Below, piece by piece: positions 1-41,961 of a stretch of 41,961 nucleotides of DNA. The DNA lies in IMG/VR virus record IMGVR_UViG_3300032456_000006, positions 1 to 41,961 of that record, one strand, 5' to 3'. Below the pieces are notes generated by a model. That model was not told where the DNA came from, ran no database searches, and saw only the letters and a program-made list of their open reading frames with translations. The position numbers were made by a program, and so were the translations under genes. Every line of letters starts with the position of its first letter. The stretch's first letter is position 1. Source of the DNA: a virus.

Positions 1-150
1 TCTATGGTGTCTGCCGTTGCCTATAACGTCACAAGCAAGACCTACCTCAAGGGTCTCGCACAGTTCATGGATGCTATTCGGAGCCCTGAAGGCTCAGTCA
101 CTGAGTCCTTCTTCAGGAATCGTGTAGCTTCCTATGTCCCCGCAGGCGTC
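1..150. repeat. End overlap of the circular assembly, left copy
   Basis: Bases 1-150 match 41812-41961 at 149 of 150 positions; G127 corresponds to A41938. The repeat lies inside a coding gene, so it is better read as an assembly overlap than as the biological terminal repeat. Confidence 0.95.
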
Positions 151-795
151 AACTCCATTGCAACAGCAGTAGGAGCCAATGACCCCTACGAACGTGAAGT
201 CCGTTCGGTCATGGATGCGATCTACAAGAGGCTCCCGGGCTTCTCTGAGACGCTCTCCCCCCGACGCAATGTCTTCGGGGAAGTAATAACGGCTCGTCAG
301 GCCCTAGGCCCCGATGCCATCTCTCCGTTCTTCTCCTCGACTCAGACTGATGATAAGGTCAAGCTGGAACTAGCTCGCCTTGACTATGCCTTCAGCCCCC
401 CTGGGAAGGTCTTGGATGGTATTGACCTCACGCAGGTCAAGAACGCCAAGGGTCAAGACTTCTATGATCGCTGGCAACAGCAGCTAACCACCTTCCGGGT
501 GGGACGCTCCACGCTCAAAGAGTCCCTTGGTATCCTCATAGCTTCGCCTCGGTACGCCAAGTGGCGCTCCAGTGAACCTGATGCCCTCGCTAATACTGAT
601 GACCCCAAGACCCTCCAAGAGGTTCGGGCAGAGATCACCTATTACCGTGAGCGAGCGAAGCAAGAGACTCTCAAAGAGTTCCCTGAGGTCGCTAAGCAAC
701 TCAGAGCCAACAAGCAGGCTGAGGCCTACACCGATAAAGGTCGGGCTGTCCCTGACCGTATTCAATCTCTCATCAACCAACTCATACCAAAATAA
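1..795 (+). CDS. Internal core protein, gp16-like, C-terminal part
   Basis: Open from the first base (TCT, Ser) with no start of its own. It continues, in frame, the gene that runs off the right end of the window from 38623, and the 150-base end overlap proves the join. Joined, the protein is about 1327 aa; T7 gp16 is 1318 aa. This part holds the last 264 residues, is charged and probably helical, and ends in a leucine/isoleucine-rich segment before TAA. By T7 analogy the protein sits in the core stacked on the portal and is ejected into the envelope to help DNA cross it. Its place just before the tailspike gene is the T7 16-17 order. Codon 43 is GCT (Ala) here but ACT (Thr) in the right-end copy. 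Confidence 0.85.
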   Translation, partial: SMVSAVAYNVTSKTYLKGLAQFMDAIRSPEGSVTESFFRNRVASYVPAGVNSIATAVGANDPYEREVRSVMDAIYKRLPGFSETLSPRRNVFGEVITARQALGPDAISPFFSSTQTDDKVKLELARLDYAFSPPGKVLDGIDLTQVKNAKGQDFYDRWQQQLTTFRVGRSTLKESLGILIASPRYAKWRSSEPDALANTDDPKTLQEVRAEITYYRERAKQETLKEFPEVAKQLRANKQAEAYTDKGRAVPDRIQSLINQLIPK

Positions 796-797
796 CC

Positions 798-813
798 CCC
801 CAGGCAACTGGGG
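798..813 (+). terminator. GNRA-loop hairpin between core gene and tailspike gene
   Basis: CCCCAG, loop GCAA, CTGGGG forms a perfect 6-bp stem with a GNRA tetraloop, three bases after the stop of the core gene and just before the tailspike ribosome site (AGGA at 819-822). There is no U tract, so it may be a weak terminator, an RNA stabiliser or a processing site. Confidence 0.35.
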
Positions 814-828
814 TCCTTAGGATACCCA

Positions 829-3093
829 GTGCCCAACTCTTACACCCTTTACAATGGTAATGGGGCCATCACCGATTTCACGGTGGTCAAACCGTACCTC
901 TTGCAGTCCCATGTGACTGTGGAGGTATCGGGAGTCTCCGTCCCCTTTACGTGGCTTAGTACCACCAGTGTCCGTTGTACGACCGCCCCCGTAACTGGTA
1001 CGGCGAACGTCAAGATCAAACGCTATACGCCTAGAGCGGCGCTGGTGACCTTCGCTGACAGTGCGGGCCTTGTGATGGATGACCTGAACACTCAGGGCCT
1101 CCAGGCACGGTACATCGCTGAGGAACAGGAAGACGCTTACTTGGATAATGTCCTCACGGACCTGAGTGTTGCTACGAGTAACCTTCAGGATGCCGCGGTG
1201 ACCCCAGTGAAGCTGGCCCTTCAAGCAGTACGTACTGTACTCGCTAATGACACGGCGGGCTCAGCCTCCCCGACCGCGCGCTCTATTGATGATCTAACGG
1301 TTGCTTCGGACTTTGGGGCCTCTCGCCGGGATCTCTCGGCGCGCTTTGGTGATGCTATCAACGCCAAGGACTATGGTGCCGTTGGCGATGGAGCTACAGA
1401 TGACACTGTCGCCATCCAGAACGCTGCAACAGCAGCAGGGGTCAACGGGAAGGTTCTCTACATCTCGGGCACGTCCTCCTATTACAGGCTGACTGGAACC
1501 ATCTCAGTTCCGGCTGGCGTGACTGTCAGGGGTGATGGGCTCAAGTCCCGAATCAAGCAGACGGCGCGGGAACAGAACGTCTTTGATCTAAGCAATGATT
1601 GCGTCTTGGACGCTCTCAACATTGAAGGCGATGGGTTATCCTCTGGTGGCGTTTCCTTCGCCAAGAACAATGGTGTTTTCATTCTGTCAGTGCGTAATTG
1701 TGCCGTCAGAAACTGCTTCATTAGCGGGTTTGAGTTCAATGGCATACAGCTACAGAACGCCGTAAACTACGAAATCGCAGGAAATATACTGTGGGACAAT
1801 AAATACGGCAACGACACCGCTGCGGACATCATTGCCTATTCCGGGTCTGACGGCGGCAGAGGCATCATCACGAACAACCGCTCTTTCAGCAACAACAGCC
1901 AAGGTATCTATGTAGACGCCTTGGGCTTCGATCATGACATCACCGTCTCTGACAATATTTGCGTTACCCTGAATGCCTCCACGTGGGCTGAGGTTGCTAG
2001 TGGAAGTCTGCAACGTCGCCATGGAATTGTCGTTGGATACAACGGCGGAGTTGGACGCTACATCGTCTCAGGAAACATCTGCCGGAACACCCGCCAGAGC
2101 GGTATCTATTACCAGTCCGCCACTGCTCCGACCGGCACGGTGCTGATCACGAACAATCAATGCTCGTTGAATGGGGTCAATCCAATTGAGCCAACCTTCT
2201 GCGCAGGAATCTACATTGCGTCGCAGGGCAAAGGTGACTTGGTCGCAAACAACACCGTTGACGACTTCACCTATGATACCGAATTCGCAAACGCTGGCAT
2301 CAGAGTGAGCCCCGCCACCGCTGGACAAGTCGCCGTACGGGGCAATACGCTTGTGACCGGCAATGTCATCCGCAGGAGCGGTTGTCATGGAATCGTTCTT
2401 GGTGGTTACGCTCAGAACGTAACGCTCGACAACAACGTCATCACGGACAGCGTGCGGTCTGATATTGGCTGGTACCCCGTTGCCGGTGAAGTAGCTGTCG
2501 GTAACCACATAATCAAAAACAACCGCTGCATCCGGCTGAACACTACCTCGCCAGCCATTGACATGAACTACCAGTCGAGCACCCAGCCGACTTTTGTGAT
2601 TGGCAACCACTTGACCGGTAGCAATGCTGCAACGAATGCTGCGACGAATTGTGGCATCAAGTGGACTCACAACCCTCGTATCATCGTGACCGACAACCAC
2701 GTGGTGTCGTTCTACCACGGTGTGTATCAGTCCAACTATCTGGCAGGGAGAACGTTTCTGGTTCAAGTAATCGACCGGAACCACTTCAACTTATGCACGA
2801 ACGGGATCATGGTGGCTGGAACTACTACCGCTCCAGTCCTTCCGGTACAGGACAACGTCTTTGTGGGCCACACTACAAAGGCCTCCGGTGCCGCTCTTGG
2901 ATCAGACGTGGTGGTCATCGGCCAACGCTACGGCGACAAGATTTACTTCCAGTCCGCTGCTGCCCCTACGCTTGGTACATGGGTGATTGGGGACCGCTCC
3001 CAGCAACTGACCCCCGTGGTCGGTAACCCCAAGGGTTGGGTTTGCACAGTGGCTGGCAACCCCGGTACATGGGTCAGCGAAGGCAACCTGTAA
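829..3093 (+). CDS. Tailspike (T7-type N-terminus with beta-helix domain)
   Basis: 754 aa. GTG start, chosen because AGGA lies 6 bases upstream and the protein begins exactly with the T7 tail-fibre N-terminal domain (about residues 1-150), which anchors the fibre to the tail. Around 178-192 comes the NAKDYGAVGDGATDD motif that opens many pectate-lyase-like right-handed beta-helix domains. The following 500 residues repeat N-rich turns (NN, GN, NNxx) as expected for such a helix. T7 gp17 (553 aa) has a plain fibre shaft instead. Inference: a trimeric spike that binds, and may depolymerise, a surface polysaccharide. The catalytic residues and the substrate cannot be read from sequence alone. 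It is followed with a 1-base overlap by the holin candidate. Confidence 0.88.
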   Translation: MPNSYTLYNGNGAITDFTVVKPYLLQSHVTVEVSGVSVPFTWLSTTSVRCTTAPVTGTANVKIKRYTPRAALVTFADSAGLVMDDLNTQGLQARYIAEEQEDAYLDNVLTDLSVATSNLQDAAVTPVKLALQAVRTVLANDTAGSASPTARSIDDLTVASDFGASRRDLSARFGDAINAKDYGAVGDGATDDTVAIQNAATAAGVNGKVLYISGTSSYYRLTGTISVPAGVTVRGDGLKSRIKQTAREQNVFDLSNDCVLDALNIEGDGLSSGGVSFAKNNGVFILSVRNCAVRNCFISGFEFNGIQLQNAVNYEIAGNILWDNKYGNDTAADIIAYSGSDGGRGIITNNRSFSNNSQGIYVDALGFDHDITVSDNICVTLNASTWAEVASGSLQRRHGIVVGYNGGVGRYIVSGNICRNTRQSGIYYQSATAPTGTVLITNNQCSLNGVNPIEPTFCAGIYIASQGKGDLVANNTVDDFTYDTEFANAGIRVSPATAGQVAVRGNTLVTGNVIRRSGCHGIVLGGYAQNVTLDNNVITDSVRSDIGWYPVAGEVAVGNHIIKNNRCIRLNTTSPAIDMNYQSSTQPTFVIGNHLTGSNAATNAATNCGIKWTHNPRIIVTDNHVVSFYHGVYQSNYLAGRTFLVQVIDRNHFNLCTNGIMVAGTTTAPVLPVQDNVFVGHTTKASGAALGSDVVVIGQRYGDKIYFQSAAAPTLGTWVIGDRSQQLTPVVGNPKGWVCTVAGNPGTWVSEGNL

Positions 3094-3341
3094 TGGCCTC
3101 CGACCCGACCAAGACTCTCTCATACCATCTGGGTGAACTAAAAGCCCAGATGAGTGCTGTTCTCAAGGACACCTCAGAGATCAAAGAACTCTGTGCAGCC
3201 CTTGAACCCCGTATCACCTCCTTGGAGCAAACCCGCTTCAAGGTCTACACTATCATCGCAACCGTGGGGGCCTTTATGGGCCTCCTCGGTTCACAGATTG
3301 GAAAGGCATTAGAATGGCTGAAGGAATCCCTGACAGCGTAA
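3093..3341 (+). CDS. Holin candidate (gp17.5 position)
   Basis: 82 aa. The ATG overlaps the tailspike stop (TAATG). Residues 1-50 look like a charged coiled coil; about 51-70 form one hydrophobic segment (VYTIIATVGAFMGLLG) followed by an amphipathic tail. This layout, coiled coil plus one C-terminal membrane helix, resembles XhlA-type membrane proteins, and the position between fibre and small terminase is that of the T7 holin gp17.5. It would release the amidase encoded at 16473. A second small membrane protein at 28580 is an alternative holin. Confidence 0.65.
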   Translation: MASDPTKTLSYHLGELKAQMSAVLKDTSEIKELCAALEPRITSLEQTRFKVYTIIATVGAFMGLLGSQIGKALEWLKESLTA

Positions 3342-3601
3342 TCGTTATCGAACCCCGCACGGAAGTCCGTGTGGGTGCTCTTGCAGATGGTCTCCTTGAC
3401 CTGCTGCTGAAGAAGGTCACCGATGGAACCGCAACGGCCTCAGAGATGAAGGTAGCTGCGGACTACATCCGTGATGCTGGGATCAAGCTGATGGTCACCC
3501 CTGGCTCCAAGGCCGGGGATCTCGTCCGCAAGCTCCCAGACCTGGATGGGGAAGATAAGATCCTCACCCTGCCTATGGGCATCTCGGTGCGCTCTGCGTG
3601 A
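3314..3601 (+). CDS. terS: Terminase small subunit (gp18-like)
   Basis: 95 aa; T7 gp18 is 89 aa. The ATG has GGAAAGG about 7 bases upstream and overlaps the end of the holin candidate by 28 bases. The protein has the family layout: a short beta start, helix (ALADGLLDLLLKKV), T-A-T-A-S-E-M helix and a tail of mixed charge. The segment around DGTATASEMKVAADYI is typical of T7-like small terminases. It recognises the concatemer and regulates the large subunit encoded by the next gene, which overlaps it by 4 bases (GTGA). Confidence 0.85.
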   Translation: MAEGIPDSVIVIEPRTEVRVGALADGLLDLLLKKVTDGTATASEMKVAADYIRDAGIKLMVTPGSKAGDLVRKLPDLDGEDKILTLPMGISVRSA

Positions 3602-5289
3602 ACTCTGACCCCCTCAAAGGGGACTTCAGGTTGTTTCTGTTCGTAGTGTGGGAGTATTTGTGCCTCCCGACTCCGACCCCCATCCAGTATGACATTGCCA
3701 GCTTCCTTCAGCACGGCCCCAAGCGACGAATCATCCAAGCCTTCCGAGGCGTTGGCAAAAGTTGGGTCACTGTGGCCTATGTGCTCTGGCGTCTGTACTG
3801 TGACCCTCAACTGAAGATCCTCGTGGTCTCAGCCTCCAAGCAGGCTGCTGACAACTTCACAACCTTCTGTCTCCAATTGATCAACGGCATGCCCGAGCTA
3901 GCCCATCTTCAACCGAAGAGTGGCCAGCGTGAGGCTAAGATCCAGTTCGACGTAGGCCCTGCCAAGGAATCCAAGGACCCCTCAGTCCGCTCAGTAGGCA
4001 TCACAGGCCAGCTTGCGGGCTCCCGTGCTGACCTCATCGTCCCTGATGACATTGAGATCCCCAACAACTCCCTGACTCAACAGATGCGAGATAAGCTCGC
4101 TGAGTCCGTCAAGGAGTTCGATGCGATCTTGAAACCAGGGGGCGACGTAGTGTACCTAGGAACCCCTCAGACCGAGGCTTCCATCTACAACGTCCTCCAG
4201 ACCCGTGGGTACTCAACTCGCATCTGGCCAGCCCGCTACCCCTCCAGGGAGGCTATCAGGAAGACCTATGGGGACCGCCTGTCCCCGATCATCTCCAAGG
4301 CTATCGAAGCTGACCGAGGGATCATTGGGTTCACCACAGAACCCAGGCGGTTCTCCAATGAAGACCTTATGGTCCGTGAGGCCTCCTATGGTCGCACAGG
4401 CTTCGCTCTACAGTTCATGTTGGACACAAGCCTCTCAGATGCCCTCAGGTACCCCCTGAAGCTCTCAGATCTCATTGTGATGGACTTGAACCCCAAGCTG
4501 GCCCCAGACCTCCTGGTGTGGGCTTCCAGCCCCGACCTCATCTGGCAAGACCTCCCTCAGGTTGGTCTTACTGGTGATCACTACTACAGGCCTATGACCC
4601 TCTCAAGGGATCAATGGTCCCCCTACACCGGATGCGTCCTGGCAATCGATCCAGCAGGCTCTGGTGGGGATGAAGTGGGCTATGCGGTCGTCAAGGCTCA
4701 CCTTGGTATGTTGTTCCTGGTGGCCCTTGGTGGCCTAAGGGGAGGCTATGGAGATGACAACCTCGTCTTCCTTGCCCAGCTAGCTAAGAAGCATGATGTC
4801 AAATTGACACTCATTGAGAAGAACTTCGGTGATGGCATGTTCACCAAGCTGATCCAGCCTCACCTTGCTCGTATCCATCCCTGTGTTGTGGAGGAGATCC
4901 ATCACACAGGCCAGAAGGAGAAGCGCATCATTGACACCCTTGAACCAGTCCTCAACCAGCATCGTCTGGTAGTTGATCGGAGAGTGGTGGAAGAAGACTA
5001 CCGCTCTACAGACAATGACTCATATGGTAGTCGTGGTCATGTCTATCAGGCATTCTTCCAGATGACCAGGATCACCAAAGATCGTGGGTCCCTAGTCAAG
5101 GATGACCGTCTTGAAGCTCTGGCTATGGCTACTGGCTATTGGGTTGACTCTATGTCTAGAGATACTGCCAAAGCTGCTGCTGATTCTAGATCCAAAGACA
5201 TCGACTTACAACTAAAATCGTTCATCAAATCTGCTACCTCAACCTTGTTCGGGGGAAGGACCCCTTCTTCTGACCTAACCTGGATGTAG
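3598..5289 (+). CDS. terL: Terminase large subunit (gp19-like)
   Basis: 563 aa; T7 gp19 is 586. GTG start in a GTGA overlap with terS, suggesting translational coupling. Walker A is FRGVGKS (about 49-55). A Walker B-like stretch reads ADLIVPDDIE. The C-terminal nuclease shows LAIDPAGSGGDEVGYAVV and later DDRLEALAMA, which supply the acidic metal ligands. It is the ATPase motor and nuclease that fills the prohead through the portal. It is the last gene of the late block and is followed by a hairpin and the non-coding region. Confidence 0.95.
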   Translation: MNSDPLKGDFRLFLFVVWEYLCLPTPTPIQYDIASFLQHGPKRRIIQAFRGVGKSWVTVAYVLWRLYCDPQLKILVVSASKQAADNFTTFCLQLINGMPELAHLQPKSGQREAKIQFDVGPAKESKDPSVRSVGITGQLAGSRADLIVPDDIEIPNNSLTQQMRDKLAESVKEFDAILKPGGDVVYLGTPQTEASIYNVLQTRGYSTRIWPARYPSREAIRKTYGDRLSPIISKAIEADRGIIGFTTEPRRFSNEDLMVREASYGRTGFALQFMLDTSLSDALRYPLKLSDLIVMDLNPKLAPDLLVWASSPDLIWQDLPQVGLTGDHYYRPMTLSRDQWSPYTGCVLAIDPAGSGGDEVGYAVVKAHLGMLFLVALGGLRGGYGDDNLVFLAQLAKKHDVKLTLIEKNFGDGMFTKLIQPHLARIHPCVVEEIHHTGQKEKRIIDTLEPVLNQHRLVVDRRVVEEDYRSTDNDSYGSRGHVYQAFFQMTRITKDRGSLVKDDRLEALAMATGYWVDSMSRDTAKAAADSRSKDIDLQLKSFIKSATSTLFGGRTPSSDLTWM

Positions 5290-5705
5290 ACAAGCTCTTA
5301 CATCACTTTCCACCCTCTCTTTTGACTGACCATCAAGAGAGAGTCTCTATATAGTTAGATCATTATAGTTAACTAATAGTAACCTTAGGGTACCTTAAAC
5401 TTATCTAAGGTTCTCTAAAGTTACTATTACTAGGTATAAGCTCTATTCTCTATTGTACTTAGGTCTTATCTCAAACACCATTGTAAGAGTAACCCTAGGT
5501 AACATATAGAGACCTAAGGGTAGCAATGGTAACCACTTGTGACTTATAGGTACCTAGGGTGTCTATTCACAATGGACCCCTCCCCTGATCCTACTCCCTA
5601 TTCTCTCCACGAATAAAGCCCTCGGACCCTCTAGGGTACCCTTGGGCACCCCCTCCCCCTCATCCTCTGTTTTTGCTGGAGTCAGCAAGGACTGGAAGGC
5701 CTTCT
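5290..5705. other. AT-rich non-coding region, probable genome-end region
   Basis: 416 bases without a convincing gene. About 5340-5560 is AT-rich and full of variants of CCTTAGG / CCTAAGG / ACCTAGGGT (for example near 5381, 5405, 5459, 5491, 5512 and 5552). T7 carries arrays of a short CCTAAAG-type repeat beside its terminal repeat, in the same place between the last late gene and the first early gene. From about 5575 to 5670 the strand becomes C/T-rich. The true terminal repeat cannot be placed without read-depth data. Confidence 0.5.
5315..5343 (+). terminator. Long hairpin after terL
   Basis: An 11-bp stem (5315-5325 with 5333-5343, one G-U pair) closes a 7-base loop, 26 bases after the terL stop. 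No U run follows, only TCTCTATATAG. It could end late transcription, protect the 3' end, or take part in concatemer processing, where T7 also uses a hairpin. Confidence 0.5.
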
Positions 5706-6089
5706 ATGTCTATCTCTCAAGTCGATCTACTCAACTCACCTGAGTCCCGGGCTAAAGCCTGTCGGACCCGCCTTATCCATAAGGAGAGGAAGCAAGCCTC
5801 TCAGACCCACCTTGATGGTGGAGCTAAGACCTACCTGGATACCCTCCCTGGAATCGGCGTAGTGCTTCTCTTCCCTACTGGACGTAAGTGTTACTTCGGT
5901 TCACTGGAACTGGCTGTGGACGCTTGGTACAAACGGTATGCGAATACCTTTGGTGCCCGTGTGACCCAAGGGGACCTGAAGAGCCCCCTGGTGGACGCGA
6001 AGGTCCAAGAGGGGTTCCTTACGGTGACCCAGGAGGACTCAGTGGAACCAATGTTCACTATGGGTCCTTTGGGACTTCGGTTGCAATAA
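5706..6089 (+). CDS. Unknown small protein in the end/control region
   Basis: 127 aa. ATG chosen because GGAAGG (5694-5699) lies 6 bases upstream; an in-frame TTG at 5673 has no ribosome site. The N-terminal 45 residues are rich in R, K and S; the middle has a hydrophobic patch (GIGVVLLFPTG) and a tryptophan-tyrosine helix (VDAWYKRYANTFG). Family not recognised. It stands alone between two non-coding stretches and upstream of the three host-type promoters, so it is either a very early gene with its own promoter or lies beyond the genome end. Confidence 0.65.
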   Translation: MSISQVDLLNSPESRAKACRTRLIHKERKQASQTHLDGGAKTYLDTLPGIGVVLLFPTGRKCYFGSLELAVDAWYKRYANTFGARVTQGDLKSPLVDAKVQEGFLTVTQEDSVEPMFTMGPLGLRLQ

Positions 6090-6120
6090 GGGGTGATGGG
6101 TCCTTTGGGAAGGTTGGGTG

Positions 6121-6134
6121 CCCCTGAGAAGGGG
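6121..6134 (+). terminator. GNRA-loop hairpin after the 5706 gene
   Basis: CCCCT, loop GAGA, AGGGG, followed by TCCTC. It has the same design as the hairpin at 798-813 (C4 stem, GNRA loop, then TCC). No U tract; it may be a weak terminator or a structural signal. Confidence 0.3.
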
Positions 6135-6241
6135 TCCTCAACTTTGCCCAAAAATCCGTTTGGGTATATCGATATGGCTCGACATCGATTTCCCCCCGTG
6201 CCCCTCCCCCGACCCCAGAAAAGCACCTCGCAGGCCCATGG

Positions 6242-6268
6242 TTGACGCCTGCGCATGCATCTTATGAT
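6242..6268 (+). promoter_or_regulatory. Host-type early promoter 1
   Basis: TTGACG at 6242-6247 and TATGAT at 6263-6268. In the Caulobacter-type housekeeping layout this is TTGACGC, 12 bases, then CT-TATGAT. It lies upstream of all early genes, where T7 keeps its A1-A3 promoters. Confidence 0.55.
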
Positions 6269-6307
6269 CGGATCGAGCACACATAATGCCTTGGAAGCTG
6301 TAAGTCG

Positions 6308-6334
6308 TTGACAGCACTAGGTCGGTGCTACACC
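6308..6334 (+). promoter_or_regulatory. Host-type early promoter 2
   Basis: TTGACAG (6308-6314), 12 bases, GCTACACC (6327-6334): 7 of 8 positions of GCTANAWC. It has the same internal spacing as promoter 1 and begins 66 bases after it. Confidence 0.6.
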
Positions 6335-6400
6335 ATACGGTATATTATCAATCATATGAGCATAGGAGTGGGGCACGTATGCACCCTAGTATGCGTGGAT

Positions 6401-6429
6401 GTGACGGATGGTGATGGGCTGGCTACATC
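6401..6429 (+). promoter_or_regulatory. Host-type early promoter 3
   Basis: GTGACGG (6401-6407), 14 bases, GCTACATC (6422-6429). The -10 box fits GCTANAWC at 8 of 8 positions; the -35 box misses one base of TTGACGS. Confidence 0.55.
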
Positions 6430-6461
6430 TAATGTCGATGCGTGATTACCTGTATTTTTTG

Positions 6462-6535
6462 ATTTAGGTCACCTGTAGTCACCTTAGGTCACTCAAGGCC
6501 ACCTTAGCCCTCTCATAGTCACTCAAGGTCACCCT
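6462..6535 (+). repeat. Block of GTCAC / TTAGGTCAC repeats
   Basis: Five copies of GTCAC and one GCCAC within 74 bases, embedded in longer imperfect units such as ACCTTAGGTCACTCAAGG. They lie between the host-type promoters and the first early gene. They could be operator sites, replication-initiation repeats, or the second short-repeat array that flanks a T7-type terminal repeat. Confidence 0.5.
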
Positions 6536-6597
6536 CTGTAACCCCTTGCAGCCCAAGGGTTGTAGAAGGTTACCATAGGACAAGCCTTGTCATGAGG

Positions 6598-6620
6598 GTT
6601 CGGGTGTTATCATAGAAGAG
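6598..6620 (+). promoter_or_regulatory. Possible phage RNA polymerase promoter (SP6-like)
   Basis: The 23 bases match the SP6 promoter at 16 positions as recalled, including GGTG near -12 and ATAGAAGAG over the start site. It ends 20 bases before the first early gene. No clear second copy was found, which weakens the call because T7-like phages carry several. Confidence 0.25.
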
Positions 6621-6640
6621 ACACCCAAGGAAGCCTAGTC

Positions 6641-6808
6641 ATGAACCTCTCCCGCATCAACGGAATCACTGCCACGATCGTAGCCTGTGCCAACTGTGGC
6701 CTAACTGCGGTCCGCATAGCTGCCAAGCTGGAAGCTAAGTACGGCATGCGCCAGTCTGCTGCCCTGGCTATGGCCTTGGCTGTCCTCTCAGTGATTGAAG
6801 AGGGCTAA
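6641..6808 (+). CDS. Small early protein, unknown
   Basis: 55 aa, the first gene after the early promoters. AAGGAAG lies 7 bases before the ATG. It is an alanine-rich helical protein (RIAAKLEAKYGMRQSAALAM) with two cysteines in CANC. First early genes of T7-like phages often block host defence (Ocr in T7), but nothing in this sequence shows such a role. Confidence 0.65.
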   Translation: MNLSRINGITATIVACANCGLTAVRIAAKLEAKYGMRQSAALAMALAVLSVIEEG

Positions 6809-6811
6809 GCC

Positions 6812-6892
6812 ATGCAAGCTCAACTCGACCTCATAAACCTCGTGGCCTCCCTTGAGTCCTGCGGGTTCACCCTTGCCACCATCAGCTTCTAA
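6812..6892 (+). CDS. Very small early ORF, unknown
   Basis: 26 aa, MQAQLDLINLVASLESCGF then TLATISF. A GAGGG ribosome site sits inside the end of the previous gene, and the ORF ends 9 bases before the next ATG. Tight packing and the ribosome site favour a real gene; the length leaves doubt. Confidence 0.4.
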   Translation: MQAQLDLINLVASLESCGFTLATISF

Positions 6893-6901
6893 GGCCCTCC
6901 C

Positions 6902-7177
6902 ATGACCCTCTCGACCATCACCATCCACGCCACGCAACGCAAGGCCACCAATGCAGCCCGGAAGGCCTTTGGAGCCTGTCGGTATGGGGATGTAGCTAGC
7001 GTCCACCGTAGTGATGTGACCGGGTTCGTCAGAGGTCCAAGCTTGGGATACGTCGTCTTCTCCCGTGGCCGTGATGCTGCCCTAGGGTTCACTGATAGCG
7101 TTCGCGCGGAGTGTGGTCTTCTCCCCCATGATAAGATTGCCTTCTACTGCACCAATCATGATTCATTGAAGGGCTAA
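6902..7177 (+). CDS. Small early protein, unknown
   Basis: 91 aa. AAGG lies 8 bases before the ATG. Begins with a threonine-rich beta strand (MTLSTITIHATQ) followed by a basic helix (RKATNAARKAFGA). It contains VVFSRGRDAALGF and ends GLLPHDKIAFYC. No family recognised. It stands just before the DenV-like gene, with a 3-base gap. Confidence 0.65.
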   Translation: MTLSTITIHATQRKATNAARKAFGACRYGDVASVHRSDVTGFVRGPSLGYVVFSRGRDAALGFTDSVRAECGLLPHDKIAFYCTNHDSLKG

Positions 7178-7180
7178 CCC

Positions 7181-7615
7181 ATGACCCGCATCAACGTCTC
7201 CATCCCCCCGGCAGACCTCTGCGACCAGATGCTCCTTGCAGAGCTACGCGAGCTCCCCAGGTGCTATGCGCATCGGCAAGATGGTGGCCCGGAGCGTTTC
7301 ACCTTGGGAGCCGGGCACGTCCTGTGGTGCTCACGGTACCAGAGGAGTCTTGCAGAGCGACACCTAGACCTGAGGGAGGAAGCCGCAATCCATAGGGGCT
7401 TCCTGGTGGCACCCATGCGTGTCTTTGCCCAATTCACCGCTGATCAAGAGTGGTCCTTCTCCGACCTGCTTGACGCATACGGCCCGCTCACTGAGCGCAT
7501 CAAACTCCGCCTGTCCCAGATGGTTCGCCAGCCCAAGTGGACCAATCGTCCACGCCCGAGCTGGTGTACCCCTTCGGCACTACCAGCACCCACAACCCCC
7601 ACCCTGAAAGGGTAA
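7181..7615 (+). CDS. denV: Pyrimidine dimer DNA glycosylase, T4 endonuclease V-like
   Basis: 144 aa; T4 DenV is 138. The N-terminus MTRINVS and the block LLAELRELPR match DenV (MTRINLT; LMAEYRELPR). In the family the amino group of Thr2 attacks the lesion sugar and Glu23 completes lyase action; here Thr2, Arg3 and Glu24 (one-residue insertion) are present. FTLGAGHVLW matches the FILGAGHVTF block, and the RHLDLREEAAIHRGF helix matches the DenV stretch that ends in KRGF. The C-terminus is proline-rich and lacks the DenV aromatic WYKYY ending, although a Trp near 135 may replace it. Expected role: early repair of ultraviolet dimers in phage DNA, useful to a phage in sunlit water. Confidence 0.85.
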   Translation: MTRINVSIPPADLCDQMLLAELRELPRCYAHRQDGGPERFTLGAGHVLWCSRYQRSLAERHLDLREEAAIHRGFLVAPMRVFAQFTADQEWSFSDLLDAYGPLTERIKLRLSQMVRQPKWTNRPRPSWCTPSALPAPTTPTLKG

Positions 7616-7618
7616 CCC

Positions 7619-7714
7619 ATGGACCCCTTAGTCCTCGCATACATCCAGCACCTCAGCCTGGGTAACATCGATGCCGCTATGCTGTGTGCTCAACTCCTGT
7701 CCCAGGGAGCGTGA
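7619..7714 (+). CDS. Very small early ORF, unknown
   Basis: 31 aa, MDPLVLAYIQHLSLG then NIDAAMLCAQLLSQGA. GAAAGGG lies before the ATG, within 10 bases. It is a predicted helical peptide packed between neighbours with gaps of 3 bases. Confidence 0.45.
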   Translation: MDPLVLAYIQHLSLGNIDAAMLCAQLLSQGA

Positions 7715-7717
7715 TCA

Positions 7718-7900
7718 ATGGACCCCTGCGACGGCTTCTCCCACATGTCCCTTTCCATCCCCGACGGCCCCATTCCCTTCTCCCCCGCTGAACCTATTCC
7801 CCGCCCATGGGTTCTCCTGGTGTGGGAATGGTTTTGGAAGCCTCGGGAGCCACAATCCACCCTTGACCAATCTTGCCTCCCAACTAAACCCAAACCCTAA
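7718..7900 (+). CDS. Small proline/tryptophan-rich protein, unknown
   Basis: 60 aa. Proline-rich first half and a striking WVLLVWEWFWKPREP segment around 31-45, possibly membrane-associating. CAGGGAG lies about 9 bases before the ATG. The gene lies in C-rich DNA, so composition alone could keep this frame open. Confidence 0.4.
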   Translation: MDPCDGFSHMSLSIPDGPIPFSPAEPIPRPWVLLVWEWFWKPREPQSTLDQSCLPTKPKP

Positions 7901-7914
7901 GGAACCAAACCATG
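7872..7914 (+). repeat. Leader repeat A, copy 1
   Basis: From CTTGCCTC through AACTAAACCCAAACCC and AAGGAACCAAACC to the ATG of the next gene. Copy 2 is at 8148-8191. A shorter relative (AAGGAACCAAAC) precedes the SSB gene. It carries the ribosome site and probably arose by duplication of a gene with its leader. Confidence 0.7.
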
Positions 7915-8142
7915 TCCACCAAATACTCTATCACTGGCTTCTCACATACCTCTGGAAGGGGCGACACTGGCGTCTCGGAAGAGTGGCTTAGTGCCGCAGA
8001 GATAGCCAATGCCATCGGGAGGGATGATCTTTGCCTTGGGGAGTACATCCCAACGGTGAGCGCCATAGAGGACTGCGATGACGGCGGCGTGCTCTACATT
8101 GGCGACGGGTGGCACGTGCGTATCGGGAAGAAGGAAGTCTAG
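7912..8142 (+). CDS. Small acidic early protein, unknown
   Basis: 76 aa. AAGGAA lies 8 bases before the ATG within leader repeat A. Contains EEWLSAAEIANAIG, which could be one helix-turn-helix-like element, then an acidic region (IEDCDDGG) and a short beta C-terminus (VLYIGDGWHVRIGKK). No family recognised. Confidence 0.65.
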   Translation: MSTKYSITGFSHTSGRGDTGVSEEWLSAAEIANAIGRDDLCLGEYIPTVSAIEDCDDGGVLYIGDGWHVRIGKKEV

Positions 8143-8147
8143 CCCCT

Positions 8148-8191
8148 CTTGCCTCACCAACTAAACCCAAACCCAAAGGAACCAAACCATG
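8148..8191 (+). repeat. Leader repeat A, copy 2
   Basis: Nearly identical to 7872-7914 (one inserted A and one T/A change) and again ends at a start codon with AAGGAACCAAACC just before it. The downstream proteins are not obviously related, so the leader itself may be the conserved unit. Confidence 0.7.
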
Positions 8192-8422
8192 AGCCTCCAA
8201 AACCGAATCCAGCTAGTCCTAGGTATGGCCGACGATCAATTCTCAAGCCACGAGTCCGACTTGTACGTAGTAGACGACAAGGGGGAGGTAATGACTTGGC
8301 TAGCTAAGAACTACACCCATTGGAAAAATGTAACCCGCTTCCAAGGTCAAGGGAGCATGAAGGGCCACAGTTGCCTGGAAATCCCCTTTGAGCATTCGCA
8401 ATACTGGGGCAACCGGGTCTAG
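8189..8422 (+). CDS. Small early protein, unknown
   Basis: 77 aa, MSLQNRIQLVLGMADDQF at the start and DLYVVDDKGEVMTWLAKNY in the middle. It has the same leader as the gene at 7912. Mixed alpha/beta, mildly acidic. No family recognised. Confidence 0.65.
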   Translation: MSLQNRIQLVLGMADDQFSSHESDLYVVDDKGEVMTWLAKNYTHWKNVTRFQGQGSMKGHSCLEIPFEHSQYWGNRV

Positions 8423-8772
8423 AGAAGTTGCCCCTCTTGCATCTTCCTACATCCCCTCTCCTTCCCCCATGCGCCCCGCAGTCCCCTCAGGTGTCGTGAG
8501 ACGCCACTCCAACCCCCACCCCCCACTCCAAGCCCCTCCACTCCCCTTTCCCCCTTTGGCACACCTATAGCTCACAAGGAAATAGAGCTTGCAACCCCTC
8601 CCCCTTCGACAACACTTCCCACCACGCAAGCCACGGATGGCACCTCATGCGGACTCACTCAACCACAACAGTCTTGCCCCCTTTGTCGTCTCAGGTGCCC
8701 AAGGGGGGCCACAAGTTTCAGCCTGACCAGAGTCTTGTCCTTCAACAACCCTCACACACTAGGAATCAAGCC
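8423..8772. other. C-rich gap, possible Rho-use region, then leader repeat B
   Basis: 350 bases with no well-supported gene. About 8450-8560 is strongly C-rich and G-poor on the transcript strand, as in Rho-utilisation sites. A 29-codon ATG frame at 8636-8725 has no ribosome site. The frame upstream of 8773 stays open from about 8647, but repeat B (8723-8779) fixes the likely start at 8773. Confidence 0.4.
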
Positions 8773-8779
8773 ATGAGCA
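8723..8779 (+). repeat. 57-base leader repeat B, copy 1
   Basis: 57 bases identical to 9057-9113. It includes the dyad TTGTCCTTCAACAA (8735-8748), the ribosome site TAGGAA, and the first two codons plus one base of the downstream gene. Confidence 0.95.
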
Positions 8780-9060
8780 AAGACACCATCACGACCGCCA
8801 AAATGTTGGACTCCCTCACCGTGAGACATCATGATGACGGTATCCACATCCACATAGAGGATGGCGCATACGGATGGTGGACCACGCGCGCGCGCCTCGA
8901 CCGCGCCGTGAAGAAAATGGGAGGGCGTGACGCCATAGCGGGACGTGGCGAGGACGCAGAGTCCGACGCTTATACTCGCTTTTGCGACCTCTGTAAGCCC
9001 GTCGCTGATGACATTGCGGGGGGGCTGGCAGATGACACCGGTCTTTTACACACAATCTGA
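8773..9060 (+). CDS. Small early protein, unknown
   Basis: 95 aa. ATG chosen because leader repeat B places AGGAA 7 bases upstream in both copies. Histidine-rich VRHHDDGIHIHIEDG near the start, then a basic TRARLDRAVKKMGG helix and a CDLC motif. The HIHI strand and CxxC could bind metal, but no family is recognised. Its stop lies inside copy 2 of the leader repeat. Confidence 0.65.
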   Translation: MSKDTITTAKMLDSLTVRHHDDGIHIHIEDGAYGWWTTRARLDRAVKKMGGRDAIAGRGEDAESDAYTRFCDLCKPVADDIAGGLADDTGLLHTI

Positions 9061-9113
9061 CCAGAGTCTTGTCCTTCAACAACCCTCACACACTAGGAAT
9101 CAAGCCATGAGCA
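9057..9113 (+). repeat. 57-base leader repeat B, copy 2
   Basis: Exact copy of 8723-8779. The dyad is at 9069-9082. The repeat contains the stop codon of the upstream gene and the start of the downstream gene, as expected if a gene plus leader had duplicated and then diverged. Confidence 0.95.
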
Positions 9114-9502
9114 CCGATCTTACCTCTGCCGAATACTTCGCTGGCTGCAAAAGCCTCGCCCTTGACATAGCCACGGAAGCTATGGAAGAGGCAGAAGGCG
9201 ACCGTGACAACGCCCATGACCTTCTCCATGATAAACTCCACGAAGCTATCGATGGAGACGCTTTGGTCATCTACTACGCAGGCAACGATACCATCCTGAG
9301 GCACACCGCTAACGCTGAAGCCTACGCTGAGTGCTACGATAACGAGGCCTTGGGGGAGGTAGTCAAGAAGGAAGGCCTGGACAAGGTAAAGACCATCCAG
9401 GCCTTCTTTGCTATGCAAGCCGACGTTCAGGACTACTTGACGGAGGCCCTTGATGAAGCCGAGGAGGCTTACGCCAAGGATCACCCCGAGGCGAAGGTCT
9501 AA
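9107..9502 (+). CDS. Highly acidic early protein, unknown
   Basis: 131 aa. About 31 D/E against about 10 K/R, so strongly negative. Helical throughout (AMEEAEGD, ALDEAEEAYAKD). ATG chosen from leader repeat B. Strongly acidic early phage proteins are sometimes DNA mimics, as Ocr of T7 is, but acidity alone does not show this and no family was recognised. Confidence 0.7.
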   Translation: MSTDLTSAEYFAGCKSLALDIATEAMEEAEGDRDNAHDLLHDKLHEAIDGDALVIYYAGNDTILRHTANAEAYAECYDNEALGEVVKKEGLDKVKTIQAFFAMQADVQDYLTEALDEAEEAYAKDHPEAKV

Positions 9503-9505
9503 GCT

Positions 9506-9640
9506 GTGAACAAGCCCCCCACCCCTGACGACGAGCCCACGCTATTCCGCCCAGGTCGAGCCCTTGTGATCTTCCTTGGTCTCCTCGGGGCCACCTATGC
9601 CTTGGTGATCTTTGTGTTGTCCCCCTTGAGTAAAAACTAA
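9506..9640 (+). CDS. Small single-span membrane protein, unknown
   Basis: 44 aa, GTG start with GAAGG 8 bases upstream. Residues about 19-40 (ALVIFLGLLGATYALVIFVL) are one transmembrane helix; the N-terminus is proline/acid-rich and the C-terminus ends SKN. Too short for standard gene callers. Function unknown. Confidence 0.55.
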   Translation: MNKPPTPDDEPTLFRPGRALVIFLGLLGATYALVIFVLSPLSKN

Positions 9641-9648
9641 GGACCCCA

Positions 9649-10116
9649 ATGACTACTCCCCGCCGGAAGATGATCACCCTTGACCTCCTCATTGAAAAGG
9701 GGGCCTGTAAATCCCAACGAGATCTCTTCGCCAAGCACTTTCCCGAGGGGTTAGCTTATGGTGACGAGCACATCCCAGAGCTAGTGGAGCGTATCGGCCT
9801 CCTCTTCGACTGGGAGTGGGCGGCTTACAAAATGCTCCCCAAGCCTTGCTTGGTGGCTTTTGAAAAGGGGCGCATTGCTGCCTGGAAGGCGTACTCCGAA
9901 AGCGTCAACCCTTCCCGTGTCATATACAGTAAGGTCTGTGATATAGCCTGGGCAGCACATGTCAGTGACAAAGGGACTTTCGTCTCCCTTCAAGCGTATG
10001 ACGAGGCAACCATCCCTGCTCGGGACACGCATTTCAAGGAGATGGCCCCTTTCCGTGAAGTGTACGACAAGGTGTGTGCCCTTTCCTTCCTGACTCTATT
10101 TCTAGATTCCCCCTAA
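9649..10116 (+). CDS. Conserved-type phage protein, unknown
   Basis: 155 aa. AAGGACCCCA before the ATG gives a normal ribosome site. The opening ITLDLLIEKGACKSQRDLF followed by FPEG resembles an N-terminal segment that recurs in many unannotated phage proteins (ACxxQxxLFxxxF). The rest alternates helices and contains WEWAAYKML. Function unknown. Confidence 0.7.
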   Translation: MTTPRRKMITLDLLIEKGACKSQRDLFAKHFPEGLAYGDEHIPELVERIGLLFDWEWAAYKMLPKPCLVAFEKGRIAAWKAYSESVNPSRVIYSKVCDIAWAAHVSDKGTFVSLQAYDEATIPARDTHFKEMAPFREVYDKVCALSFLTLFLDSP

Positions 10117-10124
10117 CTTTCCCC

Positions 10125-10138
10125 TTGTCCTACAACAA
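10125..10138 (+). promoter_or_regulatory. TTGT...ACAA dyad
   Basis: TTGTCCTACAACAA in the short gap before the next gene. It matches the dyads in leader repeat B at 12 or more of 14 positions and resembles the one before the SSB gene (15363-15376). Confidence 0.4.
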
Positions 10139-10175
10139 GTCTCCCCTATCATCCAACCACCACCAAAGGAACCCA

Positions 10176-10523
10176 ATGCCCACAACTCCCACCAAATCCC
10201 CCTTCAGTGCCAGAGAAACGGAGCGCATCCTTGCTCGACGAAAGAAGTGGACGGACGCCCTACGGAGCGGAAAGTTCAAGCAAGGCCATCGGGCACTCCA
10301 CTGGGAAGTCCGTGGTACCTACTGCTGTCTTGGGGTTGCTGACGTAGTGTGCAACCTCAAAAACGAATGTGGAGGAGTCCTTGACTTTAGAAACCTCTTG
10401 AAACTTGGGCTCTCGGAGTCTCAACAAGGTTTCCTCGCCTCTAAAAACGACAAGGGATATGACTTCAAGTTTATTGCCAACGAGATTGACAAGATGCCAA
10501 TCAAGAAAGAAGGAGCCCTCTAA
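10176..10523 (+). CDS. Conserved-type phage protein, unknown
   Basis: 115 aa. ATG chosen for AAAGGAA 6 bases upstream. The arrangement KKWTDALRSGKFKQG, then an aromatic strand, then YCCLGVADVV is a pattern I recognise from many small phage proteins of unknown function. Ends next to the following ATG (TAATG overlap). Confidence 0.7.
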   Translation: MPTTPTKSPFSARETERILARRKKWTDALRSGKFKQGHRALHWEVRGTYCCLGVADVVCNLKNECGGVLDFRNLLKLGLSESQQGFLASKNDKGYDFKFIANEIDKMPIKKEGAL

Positions 10524-10813
10524 TGCTTGCCCCCACCAACCACCACCCCAAGTCCACCCGGCTGTCCTTTGGGTTCCTCCAGATTGGCCCGAAGGCTCGC
10601 TTGAACCACACGGCCAACAAGCGCACCATCTCCGAGGCCTTCCGAAAGACCTTGACCATCCAAGCCAACCCAAAGATTGCCCGGCTGCGCTACAAGCTGA
10701 GCCAGGGTACCTTGACGGAGACTGAGGCTATCATTGGGGCACTGGAGTGCTCTTTGATGGCCAAGGCTCCTAAGGCGGACTTGGGGAAACGTGGGGTGAC
10801 CCGTGCTGCCTGA
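10523..10813 (+). CDS. Small basic early protein, unknown
   Basis: 96 aa. Start in a TAATG overlap with the previous stop. Very basic (KARLNHTANKRTISEAFRK), with a helix-rich C-terminus. Possibly nucleic-acid binding from charge; no family recognised. Confidence 0.6.
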   Translation: MLAPTNHHPKSTRLSFGFLQIGPKARLNHTANKRTISEAFRKTLTIQANPKIARLRYKLSQGTLTETEAIIGALECSLMAKAPKADLGKRGVTRAA

Positions 10814-11045
10814 AGTAACTTATCACACGAAGATTGCCGAGGAACCCAGACCCTTCTGTACCCTTTCAGACGGGGAGTTCTTCGCTTTGAGTTCTGATGG
10901 CGTTTTTATCCGGACGGGGGTGGGCAAGGCCGTATGCTTTGTGCCTTCCCGTCTGTACTCACCTACTCTCAGAGGGGACACTGTTTCTATGTCCACTTCG
11001 ACTATGGTCTTCCCCCTCCAAGTCAAAATTGAGGTCCAATCGTGA
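10803..11045 (+). CDS. Small beta-rich protein, paralogue 1
   Basis: 80 aa, GTG start overlapping the previous gene by 11 bases. It ends MVFPLQVKIEVQS; the next protein ends VYPLRVKIEVQS, and the last 30 bases of both genes are nearly identical. The middle has GEFFALSSDGVFIRTG, comparable to GCFFSTHKEFGLLSKT in the neighbour. These look like tandem duplicates of a small beta-sheet protein. Confidence 0.65.
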   Translation: MLPEVTYHTKIAEEPRPFCTLSDGEFFALSSDGVFIRTGVGKAVCFVPSRLYSPTLRGDTVSMSTSTMVFPLQVKIEVQS

Positions 11046-11287
11046 ACCCCCATATCTTCATGCCCCTCATCTACCGGAAAGACCAGTTAGCTATTCCCTT
11101 CAAGGACCTCCCTCCTGGTTGCTTCTTCTCAACGCATAAGGAGTTTGGCCTTCTCTCAAAGACGACTAATGGCCTCGCCTTTGTTTGGGAAACCCTAGAC
11201 CCAAAGCTCCCCGCGAATCGCGAGGTTGTTATTGCTTCAGAATCTCAGGTCTACCCACTCCGAGTTAAAATTGAGGTCCAATCGTGA
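11042..11287 (+). CDS. Small beta-rich protein, paralogue 2
   Basis: 81 aa, GTG start in a GTGA overlap. Shares the C-terminal VKIEVQS and the central FF...L.S layout with the protein encoded at 10803. The protein encoded at 24300 (ending IQRVRVVPK) has a similar size and ending style. Function unknown. Confidence 0.65.
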   Translation: MNPHIFMPLIYRKDQLAIPFKDLPPGCFFSTHKEFGLLSKTTNGLAFVWETLDPKLPANREVVIASESQVYPLRVKIEVQS

Positions 11288-11715
11288 ACGCTCCCATCAA
11301 AACCCCCACCACAGTAGGCACCTCAGCCTCCCTTTTCTTCCAGGACACCATCACTGAAACCCTTCGCTCCACCCTTATTTCCCCCAAGCTGACCCCGCTT
11401 GAAGCGGATATTGCCCGAGAGAACCGAGAAGCAGAAAAGAAACGGACTGTGACTCCTTGGGAGGTCTTTGGGACCTTGAAGCTGAGTAAACACACCAAGA
11501 GGCAGGTGGGAAACTCGGAGTTCATGGAGTGGCTGAGTGCCCATGAGTGGCCGGAAGAGCAGGTCCAGAAGGTGGAGTTCCCAGCGGGGATGTACCTGAT
11601 GAAGCTGTTCAAGGCTCACGATGGCTTCGCTGTGAAGTGGATTCCGATCCTGCAAGGGGGACGCCTGGACACGAGAGGCGCAACTTATGAGTTGTTCACG
11701 TTGGTGGGTGTATGA
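11284..11715 (+). CDS. Early protein, unknown
   Basis: 143 aa, GTG start in a GTGA overlap. Alpha-rich first half with a charged stretch (ARENREAEKKRTVTPWEVF); the end (GRLDTRGATYELFTLVGV) looks beta. No family recognised. Confidence 0.65.
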   Translation: MNAPIKTPTTVGTSASLFFQDTITETLRSTLISPKLTPLEADIARENREAEKKRTVTPWEVFGTLKLSKHTKRQVGNSEFMEWLSAHEWPEEQVQKVEFPAGMYLMKLFKAHDGFAVKWIPILQGGRLDTRGATYELFTLVGV

Positions 11716-11858
11716 ACAAACTGACCCCCAATGACCCCTGTTTTGAAGAAGGGGGGGCGTTCTGGTTCTGGTGTGAGGTTTGGGTTGACAAGCACGGGCC
11801 GTACACCACGGCGGCTGATCGGGATGCCGCCCTGCTTGTGTACGCCGCCTCGCTGTGA
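11712..11858 (+). CDS. Small aromatic protein, unknown
   Basis: 48 aa. The ATG overlaps the previous stop (ATGA). Contains AFWFWCEVWVDKHG and then an alanine-rich helix. Its first 25 bases match the start of the gene at 11897 with one mismatch, so one of the two gained its start by local duplication. Confidence 0.5.
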   Translation: MNKLTPNDPCFEEGGAFWFWCEVWVDKHGPYTTAADRDAALLVYAASL

Positions 11859-11896
11859 TCTGGTTCCCCTCTTCCCAAACACATTGAAGGAATGAA

Positions 11897-12196
11897 ATGA
11901 ACAAACTGACCCCCGATGACCACGTTGAGTATACCAAGCCGACGCAAGAGGAAGAAGACATCCTCTCCTTGCAGAACGACCCGGTGTTCCTGCGTGAGTC
12001 CCTGGAAATATCGCTCGCAGAGGAAGTGTACAGCCGCTCTCGTGCGAGGGGACTTGCGAAGGAACTAGCGGTTGCCCAAAAGGAACTAGCTTACCTGAGC
12101 ACCCTCGTGGCGAGGTGGGAGGCTGCATGGGCGAAGGCTAAGGGGCTCCCGCAACACCATCGGACTCGCTTCCCCCACCCCAACCTCCCACAATAG
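11897..12196 (+). CDS. Small helical protein, unknown
   Basis: 99 aa. AAGGA lies 7-8 bases before the ATG. Starts MNKLTPDD like the 11712 protein (MNKLTPND). Then acidic (PTQEEEDI) and a long helix (ARGLAKELAVAQKELAYL) that may form a coiled coil. Function unknown. Confidence 0.65.
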   Translation: MNKLTPDDHVEYTKPTQEEEDILSLQNDPVFLRESLEISLAEEVYSRSRARGLAKELAVAQKELAYLSTLVARWEAAWAKAKGLPQHHRTRFPHPNLPQ

Positions 12197-12305
12197 TCCC
12201 CGCTTGGTTGTTGACAGTTGGCAAGTCTGTTGTTGTTGTGACCCCTAAGGGGGTGAAGTTCCTTCAGTCTCTTACTGACACCATCTCCTAACCTGTGAGC
12301 ACCAC

Positions 12306-12533
12306 ATGATCAATCCCAACGATTCCACCTTTCCCATACCGCCGTCTACTATTCTCGCGAATGGGACCTGGGCAGAGGCCACGTCAGGCATCCCCGTCCG
12401 CGCTCACTTCGCCGCGATGGCGATGCAGGGGATTCTTGCCAGTGGGTCCACTAGTACCGACTCGAACATAGCATCTTACGCGGTCGCCGCCGCAGACGCC
12501 TTGATTGCAGAACTGAACAAGGGGAACCCATGA
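12306..12533 (+). CDS. Conserved-type small phage protein
   Basis: 75 aa. The block GIPVRAHFAAMAMQGILASG and the ending AADALIAELNKGN are typical of small phage and prophage proteins of unknown function that I recognise by pattern. The 109 bases before it hold no clear gene. Confidence 0.7.
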   Translation: MINPNDSTFPIPPSTILANGTWAEATSGIPVRAHFAAMAMQGILASGSTSTDSNIASYAVAAADALIAELNKGNP

Positions 12534-12549
12534 CCCCGAAGGAAACGAC

Positions 12550-12885
12550 ATGAACAAAATCGACCACTTGGCGGAACTGCTGGCGAAGGCAAAGCCTGCT
12601 GGGTGGCTGGCACCGTTCGGTGCTTATTCACCTAGCTCTGTTTTGCCGATTTACGCCTCTGGCAACCGTCAGGTCGCGGAGTCCGTTTCGCGTGAAGACG
12701 CGGCGCTAATCGTCGCTGCGATCCACGCGCTCCCCGCGCTGCTGGAGATCGCGAGGTTGGCAGATAAGATTAACCACCACGGCGGAGTCTGTATGAGGCT
12801 CCTGACTGGAAGAAACGCCGACTGTGACTGTGGTGTCCTGGAACTATGGGATGCCAGTGCCAAACTCACAAAGGAACTCTCGTGA
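12550..12885 (+). CDS. Small phage protein, unknown
   Basis: 111 aa. AAGGAAACG lies before the ATG. Contains SREDAALIVAAIHALPALLEIA, a helix common in small phage proteins, and a cysteine cluster CDCG near the end. Overlaps the RNA polymerase start by 4 bases (GTGA). Confidence 0.7.
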   Translation: MNKIDHLAELLAKAKPAGWLAPFGAYSPSSVLPIYASGNRQVAESVSREDAALIVAAIHALPALLEIARLADKINHHGGVCMRLLTGRNADCDCGVLELWDASAKLTKELS

Positions 12886-15359
12886 ACCAAGCCCTCCTTG
12901 ACCGTCAAGCAGCCCTTGAGCTTGACATGCGCTCTATCGGTACAGCCCGGTTCGAGAAGATGATTGCTGATGCCCGTGCCGGGAAGCGTGAGAGTGAGAC
13001 CCCCTACGGCTCCGTCCTCCTGGACGAGGCTGTTCTCCCCATGTCTGTGCTGGTCCGTAAGTGGCTCAAGGACCACGAGAAGCCCATGGGGTCCTCTACC
13101 CACACCTCCATCCCCTATCTCGTGGTGATCAACAACCCCGAGCTTGCTGCATTCCAGACCTGCAAGGCCGTCTTGGATTGCTTGTCGATGATGAAGGAAC
13201 CCTTAGCCCTCGCGTTGAAGATCGGTGGGTCATTGGAGGATGAGGTTCGTATGAGGGAGTTCGAGAACAAGAACAAGGCCTACTATCGCACCTTGAAGCG
13301 AAGCCTGGACAAGCGTTCAGACCACTCGGGGTACCGTAGGAAGGTCTTGGTCTTCTCGATGAATAAAGCCGGCATTCACTGGAGCGGGTGGCCTAAGGAG
13401 GATAAGGTTCACCTGGGGATGAAGCTCATCGAGCTATTCATTGAGGCCACGGGCTTCATCTCACTGGACCACACGGAAAAGAAAAAGAGGTCCAACCCTC
13501 TAGTGATTCTCCCCAGTCCGGCTGTCCTTAATTGGGTCAAAAAGAAGAACGCTAGTGGATCAGTGATGCAGCCAGAATTGCTCCCGATGCTCGTCCCTCC
13601 GCGGGACTGGACCACTCCTTGGGATGGGGGTTACCTGACCAAGGCAGTCCCACAGATGAGCATGGTGAAGGTCCGGTCCCGGATGTACTTGGAGGACCTT
13701 GCTGCCCTTGAGATCCCGAAGGTCTACAAGGCAATCAATGGGCTACAACGGACCGCTTGGCAGGTGAACGCAGAGGTCTTGATGGTCTTCCGAGAACTCT
13801 GGAACTCCGGGGTTGCGGTGGGGGACACCCCTCCCAAGTCAATGGTTGAAGAACCCCCTAAGCCCCATGACATCGACACCAACCCCGAGGCTAAGAGGGT
13901 CTGGAAGTGGGCTTTGACCAAGGCGAAGACAGAGAACATCCGAAGAACCTCAAAGATCCTTCAGACCGCGAAGATCCTTTCAATTGCGGACAAGTTCCAG
14001 GATGAGGCGGCAATATACTTTCCCCACCAGATGGACTTCAGAGGGCGCATGTATGCTGTGCCCATGTTCTTGAACCCCCAGGGGCCTGATCATGCCAAGG
14101 CCCTCCTCCGGTTTGCCGAAGGGAAACCCTTGGGTGATCAGGTCGCTGTCGATTGGTTGGCTGTCCACGGGGCTAACTGTTTCGGTGTGGACAAGGTAAG
14201 CTACGAGGACCGCATCACCTGGGTGGTAGAGAACGAGGACCAGATCATCCAGTCCGCTGAGAACCCTTTGGATCACCTGTGGTGGACCAAGGCCGACGCT
14301 CCGTGGCAGTTCCTCGCCTTCTGCTTTGAGTGGTATGGGTTCAGCCAGTGTGGCTTTGATTGGGTCAGCAAGATACCCGTAGCTCTTGATGGTAGCTGCA
14401 ATGGGCTCCAGCACTTCAGCGCCATGCTGCGGGACGAGGTGGGAGGGGCTTCAGTGAACCTGATTCCCTCAGACAAACCCAGTGACATCTATCAGACGGT
14501 GGCTGACCACGTGATTGAGCGCCTTGCCTTGGACATGAGTTCTCAGGCAATGTTCTGGAAACAGACAGGGGTGAACCGCAAGCTGACTAAGCGGTGTGTA
14601 ATGACCCGCCCGTACGGGGCCACTGCCTATGGCTACAAGATGTTCATCTATGATCACCTTGCCAACCTGCGGGGGGATTCTGCGATGGCTTATGGCGTTA
14701 GTGAAGGGGACCTTTACTACATCAGGAACCAAAAGAACCACGCTCCTATCCCCCTGAAAAAAGAAGTCAGCAACGTTACCTTTATGGCCACGGAGATTCA
14801 CGGGGCTATCGGTCGCACGGTAGTGAAGGCTGAGGAGGCTATGAAGTGGCTCCAGGATATCAGCCGGATAGCCTCTGATGGTGGCCTTCCTATGCAGTGG
14901 ACGACCCCTAGTGGGTTCCCAGTGGTCCAGGGGTACCAAAAGTACAAGAGTAAGCAGATCGAAATCTCCCTCTCAGGGAAGAGGTATGGCCTGCGGATGC
15001 AAAGTGAGATCCCAAAGATAGACCGGAAGCGTCAATCCCAGGGTATCTCTCCTAACTTCGTCCACTCCTTGGACGCTTCAGCCCTCATGGAAACATTGGG
15101 GGATAGTCTGGACCAGGGGATCACGTCCTTCGCAATGATCCATGACTCTTATGGGACACACGCAGCAGACACAGCAGCCCTTGCAGACAGCCTAAGGACT
15201 TCCTTTGTGGGACTCTATGCCACTCGGAATGTACTGGAAGATTTCCGCCTCAGTGTGGCTGAACACAATGGCATCCCTCTCTCCAAGATCCCTTTGACAC
15301 CTTCTTTTGGAAAGTTAGAAATACAGGGTGTTTTACGATCTAAGTACTTCTTCGCATAG
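12882..15359 (+). CDS. Single-subunit DNA-dependent RNA polymerase
   Basis: 825 aa; T7 gp1 is 883. GTG start in a GTGA overlap; an upstream in-frame ATG at 12846 would extend into the previous gene and has no family support. ETPYGSVLLDEAVLP marks the N-terminal domain. Motif A is LDGSCNGLQHFSAM with Asp503; motif B is TKRCVMTRPYG with Lys570 and Tyr578 (T7 K631, Y639); motif C is MIHDSYG with Asp755. The promoter-specificity loop lies between GFPVVQGY and GISPNFVHS and differs from T7 in sequence, so the promoter should differ too. The C-terminus ends KYFFA, like the conserved FAFA foot of T7. It transcribes the replication and virion genes and closes the early block. Confidence 0.97.
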   Translation: MNQALLDRQAALELDMRSIGTARFEKMIADARAGKRESETPYGSVLLDEAVLPMSVLVRKWLKDHEKPMGSSTHTSIPYLVVINNPELAAFQTCKAVLDCLSMMKEPLALALKIGGSLEDEVRMREFENKNKAYYRTLKRSLDKRSDHSGYRRKVLVFSMNKAGIHWSGWPKEDKVHLGMKLIELFIEATGFISLDHTEKKKRSNPLVILPSPAVLNWVKKKNASGSVMQPELLPMLVPPRDWTTPWDGGYLTKAVPQMSMVKVRSRMYLEDLAALEIPKVYKAINGLQRTAWQVNAEVLMVFRELWNSGVAVGDTPPKSMVEEPPKPHDIDTNPEAKRVWKWALTKAKTENIRRTSKILQTAKILSIADKFQDEAAIYFPHQMDFRGRMYAVPMFLNPQGPDHAKALLRFAEGKPLGDQVAVDWLAVHGANCFGVDKVSYEDRITWVVENEDQIIQSAENPLDHLWWTKADAPWQFLAFCFEWYGFSQCGFDWVSKIPVALDGSCNGLQHFSAMLRDEVGGASVNLIPSDKPSDIYQTVADHVIERLALDMSSQAMFWKQTGVNRKLTKRCVMTRPYGATAYGYKMFIYDHLANLRGDSAMAYGVSEGDLYYIRNQKNHAPIPLKKEVSNVTFMATEIHGAIGRTVVKAEEAMKWLQDISRIASDGGLPMQWTTPSGFPVVQGYQKYKSKQIEISLSGKRYGLRMQSEIPKIDRKRQSQGISPNFVHSLDASALMETLGDSLDQGITSFAMIHDSYGTHAADTAALADSLRTSFVGLYATRNVLEDFRLSVAEHNGIPLSKIPLTPSFGKLEIQGVLRSKYFFA

Positions 15360-15362
15360 GAC

Positions 15363-15376
15363 TTGTCATTAGACAA
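15363..15376 (+). promoter_or_regulatory. TTGTC...GACAA dyad before SSB gene
   Basis: TTGTC-ATTA-GACAA, a perfect 5-bp dyad, four bases after the RNA polymerase stop, with another CTTGTC at 15379-15384. The 106-base gap 15360-15465 is the only sizeable one between RNA polymerase and SSB, a natural place for a phage promoter or a processing site. Confidence 0.4.
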
Positions 15377-15465
15377 CCCTTGTCGTCCACTTCATAAGGA
15401 ATAGAAGACCTTCAAGAGACCTCCAGAGTGGAGATCCTAAGGACTTCCCAACCAAGGAACCAAAC

Positions 15466-16119
15466 ATGGCAGCAGCCAAACGAATCCCAACTGTCTACAG
15501 CCCCAAAGGCGTGGCAGTCTTCCCCCGACTGAATGAACCAGACTTCAAGTGGAAGCCCGAAGCTGGTCAGTACTCGACTAAGATCCGACTCCCAAAGGAG
15601 GAGGCTGAAGCCTTCCTGGCTAAGTTTCAGGTGATGGCGGATGCTATCTATACCCAGACCTTGGAAGCTACGAAGGGCAAGAAGGATAAGAAGGGCAAAC
15701 TCATAGAAGTGGAGAATGCTGGCCTCCCCTTTGCAGTAGAGATGGACAAAGAGGGGACTGAGACTGGTAGTCTCCTGATCGCCTTCACTGCCAATGCTTC
15801 CTACATTGACAAGATCACGAAGGTCAAGAAGGAGATCAAACCTGGGATCTTTGATAGTCTGGGCAAGCCTGCGAATGTTCAGGTGGGTGGGGGGTCTATC
15901 TTGAAGGTCGGCTTCCAACCGATGCCCTACTATAACGAGGGAGCAGGCAAGACAGGTGTCTCGTTCCGCCTTCAGGGTGTTCAGGTGATCGAACTCCGTC
16001 AGTTTGGTAGTGACCTCAACTTCGGTGTTGAAGAAGGTGGCTACGTCGCTGAGTCGACTCCAGTCCCTTCAGTGGAGGCTGCTGATGGCGTTCCGTCGAA
16101 GAGCGCGGGGAGTTTCTAA
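15466..16119 (+). CDS. Single-stranded DNA-binding protein (gp2.5-like)
   Basis: 217 aa; T7 gp2.5 is 232. AAGGAACCAAAC before the ATG. The N-terminal TVYSPKGVAVFPRLNEPDFKW and the later GGGSILKVGFQPMPYYN are typical of T7-like SSBs with a single OB fold. The protein coats single strands and coordinates polymerase and helicase. In T7 a strongly acidic tail ending in Phe makes these contacts; here the last residue is Phe (SAGSF), but the preceding tail has only a few acids. Overlaps the endonuclease gene by 35 bases. Confidence 0.85.
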   Translation: MAAAKRIPTVYSPKGVAVFPRLNEPDFKWKPEAGQYSTKIRLPKEEAEAFLAKFQVMADAIYTQTLEATKGKKDKKGKLIEVENAGLPFAVEMDKEGTETGSLLIAFTANASYIDKITKVKKEIKPGIFDSLGKPANVQVGGGSILKVGFQPMPYYNEGAGKTGVSFRLQGVQVIELRQFGSDLNFGVEEGGYVAESTPVPSVEAADGVPSKSAGSF

Positions 16120-16504
16120 GGCTCGTAGTTCAGTCTTCAAATCATCGCTCGAAGAACAGGTCGCCTTGGGTCTAGAAGCCCAGGGCGTTCCTGTTTTGTA
16201 TGAGCCTGAAGAACTGCACTACGAGATCCCCGCTTCAAACCACAAGTACACCCCTGACTTCGTGTTGCCCAATGGCATACGGATTGAAACCAAGGGGTAC
16301 CTGACGGCTGAAGACCGGAAGAAGATGCGCTTGGTGAAGGCTTCAAACCCCGACCTCGACATCCGCTTCGTCTTTGGTCGTGCCTCCAACAAACTCAACA
16401 AACTATCACCAACCACCTACGCTGACTGGTCAACCAAGTACGGCTTCCCGTGGGCGGAAAGGTTGGTCCCTCATGCTTGGGTCTCGGAACCGTCTAAGAA
16501 CTGA
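16085..16504 (+). CDS. Endonuclease I, Holliday-junction resolvase (gp3-like)
   Basis: 139 aa; T7 gp3 is 149. ATG chosen for GGAGG 6 bases upstream. The catalytic set of T7 (E20, D55, E65, K67) appears as E23, D58, E68 and K70, in SLEEQ, YTPDF and IETKG, all shifted by exactly three. EIPASNHKYTPDFVLPNG is nearly the T7 block. It resolves branched phage DNA and degrades host DNA to feed replication. The extreme N-terminus is very basic (MAFRRRARG). The gene begins inside the end of the SSB gene and ends inside the amidase gene. Confidence 0.95.
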   Translation: MAFRRRARGVSKARSSVFKSSLEEQVALGLEAQGVPVLYEPEELHYEIPASNHKYTPDFVLPNGIRIETKGYLTAEDRKKMRLVKASNPDLDIRFVFGRASNKLNKLSPTTYADWSTKYGFPWAERLVPHAWVSEPSKN

Positions 16505-17027
16505 CTTCATCGTCATCCATTGTTCCCAGACCCACCCAGATGAACTAGATACCCTTGGGCGCCCATTCGATGCCTTGTCCCTCGACAGGAAACATCGGGA
16601 ACTAAGGGCGCTCTGCTGTGGCTATCACCACGTCATCCTCCGTGATGGTGCCTGTGTTTCCATGCGGCACCAAACGGTCCCTGGAAACCACTGCCCGGGT
16701 GTGAACTCGGTGAGTGTAGCTGTGTGTTTGATTGGAGGTAAAGACCGGGAAGGGAACCCGGAACAGAACTTCACTGAAGACCAGTGGGAGACTCTGAAGT
16801 ACCTCCTGGATGCTCTGACCCGTCAGTACCCCGATGCCCGAGTTGTGGGCCATCAGGACGTAGCATCCCACAAGACCACCTGTCCTTCTTTCGATGTGCT
16901 CAATTGGATCTCCGTCCAGAAGACCCGTCGTCTCCAGAAACAAACCAAGGAACAAGACCATGAACAACACAAACAAGAACCCGAGCCATGGGGACCATAT
17001 CCTGCTGCACCTTCAGTCGAAGGATAA
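16473..17027 (+). CDS. N-acetylmuramoyl-L-alanine amidase (T7 lysozyme, gp3.5-like)
   Basis: 184 aa; T7 gp3.5 is 151. Zinc ligands by alignment are His16 (IHCS), His127 (GHQDV) and Cys137 (CPSF); Tyr51 in GYHH and Lys134 match T7 Tyr46 and Lys128. SVAVCLIGG and NFTEDQ are family blocks. It cuts the bond between N-acetylmuramate and peptide at lysis; in T7 it also binds and restrains RNA polymerase. It carries an extra C-terminal tail of about 35 charged and proline-rich residues, which is also where the next gene overlaps in another frame. Starts inside the endonuclease gene. Confidence 0.92.
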   Translation: MLGSRNRLRTDFIVIHCSQTHPDELDTLGRPFDALSLDRKHRELRALCCGYHHVILRDGACVSMRHQTVPGNHCPGVNSVSVAVCLIGGKDREGNPEQNFTEDQWETLKYLLDALTRQYPDARVVGHQDVASHKTTCPSFDVLNWISVQKTRRLQKQTKEQDHEQHKQEPEPWGPYPAAPSVEG

Positions 17028-17256
17028 CGCAACGGGGGACACTCGTGGTATCACCCACCTGGAAGCCCTTGGTTTGTATCGTTGTCCTCGTCTTGCTCGT
17101 GTAGTCGGAGACCTCCGCGACGCTGGCCACAAGATCACCTCTATCCAGAAGACGGACATCACAGGCCGACGCTATGTCAAATACTACCTCTCTTCCAACC
17201 TCATCTGCTATCGGGAAGGCTTCGTGCTTAGCTTGCCAAGAAACCGGCGGGGATAG
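16960..17256 (+). CDS. Helix-turn-helix protein
   Basis: 98 aa. ATG chosen for AAGGAA 7 bases upstream. GDTRGITHLEALGLYRCPRL followed by VVGDLRDAGHKITSI fits the small phage HTH families in which a recognition helix precedes RI-x-DLR-x-G, and a beta wing follows (RRYVKYYLS). Likely a DNA-binding regulator. It overlaps the amidase gene by 68 bases and the primase gene by 83 bases in other frames. Confidence 0.7.
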   Translation: MNNTNKNPSHGDHILLHLQSKDNATGDTRGITHLEALGLYRCPRLARVVGDLRDAGHKITSIQKTDITGRRYVKYYLSSNLICYREGFVLSLPRNRRG

Positions 17257-18835
17257 ACATGGGGACAATCTCGTCCTGTATTCTGACGGTCACATGCATT
17301 GCTTTGCTTGTGGCTTTCATGCTCGCGGTCCGTCACCGGATCACCAAGAACCGACGACCAATGTACCGAGGGTTCGGGTGGTAAAGGACCTCATCCCAAC
17401 TGGGGAGTTCCTGCCCCTCTCCGTGCGTAACATCACTGCTGAATCCTGTGAGGTCTGGGGGTACCACTGTACCACCTACAACGGCAAGCCGTGCCAAGTG
17501 GCAGACTACCGTGATGGCCAAGGTGTGCTTGTGGGACAGAAGGTTCGCTTCGCGGACAAGGGCTTCCTCATCCTCGGGGGTCCTCTTGGTCTCTATGGGA
17601 AACATCGGTGCCGTGAGGCTGGCAAGAAGGTCATCATCACCGAAGGGGAGATCGATGCTATCTCTCTTAGTCAAGTGCAGGATCACAAGTGGCCCACCCT
17701 GAGTGTCCCTAATGGGGCTCAAGGGGCCAAGAAGGCACTGCAAGCGGACTTGGAGTTCCTTGAGTCCTTTGAAGAAGTGGTCCTCTGCTTTGACAACGAC
17801 GAACCAGGGATCAAGGCAGCACGGGAATGTGCCCTGCTGTTCACCCCAGGTAAATGCAAGATCGCGACCCTGCCCTTGAAGGACGCCAACGAGATGTTGG
17901 TTGAAGGGCGTGTGAAGGAACTCATCGACGCTACGTGGTCTGCAAAGACCTATCGTCCTGATGGGATCATTGATGGTCGGGACATGTGGGAGAAAATCGT
18001 CAAGAACCCTGAGGCAGGGAGCTTCCCCACTCCGTGGCCGACACTCAATGCTGTGGTGGGGGGTATCCGCAAGAAGGAGATCACCACGCTCTGCGCTGGG
18101 TCGGGCATTGGTAAGAGTCAGTTCTGTCGTGAGCTTGCCTACCCTCTGATCATGGCAGGCGAAGACGTAGGGTACATCGCTCTCGAAGAGTCCACCGAAC
18201 GAACCGCTCTCGGTTTGATGGGAGTCCACCTTGACCAACCACTCCACCTTGGGCGTGAAGGCGTCCCCGAAGCGTCCCTTCGTGCGGCTTTTGATGCCAC
18301 AGTTGGTAGTGGTCATGTTTATCTCTATGACCACTTTGGTTCTCTTGAGTCCGAGAACCTTGTCTCTCGCATTAGATTCCTGGCACGTGGTTGCAACTGC
18401 GGCTGGATCATTCTTGATCACCTTAGCATTGCTGTCTCTGGCATCGAAGACGGTGACGAGCGTCGCATCATCGACAACCTGATGACCAAGCTCCGCTCCC
18501 TCGTCCAAGAGACGGGTGTCGGAATGATCTTGGTTAGTCACCTCAAGACCCCTGAAGGTAAGGCGCACGAAGAAGGTGGACACACGGCTCTCAATCAACT
18601 CCGTGGGTCCCGAGCGATTGGCCAGTTATCTGATACGGTGATTGGTATTGAGCGAGACCAACAAGACGAAACGAAGAAGCACATCAGTACCCTAAGGGTC
18701 TTGAAGTGCAGATGGAACGGACAGACCGGCGTTGCTGGGGATGTTCGATATGACACCAAGACCGGACGGCTGTCTCCGAGTGGGCTATTCGGCCCTGAGA
18801 CGGTAGACGGTAACAAACCAAAGGAGCTATTCTGA
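17174..18835 (+). CDS. Primase-helicase (gp4-like)
   Basis: 553 aa; T7 gp4A is 566. The zinc finger needs the upstream start: Cys18, Cys21, Cys43 and Cys46. The TOPRIM primase core is VIITEGEIDAISLSQ and VVLCFDNDEPG. The helicase Walker A is CAGSGIGKSQF, Walker B is WIILDHLSIAVSG, and the arginine-finger region reads ALNQLRGSRAIGQLSD. The C-terminus ends acidic-hydrophobic (PKELF), as in T7, where this tail contacts the polymerase. It unwinds the fork as a ring and lays RNA primers. No clear internal start for a short gp4B-like form was found. Confidence 0.96.
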   Translation: MSNTTSLPTSSAIGKASCLACQETGGDRHGDNLVLYSDGHMHCFACGFHARGPSPDHQEPTTNVPRVRVVKDLIPTGEFLPLSVRNITAESCEVWGYHCTTYNGKPCQVADYRDGQGVLVGQKVRFADKGFLILGGPLGLYGKHRCREAGKKVIITEGEIDAISLSQVQDHKWPTLSVPNGAQGAKKALQADLEFLESFEEVVLCFDNDEPGIKAARECALLFTPGKCKIATLPLKDANEMLVEGRVKELIDATWSAKTYRPDGIIDGRDMWEKIVKNPEAGSFPTPWPTLNAVVGGIRKKEITTLCAGSGIGKSQFCRELAYPLIMAGEDVGYIALEESTERTALGLMGVHLDQPLHLGREGVPEASLRAAFDATVGSGHVYLYDHFGSLESENLVSRIRFLARGCNCGWIILDHLSIAVSGIEDGDERRIIDNLMTKLRSLVQETGVGMILVSHLKTPEGKAHEEGGHTALNQLRGSRAIGQLSDTVIGIERDQQDETKKHISTLRVLKCRWNGQTGVAGDVRYDTKTGRLSPSGLFGPETVDGNKPKELF

Positions 18836-19419
18836 TGTACGAGTTCAACTTCAAGAAACCGAAAGAAGGAATGCGGCGGGAGATGGAGTGTCCACTTATA
18901 ATCCAAGCCCGACGCACCATCCAGGCTTTACCTGACTCCTGTCGCTGTGTGGTCGGCGGCGGATTTCTTCGTGACATCTTCTTTGGTCGTCTCCCGAAAG
19001 ACCTGGATGTCTTCATGAACGCCAACGACATGGATGACTGTGCGTTGTTGGACTATCTTGCCAAGCGGGGCTTCACCGCACGTGTCCTCGTCTCCAATGA
19101 AGCCATTGAGTACTTGTCCTTCACGGACGTATCCTCAGTCATTGAAGCAACACATCCTTACTTCGACTATCCCATCCAGATCATCCGCATGGCGCGCCAC
19201 AACGAGAGTCCTGAACGGATGATTGAGCGCCTGGACCTCGGTCCTTGCCAGATCGGCATGGACGTAGAGGGGAACATCTGGCACACGGAGCAGTTCACTA
19301 CTGATGCCTTCAACCAGACCTTCACCATCACCCGTGACGAAGGCAATGACCGTACCCGGTCGGTCAAACGATTCCACCGGCTGAGCGCGAAGTACCCTGG
19401 TTGGAAGCTGGTGGGCTGA
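18835..19419 (+). CDS. Nucleotidyltransferase-like protein (Pol-beta fold)
   Basis: 194 aa. AAGGAG lies before the ATG; 1-base overlap with the helicase gene. CVVGGGFLRD followed by LPKDLDVFM is the GG-x(2-3)-RD ... D-x-D signature of the head domain of CCA-adding and poly(A) polymerases. The acidic pair is in KDLDVF. The later tRNA-binding domains of full CCA enzymes (about 400 aa) are missing, so it is a minimal nucleotidyltransferase. The substrate is unknown. Similar stand-alone proteins occur in other podophages. The genome also carries tRNA-like sequences ending ACCA before the capsid gene; a link is speculation. Confidence 0.75.
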   Translation: MYEFNFKKPKEGMRREMECPLIIQARRTIQALPDSCRCVVGGGFLRDIFFGRLPKDLDVFMNANDMDDCALLDYLAKRGFTARVLVSNEAIEYLSFTDVSSVIEATHPYFDYPIQIIRMARHNESPERMIERLDLGPCQIGMDVEGNIWHTEQFTTDAFNQTFTITRDEGNDRTRSVKRFHRLSAKYPGWKLVG

Positions 19420-19625
19420 TGACTAAAGACTACCCCATGTGGGTGTGCCACGACTGTGGCTCCAAGGCTGGTAAGGCGTGGACCCGCTCAACGTGGCACG
19501 TGGGTGTCTGTGGAGTCTGTCTCAAACTCATAACTGTGACTGAACCTCGTGACTATGGGTACCCCGACTTCACCAAATTACGCAAGGAGCTAGAAGAGAA
19601 ATGGCTAAACCAAAGTTCTCAGTAG
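19419..19625 (+). CDS. Small zinc-ribbon protein
   Basis: 68 aa. ATG in a TGATGA overlap with the previous stop. Two CxxC pairs, CHDCG and CGVC, separated by STWHVGV, then VTEPRDYGYPDF. This layout recurs in many tailed phages. Probably binds one zinc ion; role unknown. Confidence 0.75.
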   Translation: MTKDYPMWVCHDCGSKAGKAWTRSTWHVGVCGVCLKLITVTEPRDYGYPDFTKLRKELEEKWLNQSSQ

Positions 19626-19807
19626 GCCAGCTAGTCTTCCACAAAGCAGTCATTGAGAAGCAACCCGGTATCGTGGTTGGCGTCACGGACTACGGTGGTG
19701 GGCTTCATTACTACAATGTAGACTGGGGTCCTTCAGATGGGACCAGTGAGAAGTTCGAGGTCGCTCTGTCTGCCACCTTTGTCCCTGACTATGGGGTGGT
19801 GGAATGA
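19601..19807 (+). CDS. Small SH3-like protein, unknown
   Basis: 68 aa. AAGGAG lies 15 bases and GAAGAGAA closer before the ATG. KFSVGQLVFHKAV...PGIVVGVTDYGG followed by YYNVDWGP looks like a small SH3-type beta barrel, as in many phage proteins of unknown function. Overlaps both neighbours by a few codons. Confidence 0.65.
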   Translation: MAKPKFSVGQLVFHKAVIEKQPGIVVGVTDYGGGLHYYNVDWGPSDGTSEKFEVALSATFVPDYGVVE

Positions 19808-19998
19808 AGCGCCTCCTCCAATGGCTAACAGCCCCCCGCCCCATTGTGCTTATTACATTCGCTCAACAACTCAGAGACCATGGGTACCCTGTCTCCGATG
19901 AGGAGTTCATAGGCACATTCAAGGGCTATAACATAAGCCTCTCTTCCTTAAGGGATGGGCTACCACGGTGGAAACGGTGGTTGAGGTTCCAACGATGA
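19804..19998 (+). CDS. Small basic protein, unknown
   Basis: 64 aa. The ATG overlaps the previous stop (ATGA) and the stop overlaps the polymerase start (ATGA). Basic, with a C-terminus of alternating Trp and Arg (RWKRWLRFQR). No family recognised. Confidence 0.6.
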   Translation: MKRLLQWLTAPRPIVLITFAQQLRDHGYPVSDEEFIGTFKGYNISLSSLRDGLPRWKRWLRFQR

Positions 19999-21896
19999 AG
20001 CGCCTTCTATTTGATATCGAAACCGATGGCCTCCTCGCTGAGGTAACCAAAGTCCACTGCATCGTCACCCTGGACCTCGACACCTCCGAAGTGTCTGTCT
20101 ATGATGGCGACCAGATTGAAGCTGGTGTCCACGAGATCGAAGCAGCCTCTGAACTCTGGGGACACAACATTCTTGGGTTCGACCTCCCGGTCCTGAAGAA
20201 GCTCTACGGGGTGTGGTGTAACCTCGACCCAATGAAGGCTAGCTGGAAGATTAGGGATACCCTCATCTGCTCTCAGCACATGTGGCTGGAACTGAAGGTG
20301 AAGGACTTCGCCTTCCGCAAGCTGACCCCGGACTTCCCAGGTAACCTCATTGGCTCTCACTCCCTCAAGGCGTGGGGCTGGCGACTCGGGGAGAAGAAGG
20401 ATACCTTCGGTGAGACTGCGGACTGGAAGGTCTACACTCCCGAGATGCGGAAGTACTGCATCCAGGATGTTCACACCAACAAGAAGTTGGTGGACCTGAT
20501 CGTCAGTAAGAAGTACTCCGAAGCGGCTCTCGATAATGAGCACCGCTTTGCCTACGTCATCTGGCTCCAGGAACAGCATGGCTTCCGGTTCGACCGCAAG
20601 GCTGCTGTGAGTCTCTATGCGACCTTGTGTCAGCGGAGGAACACCTTGGAGAAAGAGTTGCGGGATGGGTTCTCGGGGTGGAGCGAGGACATGAAGGTCC
20701 CTGCTTTCTACAAGCTGACCCTCCTGTCTCAGTTCGCAGGGGCACCAGCGGGGACAGGTTTGTCAACCCAGCATGCGACAAAGACTGCTGCGGAAGATCA
20801 TCGGCGCACCTTAGGCCTGAAGCCTAGAAATTGCTCCATCGAAGCTGGCCCCCTCAAGCAGAGACACACCGCCTTCAACCCAGGGTCACACGACCACATT
20901 GCTAAGTTCTTGATTCAGAGGTATGGGTGGAAGCCGTCGCAGTATGGGGACGACGGGAAGCCCTCGACCACTGAAGAGATTCTTGTCTGTCTCCCCTATC
21001 CTGAGATCACCCCTATCTGCGAGTATCTTCTCATTGAGAAGCGCATCGGTCAGTTGGCCGAAGGGGACAAGGCGTGGCTCAAGCTTGAGAAGAACGGACG
21101 GGTTCATGGGCGGGTGAGTACCAATGGTGCTGTCTCAACCCGAGTGACCCATAGCAACCCAAACATGAGTCAGGTCCCCGCTGTGGACAAGCCTTATGGT
21201 AAGGAGTGTCGAGCCCTCTTCGTAGCTGATGAAGGTCATGTCCTAGTTGGGGCAGACGCTTCAGGAATCCAGCTACGATCCTTAGCCCACTACCTGTACC
21301 CATGGGATGGTGGTGCCTACGGGAAGATCATTCTCGAAGGTGACATTCATAAGGCTAATCAGGAAGCTGCTGGCTTTGCTACTCGTGATATGGCGAAGAC
21401 TTTCATCTACGCCTTCCTTCTGGGGGCACAGGCTGGTAAGGTTGGCTCCATCGCAGGTGTTAGCAGAGCTGAGGGCCAGAAGCTCATCGACTCATTCCTC
21501 AAGAAGTTTCCAGCGTTGGCATCTCTCAAAGCTGCTGTCTCTGCGAAGGTCAAGGAACGGGGCTACCTCGTTGGCCTGGATGGCTGCATCCTCCCGACCC
21601 GCTCCGAACACGCTGCATTGAGTTCCCTCCTCCAGGGCTTTGAAGCCCGAGTGATGAAGCGCGCAACCTGGATCACCCATAGTGCGCTGACTAAGTCTGG
21701 ACTAGTTCACGGTAAGGACTTTGCCCAGGTCGGATTCTTTCATGATGAGCTTCAGCTTAGCTGTCGCCCTGATCTTGGTGAGATCGCAGGCCAGACCGTT
21801 GTTTCCGCCATCGAACAAGCGGGCAAGGAGTTCGACTCCAAGTGTCCTCTGACTGGTGCCTACCGTGTTGGCAAGAATTGGTGTGAGACCCACTAG
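19995..21896 (+). CDS. DNA polymerase, family A (gp5-like)
   Basis: 633 aa; T7 gp5 is 704. ATG chosen because MKRLLFDIETDG opens the exonuclease domain directly; Asp7 and Glu9 are the first metal ligands. LIGSHSLKAWGWRLGEKK matches the T7 block FGSHALEAWGYRLGEMK. Polymerase motif A is VGADASGIQLRSLA, motif B is RDMAKTFIYAFLLGA, and motif C is FFHDELQL. It copies the genome with the primase-helicase. Whether it recruits host thioredoxin, as T7 does, cannot be told; the protein is about 70 residues shorter than T7 gp5. Confidence 0.96.
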   Translation: MKRLLFDIETDGLLAEVTKVHCIVTLDLDTSEVSVYDGDQIEAGVHEIEAASELWGHNILGFDLPVLKKLYGVWCNLDPMKASWKIRDTLICSQHMWLELKVKDFAFRKLTPDFPGNLIGSHSLKAWGWRLGEKKDTFGETADWKVYTPEMRKYCIQDVHTNKKLVDLIVSKKYSEAALDNEHRFAYVIWLQEQHGFRFDRKAAVSLYATLCQRRNTLEKELRDGFSGWSEDMKVPAFYKLTLLSQFAGAPAGTGLSTQHATKTAAEDHRRTLGLKPRNCSIEAGPLKQRHTAFNPGSHDHIAKFLIQRYGWKPSQYGDDGKPSTTEEILVCLPYPEITPICEYLLIEKRIGQLAEGDKAWLKLEKNGRVHGRVSTNGAVSTRVTHSNPNMSQVPAVDKPYGKECRALFVADEGHVLVGADASGIQLRSLAHYLYPWDGGAYGKIILEGDIHKANQEAAGFATRDMAKTFIYAFLLGAQAGKVGSIAGVSRAEGQKLIDSFLKKFPALASLKAAVSAKVKERGYLVGLDGCILPTRSEHAALSSLLQGFEARVMKRATWITHSALTKSGLVHGKDFAQVGFFHDELQLSCRPDLGEIAGQTVVSAIEQAGKEFDSKCPLTGAYRVGKNWCETH

Positions 21897-22203
21897 ACGG
21901 TACCGAGAGTGGCGTCTCCTCGGATGGGCTAAGCAACGAGCTATACTCAAGAAGCTCTCGTTCAATCTCACCCTCGATGACATCTTCATTCCGAAGCGGT
22001 GTCCCGCTCTCGGTATCCTTCTCGCTCCCGGTTCTCGTGGACCAGGGAGCCCAACGCTCGACAGGATCATCCCGTCCCTTGGGTACACCAAAGGTAACGT
22101 GGTGGTCCTCTCAGCCCTCGCCAACCAAATCAAATCCTCCGGTACTCCCCTTGAAGTTCTCAAGGTGGCTAAGTGGTACCTGAAACTACTGAAAGAAGCC
22201 TGA
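21856..22203 (+). CDS. Small HNH-like endonuclease candidate
   Basis: 115 aa from a GTG inside the polymerase gene; other in-frame starts (GTG 21865, TTG 21868, GTG 21883) are possible and none has a strong ribosome site. KRCPALGI, then SPTLDRIIPSLGYTKGNVVVLS and ANQIKS match the core of small phage HNH proteins (S-x-DRI-x-P-x-x-GY-x-x-GN-V ... N-x-x-K). The usual first His of HNH is not obvious, so activity is uncertain. T7-like genomes often keep an endonuclease VII/HNH gene at this place. Confidence 0.7.
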   Translation: MPTVLARIGVRPTRRYREWRLLGWAKQRAILKKLSFNLTLDDIFIPKRCPALGILLAPGSRGPGSPTLDRIIPSLGYTKGNVVVLSALANQIKSSGTPLEVLKVAKWYLKLLKEA

Positions 22204-22466
22204 TGCCTACAACCCAAGAGTACCACCCTCACCCACGGAACCCCAAGACAGAACTGAGGACCCTCAAGGTCTCTCATCCTGGCAAGGATTACTTGGCGGA
22301 CGGGTGGGACGGCAAGATGGTTCTTGTCACTGGGTGGTTCGTCGCTTGGCGACAGACCGGTGATCACCCTAAGCATGGCCCCCTTTGGCAACCTGTCTGG
22401 TCTGCCCGAGTGCTAGAGCTTCCTGACCGCTTCATCTCTGAAGATCAACTCCTAAGGATTCTATGA
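22203..22466 (+). CDS. Small protein, unknown
   Basis: 87 aa, ATG in a TGATG overlap. Proline- and histidine-rich start (EYHPHPRNPKTE), then GKMVLVTGWFVAWRQTG, then a beta-rich end. No family recognised. Confidence 0.6.
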   Translation: MPTTQEYHPHPRNPKTELRTLKVSHPGKDYLADGWDGKMVLVTGWFVAWRQTGDHPKHGPLWQPVWSARVLELPDRFISEDQLLRIL

Positions 22467-22681
22467 CAATAGCCTCATGGCCATTCCGAGACGCTATCGT
22501 TGCTGTCTCTAAACTTCATCGGGATGACTTCTCTATGATGGAGGGGTCTAGCGCAAAGGAGCTAGTCATCTTAGAAACTGTAATGAAAGCCTGTAGTGTC
22601 TTCATAAGTTCCCTTCGGAAGGCTGACCCCGAAGGCTGGAAATCAGTCACCCAAGACATCCGAGAGAATAAACTTTTATGA
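22463..22681 (+). CDS. Small helical protein, unknown
   Basis: 72 aa, ATGA overlap with the previous gene. Mostly helical with a cysteine in AKELVILETVMKACSVF. Function unknown. Confidence 0.6.
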   Translation: MTIASWPFRDAIVAVSKLHRDDFSMMEGSSAKELVILETVMKACSVFISSLRKADPEGWKSVTQDIRENKLL

Positions 22682-22875
22682 CCACCGAAGTCGATGTGCT
22701 CTACGCCCACCCCATAACCTCCTCCATCCCCACCATCGCTGACCACAAGGAAGCCTGCTATGCCTTCCTGCAACGACTGGTTCAGCATGGTCTCCTCCAG
22801 GTGGATGTGAAGTGGGCTCCCACAAGTGAGCGATGGGTGCTGTTGTTTGGAGCGAAGGGGATGGTGCCCCTGTGA
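22678..22875 (+). CDS. Small protein, unknown
   Basis: 65 aa, ATGA overlap. Contains a helix (HKEACYAFLQRLVQHGLL) and a C-terminal beta hairpin with tryptophans (VKWAPTSERWVLLFG). Function unknown. Confidence 0.6.
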   Translation: MTTEVDVLYAHPITSSIPTIADHKEACYAFLQRLVQHGLLQVDVKWAPTSERWVLLFGAKGMVPL

Positions 22876-23195
22876 GTACCTGCCCACAGAGTATTGATGG
22901 TATGCACGTATACTTTCGTATAAATGTGAATGGGGGGACGAAGGCTTGTCGGGTCTGTGGTCGAGTGTCAGACCACATCAGCCCCCAGCCCCCCAAACCT
23001 CCCCTTGGTGTGATGCCCGAAACCATCTGGCTGGAGCATCGCGCTGATGAACTCTCACGAGCAATACGAGAGTACGTCATAGCCACTGAGCTTCCCAAGG
23101 AGGGGTGGAGTTGGAGTTTGGTAAACAAGTGGAGTAAAGAGTTGGCAGGTGTCTCCACTAAACTTGAACTCATTCGTACTGCGACAAACCCATGA
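22872..23195 (+). CDS. Conserved-type phage protein, unknown
   Basis: 107 aa, GTG start in a GTGA overlap. CRVC suggests a half zinc site. The segment LEHRADELSRAIREYV resembles a helix common in T7-like phage proteins of unknown function. Ends in an ATGA overlap with the exonuclease gene. Confidence 0.65.
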   Translation: MSTCPQSIDGMHVYFRINVNGGTKACRVCGRVSDHISPQPPKPPLGVMPETIWLEHRADELSRAIREYVIATELPKEGWSWSLVNKWSKELAGVSTKLELIRTATNP

Positions 23196-24004
23196 CCCGG
23201 ACTCTACTCATCGACTCAGACGTGCTGGTCTACAAAGCAGCCACCTCCGGTCAGACCAACTACGACTGGGGTGAAGCCACCTCCGTCCACCTGGACGAGA
23301 AGCAGGCGATGGTCAACCTTGCTCAACAGGTAGATGAACTCCAAGACCATCTTGGTGGCGATAGGGTCATCATGTGTCTTGGGTGTCCTAATGGTACCAA
23401 TTGGCGCAAAGACATCCTGCCGACCTACAAGTCTAACCGAGACCCGGATGCGAAGCCCAAGCTGATTGGCTTCCTTCGTGAGTTCATCATGTCCGTCAAG
23501 TGCTGGAGTACCTACGCTCGTCCAACCCTAGAGGGGGATGATGTCCTTGGTATCCTTTCGACAGCCCCGGACTTGGTCAAAGGGGAACGGATCATCGTGT
23601 CTATCGACAAGGACTTCCAGTCCATCCCAGGTCTGCTCTACAACCCAGGCAAACCTGAACTCGGTACTCGGAGGATCAATGCTGACCAAGCTGATTACTA
23701 CCATGCTTACCAGACTCTCATTGGCGATCCTACGGATGGCTACAAGGGATGCCCAGGGATCGGACCCAAGAAAGCTACTGGCATTCTCGGTCCTATTTCC
23801 AAAGGCGAGTACTGGGGAGCGATCGTCGATACCTATGTTGCTAAGGGCCTCACCGAAGAGGACGCCTTGGTTCAGGCGCGGGTAGCCCGCATCTGTCGGA
23901 ACTCTGACTATGATCGAATCAATAAACGGGTGATCCTCTGGCAACCGCCAAAGGAAGTTGAACCCGTGGTTATCCAACACAACGCAGATGGAGAAGTTGC
24001 ATGA
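23192..24004 (+). CDS. 5'-3' exonuclease (gp6-like, flap-endonuclease fold)
   Basis: 270 aa; T7 gp6 is 300. ATGA overlap with the gene before. RTLLIDSDVLVYKAA gives the first metal-binding aspartate; TLEGDDVLGIL and VSIDKDFQS carry further acids; GDPTDGYKGCPGIGPKKA is the helix-three-turn-helix DNA-binding motif. It removes RNA primers and degrades host DNA from 5' ends together with endonuclease I. The short lysine-poor C-terminal extension is unremarkable. Confidence 0.93.
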   Translation: MTRTLLIDSDVLVYKAATSGQTNYDWGEATSVHLDEKQAMVNLAQQVDELQDHLGGDRVIMCLGCPNGTNWRKDILPTYKSNRDPDAKPKLIGFLREFIMSVKCWSTYARPTLEGDDVLGILSTAPDLVKGERIIVSIDKDFQSIPGLLYNPGKPELGTRRINADQADYYHAYQTLIGDPTDGYKGCPGIGPKKATGILGPISKGEYWGAIVDTYVAKGLTEEDALVQARVARICRNSDYDRINKRVILWQPPKEVEPVVIQHNADGEVA

Positions 24005-24219
24005 AGATTCAGAACAAACATATCGAAGAGTCACGGGTTGAGTTCAAGGAAGAGTTAGACGCCTTCAGTAAGAAGCTCTTGATCAAGTGCTCAGTGCACG
24101 ACGTGAAAGAGGGCAACTGTCCTTGGGCTAACGTCTCTGACCTCTTGACCTCAGTGCTAGCTTTACGTTCTCTTATGATCGCATTATGCTTTCAGGAGAT
24201 GTCAGAGGAGGAGTTATGA
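24001..24219 (+). CDS. Small helical protein, unknown
   Basis: 72 aa, ATGA overlap with the exonuclease gene. Charged helix (ESRVEFKEELDAFSKK), then CSVHDVKEGNC and a hydrophobic helix. Function unknown. Confidence 0.6.
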   Translation: MKIQNKHIEESRVEFKEELDAFSKKLLIKCSVHDVKEGNCPWANVSDLLTSVLALRSLMIALCFQEMSEEEL

Positions 24220-24299
24220 TGCCTCTCGCTATTGTTCTCATCACCCTCATGGGGGTTGCCCTCACCATCCTCCTTTGGCCCTTTCCGGAGCACACCTAA
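24216..24299 (+). CDS. Tiny membrane peptide, unknown
   Basis: 27 aa, MMPLAIVLITLMGVALTILL then WPFPEHT. GAGGAG precedes the ATG and the stop abuts the next ATG. One transmembrane helix makes up almost the whole protein. Context and ribosome site are strong for such a short ORF. Confidence 0.55.
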   Translation: MMPLAIVLITLMGVALTILLWPFPEHT

Positions 24300-24560
24300 A
24301 TGATCAAGACCACTATTACTACCACCTTTGCGAGCCCGTATGCGCTCTCCAAAGCGTTACAACGGGACCTCACAGAGATGGCCTATCTGGGGCAGAAACT
24401 CCCTGAGGTCATCGAAGTGTCCAAGGGGACCTTTCAGGTTCTGTGTGAGGAGCTTGGTGTAAACGATGACCGCCTCCTCTACATGTCCATTGCTCCAGTA
24501 GCAAACGCTGAGGGGCACTTCTACCCCCATATCCAACGTGTCCGAGTGGTGCCTAAATGA
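24300..24560 (+). CDS. Small protein, unknown
   Basis: 86 aa, starts the base after the previous stop. Beta start (TTITTTFASPYALS), helix, and C-terminal strand IQRVRVVPK. The next protein contains AIRVVPK. The ending style resembles the VKIEVQS pair encoded at 10803 and 11042, but similarity beyond that is not visible. Confidence 0.6.
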   Translation: MIKTTITTTFASPYALSKALQRDLTEMAYLGQKLPEVIEVSKGTFQVLCEELGVNDDRLLYMSIAPVANAEGHFYPHIQRVRVVPK

Positions 24561-24835
24561 TCACTCGCACATTCCCTAAAGCTGCAATGCTTGAACTGTT
24601 GGACGGTTCATCGAAAAGCCTAACGGTCGTCTCTCAGGAGCAGAGCGGTAAGTCCCGGTGGGCAATCCAGTACGACCTTATTTTCAAGGAGGGGGATAAG
24701 TTCTACCGGGCTTTCTTTGAAGAGGGGGCTACCGAACTCCAGGAGTGTACTCCTTGGGAGTGGGAGACCGAAGTGGTAGCCATCCGAGTGGTCCCTAAGG
24801 AAGTCATTGTAATCAAGTATGAGACCATGTCATGA
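24557..24835 (+). CDS. Small protein, unknown
   Basis: 92 aa, ATGA overlap. Looks like an all-beta protein (SRWAIQYDLIFKEGDKFYRA) with VVAIRVVPKEV near the end. Possibly related to the protein encoded just upstream. Ends in an ATGA overlap with the kinase-like gene. Confidence 0.6.
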   Translation: MITRTFPKAAMLELLDGSSKSLTVVSQEQSGKSRWAIQYDLIFKEGDKFYRAFFEEGATELQECTPWEWETEVVAIRVVPKEVIVIKYETMS

Positions 24836-25386
24836 TCATTGCCCTCTACTCCTCAGCTCCTCAGGCGGGCAAGTCTGAGGTCGCCAAGGCCCTTGAGTCG
24901 GTGGGCTTCAAGGTCCTCAAGTTCGCCGCCCCCCTCAAGGACATGGTGCGCTCCCTCCTCCGCTCTACGGGGATGGGGGAAGTTGAGATCGAGTATCGGC
25001 TGGAAGGTGCCCACAAGGACCGCCCCATCCCCGACCTTGGTGGGCGCTCCGCCCGGTACCTCTTGCAGACCCTAGGGACCGAGTGGGGCCGTGGCCTCGT
25101 AGACCCCAACATCTGGGTAGACCTTCTGATCAGGAGCGTGAACAACATCATCGGGTCCAACTGCTACGAAGGGGTGGTCGTAGATGACATGCGGTTCCCT
25201 AATGAGTATAGGGTCATGAAGGACTCCTTGGGGGCTAAGATGGTCTGGGTGAAGCGCCCAGGAGTGGTGGCTAAGACTGACCACAAGTCCGAGGGCTTGT
25301 TGGACGACAAGTCTTTCGACATCGAAATCCTCAACCAAGGACAACTAAGTACCTTACAGCAAGCAGCTTACGCCCTTATCCCATAG
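24832..25386 (+). CDS. Deoxynucleoside monophosphate kinase-like protein
   Basis: 184 aa. The P-loop is SSAPQAGKSEVA at 7-18 (AxxxxGKS). The following VLKFAAPLKDMVRSLL, LLQTLGTEWGR and VVDDMRFPNEY are typical of phage dNMP kinases and related adenylate-kinase-fold proteins. Expected role: phosphorylating dNMPs released from host DNA to dNDPs, which fits the nucleases encoded next to it. Last gene of the replication block. Confidence 0.8.
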   Translation: MIIALYSSAPQAGKSEVAKALESVGFKVLKFAAPLKDMVRSLLRSTGMGEVEIEYRLEGAHKDRPIPDLGGRSARYLLQTLGTEWGRGLVDPNIWVDLLIRSVNNIIGSNCYEGVVVDDMRFPNEYRVMKDSLGAKMVWVKRPGVVAKTDHKSEGLLDDKSFDIEILNQGQLSTLQQAAYALIP

Positions 25387-25444
25387 GCCCCTTCCCCTCA
25401 TAGGGAAGATACCCCCCTAGCCCACCCCTAAAACCGAGGTCCCC

Positions 25445-25651
25445 ATGCCTACCCAAAAGTGCCCTCAGATCGAAGAGGCTTTGCTGGTCTTTCTGGCCCA
25501 AGTCTACCCCGGTAGGGTCCCAGTAAACGAAGGCTCCCAATGGGCCTACGGGGTCCTTGCAGGCCATCAGCAAGTCATCGACACCCTGCGAACCCACCTA
25601 AGGGAACAACAGACCACCAAGGCAAACCTCAATGTGCTCAAGCCGTCCTAA
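25445..25651 (+). CDS. Small conserved-type protein before the portal block
   Basis: 68 aa. GAGG lies 5-8 bases before the ATG. EALLVFLAQVYPGRVP followed by YGVLAGHQQVIDTL is a pattern I recognise from small proteins in T7-like and other tailed phages. Role unknown. Confidence 0.65.
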   Translation: MPTQKCPQIEEALLVFLAQVYPGRVPVNEGSQWAYGVLAGHQQVIDTLRTHLREQQTTKANLNVLKPS

Positions 25652-25985
25652 GATCCCGAAGAACTCTACGCCCCCTGCCCCCCTAGCTCCTGAAGCCTCC
25701 CCAGATGTCCCCCAGATCGGGGAACGGGAACAGATGGCAAGGGGTCGGGGGATGACCATTAGGCCCAAGGTGGACCTGAGTGGCATGGGGAACCAGGACG
25801 TGGGAACGCCTGTCAGTCGCATCCTCATCCGTCCGAACCAGAACACCCCGCTGAGTGGTGAAGATGCCCTAGCGGCTTCTGAGGCCCGAGCGGCTTCGGC
25901 TGACGCCCGAGCTGAGGCTGCCACGGCCCCCCGCAGACGCGGTGGTGGTACGGCGGGAGCTAGATCGTCGGGAGCTAGACGATGA
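25632..25985 (+). CDS. Possible tail-assembly protein (gp7.3 position)
   Basis: 117 aa. Begins MCSSRPKIPKNSTPP: a Cys at position 2 and a PK-x-PK proline-rich start are usual for the short, low-complexity virion proteins next to the portal gene in T7-like phages. The tail is alanine/arginine-rich (ARAASADARAEAATAPRRRG). T7 gp7.3 (99 aa) is a similarly low-complexity tail protein at this place. Function from position only. Confidence 0.55.
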   Translation: MCSSRPKIPKNSTPPAPLAPEASPDVPQIGEREQMARGRGMTIRPKVDLSGMGNQDVGTPVSRILIRPNQNTPLSGEDALAASEARAASADARAEAATAPRRRGGGTAGARSSGARR

Positions 25986-27556
25986 AAACTGAATACCCCC
26001 CCACGGGGGCACATGCCCGCTACGAACAACTGCGTACCGAGCGGGACATGTTCTTGGATCGGGCTCGGGAGTCGGCCAAGCTGACCATCCCCAGCCTTGT
26101 CCCCCCGGAAAGCCACAACGGCTCTGCGGACCTCTACAAGCCCTTCCAGTCCCTAGGCTCTCGCGGTGTAAGCAACCTAAGCTCCAAGCTCCTGATGGCT
26201 CTGTTCCCTCCGAATACCCCCCCCTTCCGCTGGAAGATGGACGACCTTGAACTGGAAGCCCAAGCCTCAGCCGACAAAGCCTTCAAGACCAACCTCGACG
26301 AAGCCCTTGCCAAAGGTGAGCGCATCGTCCAGTCAGAGATTGAAACTACCCACATCCGCACTGATGCCTTTGAGGCGATCAAACACCTCATCGTCGCCGG
26401 TAACGTCTTGGTCCATAAACCCAAGAAGGACCGGATGCGGGTCTACCACCTGTCCCAGTACGTGGTCTTCCGTGATGTCTCAGGCAACATGCTTGAGGTT
26501 ATCCTCAAGGAAACCGTAGCCCCTGCGGCCCTCCCTGAGGCCTACCGCGCACTCGCTGAAAGTAAGACCAACGAAGTCGAACGGACCGTTGATCTCTTCA
26601 CCTGCATCAAGCTCGCCCCAGGTGGCAAGTCGTGGAACATCCACCAAGAGGTGAAGGGTGTCCTCATCCGTGAGTCGATTGGTTCTTATAAGAAAGACCG
26701 TTGCCCCTGGCTTCCCCTCCGTTGGACAAAGATCCAAGGTGAGAACTATGGCCGTGGCTACGTCGAAGAACTCTCCGGTGACCTACAGTCCCTTGAAGGG
26801 CTGCAACAAAGCCTCGTAGAGGGCTCGGCTGCTGCTGCCAAAGTGTTGTTCCTCGTGAACCCCAATGGCAACACCAGTGTCCAAGACATCGCTAAGAAGC
26901 CCAATGGTGGCTTCGCTGAAGGCAATGCCCTGGACGTGACCGTCCTTCAACTCAACAAGTACAATGACTTCCGGGTGGTCAAAGAGACCATCGACACCAT
27001 TGCTATTCGTATCTCCCAAGCCTTCCTCCTCAACTCCTCCGTTCAACGCAATGGCGAACGAGTCACGGCTGAAGAGATTCGGTTCTTGGCAGGTGAACTA
27101 GAGACTGCCTTGGGCGGTGTGTATGCTGTCCTCAGTCAGGAGTTCCAACTCCCGCTGGTCAACATCCTCATCGATTCCCTTCAGTCCCGCAAGAAGCTCC
27201 CGAAGTTCCCTGAAGGTATCATCCGTCCAGCAATCGTGACAGGCTTAGAAGCCCTCGGTCGAAACAACGACCTCACCAAGCTGGACATGCTCCTCTCTGA
27301 AACGTCACAACTCATCACCCCAACGGTGGAGAAGTACGCTCATGTCGGGGAGATCTACCGCCGTAGAGCAACCGCTCTCGGGATCGACCTCAAGGGGTTG
27401 ATCAAGACTGATGAAGAGATTGCTGAAGCTGCCCAAGCAGAACAGCAACAGAACGCCCTGTCTGCGCTCGGTCCTCAGATGATCGCGCAAGGTGGCAAGC
27501 TCGCCAATACCCAAACCCAGGCATCACTGGAGCAACCCGCTCCGACTGCTGCCTAA
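25982..27556 (+). CDS. Portal protein, head-tail connector (gp8-like)
   Basis: 524 aa; T7 gp8 is 536. GGGAG lies about 9 bases before the ATG. Blocks such as SLGSRGVSNLSSKLLMALFPP, split here by one helix, then FAFRKxx-type strands, GRGYVEELSGDLQSLEGL and ERVTAEEIRFLAGELE are standard for T7-like portals. Forms the dodecameric ring at one vertex through which DNA enters and leaves and on which the core and tail are built. The C-terminus is Gln/Ala-rich. Confidence 0.93.
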   Translation: MKTEYPPTGAHARYEQLRTERDMFLDRARESAKLTIPSLVPPESHNGSADLYKPFQSLGSRGVSNLSSKLLMALFPPNTPPFRWKMDDLELEAQASADKAFKTNLDEALAKGERIVQSEIETTHIRTDAFEAIKHLIVAGNVLVHKPKKDRMRVYHLSQYVVFRDVSGNMLEVILKETVAPAALPEAYRALAESKTNEVERTVDLFTCIKLAPGGKSWNIHQEVKGVLIRESIGSYKKDRCPWLPLRWTKIQGENYGRGYVEELSGDLQSLEGLQQSLVEGSAAAAKVLFLVNPNGNTSVQDIAKKPNGGFAEGNALDVTVLQLNKYNDFRVVKETIDTIAIRISQAFLLNSSVQRNGERVTAEEIRFLAGELETALGGVYAVLSQEFQLPLVNILIDSLQSRKKLPKFPEGIIRPAIVTGLEALGRNNDLTKLDMLLSETSQLITPTVEKYAHVGEIYRRRATALGIDLKGLIKTDEEIAEAAQAEQQQNALSALGPQMIAQGGKLANTQTQASLEQPAPTAA

Positions 27557-27571
27557 CCAAAAGAAGACCAC

Positions 27572-27781
27572 ATGCCCAAGGCCCGTACCCTGAATAAGGA
27601 CAATACGCCTTCCGCCCCTCTGATCCTTGCTGACGCTCCTATCGTCAACAACCCGGCTGAGGGCGCACCTGACTTCGATACCCTCCCGACCTTCAACCCC
27701 CAAACCTCTCTCCTCCCCCCAGCCGCTGTAACTAAACATACGGTGACCTTGGGTTCGGGTACTGTCCGGGTTGATCACTAA
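27572..27781 (+). CDS. Small protein between portal and scaffold, unknown
   Basis: 69 aa. AAAAGAAG precedes the ATG. Proline- and asparagine-rich (ADAPIVNNPAEGAPDF), probably extended, with a beta end (VTLGSGTVRVDH). Overlaps the scaffold start by 1 base. May be a minor virion or assembly factor. Confidence 0.6.
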   Translation: MPKARTLNKDNTPSAPLILADAPIVNNPAEGAPDFDTLPTFNPQTSLLPPAAVTKHTVTLGSGTVRVDH

Positions 27782-28566
27782 TGGCCACTGAAGTAACCCA
27801 GACGGGCTCAATGGCATCTATCAAGATCCAAGCCCCCGAGAGTGGCGCAGATGCTCCAGTCACCAGCGCACCAGTGAAGGGTGAACGCCCCGCTTGGCTC
27901 CCTGAGAAGTTCAAGTCCGCTGAAGACCTCGCTAAGAGCTACACCGAACTCGAAAAGAAACTCGGTGGCCCTAAGCAGACTGAAGTTCCTCCGGTTACCC
28001 CTGTTGTCCCAAGCGCCCCAAGCTCCTTGGAGATCAAAGCCAATGAAGCCGTAAAGGCTGCTGGCCTGGATATGACGGCCCTTCAGGCTGAGTACACCTC
28101 GAAGGGTGAACTCTCCGCTGAGAGCCTCAAGAAGCTCTCTGACTCCGGCATCGGTGCTGACCAGATCAGCGTCTACAAGCGTGGCATGGAAGCCAACCGC
28201 CAGGACTATGAGACCAAGATCACCGAAGGTCTTGATGGTGGCCGTGAGTCGTTTGATGAAGCCCTCAAGTGGGCTGCTGACAACCTCTCGGAGGACGAGC
28301 AAGCCTCGTTCAACAAAGCTGTTGCCATGGGTGATGCGAACATTGGCAAGCTGGCAGTCCAAGGACTGATGGCTCAGTTCAACCGTGCTGATGGCCCCCA
28401 CCTCGTGGATGGCTCTCGTGCTACGAGTGACAGCCGTAATGTCTTCAGCAGCCATGCAGAGATCCAAGAAGCCATGAGCGACCGCCGCTATAAGTCTGAC
28501 CCTGCCTACCGTAGTCAGGTAGAGCAGAAGGTGATCCGCTCCGACTACTCTAAGTTCTCTCACTAA
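27781..28566 (+). CDS. Scaffolding protein (gp9-like)
   Basis: 261 aa; T7 gp9 is 307. The segment RPAWLPEKFKSAEDLAKSYT is the usual signature of T7-like scaffolds. Then long charged helices, and a basic C-terminus (DRRYKSDPAYRSQVEQKV) that would touch the capsid. It directs prohead assembly and leaves before packaging. In T7 the capsid gene follows directly; here 1.5 kb with four small genes and a non-coding stretch separate them. Confidence 0.9.
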   Translation: MATEVTQTGSMASIKIQAPESGADAPVTSAPVKGERPAWLPEKFKSAEDLAKSYTELEKKLGGPKQTEVPPVTPVVPSAPSSLEIKANEAVKAAGLDMTALQAEYTSKGELSAESLKKLSDSGIGADQISVYKRGMEANRQDYETKITEGLDGGRESFDEALKWAADNLSEDEQASFNKAVAMGDANIGKLAVQGLMAQFNRADGPHLVDGSRATSDSRNVFSSHAEIQEAMSDRRYKSDPAYRSQVEQKVIRSDYSKFSH

Positions 28567-28579
28567 CAAAGGTTCCTAA

Positions 28580-28753
28580 ATGGAAAACATCCACTCGTAC
28601 ATCACCGCAGGCTTTGCAGTCCTCGGTGCCCTCATCACTGCTGCCACCGTTATCGTGAAGCTGACCCCGAGTCAGTCTGATGATAATGTCTTGGCCAAGA
28701 TCGTGAAGGTCGTGGACTGGCTGTCGGTCGTGAATCCGAACAAGGCTAAGTAA
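28580..28753 (+). CDS. Small membrane protein, holin candidate 2
   Basis: 57 aa. AAAGG about 9 bases before the ATG. One transmembrane helix near residues 8-27 (ITAGFAVLGALITAATVIV), then LTPSQSDD and an amphipathic helix. Proteins of this style are often annotated as phage holins, and the spanin pair follows two genes later. The alternative holin is at 3093. Confidence 0.55.
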   Translation: MENIHSYITAGFAVLGALITAATVIVKLTPSQSDDNVLAKIVKVVDWLSVVNPNKAK

Positions 28754-28756
28754 CAC

Positions 28757-29005
28757 ATGAGCACCTGTCATACTGACGTACAGCTTACCAAGCGGATCGA
28801 CAACGACTTCACCTACCATAAGCCCCCCCTTAGTATCATAAAAGACCTGGGACTCCTCCGGGAGAGGGCGGGGAGCTTAGCTCACCTAATCAACACCATT
28901 GTTCCTTTTGGGCGTGAGAAGGAGAATGCCTTGACACGCCTAGAAGAGGCCATCTTCCACGCTAATGCCGGGATCGCCCGTCAGTACCCTGTGGACAAGG
29001 TCTAA
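28757..29005 (+). CDS. Acb2-like (DUF7681) cyclic-nucleotide sponge candidate
   Basis: 82 aa. RIDNDFTYHKP in the first part and GREKENALTRLEEAIFHANA then GIAR in the second are the two hallmark blocks of the DUF7681/Acb2 family: F-x-YH-P and SRE-x-x-A-x-T-x-LEEA-x-x-x-ANA-x-IAR. Acb2 is known to form hexamers that soak up cyclic oligonucleotide signals and so block CBASS and related defences before they kill the infected cell. Family membership is from motif memory; the function here is inferred. The gene lies between a small membrane protein and the spanins, in the late region, which is unusual for an anti-defence gene expected to act early. Confidence 0.7.
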   Translation: MSTCHTDVQLTKRIDNDFTYHKPPLSIIKDLGLLRERAGSLAHLINTIVPFGREKENALTRLEEAIFHANAGIARQYPVDKV

Positions 29006-29007
29006 TC

Positions 29008-29220
29008 ATGTGGACCTCCATCTTGGCCATCCTTGATGGGGGGCTTCGTGCCTTCAATGGACTCTTGGACTACTTTAGCCGTCAGGCAATCAAAGAGTCC
29101 GGAGCCATTGAGGAGCGACTGAAGTCCGCCGAAGTATCCCAAGAACGCCAAAGGATCGCCTATGCTACCCGTCTGGAAGCTCTGCCTTCTGATAAGCATC
29201 TTATCCTGTCTAGCATGTAG
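29008..29220 (+). CDS. Inner-membrane spanin candidate (Rz-like)
   Basis: 70 aa. AAGG lies about 8 bases before the ATG. N-terminal hydrophobic stretch WTSILAILDGGLRAFNGLL, then a charged, Gln/Glu-rich helical region (GAIEERLKSAEVSQERQRIA), as expected for the coiled-coil part of an i-spanin. The 29162 lipoprotein gene starts inside it in another frame, the classic Rz/Rz1 overlap. The membrane segment is weak, so the call rests largely on the overlap. Confidence 0.6.
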   Translation: MWTSILAILDGGLRAFNGLLDYFSRQAIKESGAIEERLKSAEVSQERQRIAYATRLEALPSDKHLILSSM

Positions 29221-29404
29221 CCCCTGTAGGGATCACCCTCAGGATGACCTGCTGTGGCTTCAGCCCGTTGAGTTCTCCCAAGAGACCAAAGCGTGGCTTG
29301 AAGGACTTGAGTGGCCTGAGAGTGCCTATGAGGACTTCGGGCGACTTGCGCAACACAACAAGATGATTCGACAAATAAAACAGACCCCGAAAGCCTCTCC
29401 GTAA
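29162..29404 (+). CDS. Outer-membrane spanin candidate (Rz1-like lipoprotein)
   Basis: 80 aa. AAAGGA lies 7 bases before the ATG. The signal peptide MLPVWKLCLLISILSC ends in a lipobox (ILSC, or LAC three residues later). The mature part is short, with prolines and acidic residues. Overlaps the i-spanin candidate by 59 bases in another frame. With its partner it would fuse inner and outer membranes at the end of lysis. In T7 the spanins lie near gene 18.5; here they sit upstream of the capsid gene. Confidence 0.7.
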   Translation: MLPVWKLCLLISILSCLACSPCRDHPQDDLLWLQPVEFSQETKAWLEGLEWPESAYEDFGRLAQHNKMIRQIKQTPKASP

Positions 29405-29425
29405 GGACGCTCAAACTCTCGGGGT
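29384..29425 (+). terminator. Hairpin across the spanin stop codon
   Basis: ACCCCGA (29384-29390) pairs with TCGGGGT (29419-29425), extended by AG/CT across one mismatch. A second small hairpin, TCC-GTAA-GGA (29398-29407), sits in its loop and holds the stop codon in a GNRA tetraloop. No U tract. Confidence 0.4.
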
Positions 29426-29439
29426 GGTTTGATAGGGTT

Positions 29440-29465
29440 GGCTACAGCCCATAACTGTAGCACCA
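29440..29465 (+). ncRNA. tRNA-Met-like minihairpin ending ACCA, copy 1
   Basis: GGCTACAG, loop CCCATAA, CTGTAGC, ACCA. The 7-bp stem is perfect. GGCTAC...GTAGC(C)ACCA are the ends of a bacterial elongator tRNA-Met, and CCCATAA is one base from the CAT anticodon loop CTCATAA. The D and T arms are absent, so it looks like an internally deleted tRNA. Confidence 0.4.
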
Positions 29466-29539
29466 GTGGAGTAGGGGGAGACCATCTGTCCCCCTGCCAG
29501 AATTGGCCCGTCAAGGTCGTCAATCCTCCATCAACCGTT

Positions 29540-29577
29540 GGCTACAGCGGAACCCGTAAAGGGCAAGTGTAGCACCA
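29540..29577 (+). ncRNA. tRNA-Met-like minihairpin ending ACCA, copy 2
   Basis: GGCTACA (29540-29546) pairs with TGTAGC (29568-29573), followed by ACCA. The interior has CCC-GTAAA-GGG. It shares GTTGGCTACAGC and TGTAGCACCA with copy 1, 100 bases upstream. Confidence 0.4.
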
Positions 29578-29661
29578 AAGACAGCCATCCGTATCTGAGG
29601 TACGCCCAAGTAGACCTAGCAGTCCAAAGGGAGGTCGGGGAAACCCGGTGGCATTCATCAC

Positions 29662-29735
29662 ACACGTGTAGCTCAATGTAGAGCACCCCGATACAAAGGG
29701 ACTGGTTGCGGGTTCAAGTCCTGCCATGTGCACCA
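29662..29735 (+). tRNA. tRNA-like gene with defective anticodon stem
   Basis: 74 bases. Acceptor ACACGTG with CATGTGC (6 of 7 pairs, one G-U, first pair A-C), TA at 8-9, a perfect D stem GCTC/GAGC with a short loop AATGTA, a T arm GCGGG-TTCAAGT-CCTGC, discriminator A and encoded CCA. The anticodon arm fails: CCCCG and GGGAC form only two pairs around loop ATACAAA, whose position 34-36 would be ACA. The D loop also lacks GG. Best read as a tRNA pseudogene or a tRNA mimic. Confidence 0.55.
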
Positions 29736-30129
29736 TTCACCAACTGGGTGACTAAGGATTCCAAGGTACCTCATACCGACCTGATTCCTCTCAGGGGAGG
29801 CGGGTGTCCCTCCAAGATGCCTTGGGGTACCTGAGGTTGGGCCTTGGTTCGACAATTGGGTTCGTTTCATGGGAGTCCCGGTGACTCTCTCAATAATCAT
29901 CCGTGACAGGCCGGAATAGACGGTCGTTATCTTATAAGCCATCACTTGCATCTTTATGCGGGTGGCTCTCCAGCCTTTCGGCTGACTCACAACACTCTGG
30001 TCTTCACTTGAAGAAACCCATGTGCTCTCCCTGCGGGGATTGAGCCCAAGGACAATCTCCTCGTGGTGCTGCTCTAGGAAGTTGACTGAGAGATTTGTCT
30101 CTCCTCCTTTCAAAAAGTTTATACATTCA

Positions 30130-31065
30130 ATGGCTGATTTTACTCCTAACCGTCCAGGTCAGGTCAACGGGGGCGGCGCAGCCGATGCGCTCTTCCTCAA
30201 GGTGTTCTCGGGCGAGGTCATGAAGACCTTCCAAGAAACCAACGTGATGAAACCCCTTCATCGCATCCGCAACATTCAGAACGGTAAGTCGGCGCAGTTC
30301 GTCGCTATCGGTACTGCTGCTGCCCTCTATCACACTCCCGGCGCTGAACTGGGCTCGGGTGCTATCCTTCAGAACGAACGTACCATCCAGATTGACGGTG
30401 TCCTGTTGAGTCGTGTGTTCGTCGCGAACCTCGACGAAGCGATGAGCCACTATGACATTCGTGGTCCGTACGCTGAAGCTCTGGGCCGTGCCCTGGCGAA
30501 GGCCTATGACCAGAAGACCATCCAGACTGCTGTGTTGGCCGCTCGTGCTGCCACCACCGTGACTGGTGGATTCGGTGGTTCGGCGCTGACCAATCCCGCC
30601 TTTGCCAGTGATGGTGAAGCCTTGGCTGATGGTCTGTTCGACGCTGCGCAGGCGATGGATGAAAAAGACGTGCCGACTGAAGGCCGCTTCGTCATCGTCA
30701 AGCCTGCTCAGTACTACGCGCTTGCTCGTAGCACCAAGGTTATCAACAAAGACTGGGATGGCTCGGGTAGCTTTGCCAAGGGTAAAGTCCATAGCATCGC
30801 TGGTATCGAAATCGTCCAGAGCAACAACCTCCCGACCTCGGTCATCTCGAATGATGGTCTCGAAACCAACACCTACGGCGGTACCTTCACCAACACGGTT
30901 GGCATTGTCTTCCAGCGTGAAGCGGTCGGCTCGGTCCACTTGCTGGATCTCGCTATGGAAAAAGAGTATTCGGTTCGTCACCAGGGCACCTTGATGGTCG
31001 CTAAGATGGCTGTCGGTCACGGTATCCTCCGTCCCGAGTGCGCTGTCGAATTGAAGACGGCGTAA
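30130..31065 (+). CDS. Major capsid protein (gp10A-like)
   Basis: 311 aa; T7 gp10A is 345. ADALFLKVFSGEVMKTF, GKSAQFVAIG, IQIDGVLLSRVFVANLDEAM with HYDIR, and the end MAVGHGILRPECAV are standard T7-like capsid blocks (HK97 fold). ATG 30130 is the only start that gives the family N-terminus. A GTG in frame at 30022 would add 36 non-family residues. No Shine-Dalgarno sequence lies before the ATG; the last 26 bases are pyrimidine- then A-rich, and the nearest AGGAA is 50 bases away. For the most abundant protein of the phage this is odd and points to the structured leader. Confidence 0.95.
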   Translation: MADFTPNRPGQVNGGGAADALFLKVFSGEVMKTFQETNVMKPLHRIRNIQNGKSAQFVAIGTAAALYHTPGAELGSGAILQNERTIQIDGVLLSRVFVANLDEAMSHYDIRGPYAEALGRALAKAYDQKTIQTAVLAARAATTVTGGFGGSALTNPAFASDGEALADGLFDAAQAMDEKDVPTEGRFVIVKPAQYYALARSTKVINKDWDGSGSFAKGKVHSIAGIEIVQSNNLPTSVISNDGLETNTYGGTFTNTVGIVFQREAVGSVHLLDLAMEKEYSVRHQGTLMVAKMAVGHGILRPECAVELKTA

Positions 31066-31068
31066 CCC

Positions 31069-31467
31069 ATGTCTGAATTCCAAACTGGTCTTCTGCTTTA
31101 TACGGCGGATGCGGTCCTCGTTGGCGTCAATGGCGCTACCCGGGCCATTCGTATCCATCCTCGTGCTCCCCGTCACGCCAACGTCCACGTCAGCATCGAA
31201 GCTGACCCCGCCACCACCTCAGGTGTTGTCGTCACCATCCAGGGTCGATTGAGCCCCTCGGCTGCATGGGTCACCGTGAAGCGTCATGATGATTCGACGA
31301 ACTCTGTCCAGACCCAGACATCTGGTGCTGTGGTGGATGCGAGTACGGTCATCCAACTGTTCCCTGAGATGCGCGCTGTGATCTCTGGCACCTACGCTGC
31401 GACTGTCGGCAACGACATCCGCGTTTGGCTCCAGATTGACATGGCAGCTACTCGCGCGAATAGCTAA
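31069..31467 (+). CDS. Head-region beta protein, possible decoration protein
   Basis: 132 aa, three bases after the capsid gene. All-beta sequence: ARHANVHVSIEADPAT-like strands, SGVVVTIQGRLSPSAAWVTV, and IRVWLQIDMAA at the end. Such beta-sandwich proteins next to the capsid gene are often capsid decorations. The next protein has a comparable strand pattern (ATVSWQGSNTADFAAVVAL). Function inferred from fold and place. Confidence 0.55.
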   Translation: MSEFQTGLLLYTADAVLVGVNGATRAIRIHPRAPRHANVHVSIEADPATTSGVVVTIQGRLSPSAAWVTVKRHDDSTNSVQTQTSGAVVDASTVIQLFPEMRAVISGTYAATVGNDIRVWLQIDMAATRANS

Positions 31468-31484
31468 CCCCTAAAGGAACACCA

Positions 31485-32570
31485 ATGCGCTATCTTCTTA
31501 GCCTTCTCCTCGGTTGTTTGCTGGCGTTGGTGTCCCCGACCGCCCATGCGGCACAGGTCAACGGTGGTCAGACGTATGGTCCGATCACCGTCGCTGCCAA
31601 CAACGTTGACTTTGCTGTCGTTGATACAATCAACTATGGTACGATCATGGTGGGTGTTACTTCTGTCGGAGGCGGCGCAACCGTCTCTTGGCAGGGGTCC
31701 AACACTGCTGACTTTGCTGCGGTGGTCGCCCTTGTGGGTGTCCCATCAACCGTCCTAGGTACCACTCCGGTAACCTCGACAACGGCTGTGGGAAGCTGGA
31801 TCATTCTCCCCACTACGAGGTACCTCCGAGTTCGCACTACCGCTTACACAAGTGGTAACATCATTGCCTTCGTCTATGCGCTCAACCGTAATGGTTCTGT
31901 GGATGCGATCTTCATTGCTGGTGGCTCCCTCGGGACTAACCAGTCAACGAACGTCTCCCAGATCAATGCTGTTACGCCTCTGATGGGCAATGGTACCACG
32001 GGTACGGGTTCACTGCGTGTTACTCTTGCGAGTGATGGCACAGCGAACTCCAACCCCTTCTTGGTGGTTGGTTCTGCGGCACATTCAGGTGCCAGTACTG
32101 GTAGCCCGGTCCGCCAAGGCGGTCGGGTTCAGACAGCAGTGGATACGACTCTCGTTGCTGGGGATGTCTCGGACACCTTCATAACCACAAACGGTTCGCA
32201 GGTCGTCAAGACGTTCGGCATTCCCGAATTGGACTGGACCTACGCTGCTGCTTCGGGCGGGATCACAAACACTACAACGGCTGTAACCTTTAGGGCTGCT
32301 GCTGCTGCGGGTGTGCGAAACCACGTCACGGGGATATCTCTGATGGCAGACCCTCTGGGTACTGCTACCGAGATTGCCATTCGTGACGGGGCCGGTGGCA
32401 CTGTCCTCTGGCGTTCAAGGATCACCACGACTGGTCTCATAAGTGGCACCCACATTGCCTTCCCAACCCCTCTTCGGGGTACTGCGGCAACGCTTCTAGA
32501 AGTAGTCACCCTGACTGCAAGCGGCACGGGCTCCGTCTTTTTCAACGCTCAAGGCTACCAAGCTCCGTAA
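31485..32570 (+). CDS. Signal-peptide beta-rich protein in the head module
   Basis: 361 aa. AAAGGA lies 8 bases before the ATG. A textbook Sec signal: MRYLLSLLLGCLLALVSPT then AHA-AQ, cleavage after about residue 22. The mature part is Ser/Thr/Gly-rich and beta. Around 50-130 it resembles small phage binding domains (SWQGSNTAD...TTRYLRVRTT). The C-terminus, GISLMADPLGTATEIAIRDG then VLWRSRI, resembles modules in phage virion proteins. A phage head or fibre protein with an export signal is unexpected; it may act in the periplasm or outer surface (for example superinfection exclusion), or the signal may be a membrane anchor. Ends just before a strong terminator. Confidence 0.65.
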   Translation: MRYLLSLLLGCLLALVSPTAHAAQVNGGQTYGPITVAANNVDFAVVDTINYGTIMVGVTSVGGGATVSWQGSNTADFAAVVALVGVPSTVLGTTPVTSTTAVGSWIILPTTRYLRVRTTAYTSGNIIAFVYALNRNGSVDAIFIAGGSLGTNQSTNVSQINAVTPLMGNGTTGTGSLRVTLASDGTANSNPFLVVGSAAHSGASTGSPVRQGGRVQTAVDTTLVAGDVSDTFITTNGSQVVKTFGIPELDWTYAAASGGITNTTTAVTFRAAAAAGVRNHVTGISLMADPLGTATEIAIRDGAGGTVLWRSRITTTGLISGTHIAFPTPLRGTAATLLEVVTLTASGTGSVFFNAQGYQAP

Positions 32571-32596
32571 CTTCGTACCTTCCTCAGTTTCAAACC

Positions 32597-32638
32597 AAAC
32601 CCCAGTTCACCCTAATACGGTGGGCTGGGGTTTTTTTT
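32597..32638 (+). terminator. Strong intrinsic terminator after the capsid block
   Basis: AAACCCCAG (32597-32605) pairs with CTGGGGTTT (32625-32633), with an inner CACC/GGTG stem, and eight T residues (32631-32638). This is the only canonical hairpin plus U-tract terminator I found. Its position after the capsid module matches T-phi of T7. Confidence 0.92.
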
Positions 32639-32667
32639 CATCTTTCATCCCAACACATTGGACCCTT

Positions 32668-33258
32668 ATGGCCCTCAAGACTCCCCAAACGGAGCTAGAA
32701 GCCGTCAATATCATCCTCTCCTCTGTGGGGGAAGACCCTGTTGATACGCTTGGCTCTGATCTCTCAGGTCGTGCAGAAGCTGTTCTCGACGAGGTCTCTC
32801 GCGAGATCCAAGAGAAAGGCTGGCACTTCAATACTGAAGACGACTACCCCTTCTCAATCGATGCCTCTGGCTTCGTCACCCTTCCCAATAACGTCGCTCA
32901 ATTCGACCTCGCAGGCTCCTACACCTATGACGTAGTGATGCGCGGGAGTCGTCTCTACGACCGCTCCAGTCGCTCCTATGTCTTCACCGGCACCTCGCTC
33001 TCGGGTACGGTAATCTGGTTGCTCAACTGGGATGAACTCCCACCGACTGCCAAGCGTTACTTCACCATGATGGCTGCTCACCGTTACCAGAAACGCTGGT
33101 TCGGATCGGACACCCTCACGGCCTTCACGGCTGAGGACCTGAGAGATGCCCGGAAGATATTCATCTCTGCTGAGTCCATGCAAGCGGACTACACCATCTT
33201 CGACAACTACAGCGTCTTCCGTACACTAGATCGGAAGTCAGGGAGTGAGTTCATCTAA
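32668..33258 (+). CDS. Tail tubular protein A (gp11-like)
   Basis: 196 aa, the same length as T7 gp11. ATG chosen from the family start TELEAVNIILSSVGEDPV. Blocks LDEVSREIQEKGWHFNTED, PNNVAQFD and YFTMMAAHRYQKRW are standard. It forms the upper ring of the tail below the portal. The ribosome site is weak (TTGGA). Confidence 0.92.
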   Translation: MALKTPQTELEAVNIILSSVGEDPVDTLGSDLSGRAEAVLDEVSREIQEKGWHFNTEDDYPFSIDASGFVTLPNNVAQFDLAGSYTYDVVMRGSRLYDRSSRSYVFTGTSLSGTVIWLLNWDELPPTAKRYFTMMAAHRYQKRWFGSDTLTAFTAEDLRDARKIFISAESMQADYTIFDNYSVFRTLDRKSGSEFI

Positions 33259-35729
33259 TGGCACTCATCTCCAAGACCATTGCGAACCTCATCAATGGGG
33301 TCTCGCAACAGCCTCCGTCTATCCGCAATCCCACACAGTGTGAGGTCCAGGAGAACTATCTCTCAGACACCACCCACGGGAACTGCCACAGGCCTCACTC
33401 AGAGTTCGTGAAGAAGTTCATGTCCCTTGGGGCTGCTGCTGCGGTCCCGTACTTCCACACCATCAATCGGGGTGTGGGTTCCCAGTATAAGGTGATGATC
33501 ACCAATGGGGACCTGAAGGTCTTTGATCTCCTTACGGGAGTTGAGAAGACGGTATCGTTCCCAGACGGGAAGACGTACCTTGTAGCTTCAGATCCCAAGG
33601 CTGACTTCCAGTGTTTGACGGTGGGGTCTAAGACCTACGTGCTGAACCGGACTAAAGTAGTTACTGAAGCGTACCTCGCCTCCCTCTATGATTATGACTA
33701 TAGGGACAACTTCCTGGTCTTTGTGAAACAGGGGGACTACTCCACTGATTATACGGTGACTGTTAGTCTCACAAACATCCCCACGGGGATTGTCACAGGG
33801 CCAACGGCTGTCACCAAGACAACCAGTCCGACCGTCGCTAATGACATCAAGACAACCCAGATTGCCACAGACCTAAAGACAGGCTTGGATTCTGCCTTCA
33901 CAGCCAAACTTGTGACTACACGAGTGAACTCCACTCTGTGGTGTAGTGGTATCGTCGCGCTGCCTGTTTCAAACTTTGCTATCACTGGTGTGGCCTTAGA
34001 GGACTCTAAGGGCAACAACAACACCCGGTTGATCCGCACACAGATGCAGAAGTTCGCGGACCTCCCAACTGTGGCTCCAGCCTACTGGTCAGTCCAAATC
34101 GTGGGGGACAAGGCGAGTGGCTACGATGACTACCATGTGAGGTTCTTCCCTGATGACCCGAACTCCACCTTTGGTAATGGCTCTTGGCAAGAGACCTGGA
34201 AACACGGGACACACTTTCAACCCACTCCAGTCTCAATGCCCCTGGTCCTCGTTGATAACGGGGATGGAACCTTCACTTGCCAAGAGAGCACCTGGGAAGC
34301 TCGGGAAGCTGGTGACACCCTCACCAACCCTTCACCCCCCTTCATCGGCAAGAAGCTCCAGTCGATGTTCACCTTCGGCAATCGCCTAGGGTTCCTCTTC
34401 GACGGCGAAGTGGCCCTCAGTGAAGTTGGTGTCTTCACTAACTTCTATCTGACCACCGTCATCACCTTCTTGGACTCGGACCCCATCTTCATCAAGTCCC
34501 TCAGTGGCTTCGATAAGTGGCTCTACGCAGTCCCCTTGGCTGAGAAGATTGTGCTCTTCGCTGAGAAGGGCCAAGCCATCATCTCTGGTGATGGTCTCCT
34601 CACCCCCAAGACGGCCTCCCTCAAAGGTGCCACCCAGTACCCCGTGGCCCCCACCTGTCCCCCAGAACTCATTGGGGACAACATCTACTTCACGGCCAAC
34701 AATGGCCCGAACTCAAAGGTCTACGAGTATTACGTCCAAGGGGACGTTGAGTCCTTCAAGGCCGCTGACATCACCTCGCATGTCCCTCGGTACCTCCCAA
34801 GCGGCCTCATCCGCCTCGTGGGTGATGATGCCTCTCGGATCGTAGTGGCCCTTGGGTCCTCTGCTGCCCTGACGGCTGTCAACTCGGACTGGTCCCACCT
34901 CTACATCTACAAGTACTTCTGGTACGGTGATCAGAAGGTTCAGTCCTCGTGGTCCCGCTGGTCCTTCCCGGACCTAGTCAATGTCGTCGATGCCTCCTTG
35001 CTGGATGGCGTCCTCTACCTGTGCTCAATCAAGAGCAGCATCGGGGATGTGGTCTATCACAAGATCAACCTCGACGTGTCCCAGGTCGACACAGCCCCCT
35101 CAGTCACCAAGACCCACCTCGACTTCCGCATGGACAGTGCAAGCCTCAGTCCCTCTGAAGCCCTCGGTGTCGTCACGGTCACTCTTCCCTTTATTGTGGA
35201 TGCAGCCTCCCAGAGTGCCTGGAGGGTCTACAAGAAGGAGCAGCAAGCGGCGTCCCCTCGGGTCTCCTGGGGTGTCCAGGTGCCCATCATAGCGTGGCTC
35301 AGTACCACGCAGTTCACCTTCGCTGGTACAGCAGCCACCCCCTACTGGGTTGGGACTACCTACGCCTCCGTCTACACTCCCTCAGAGATTCATCTGAAGG
35401 AGGACCAGAACGGTCAGCAGGTCCCCACCTCTGGTGGCAAGCTCACGCTCAAGAAGATCTCGTTCCTCTACAATGAGTCCTTCTACCTCAGGGTCGAAGT
35501 GACCCCAGATGCCTCAAGGGCCACCAAGGTCTACCCAGTCACCCCGTACGTCATTGGGGACCCTACCCCTGTGGGTACAGTCAAGGCTCGGACCGGTCAA
35601 AAGACCGTCCCAGTGAACGCTGAGAACACCAGGGTGTCCATCTCGGTTGTCAATGACTCTGTAGTCCCTCACCGGCTTCAGTCGGCTGAGTGGACAGGCC
35701 AGTACACGATCCACTCCAGACGGGTCTAG
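33258..35729 (+). CDS. Tail tubular protein B (gp12-like)
   Basis: 823 aa; T7 gp12 is 794. TAATG overlap with the gene before. NLINGVSQQPPSIRNPTQCE is the hallmark start. GNRLGFLFDGEVALSEVG, FLDSDPIF and PLAEKIVLFAEKGQ follow the family order. It forms the hexameric nozzle of the tail. The 112 bases after it hold no gene; a CGATCG palindrome lies there (GACGATCGTC, 35782-35791). Confidence 0.93.
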   Translation: MALISKTIANLINGVSQQPPSIRNPTQCEVQENYLSDTTHGNCHRPHSEFVKKFMSLGAAAAVPYFHTINRGVGSQYKVMITNGDLKVFDLLTGVEKTVSFPDGKTYLVASDPKADFQCLTVGSKTYVLNRTKVVTEAYLASLYDYDYRDNFLVFVKQGDYSTDYTVTVSLTNIPTGIVTGPTAVTKTTSPTVANDIKTTQIATDLKTGLDSAFTAKLVTTRVNSTLWCSGIVALPVSNFAITGVALEDSKGNNNTRLIRTQMQKFADLPTVAPAYWSVQIVGDKASGYDDYHVRFFPDDPNSTFGNGSWQETWKHGTHFQPTPVSMPLVLVDNGDGTFTCQESTWEAREAGDTLTNPSPPFIGKKLQSMFTFGNRLGFLFDGEVALSEVGVFTNFYLTTVITFLDSDPIFIKSLSGFDKWLYAVPLAEKIVLFAEKGQAIISGDGLLTPKTASLKGATQYPVAPTCPPELIGDNIYFTANNGPNSKVYEYYVQGDVESFKAADITSHVPRYLPSGLIRLVGDDASRIVVALGSSAALTAVNSDWSHLYIYKYFWYGDQKVQSSWSRWSFPDLVNVVDASLLDGVLYLCSIKSSIGDVVYHKINLDVSQVDTAPSVTKTHLDFRMDSASLSPSEALGVVTVTLPFIVDAASQSAWRVYKKEQQAASPRVSWGVQVPIIAWLSTTQFTFAGTAATPYWVGTTYASVYTPSEIHLKEDQNGQQVPTSGGKLTLKKISFLYNESFYLRVEVTPDASRATKVYPVTPYVIGDPTPVGTVKARTGQKTVPVNAENTRVSISVVNDSVVPHRLQSAEWTGQYTIHSRRV

Positions 35730-35841
35730 GACGGCAAATAAGCCACGATCTTCCTCAGGGGTCCCTACCCTACCCCTTGAAGACGATCGTCGATTCTAGC
35801 CGTACCTGAGCCTCACTACAACGCCCCTCCAAAGGACTCCC

Positions 35842-36336
35842 ATGACCCACGCCCGTCCTACACAGCCTGAGGACATCTTAGACCTCGCTCCCCGCCTTCG
35901 GGCGGCTGACGTGGCTGAGGTGGGGGCTATGAACCAGACCCCCCTTCAGGCCCTCCAAGATGGCTTCAGCCTCTCTGATGAGTGCTGGACCATCTGGCAT
36001 GACGGGGTGATCCTTGGGATGTTCGGGGTAGCCCCCTTGGAACCTGGAGTGGGGGCTGTGTGGCTCCTAGCCTCCGATGGCCTCCCAAAGGTCCGCTGGG
36101 AGTTCCTCAAGAAGACCCGCCCCTGGGTTGCTCATTTTCTCTCCAAGTACCCCACCCTGACCAACTTAGTTGACTCACGGAACACGTGCCACATCAAGTG
36201 GATCAAGTGGGCTGGCTTCACCATCACCAACGAAGTGAAAGACGTCGGACCTCATAAGGTCACGTTCCTTCAGTTCATCAAGAATCGAGATGCTTCATGT
36301 GCTATGCAGCCGCTATTCCCATTGTCACACTGCTGA
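35842..36336 (+). CDS. Internal virion protein A (gp13-like, GNAT-related)
   Basis: 164 aa; T7 gp13 is 138. AAAGGA before the ATG. EDILDLAPRLRAADVAEV, then SLSDECWTIWHDG and VDSRNTCHIKWIKWAGFTI, match T7 gp13 (REVEAATGKPL; VDARNTAQVKWLRWLGFTV). The fold is that of acetyltransferases, but the phage protein works in virion assembly. Its last 40 bases overlap the next gene. Confidence 0.88.
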   Translation: MTHARPTQPEDILDLAPRLRAADVAEVGAMNQTPLQALQDGFSLSDECWTIWHDGVILGMFGVAPLEPGVGAVWLLASDGLPKVRWEFLKKTRPWVAHFLSKYPTLTNLVDSRNTCHIKWIKWAGFTITNEVKDVGPHKVTFLQFIKNRDASCAMQPLFPLSHC

Positions 36337-36845
36337 TCTCAGCGGCTGCTACTGCATACACGGTTGATCAATCGAACCAAGGTGTGAAGGCAGATAACAA
36401 GGCCCGTGAGGTTGCCTCTGAGAGTGCAGCCCAGTCGGGGCGTAACCAGTTCTCAGAGATCAACCAACGAGTCCAGCAAGAACAGGAAGCTGTTGTGCAG
36501 GCTAAGATGGAGAATGCCAAGCGGGCTGCTGAAGCTCGCTCCACTGCCCGGACCTCTTCGGGTCAGGCGGGGGTGGCAGGTCTCTCGGTAGACAGCCTTC
36601 TGGCTGACTTCTACCGTCAAGAAGCAGGCTACCGCGCAGTCACTGATGCTAACCTTGAGTACACCATCGACCAGTCCCAGCGTCAAGCTGAGGGTGTGCG
36701 GTCGGGTACCCAGTCACGGATCAATGAGCTTCGTCCAGATCCCCTTCCGGGGTACCTGGGTGCAGGCATGCGGATTGCAGGCCAGAGCGTTCAAGCCTAT
36801 GACCAGTATCAGACCTATACCAATCCTAAATGGAAGGGAGCGTAA
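36297..36845 (+). CDS. Internal virion protein B (gp14-like)
   Basis: 182 aa; T7 gp14 is 196. MCYAAAIPIVTLLISAAATA gives the Met-Cys start and hydrophobic N-terminus usual for gp14, then long Gln/Ala helices (QQEQEAVVQAKMENAKRAAE), and SGQAGVAGLSVDSLLADFYR, a family block. In T7 it is ejected with gp15 and gp16 and forms the channel part in the outer membrane. Confidence 0.88.
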   Translation: MCYAAAIPIVTLLISAAATAYTVDQSNQGVKADNKAREVASESAAQSGRNQFSEINQRVQQEQEAVVQAKMENAKRAAEARSTARTSSGQAGVAGLSVDSLLADFYRQEAGYRAVTDANLEYTIDQSQRQAEGVRSGTQSRINELRPDPLPGYLGAGMRIAGQSVQAYDQYQTYTNPKWKGA

Positions 36846-36848
36846 CTC

Positions 36849-38609
36849 GTGGCGAAAGATCGGGTTCAAGTCCCAGACCTCTACAAGGACCGTGGATACC
36901 TCCCATCCATTAGCCCCACTGCGTCCCCCGTGGACACCTTCATCCGCCCTTCGCAACCAAAGGGAGACCGTCGTCTCCTTGAGCTTGCAGGGGCTTGGTC
37001 AGAGGTGCAACCCGGGCTTACCCAGTTCGCCAATGAACGGGTAGCAGTCAACAACGAAGGGCTCACTGAGGAAGGCCGTAAGGCTGCCCTCGCCAACAAG
37101 GCCCAGTTCAAAGAAGCTGTTCAGTCAGGACAGATTCCAGCGGGTGCCTCCCCGTGGTTCAAGGTGGGCTATGAGCGTCAGAAGGCGACTCGTACAGCCC
37201 TTGAGTATGATCAGGCAATGAAGGCTGCTTACAGCGGGACGAACCTCTCTGACAATGATGACCCTAAGGCCATCTCAACCTTCATGGCTGACTTCACCAC
37301 CAAGTGGATGGAGGCCAACCCTGACGCCAAAAGCAACCCAGAGTTCGGTAGTATCTTCTCAGTGATGGGGGCGAAGTCTCAGGATGCTCTCCAAACCATT
37401 CATGCTGTTGAGCGCACCAAGAGGATTGAAGAAGGCCTCATCGACGACACGGGCTTCATGCTCCGTGCCACTCTTGACAATAGCGTTGACCTCCTCGGCA
37501 ATCGGAATCCGACTCTTGGGGCGGACCTTGCCCAACTGGTAGATGACCAAGTCGCCGTAGGCCTCTCAGGTCCCATGGCCAACAAGTTGGTGGCTGATGA
37601 AGTAATCCGCAAGGCCGTTGAGGAAGGTGACATCACCCTCCTTGATGTACTTGATGATGTCCCCTCGGGCTCAGGCACGGTGGGGAAGGTTGGTTATGTT
37701 CGGGATGCTGTCTCGCAAGCGCGGGACCAGATTGCTTCCGAGTCCAACCGCAGGGACAGGAGAGCTAACGCCAAGGCTGAAGAGAACCACAAGGCTGCCA
37801 TCCAGGGCCTCCAGTCCTCAGCCCTCGCTAAGATCTTCCAGGACCCCTTTGCTGACATAGATCAAGAAACGGACCAACTCACTCTCATTGACCCCGATAA
37901 GGCGATGGAGGTTGTGTCATGGCGGACATCCCTGTTCAGTTCTCTGAATGCTCAGAAAAAGAACAGGGAAGACGACATGGTCAAGACTGACCTCGTCATC
38001 AGAGCTACTCGCAATGACCTCACTGAAACGGAAGTCATGGGTGCTCTTGCTCGTGGAGAGATCGATGCTGCTGACGCTAAGAGTCTCATCACCGACATCA
38101 TGCCCCGGACTAAGGCAGCCAAGGGTATCCTTGGGAACCCCTTTGTTCTCCGGTCATCCAGTGGTCTCAAAAGGATCATTGAGGGCGATGAAGAAAGTGG
38201 CGAGTTCAGAAACGTGCGCATAGCCCTCGCTGAACAAGCTGAAGAGATGTTCCTGATGGGGATGATGTCCTTCTCTGAGAAGAACCCTCAGGCTACAGAC
38301 AAAGAGTTTATCCAAGAATCCTCTGAACTCCGTCAGGCAATCCTCGACATCCCTGAGTTCAACCCAGGTGGCACAGTCCTCCCGAACGTCGCTAAGACCC
38401 TCAAGGAAGATGCCCCAGTGAAGATTGATGCTTCGGTCCCTAAGCGGGTCCGTATCTTCAAGGACGCCTCTGAACTCAAAGCCGCTATGGCTGAGTTCGC
38501 TAAGACCGGTGGTAAGTCAGGCCGACTCAAAGACCTCGCCGCCTCCTACAAGACTACACCAACTGCTCTCTTTGACGATCAGTTCCTCCTCCTCTCCACC
38601 CCCGAATAA
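36849..38609 (+). CDS. Internal virion protein C (gp15-like)
   Basis: 586 aa; T7 gp15 is 747, so about 160 residues shorter. GTG start with AAGGGAG about 9 bases upstream. RVQVPDLYKDRGYLPSISP opens it; GNRNPTLGADLAQLVDDQV and a series of acidic helices follow. Placed between gp14- and gp16-like genes, as in T7. Core protein, ejected to build the periplasmic tube and DNA motor with the gp16-like protein. Confidence 0.8.
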   Translation: MAKDRVQVPDLYKDRGYLPSISPTASPVDTFIRPSQPKGDRRLLELAGAWSEVQPGLTQFANERVAVNNEGLTEEGRKAALANKAQFKEAVQSGQIPAGASPWFKVGYERQKATRTALEYDQAMKAAYSGTNLSDNDDPKAISTFMADFTTKWMEANPDAKSNPEFGSIFSVMGAKSQDALQTIHAVERTKRIEEGLIDDTGFMLRATLDNSVDLLGNRNPTLGADLAQLVDDQVAVGLSGPMANKLVADEVIRKAVEEGDITLLDVLDDVPSGSGTVGKVGYVRDAVSQARDQIASESNRRDRRANAKAEENHKAAIQGLQSSALAKIFQDPFADIDQETDQLTLIDPDKAMEVVSWRTSLFSSLNAQKKNREDDMVKTDLVIRATRNDLTETEVMGALARGEIDAADAKSLITDIMPRTKAAKGILGNPFVLRSSSGLKRIIEGDEESGEFRNVRIALAEQAEEMFLMGMMSFSEKNPQATDKEFIQESSELRQAILDIPEFNPGGTVLPNVAKTLKEDAPVKIDASVPKRVRIFKDASELKAAMAEFAKTGGKSGRLKDLAASYKTTPTALFDDQFLLLSTPE

Positions 38610-38622
38610 CCCAAGGTAACTA

Positions 38623-41600
38623 ATGCCCGATCCCACACAGCCCGAAGACAAAGAGGTTGCTTACATTGCTGCCAAGCTAGCAGAGATGGAGCAGACTCCT
38701 GATGCACCAGCCCCTGTTGCTGCTGCTGCGCCTGAAGCTCCCTCGCTGTCCTTCGGGGATCGTGTCAGGGACACTGTTGACTCAGTGAACTCGGGCATTG
38801 GTTCAGCCTTCCATGAAGGAGCCAAAGGGCTCTCCCGCATCGCGGGGGCTGCTATGCGTCCCGGTGAGTGGGCATCGAATGCTCTCATGGGTACGGACTA
38901 CCATCTGTCTAGTGAAGCGGTTGAAGCTGTTGAAAACTTCTCCGACGAAACGGCTGCTGCTGATGGATCAAACTATGATCCGAAGACTGTGGTTGGCGGG
39001 CTCTCTCAAGGGATCTCCCAGTTCCTCACGGGCTTCGGTGCTGTCGGGCAAACCCTGAAGGCCACCAAGCTCCTCAAGGGCACTACGGCCCTCGGGGAAG
39101 CTATGGTCGTAGGTGCGGGTGCTGATGCCCTCGCCTTTGACCCCCAGGCCGACCGCCTGTCAAATCTGATTGAGGACTTCGCAGAGACTCATCCAAGTCT
39201 GAGTAACCCCATCACCCGCTTCCTGGCTGCTGATGAGAATGACACTGATGCCGTGGGCTCCCTCAAGAGCGCCATGGAAGGCATCGTTGCTGGTGCGTTG
39301 GTTGAGAAGACTCTGCGTGCTCTCGGAGCTACCCGGAGGTACCTCAAGGACCGTAAAGAAGGTAAGGTGAGCAAGGAGGTTGCTGAGAAGAACCTCAGTG
39401 CTGCCTATGATCAACTCGACGCTGAAGTGAAGGTGGATGTGCCTGTTGAGGTGCCCCCTGTTGCCAAGGTGGAACCAGAGGCCCCTAAGCCCGGTGATGT
39501 CCCTCCAACAACCCGGCGCATTGGTGACAAAGAATACATTCAATTAGACAATGATGCTGTTATCCCTGTGGGGACCAAGCCCTCCATAAAGGGGGCCATT
39601 GAAGCTGCATCCCAGATTGCTCTCTGGAAGAAGCAGGGGGTTCCTGAAGAACTCTTAGCATCAAAGACCATCTTCAACTGGAACCTCAAGGGTATCGGGG
39701 AAGATGCCTCGTCCTTCTGGGAAGCCCACGGAGATGCTATTCGTGGTGCCTCTGCGGAGCGGATCAATGACTATGCTGCCCACGTAAAGAGCACGCCAGC
39801 CCTTGATGACTTCCGAGGGGCTCTGAACTCTGGGGATCAATCAAAAGTCTTAGATGAACTAAACAACCTTGGGGTAGACCTGAGTGTTGATGACCTCAAA
39901 TTGGCCCCAGAGGTTCCTAAAGCCCCCAAGCCCGGTGATGTCCCTGACGTTCAGCCGAAGGCCCCGGATACTGCCACGCTCATCACTGATGACCACGTGA
40001 ACTACAAGACGGCCAACACTAAGGCCAATGCCCCCCTGATGACCCCTGAGGCCCAAGCAGCCTTCGTAAAGAACATCCAAGATAACCCTAATTGGGTTGA
40101 TGATGGTCTGAAGACTGAAGGCCCCTCCGGCTTCAACCTCTCTAAGTTTGATATCCCCGAGGAAGCCAAGCGTGCCCTCGAAGAGGTAGGGAAGTTCGTC
40201 CGTGAGACCGTTCCCAAGACGCGAAAGACCCTTGATGAAATCGCTGAAGTAGGTCGTGACCTGATCTCCCGTGGGGAGATTGAGGAGGCGATCAACAAAG
40301 GAACCGTCTTAGCAAAGGATATTGATAGTGCGATTCACGCTGGCAAGCTGATAGCGGCCAGCCTCTCCAAGCGTCAGGCAACCATTGCCCTGAAGCTCGG
40401 ACAGGTTGTCAAAGGTTCCCCAGAAGCTCTCGCCCTCCAGAAGGAGTTCGATCTCTTCGACCAACGCTTCGTCAATATTCAGGCTTCCACCCTTGGCCTC
40501 CAAGCTCAAGGTGGTCGCGCTGTGGTCCAAGGGCGTATTCGTGTGGCCGGGGATCTATCCCCAGATGAACTTGCTGCCATCGGTGCATCGAATGGTTCCC
40601 TGCGGACTGTCGTGTCTATCCTCAAAGAAGTCCCACTGTGGATGCGTTTGATGAACGCCCACAACTCAATGTGGATCAACTCTCTGTTATCGGGTGCTGT
40701 CACCCATGCCCAGAACATCACCTCGAACACTCTCAACAGCGTCATCATGGCTGCTGAACGTTCCCTTGGTGGAGCACTGGGTGGGAACAGTGCCATGGCG
40801 CGCGAAGGTGTGAACCTCGCCATCTACATGATGTCCTCAGTTGGGGACGGTATGCGTATGGCTGCTAAGGCCATGGGCCTCCCACAGATCATCAAGGCCA
40901 AGGGCCACCGTTGGGCTACTATAAAGAGCACCGGGGATGGTATCCTCGACCCTCACAACAGTAAGCTCAGCGATGGTAACACTGGTGGCCCTGCGATCTC
41001 CACGGACAACTTCAAGTCCCTTCAGGGGTCCACGACTGCTGACATCCTCGTCAATGGCTTTGGTCAACTGGCAAACCTCCCCAGTCGCTTCCTGACTGGT
41101 GAAGACGAGTTCTTCAAACAGATCAACTACCGTGGCTCTGTTCAGGCTATGGCCTACACCTCAGGGACCCGTCAGGGCCTCAAGGGTGACGAACTCGCTA
41201 AGTACATCGCACGTCGCCTGGATGAATCCATGGACGACCAAGGCGCTGTAAAGATGGACCGCAATGATGGCGTCTACCGGATCAAGGATGCTGAGTACGA
41301 TGAAGCTGTCTCGCACGCTCGCAAAGCTACCTTCACCTCTAAGGGTGCTGAAGGTGGTCTCCTGCGGAAGTTTGAGGCAGCTACTCACGCACACCCTTAT
41401 CTGAAGATGATCACACCGTTCATCAGAACTCCAGTGAACATCATAAAGGCTGTGGGTATCCGTACCCCAGTCTTGAACCTCTTGAGCGGGAAGTACCGTG
41501 AAGCCCTCACGGGTAAGAAAGGTGAACGTGCAGCAGCAGATGCCCGAGGCCAGATGGCTACCGGGAGTGCACTGATCGTTGCAGGGAGCACCTTGGCCTA

Positions 41601-41961
41601 CCAAGGGCTCATCACCGGTCGTGGTCCTGCGGACCCAGGTGAGCGGAAGACGCTCATGGACACAGGCTGGAAGCCCTACTCCTATAGGATTGGGAAGGAC
41701 TACGTGTCCTTTGAGCGTCAAGACCCATACGCTATGTTCTTCGGGATCACCGCAGACTTTGTGGATGCTGCTCAACACATGGATGACCCCACTAGGGACA
41801 ACCTTGCGTCATCTATGGTGTCTGCCGTTGCCTATAACGTCACAAGCAAGACCTACCTCAAGGGTCTCGCACAGTTCATGGATGCTATTCGGAGCCCTGA
41901 AGGCTCAGTCACTGAGTCCTTCTTCAGGAATCGTGTAACTTCCTATGTCCCCGCAGGCGTC
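38623..41961 (+). CDS. Internal core protein (gp16-like), N-terminal part
   Basis: 1113 residues to the window edge; continues at base 1, total about 1327 aa. AAGG lies 8 bases before the ATG. The N-terminus has an A/P-rich linker (APAPVAAAAPEAP), and there is no visible lytic transglycosylase motif (T7 gp16 has one at its N-terminus). KPGDVP occurs twice (near 287 and 426). The C-terminal half holds DEFFKQINYRGSVQAMAY and MITPFIRTPVNIIKAVGI, known from large phage core proteins, then SALIVAGSTLAYQGL (hydrophobic). Expected to enter the cell with DNA. Confidence 0.88.
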   Translation, partial: MPDPTQPEDKEVAYIAAKLAEMEQTPDAPAPVAAAAPEAPSLSFGDRVRDTVDSVNSGIGSAFHEGAKGLSRIAGAAMRPGEWASNALMGTDYHLSSEAVEAVENFSDETAAADGSNYDPKTVVGGLSQGISQFLTGFGAVGQTLKATKLLKGTTALGEAMVVGAGADALAFDPQADRLSNLIEDFAETHPSLSNPITRFLAADENDTDAVGSLKSAMEGIVAGALVEKTLRALGATRRYLKDRKEGKVSKEVAEKNLSAAYDQLDAEVKVDVPVEVPPVAKVEPEAPKPGDVPPTTRRIGDKEYIQLDNDAVIPVGTKPSIKGAIEAASQIALWKKQGVPEELLASKTIFNWNLKGIGEDASSFWEAHGDAIRGASAERINDYAAHVKSTPALDDFRGALNSGDQSKVLDELNNLGVDLSVDDLKLAPEVPKAPKPGDVPDVQPKAPDTATLITDDHVNYKTANTKANAPLMTPEAQAAFVKNIQDNPNWVDDGLKTEGPSGFNLSKFDIPEEAKRALEEVGKFVRETVPKTRKTLDEIAEVGRDLISRGEIEEAINKGTVLAKDIDSAIHAGKLIAASLSKRQATIALKLGQVVKGSPEALALQKEFDLFDQRFVNIQASTLGLQAQGGRAVVQGRIRVAGDLSPDELAAIGASNGSLRTVVSILKEVPLWMRLMNAHNSMWINSLLSGAVTHAQNITSNTLNSVIMAAERSLGGALGGNSAMAREGVNLAIYMMSSVGDGMRMAAKAMGLPQIIKAKGHRWATIKSTGDGILDPHNSKLSDGNTGGPAISTDNFKSLQGSTTADILVNGFGQLANLPSRFLTGEDEFFKQINYRGSVQAMAYTSGTRQGLKGDELAKYIARRLDESMDDQGAVKMDRNDGVYRIKDAEYDEAVSHARKATFTSKGAEGGLLRKFEAATHAHPYLKMITPFIRTPVNIIKAVGIRTPVLNLLSGKYREALTGKKGERAAADARGQMATGSALIVAGSTLAYQGLITGRGPADPGERKTLMDTGWKPYSYRIGKDYVSFERQDPYAMFFGITADFVDAAQHMDDPTRDNLASSMVSAVAYNVTSKTYLKGLAQFMDAIRSPEGSVTESFFRNRVTSYVPAGV
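41812..41961. repeat. End overlap of the circular assembly, right copy
   Basis: Matches 1-150 at 149 of 150 positions. A41938 replaces G127, turning Ala into Thr at about residue 1106 of the joined core protein. Confidence 0.95.

Follow-up and report, generated by a model that had tools for sequence, protein, structure and literature searches.

The question raised by this locus is what a 725-nt stretch without any recognisable gene does immediately before the major capsid gene of a T7-like phage. The window, that is, the whole 41,961-bp stretch of IMGVR_UViG_3300032456_000006 that was analysed, looks like a complete T7-like genome; it carries 150-bp direct terminal repeats at 1-150 and 41812-41961 that are 99% identical, with the record ending inside the late genes. 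Portal, scaffold and capsid genes are all encoded in it, and the features that frame the question are as follows.

12846-15359: single-subunit RNA polymerase gene
29405-30129, + strand: non-coding capsid leader of 725 nt, flanked by the ORF end at 29404 and the capsid ATG at 30130
30130-31065, + strand: major capsid gene (PHROG 267, E 6.5e-86)

The first-pass annotation had described 29405-30129 as gene-free, and this was confirmed, as no recognisable gene lies between the ORF stop and the capsid ATG. Two coding readings, an in-frame extension of the capsid gene to a GTG at 30022 and a minus-strand ORF at 29673-30113, were rejected since the corresponding frames contain stops in L001, the one close relative found (capsid 65.6% identical at the amino acid level), and the conserved part has no reading frame that stays open in the window as well as in L001. 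Also as described, 26 bases separate the last hairpin, which ends at 30103, from the capsid start at 30130. The missing ribosome site is real in that the capsid ATG has no Shine-Dalgarno sequence, but it is not unusual, as 22 of the 38 starts checked lack a Shine-Dalgarno-like 4-mer. The count of at least ten hairpins turned out to carry no signal: the fold z-score against shuffles was -2.25 for the 725-base region vs. -2.27 for capsid coding sequence of similar length, and with a coding control yielding the same z, fold energy was rejected as evidence. An abiF RNA match at 29385-29425, a hairpin across the stop of the upstream ORF, scored 28 bits vs. a cut-off of 37 and was treated as chance. 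In the early region of the window, near-exact direct repeats of 35-57 nt (8723-8779/9057-9113, 7880-7914/8157-8191 and 11006-11056/11248-11298) span the starts of small early ORFs and may represent shared leaders, shared promoters or recent duplications.

The Rfam 15 scan of the 725-base region returned nothing above threshold except a tRNA. No group I or group II intron model matched, E≤10 included, and the region interrupts no gene, so the proposed intron in the capsid leader was discarded. BLASTN of the region against annotated phages produced only tRNA matches and insignificant ones, and a plasmid search gave no match. The tRNA-like features are as follows.

29440-29465, + strand: minihelix copy 1, GCTACAG..CTGTAGC with an ACCA end, seen in the sequence and absent from L001
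29540-29577, + strand: minihelix copy 2, GCTACA..TGTAGC with an ACCA end, with an L001 counterpart that differs by one compensatory change (A-U to G-C)
29662-29732, + strand: degenerate tRNA followed by CCA, an insertion between blocks A and B of the leader

A tRNA-like part, as noticed at first reading, is real: the one at 29662-29732 scores 37.7 bits against RF00005 (cut-off 29 bits) and has CCA after it. Unlike a regular tRNA, its D-loop is degenerate and lacks the usual GG, ARAGORN calls no tRNA there, and it is an insertion in the leader rather than the conserved element. Both minihelices (GGCTACA..TGTAGCACCA) resemble a tRNA acceptor stem with an ACCA end. Other tRNA-like pieces lie just upstream of the capsid element in the leaders of L001 (~1448-1509), Syn5 (L195), P-SSP7 (L196) and L110, and consist of a T-arm plus acceptor stem with the anticodon arm aberrant or missing.

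The leaders of the window and L001 were aligned without their tRNAs. The parts of the window's leader compared are as follows.

29569-29661, + strand: block A, weakly conserved, ~55% identical to L001
29733-29936, + strand: block B, weakly conserved, ~53% identical to L001
29904-29926, + strand: 23-mer identical in L001, able to form the hairpin GGCCG-GAAUAGA-CGGUC
29937-29967, + strand: hairpin H1, with a lower stem, a 5′ bulge, an upper stem UGCAU/AUGCG and a CUUU loop
29971-29984, + strand: hairpin H2, CAGCC-UUUC-GGCUG, seen in the sequence and kept in L001
30088-30103, + strand: last hairpin, GAGAGA-UUUG-UCUCUC, seen in the sequence, with a similar hairpin in L001

Strong conservation with L001 was found only from 29937 to ~30103 and in the 23-mer. 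The 3′ ~165 bases of the leader are 84% identical, and 137 columns inside this block are 90.5% identical, compared with 68.7% for the capsid DNA and 56.9% for the capsid third codon positions, while the 5′ parts, at ~53-55%, are about at the third-position level (~57%). The window's tRNA lies between blocks A and B and is absent at the corresponding place in L001, where a tRNA-Asn plus a tRNA-like piece lie between blocks B and C; because the tRNAs sit at different points, they look like insertions into the leader. By this comparison, the tRNA and the upstream ~500 bases are lineage-specific, and the selected unit is the stretch adjoining the capsid gene, not the whole 725 bases. A dead tRNA cluster, which had been offered as another reading, is therefore an apt description of the upstream, poorly conserved part and not of the rest of the region. 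Patterns drawn from sequence specific to the window and L001 found L001 only, besides coding or chance matches.

Comparison of the 240 nt upstream of the capsid gene in dozens of distant relatives revealed a recurring hairpin, laid out as a P2 stem, an unpaired C opposite RYAA, a P3 stem and a YNMG tetraloop; examples are GGC-CCUC-UGCG-GAGG-ACAACC, GAC-CUGA-UGCG-UCAG-ACAAUC and GGC-CACU-UGCG-AGUG-ACAACC. An earlier descriptor matched 79 of 104 distinct leaders, with 1.4 in 104 expected from control sequence, and after stricter removal of near-duplicates the element was found in 90 of 114 distinct leaders (about 80%), all collected through similarity of the capsid or scaffold, or included as selected isolates, without reference to the element; about a fifth have no recognisable core. 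The hairpin starts 70-143 nt before the capsid start (median 89), and phages whose capsids are down to ~30% identical have the same core. Its loops (UGCG, UGAG, CGAG, UACG, CACG, CAAG and a few YGUG) are nearly all YNMG, as in UNCG-like tetraloop hairpins, but whereas YNMG is a general loop motif that defines no family, here it is joined to P2 and the C/RYAA internal loop.

The comparison of related phages for compensatory changes, which the first-pass annotation had named as a check, detected covarying stems in this core. In a gap-free alignment of 49 sequences (A2), P3 showed up to five pair types per position, and in P2 the first pair was standard in 48 (42 G-C and 6 A-U) and the second in 39 (G-C, A-U, U-A or G-U). 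Covariation of the stems exceeded all 500 of 500 shuffles and all slid controls; since P3 had been selected to pair and P2 was not used for selection, the independent evidence in this test comes from P2. A covariance model, R1, built from the canonical short form only, gave 43 matches at E≤1 in 427 kb searched on both strands, all in sense orientation and all at the capsid leader; many of these sequences had trained the model, but none matched elsewhere.

The consensus GGCCNNNTGCGNNNGACAACC was further sought in 2.9 million viral contigs. Among the matches listed, 79 newly fetched loci comprised 26 different NNN/NNN stem combinations, and 76 had the full four-pair stem. A T7-like capsid is encoded downstream at 74 of these 76, again among the matches listed, nearly always starting 54-118 nt from the motif, and the remaining two are a contig end and a probable chance match in coding sequence. 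A stricter pattern applied to 257 Gb of bacterial and archaeal genomes gave 18 stretches, estimated to be no more than chance; one of them, on a Telmatospirillum contig, combines the full stem with a capsid gene lying 97 nt downstream, and is the sole true case from a prokaryote genome. Judged by these sequence matches, the element is phage-specific and capsid-specific in the collections scanned, and the pairing changes point to an RNA class that is almost certainly real. The suggestion of a new structured RNA class thus holds on comparative evidence and not on hairpin counts, and in place of a 725-nt RNA of the GOLLD or ROOL kind there is a conserved 3′ part of ~165 nt with a ~50-nt core tied to the capsid gene.

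The window carries its own copy of the core in an extended form, rarer than the canonical one, as follows.

30012-30058, + strand: core element, extended form, with class support from the descriptor and from covariation
30012-30014/30056-30058, + strand: candidate P2, AGA/UCU, in the window's own fold
30018-30019/30050-30051, + strand: CC/GG pairs next to the internal loop AAC/ACAA
30032-30035, + strand: UGCG tetraloop on the upper stem GCUC-UCCC/GGGA-UU-GAGC

In the window this form reads CC(30018-30019)-AUGU-GCUCUCCC-UGCG-GGGA-UU-GAGC-CCAA-GG(30050-30051)-ACAA-UCU, and in Pseudomonas phage LUZ100 it reads CC-AACU-GGCCCACC-UGCG-GGUGGAGCC-GGAA-GG-ACAA-CC. The window's candidate P2 has the three bases AAC on the 5′ side of the internal loop where the canonical form has a single C. 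A YNMG hairpin followed by RYAAYY, in sense orientation and 70-143 nt before a T7-like capsid gene, is thus present in the window as the extended form (30018-30057). The extended descriptor, which was written after the window had been seen, had a single match across the window, whereas shuffled leaders matched in 9 of 4000 cases (about 1 in 400). In 4.77 Mb searched on both strands it gave nine matches (window, L001, LUZ100, L114 with two matches from one contig that had been fetched two times, L134, Pasto, L253 and phiKMV), seven of which are extended-form capsid leaders (six distinct), while the L253 match is a canonical leader and the phiKMV match is chance. R1 was not significant on the window's copy (8.0 bits, E 6.2, eighth-ranking match in the window); it scored 15-18 bits on other extended members. 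Hairpins of the H1 type, with other lower-stem sequences, precede the core in BB8, RHEph01, L103, L085, L264 and L289, and an H1 search gave 11 matches in 260 leaders vs. 30 in all other sequence of 5.05 Mb; conservation of H1 in all leaders was rejected, as it marks a sub-group only. Taken on sequence grounds, the window is very probably a member of the class.

Among isolates, the element is present in Roseobacter phage CRP-114, Bordetella phage BB8, Rhizobium phage RHEph01 and Prochlorococcus phage P-SCSP2, with a UACG loop in Pelagibacter phage HTVC011P and cyanophage Syn5, and in the extended form in LUZ100 and Rhizobium phage Pasto. A variant with a CAAG loop occurs in P-SSP7, and a variant was recognised by eye in Lo5R7ANS. 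The element was not found in ProddE and Limnohabitans phage, nor in T7, SP6 and phiKMV, whose gaps before the capsid gene are shorter than ~95 nt; these short capsid leaders hold an annotated promoter in T7 and phiKMV and a promoter-like sequence in SP6.

The sense orientation, the narrow distance range and the exclusive link to one gene suggest a part of the capsid mRNA, and the element is quite likely to act in cis as a leader. On balance, we favour the reading in which the 3′ part of the region forms a structured 5′ leader on the capsid mRNA and belongs to a widespread RNA class that serves as a post-transcriptional booster, while the choice of a booster rather than a regulated switch is evenly balanced. 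Under this reading, the folded leader would give the capsid message a stable 5′ end within the long late transcript, either by marking that end or by being trimmed to it; it would shield that message from decay and keep the start region open, so that a large protein yield could come from the capsid gene alone. In some phages, tRNAs just upstream may be cut out by tRNA nucleases, which would help to free the capsid message; such processing is plausible in the phages that have tRNAs there.

The T7 capsid gene is served by a local promoter. The T7 gene 10 leader, with its phi10 promoter and 5′ hairpin, is like the present one in lying upstream of a homologous capsid gene, being structured and serving a high capsid output; it differs in that T7 depends on a promoter located ~60 nt ahead of gene 10 and has no core element, whereas the conserved feature here is an RNA core with a YNMG loop and an RYAA internal loop. 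No shared phage promoter motif was found in the window's leader. The Syn5 RNA polymerase reportedly relies on one promoter for more than 37 kb (PMC3950665), therefore Syn5, which has the element, must favour its capsid gene by other means. LUZ100 carries the element and, ~570 nt upstream, a promoter as well, so one does not strictly exclude the other.

A translational operator, in which capsid synthesis would be adjusted by a protein (capsid, scaffold or a host RNA-binding protein) bound to the tetraloop/RYAA hairpin, is the alternative that survives best, and it appears unlikely. The coat proteins of RNA phages act on their operator hairpin in much the same manner. Small hairpins of this design, with an RYAA internal loop that is invariant-like and a loop of fixed type, are typical of protein-binding sites, and the link to the capsid gene is exclusive. 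Yet the element stands 70-143 nt from the start codon and leaves the start itself uncovered, and its constancy across capsids of such low identity is greater than a capsid-specific contact predicts.

Somewhat less probable still is that the leader is chiefly a cutting site, for RNase P and 3′ tRNA nucleases at the tRNAs or for RNase III/E at the core, which parts the capsid message from the upstream genes. tRNAs do lie upstream of the capsid gene in LUZ100, RHEph01, L001, L110, L126 and the window, and in LUZ100 the mapped transcript 3′ end given as T14 and the tRNA-Asn 5′ end, the RNase P site, are no more than 1-2 nt apart if the -60 to +40 convention of the paper holds for the annotated region; under the same assumed convention, T15 places a transcript end ~162 nt before the capsid gene. 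However, these LUZ100 ends were published as terminators (LUZ100 paper), the 4-bp P3 of the core is short for RNase III, and tRNAs by strict criteria occur in only 6 of 110 leaders, so tRNA cutting was rejected as a general mechanism. We read the annotated terminator T14 of LUZ100 OP329100 (L185:478-577, 540-615) as a possible RNase P cut.

A separate trans-acting non-coding RNA resembling GOLLD or ROOL is very improbable. GOLLD and ROOL are likewise phage-borne and structured, of unknown function, and occur near or contain tRNAs (PMC12286853), and leaders of ~700 nt with tRNAs are present in the window and L001. The first-pass suggestion of such a relative was nevertheless not borne out, as no GOLLD or ROOL covariance model of Rfam 15 matched, either by gathering score or at E≤10; most of the leader length is barely conserved, and other phages have the core in leaders of 200 nt or less, always before the capsid gene, so the conserved part is much smaller and fixed in position. 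Being tied to the capsid gene in sense orientation at a narrow distance in dozens of phages, the element fits an mRNA leader better than a separate RNA of that kind. An element acting at the DNA level, such as a packaging, recombination or replication signal or part of a promoter, is hardly credible, for despite the fixed genome position beside the capsid gene, the stem bases change freely but in pairs, the loops belong to YNMG, a stable RNA type, and the element always runs in the same sense as the capsid gene.

Structured mRNA leaders of phages are a known kind of element, and this family of them appears to be new: no Rfam 15 family matched the element in the window or at the 17 other loci tested, and no prior description was found in the open-access literature searched. 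The capsid mRNA leader that we favour probably helps phages to make very large amounts of coat protein. With slightly less than even confidence, we propose that in most non-model T7-like phages of sea, soil and fresh water an undescribed RNA class singles out the capsid message post-transcriptionally, with RNA structure replacing the dedicated promoter of T7. In T7-like phages the capsid gene must outproduce its neighbours, and a conserved RNA leader is a testable answer to how one gene could be favoured inside a genome-length message. The element would add a family to Rfam and allow capsid starts to be marked in viral metagenomes, and it is a possible part for high-level expression.
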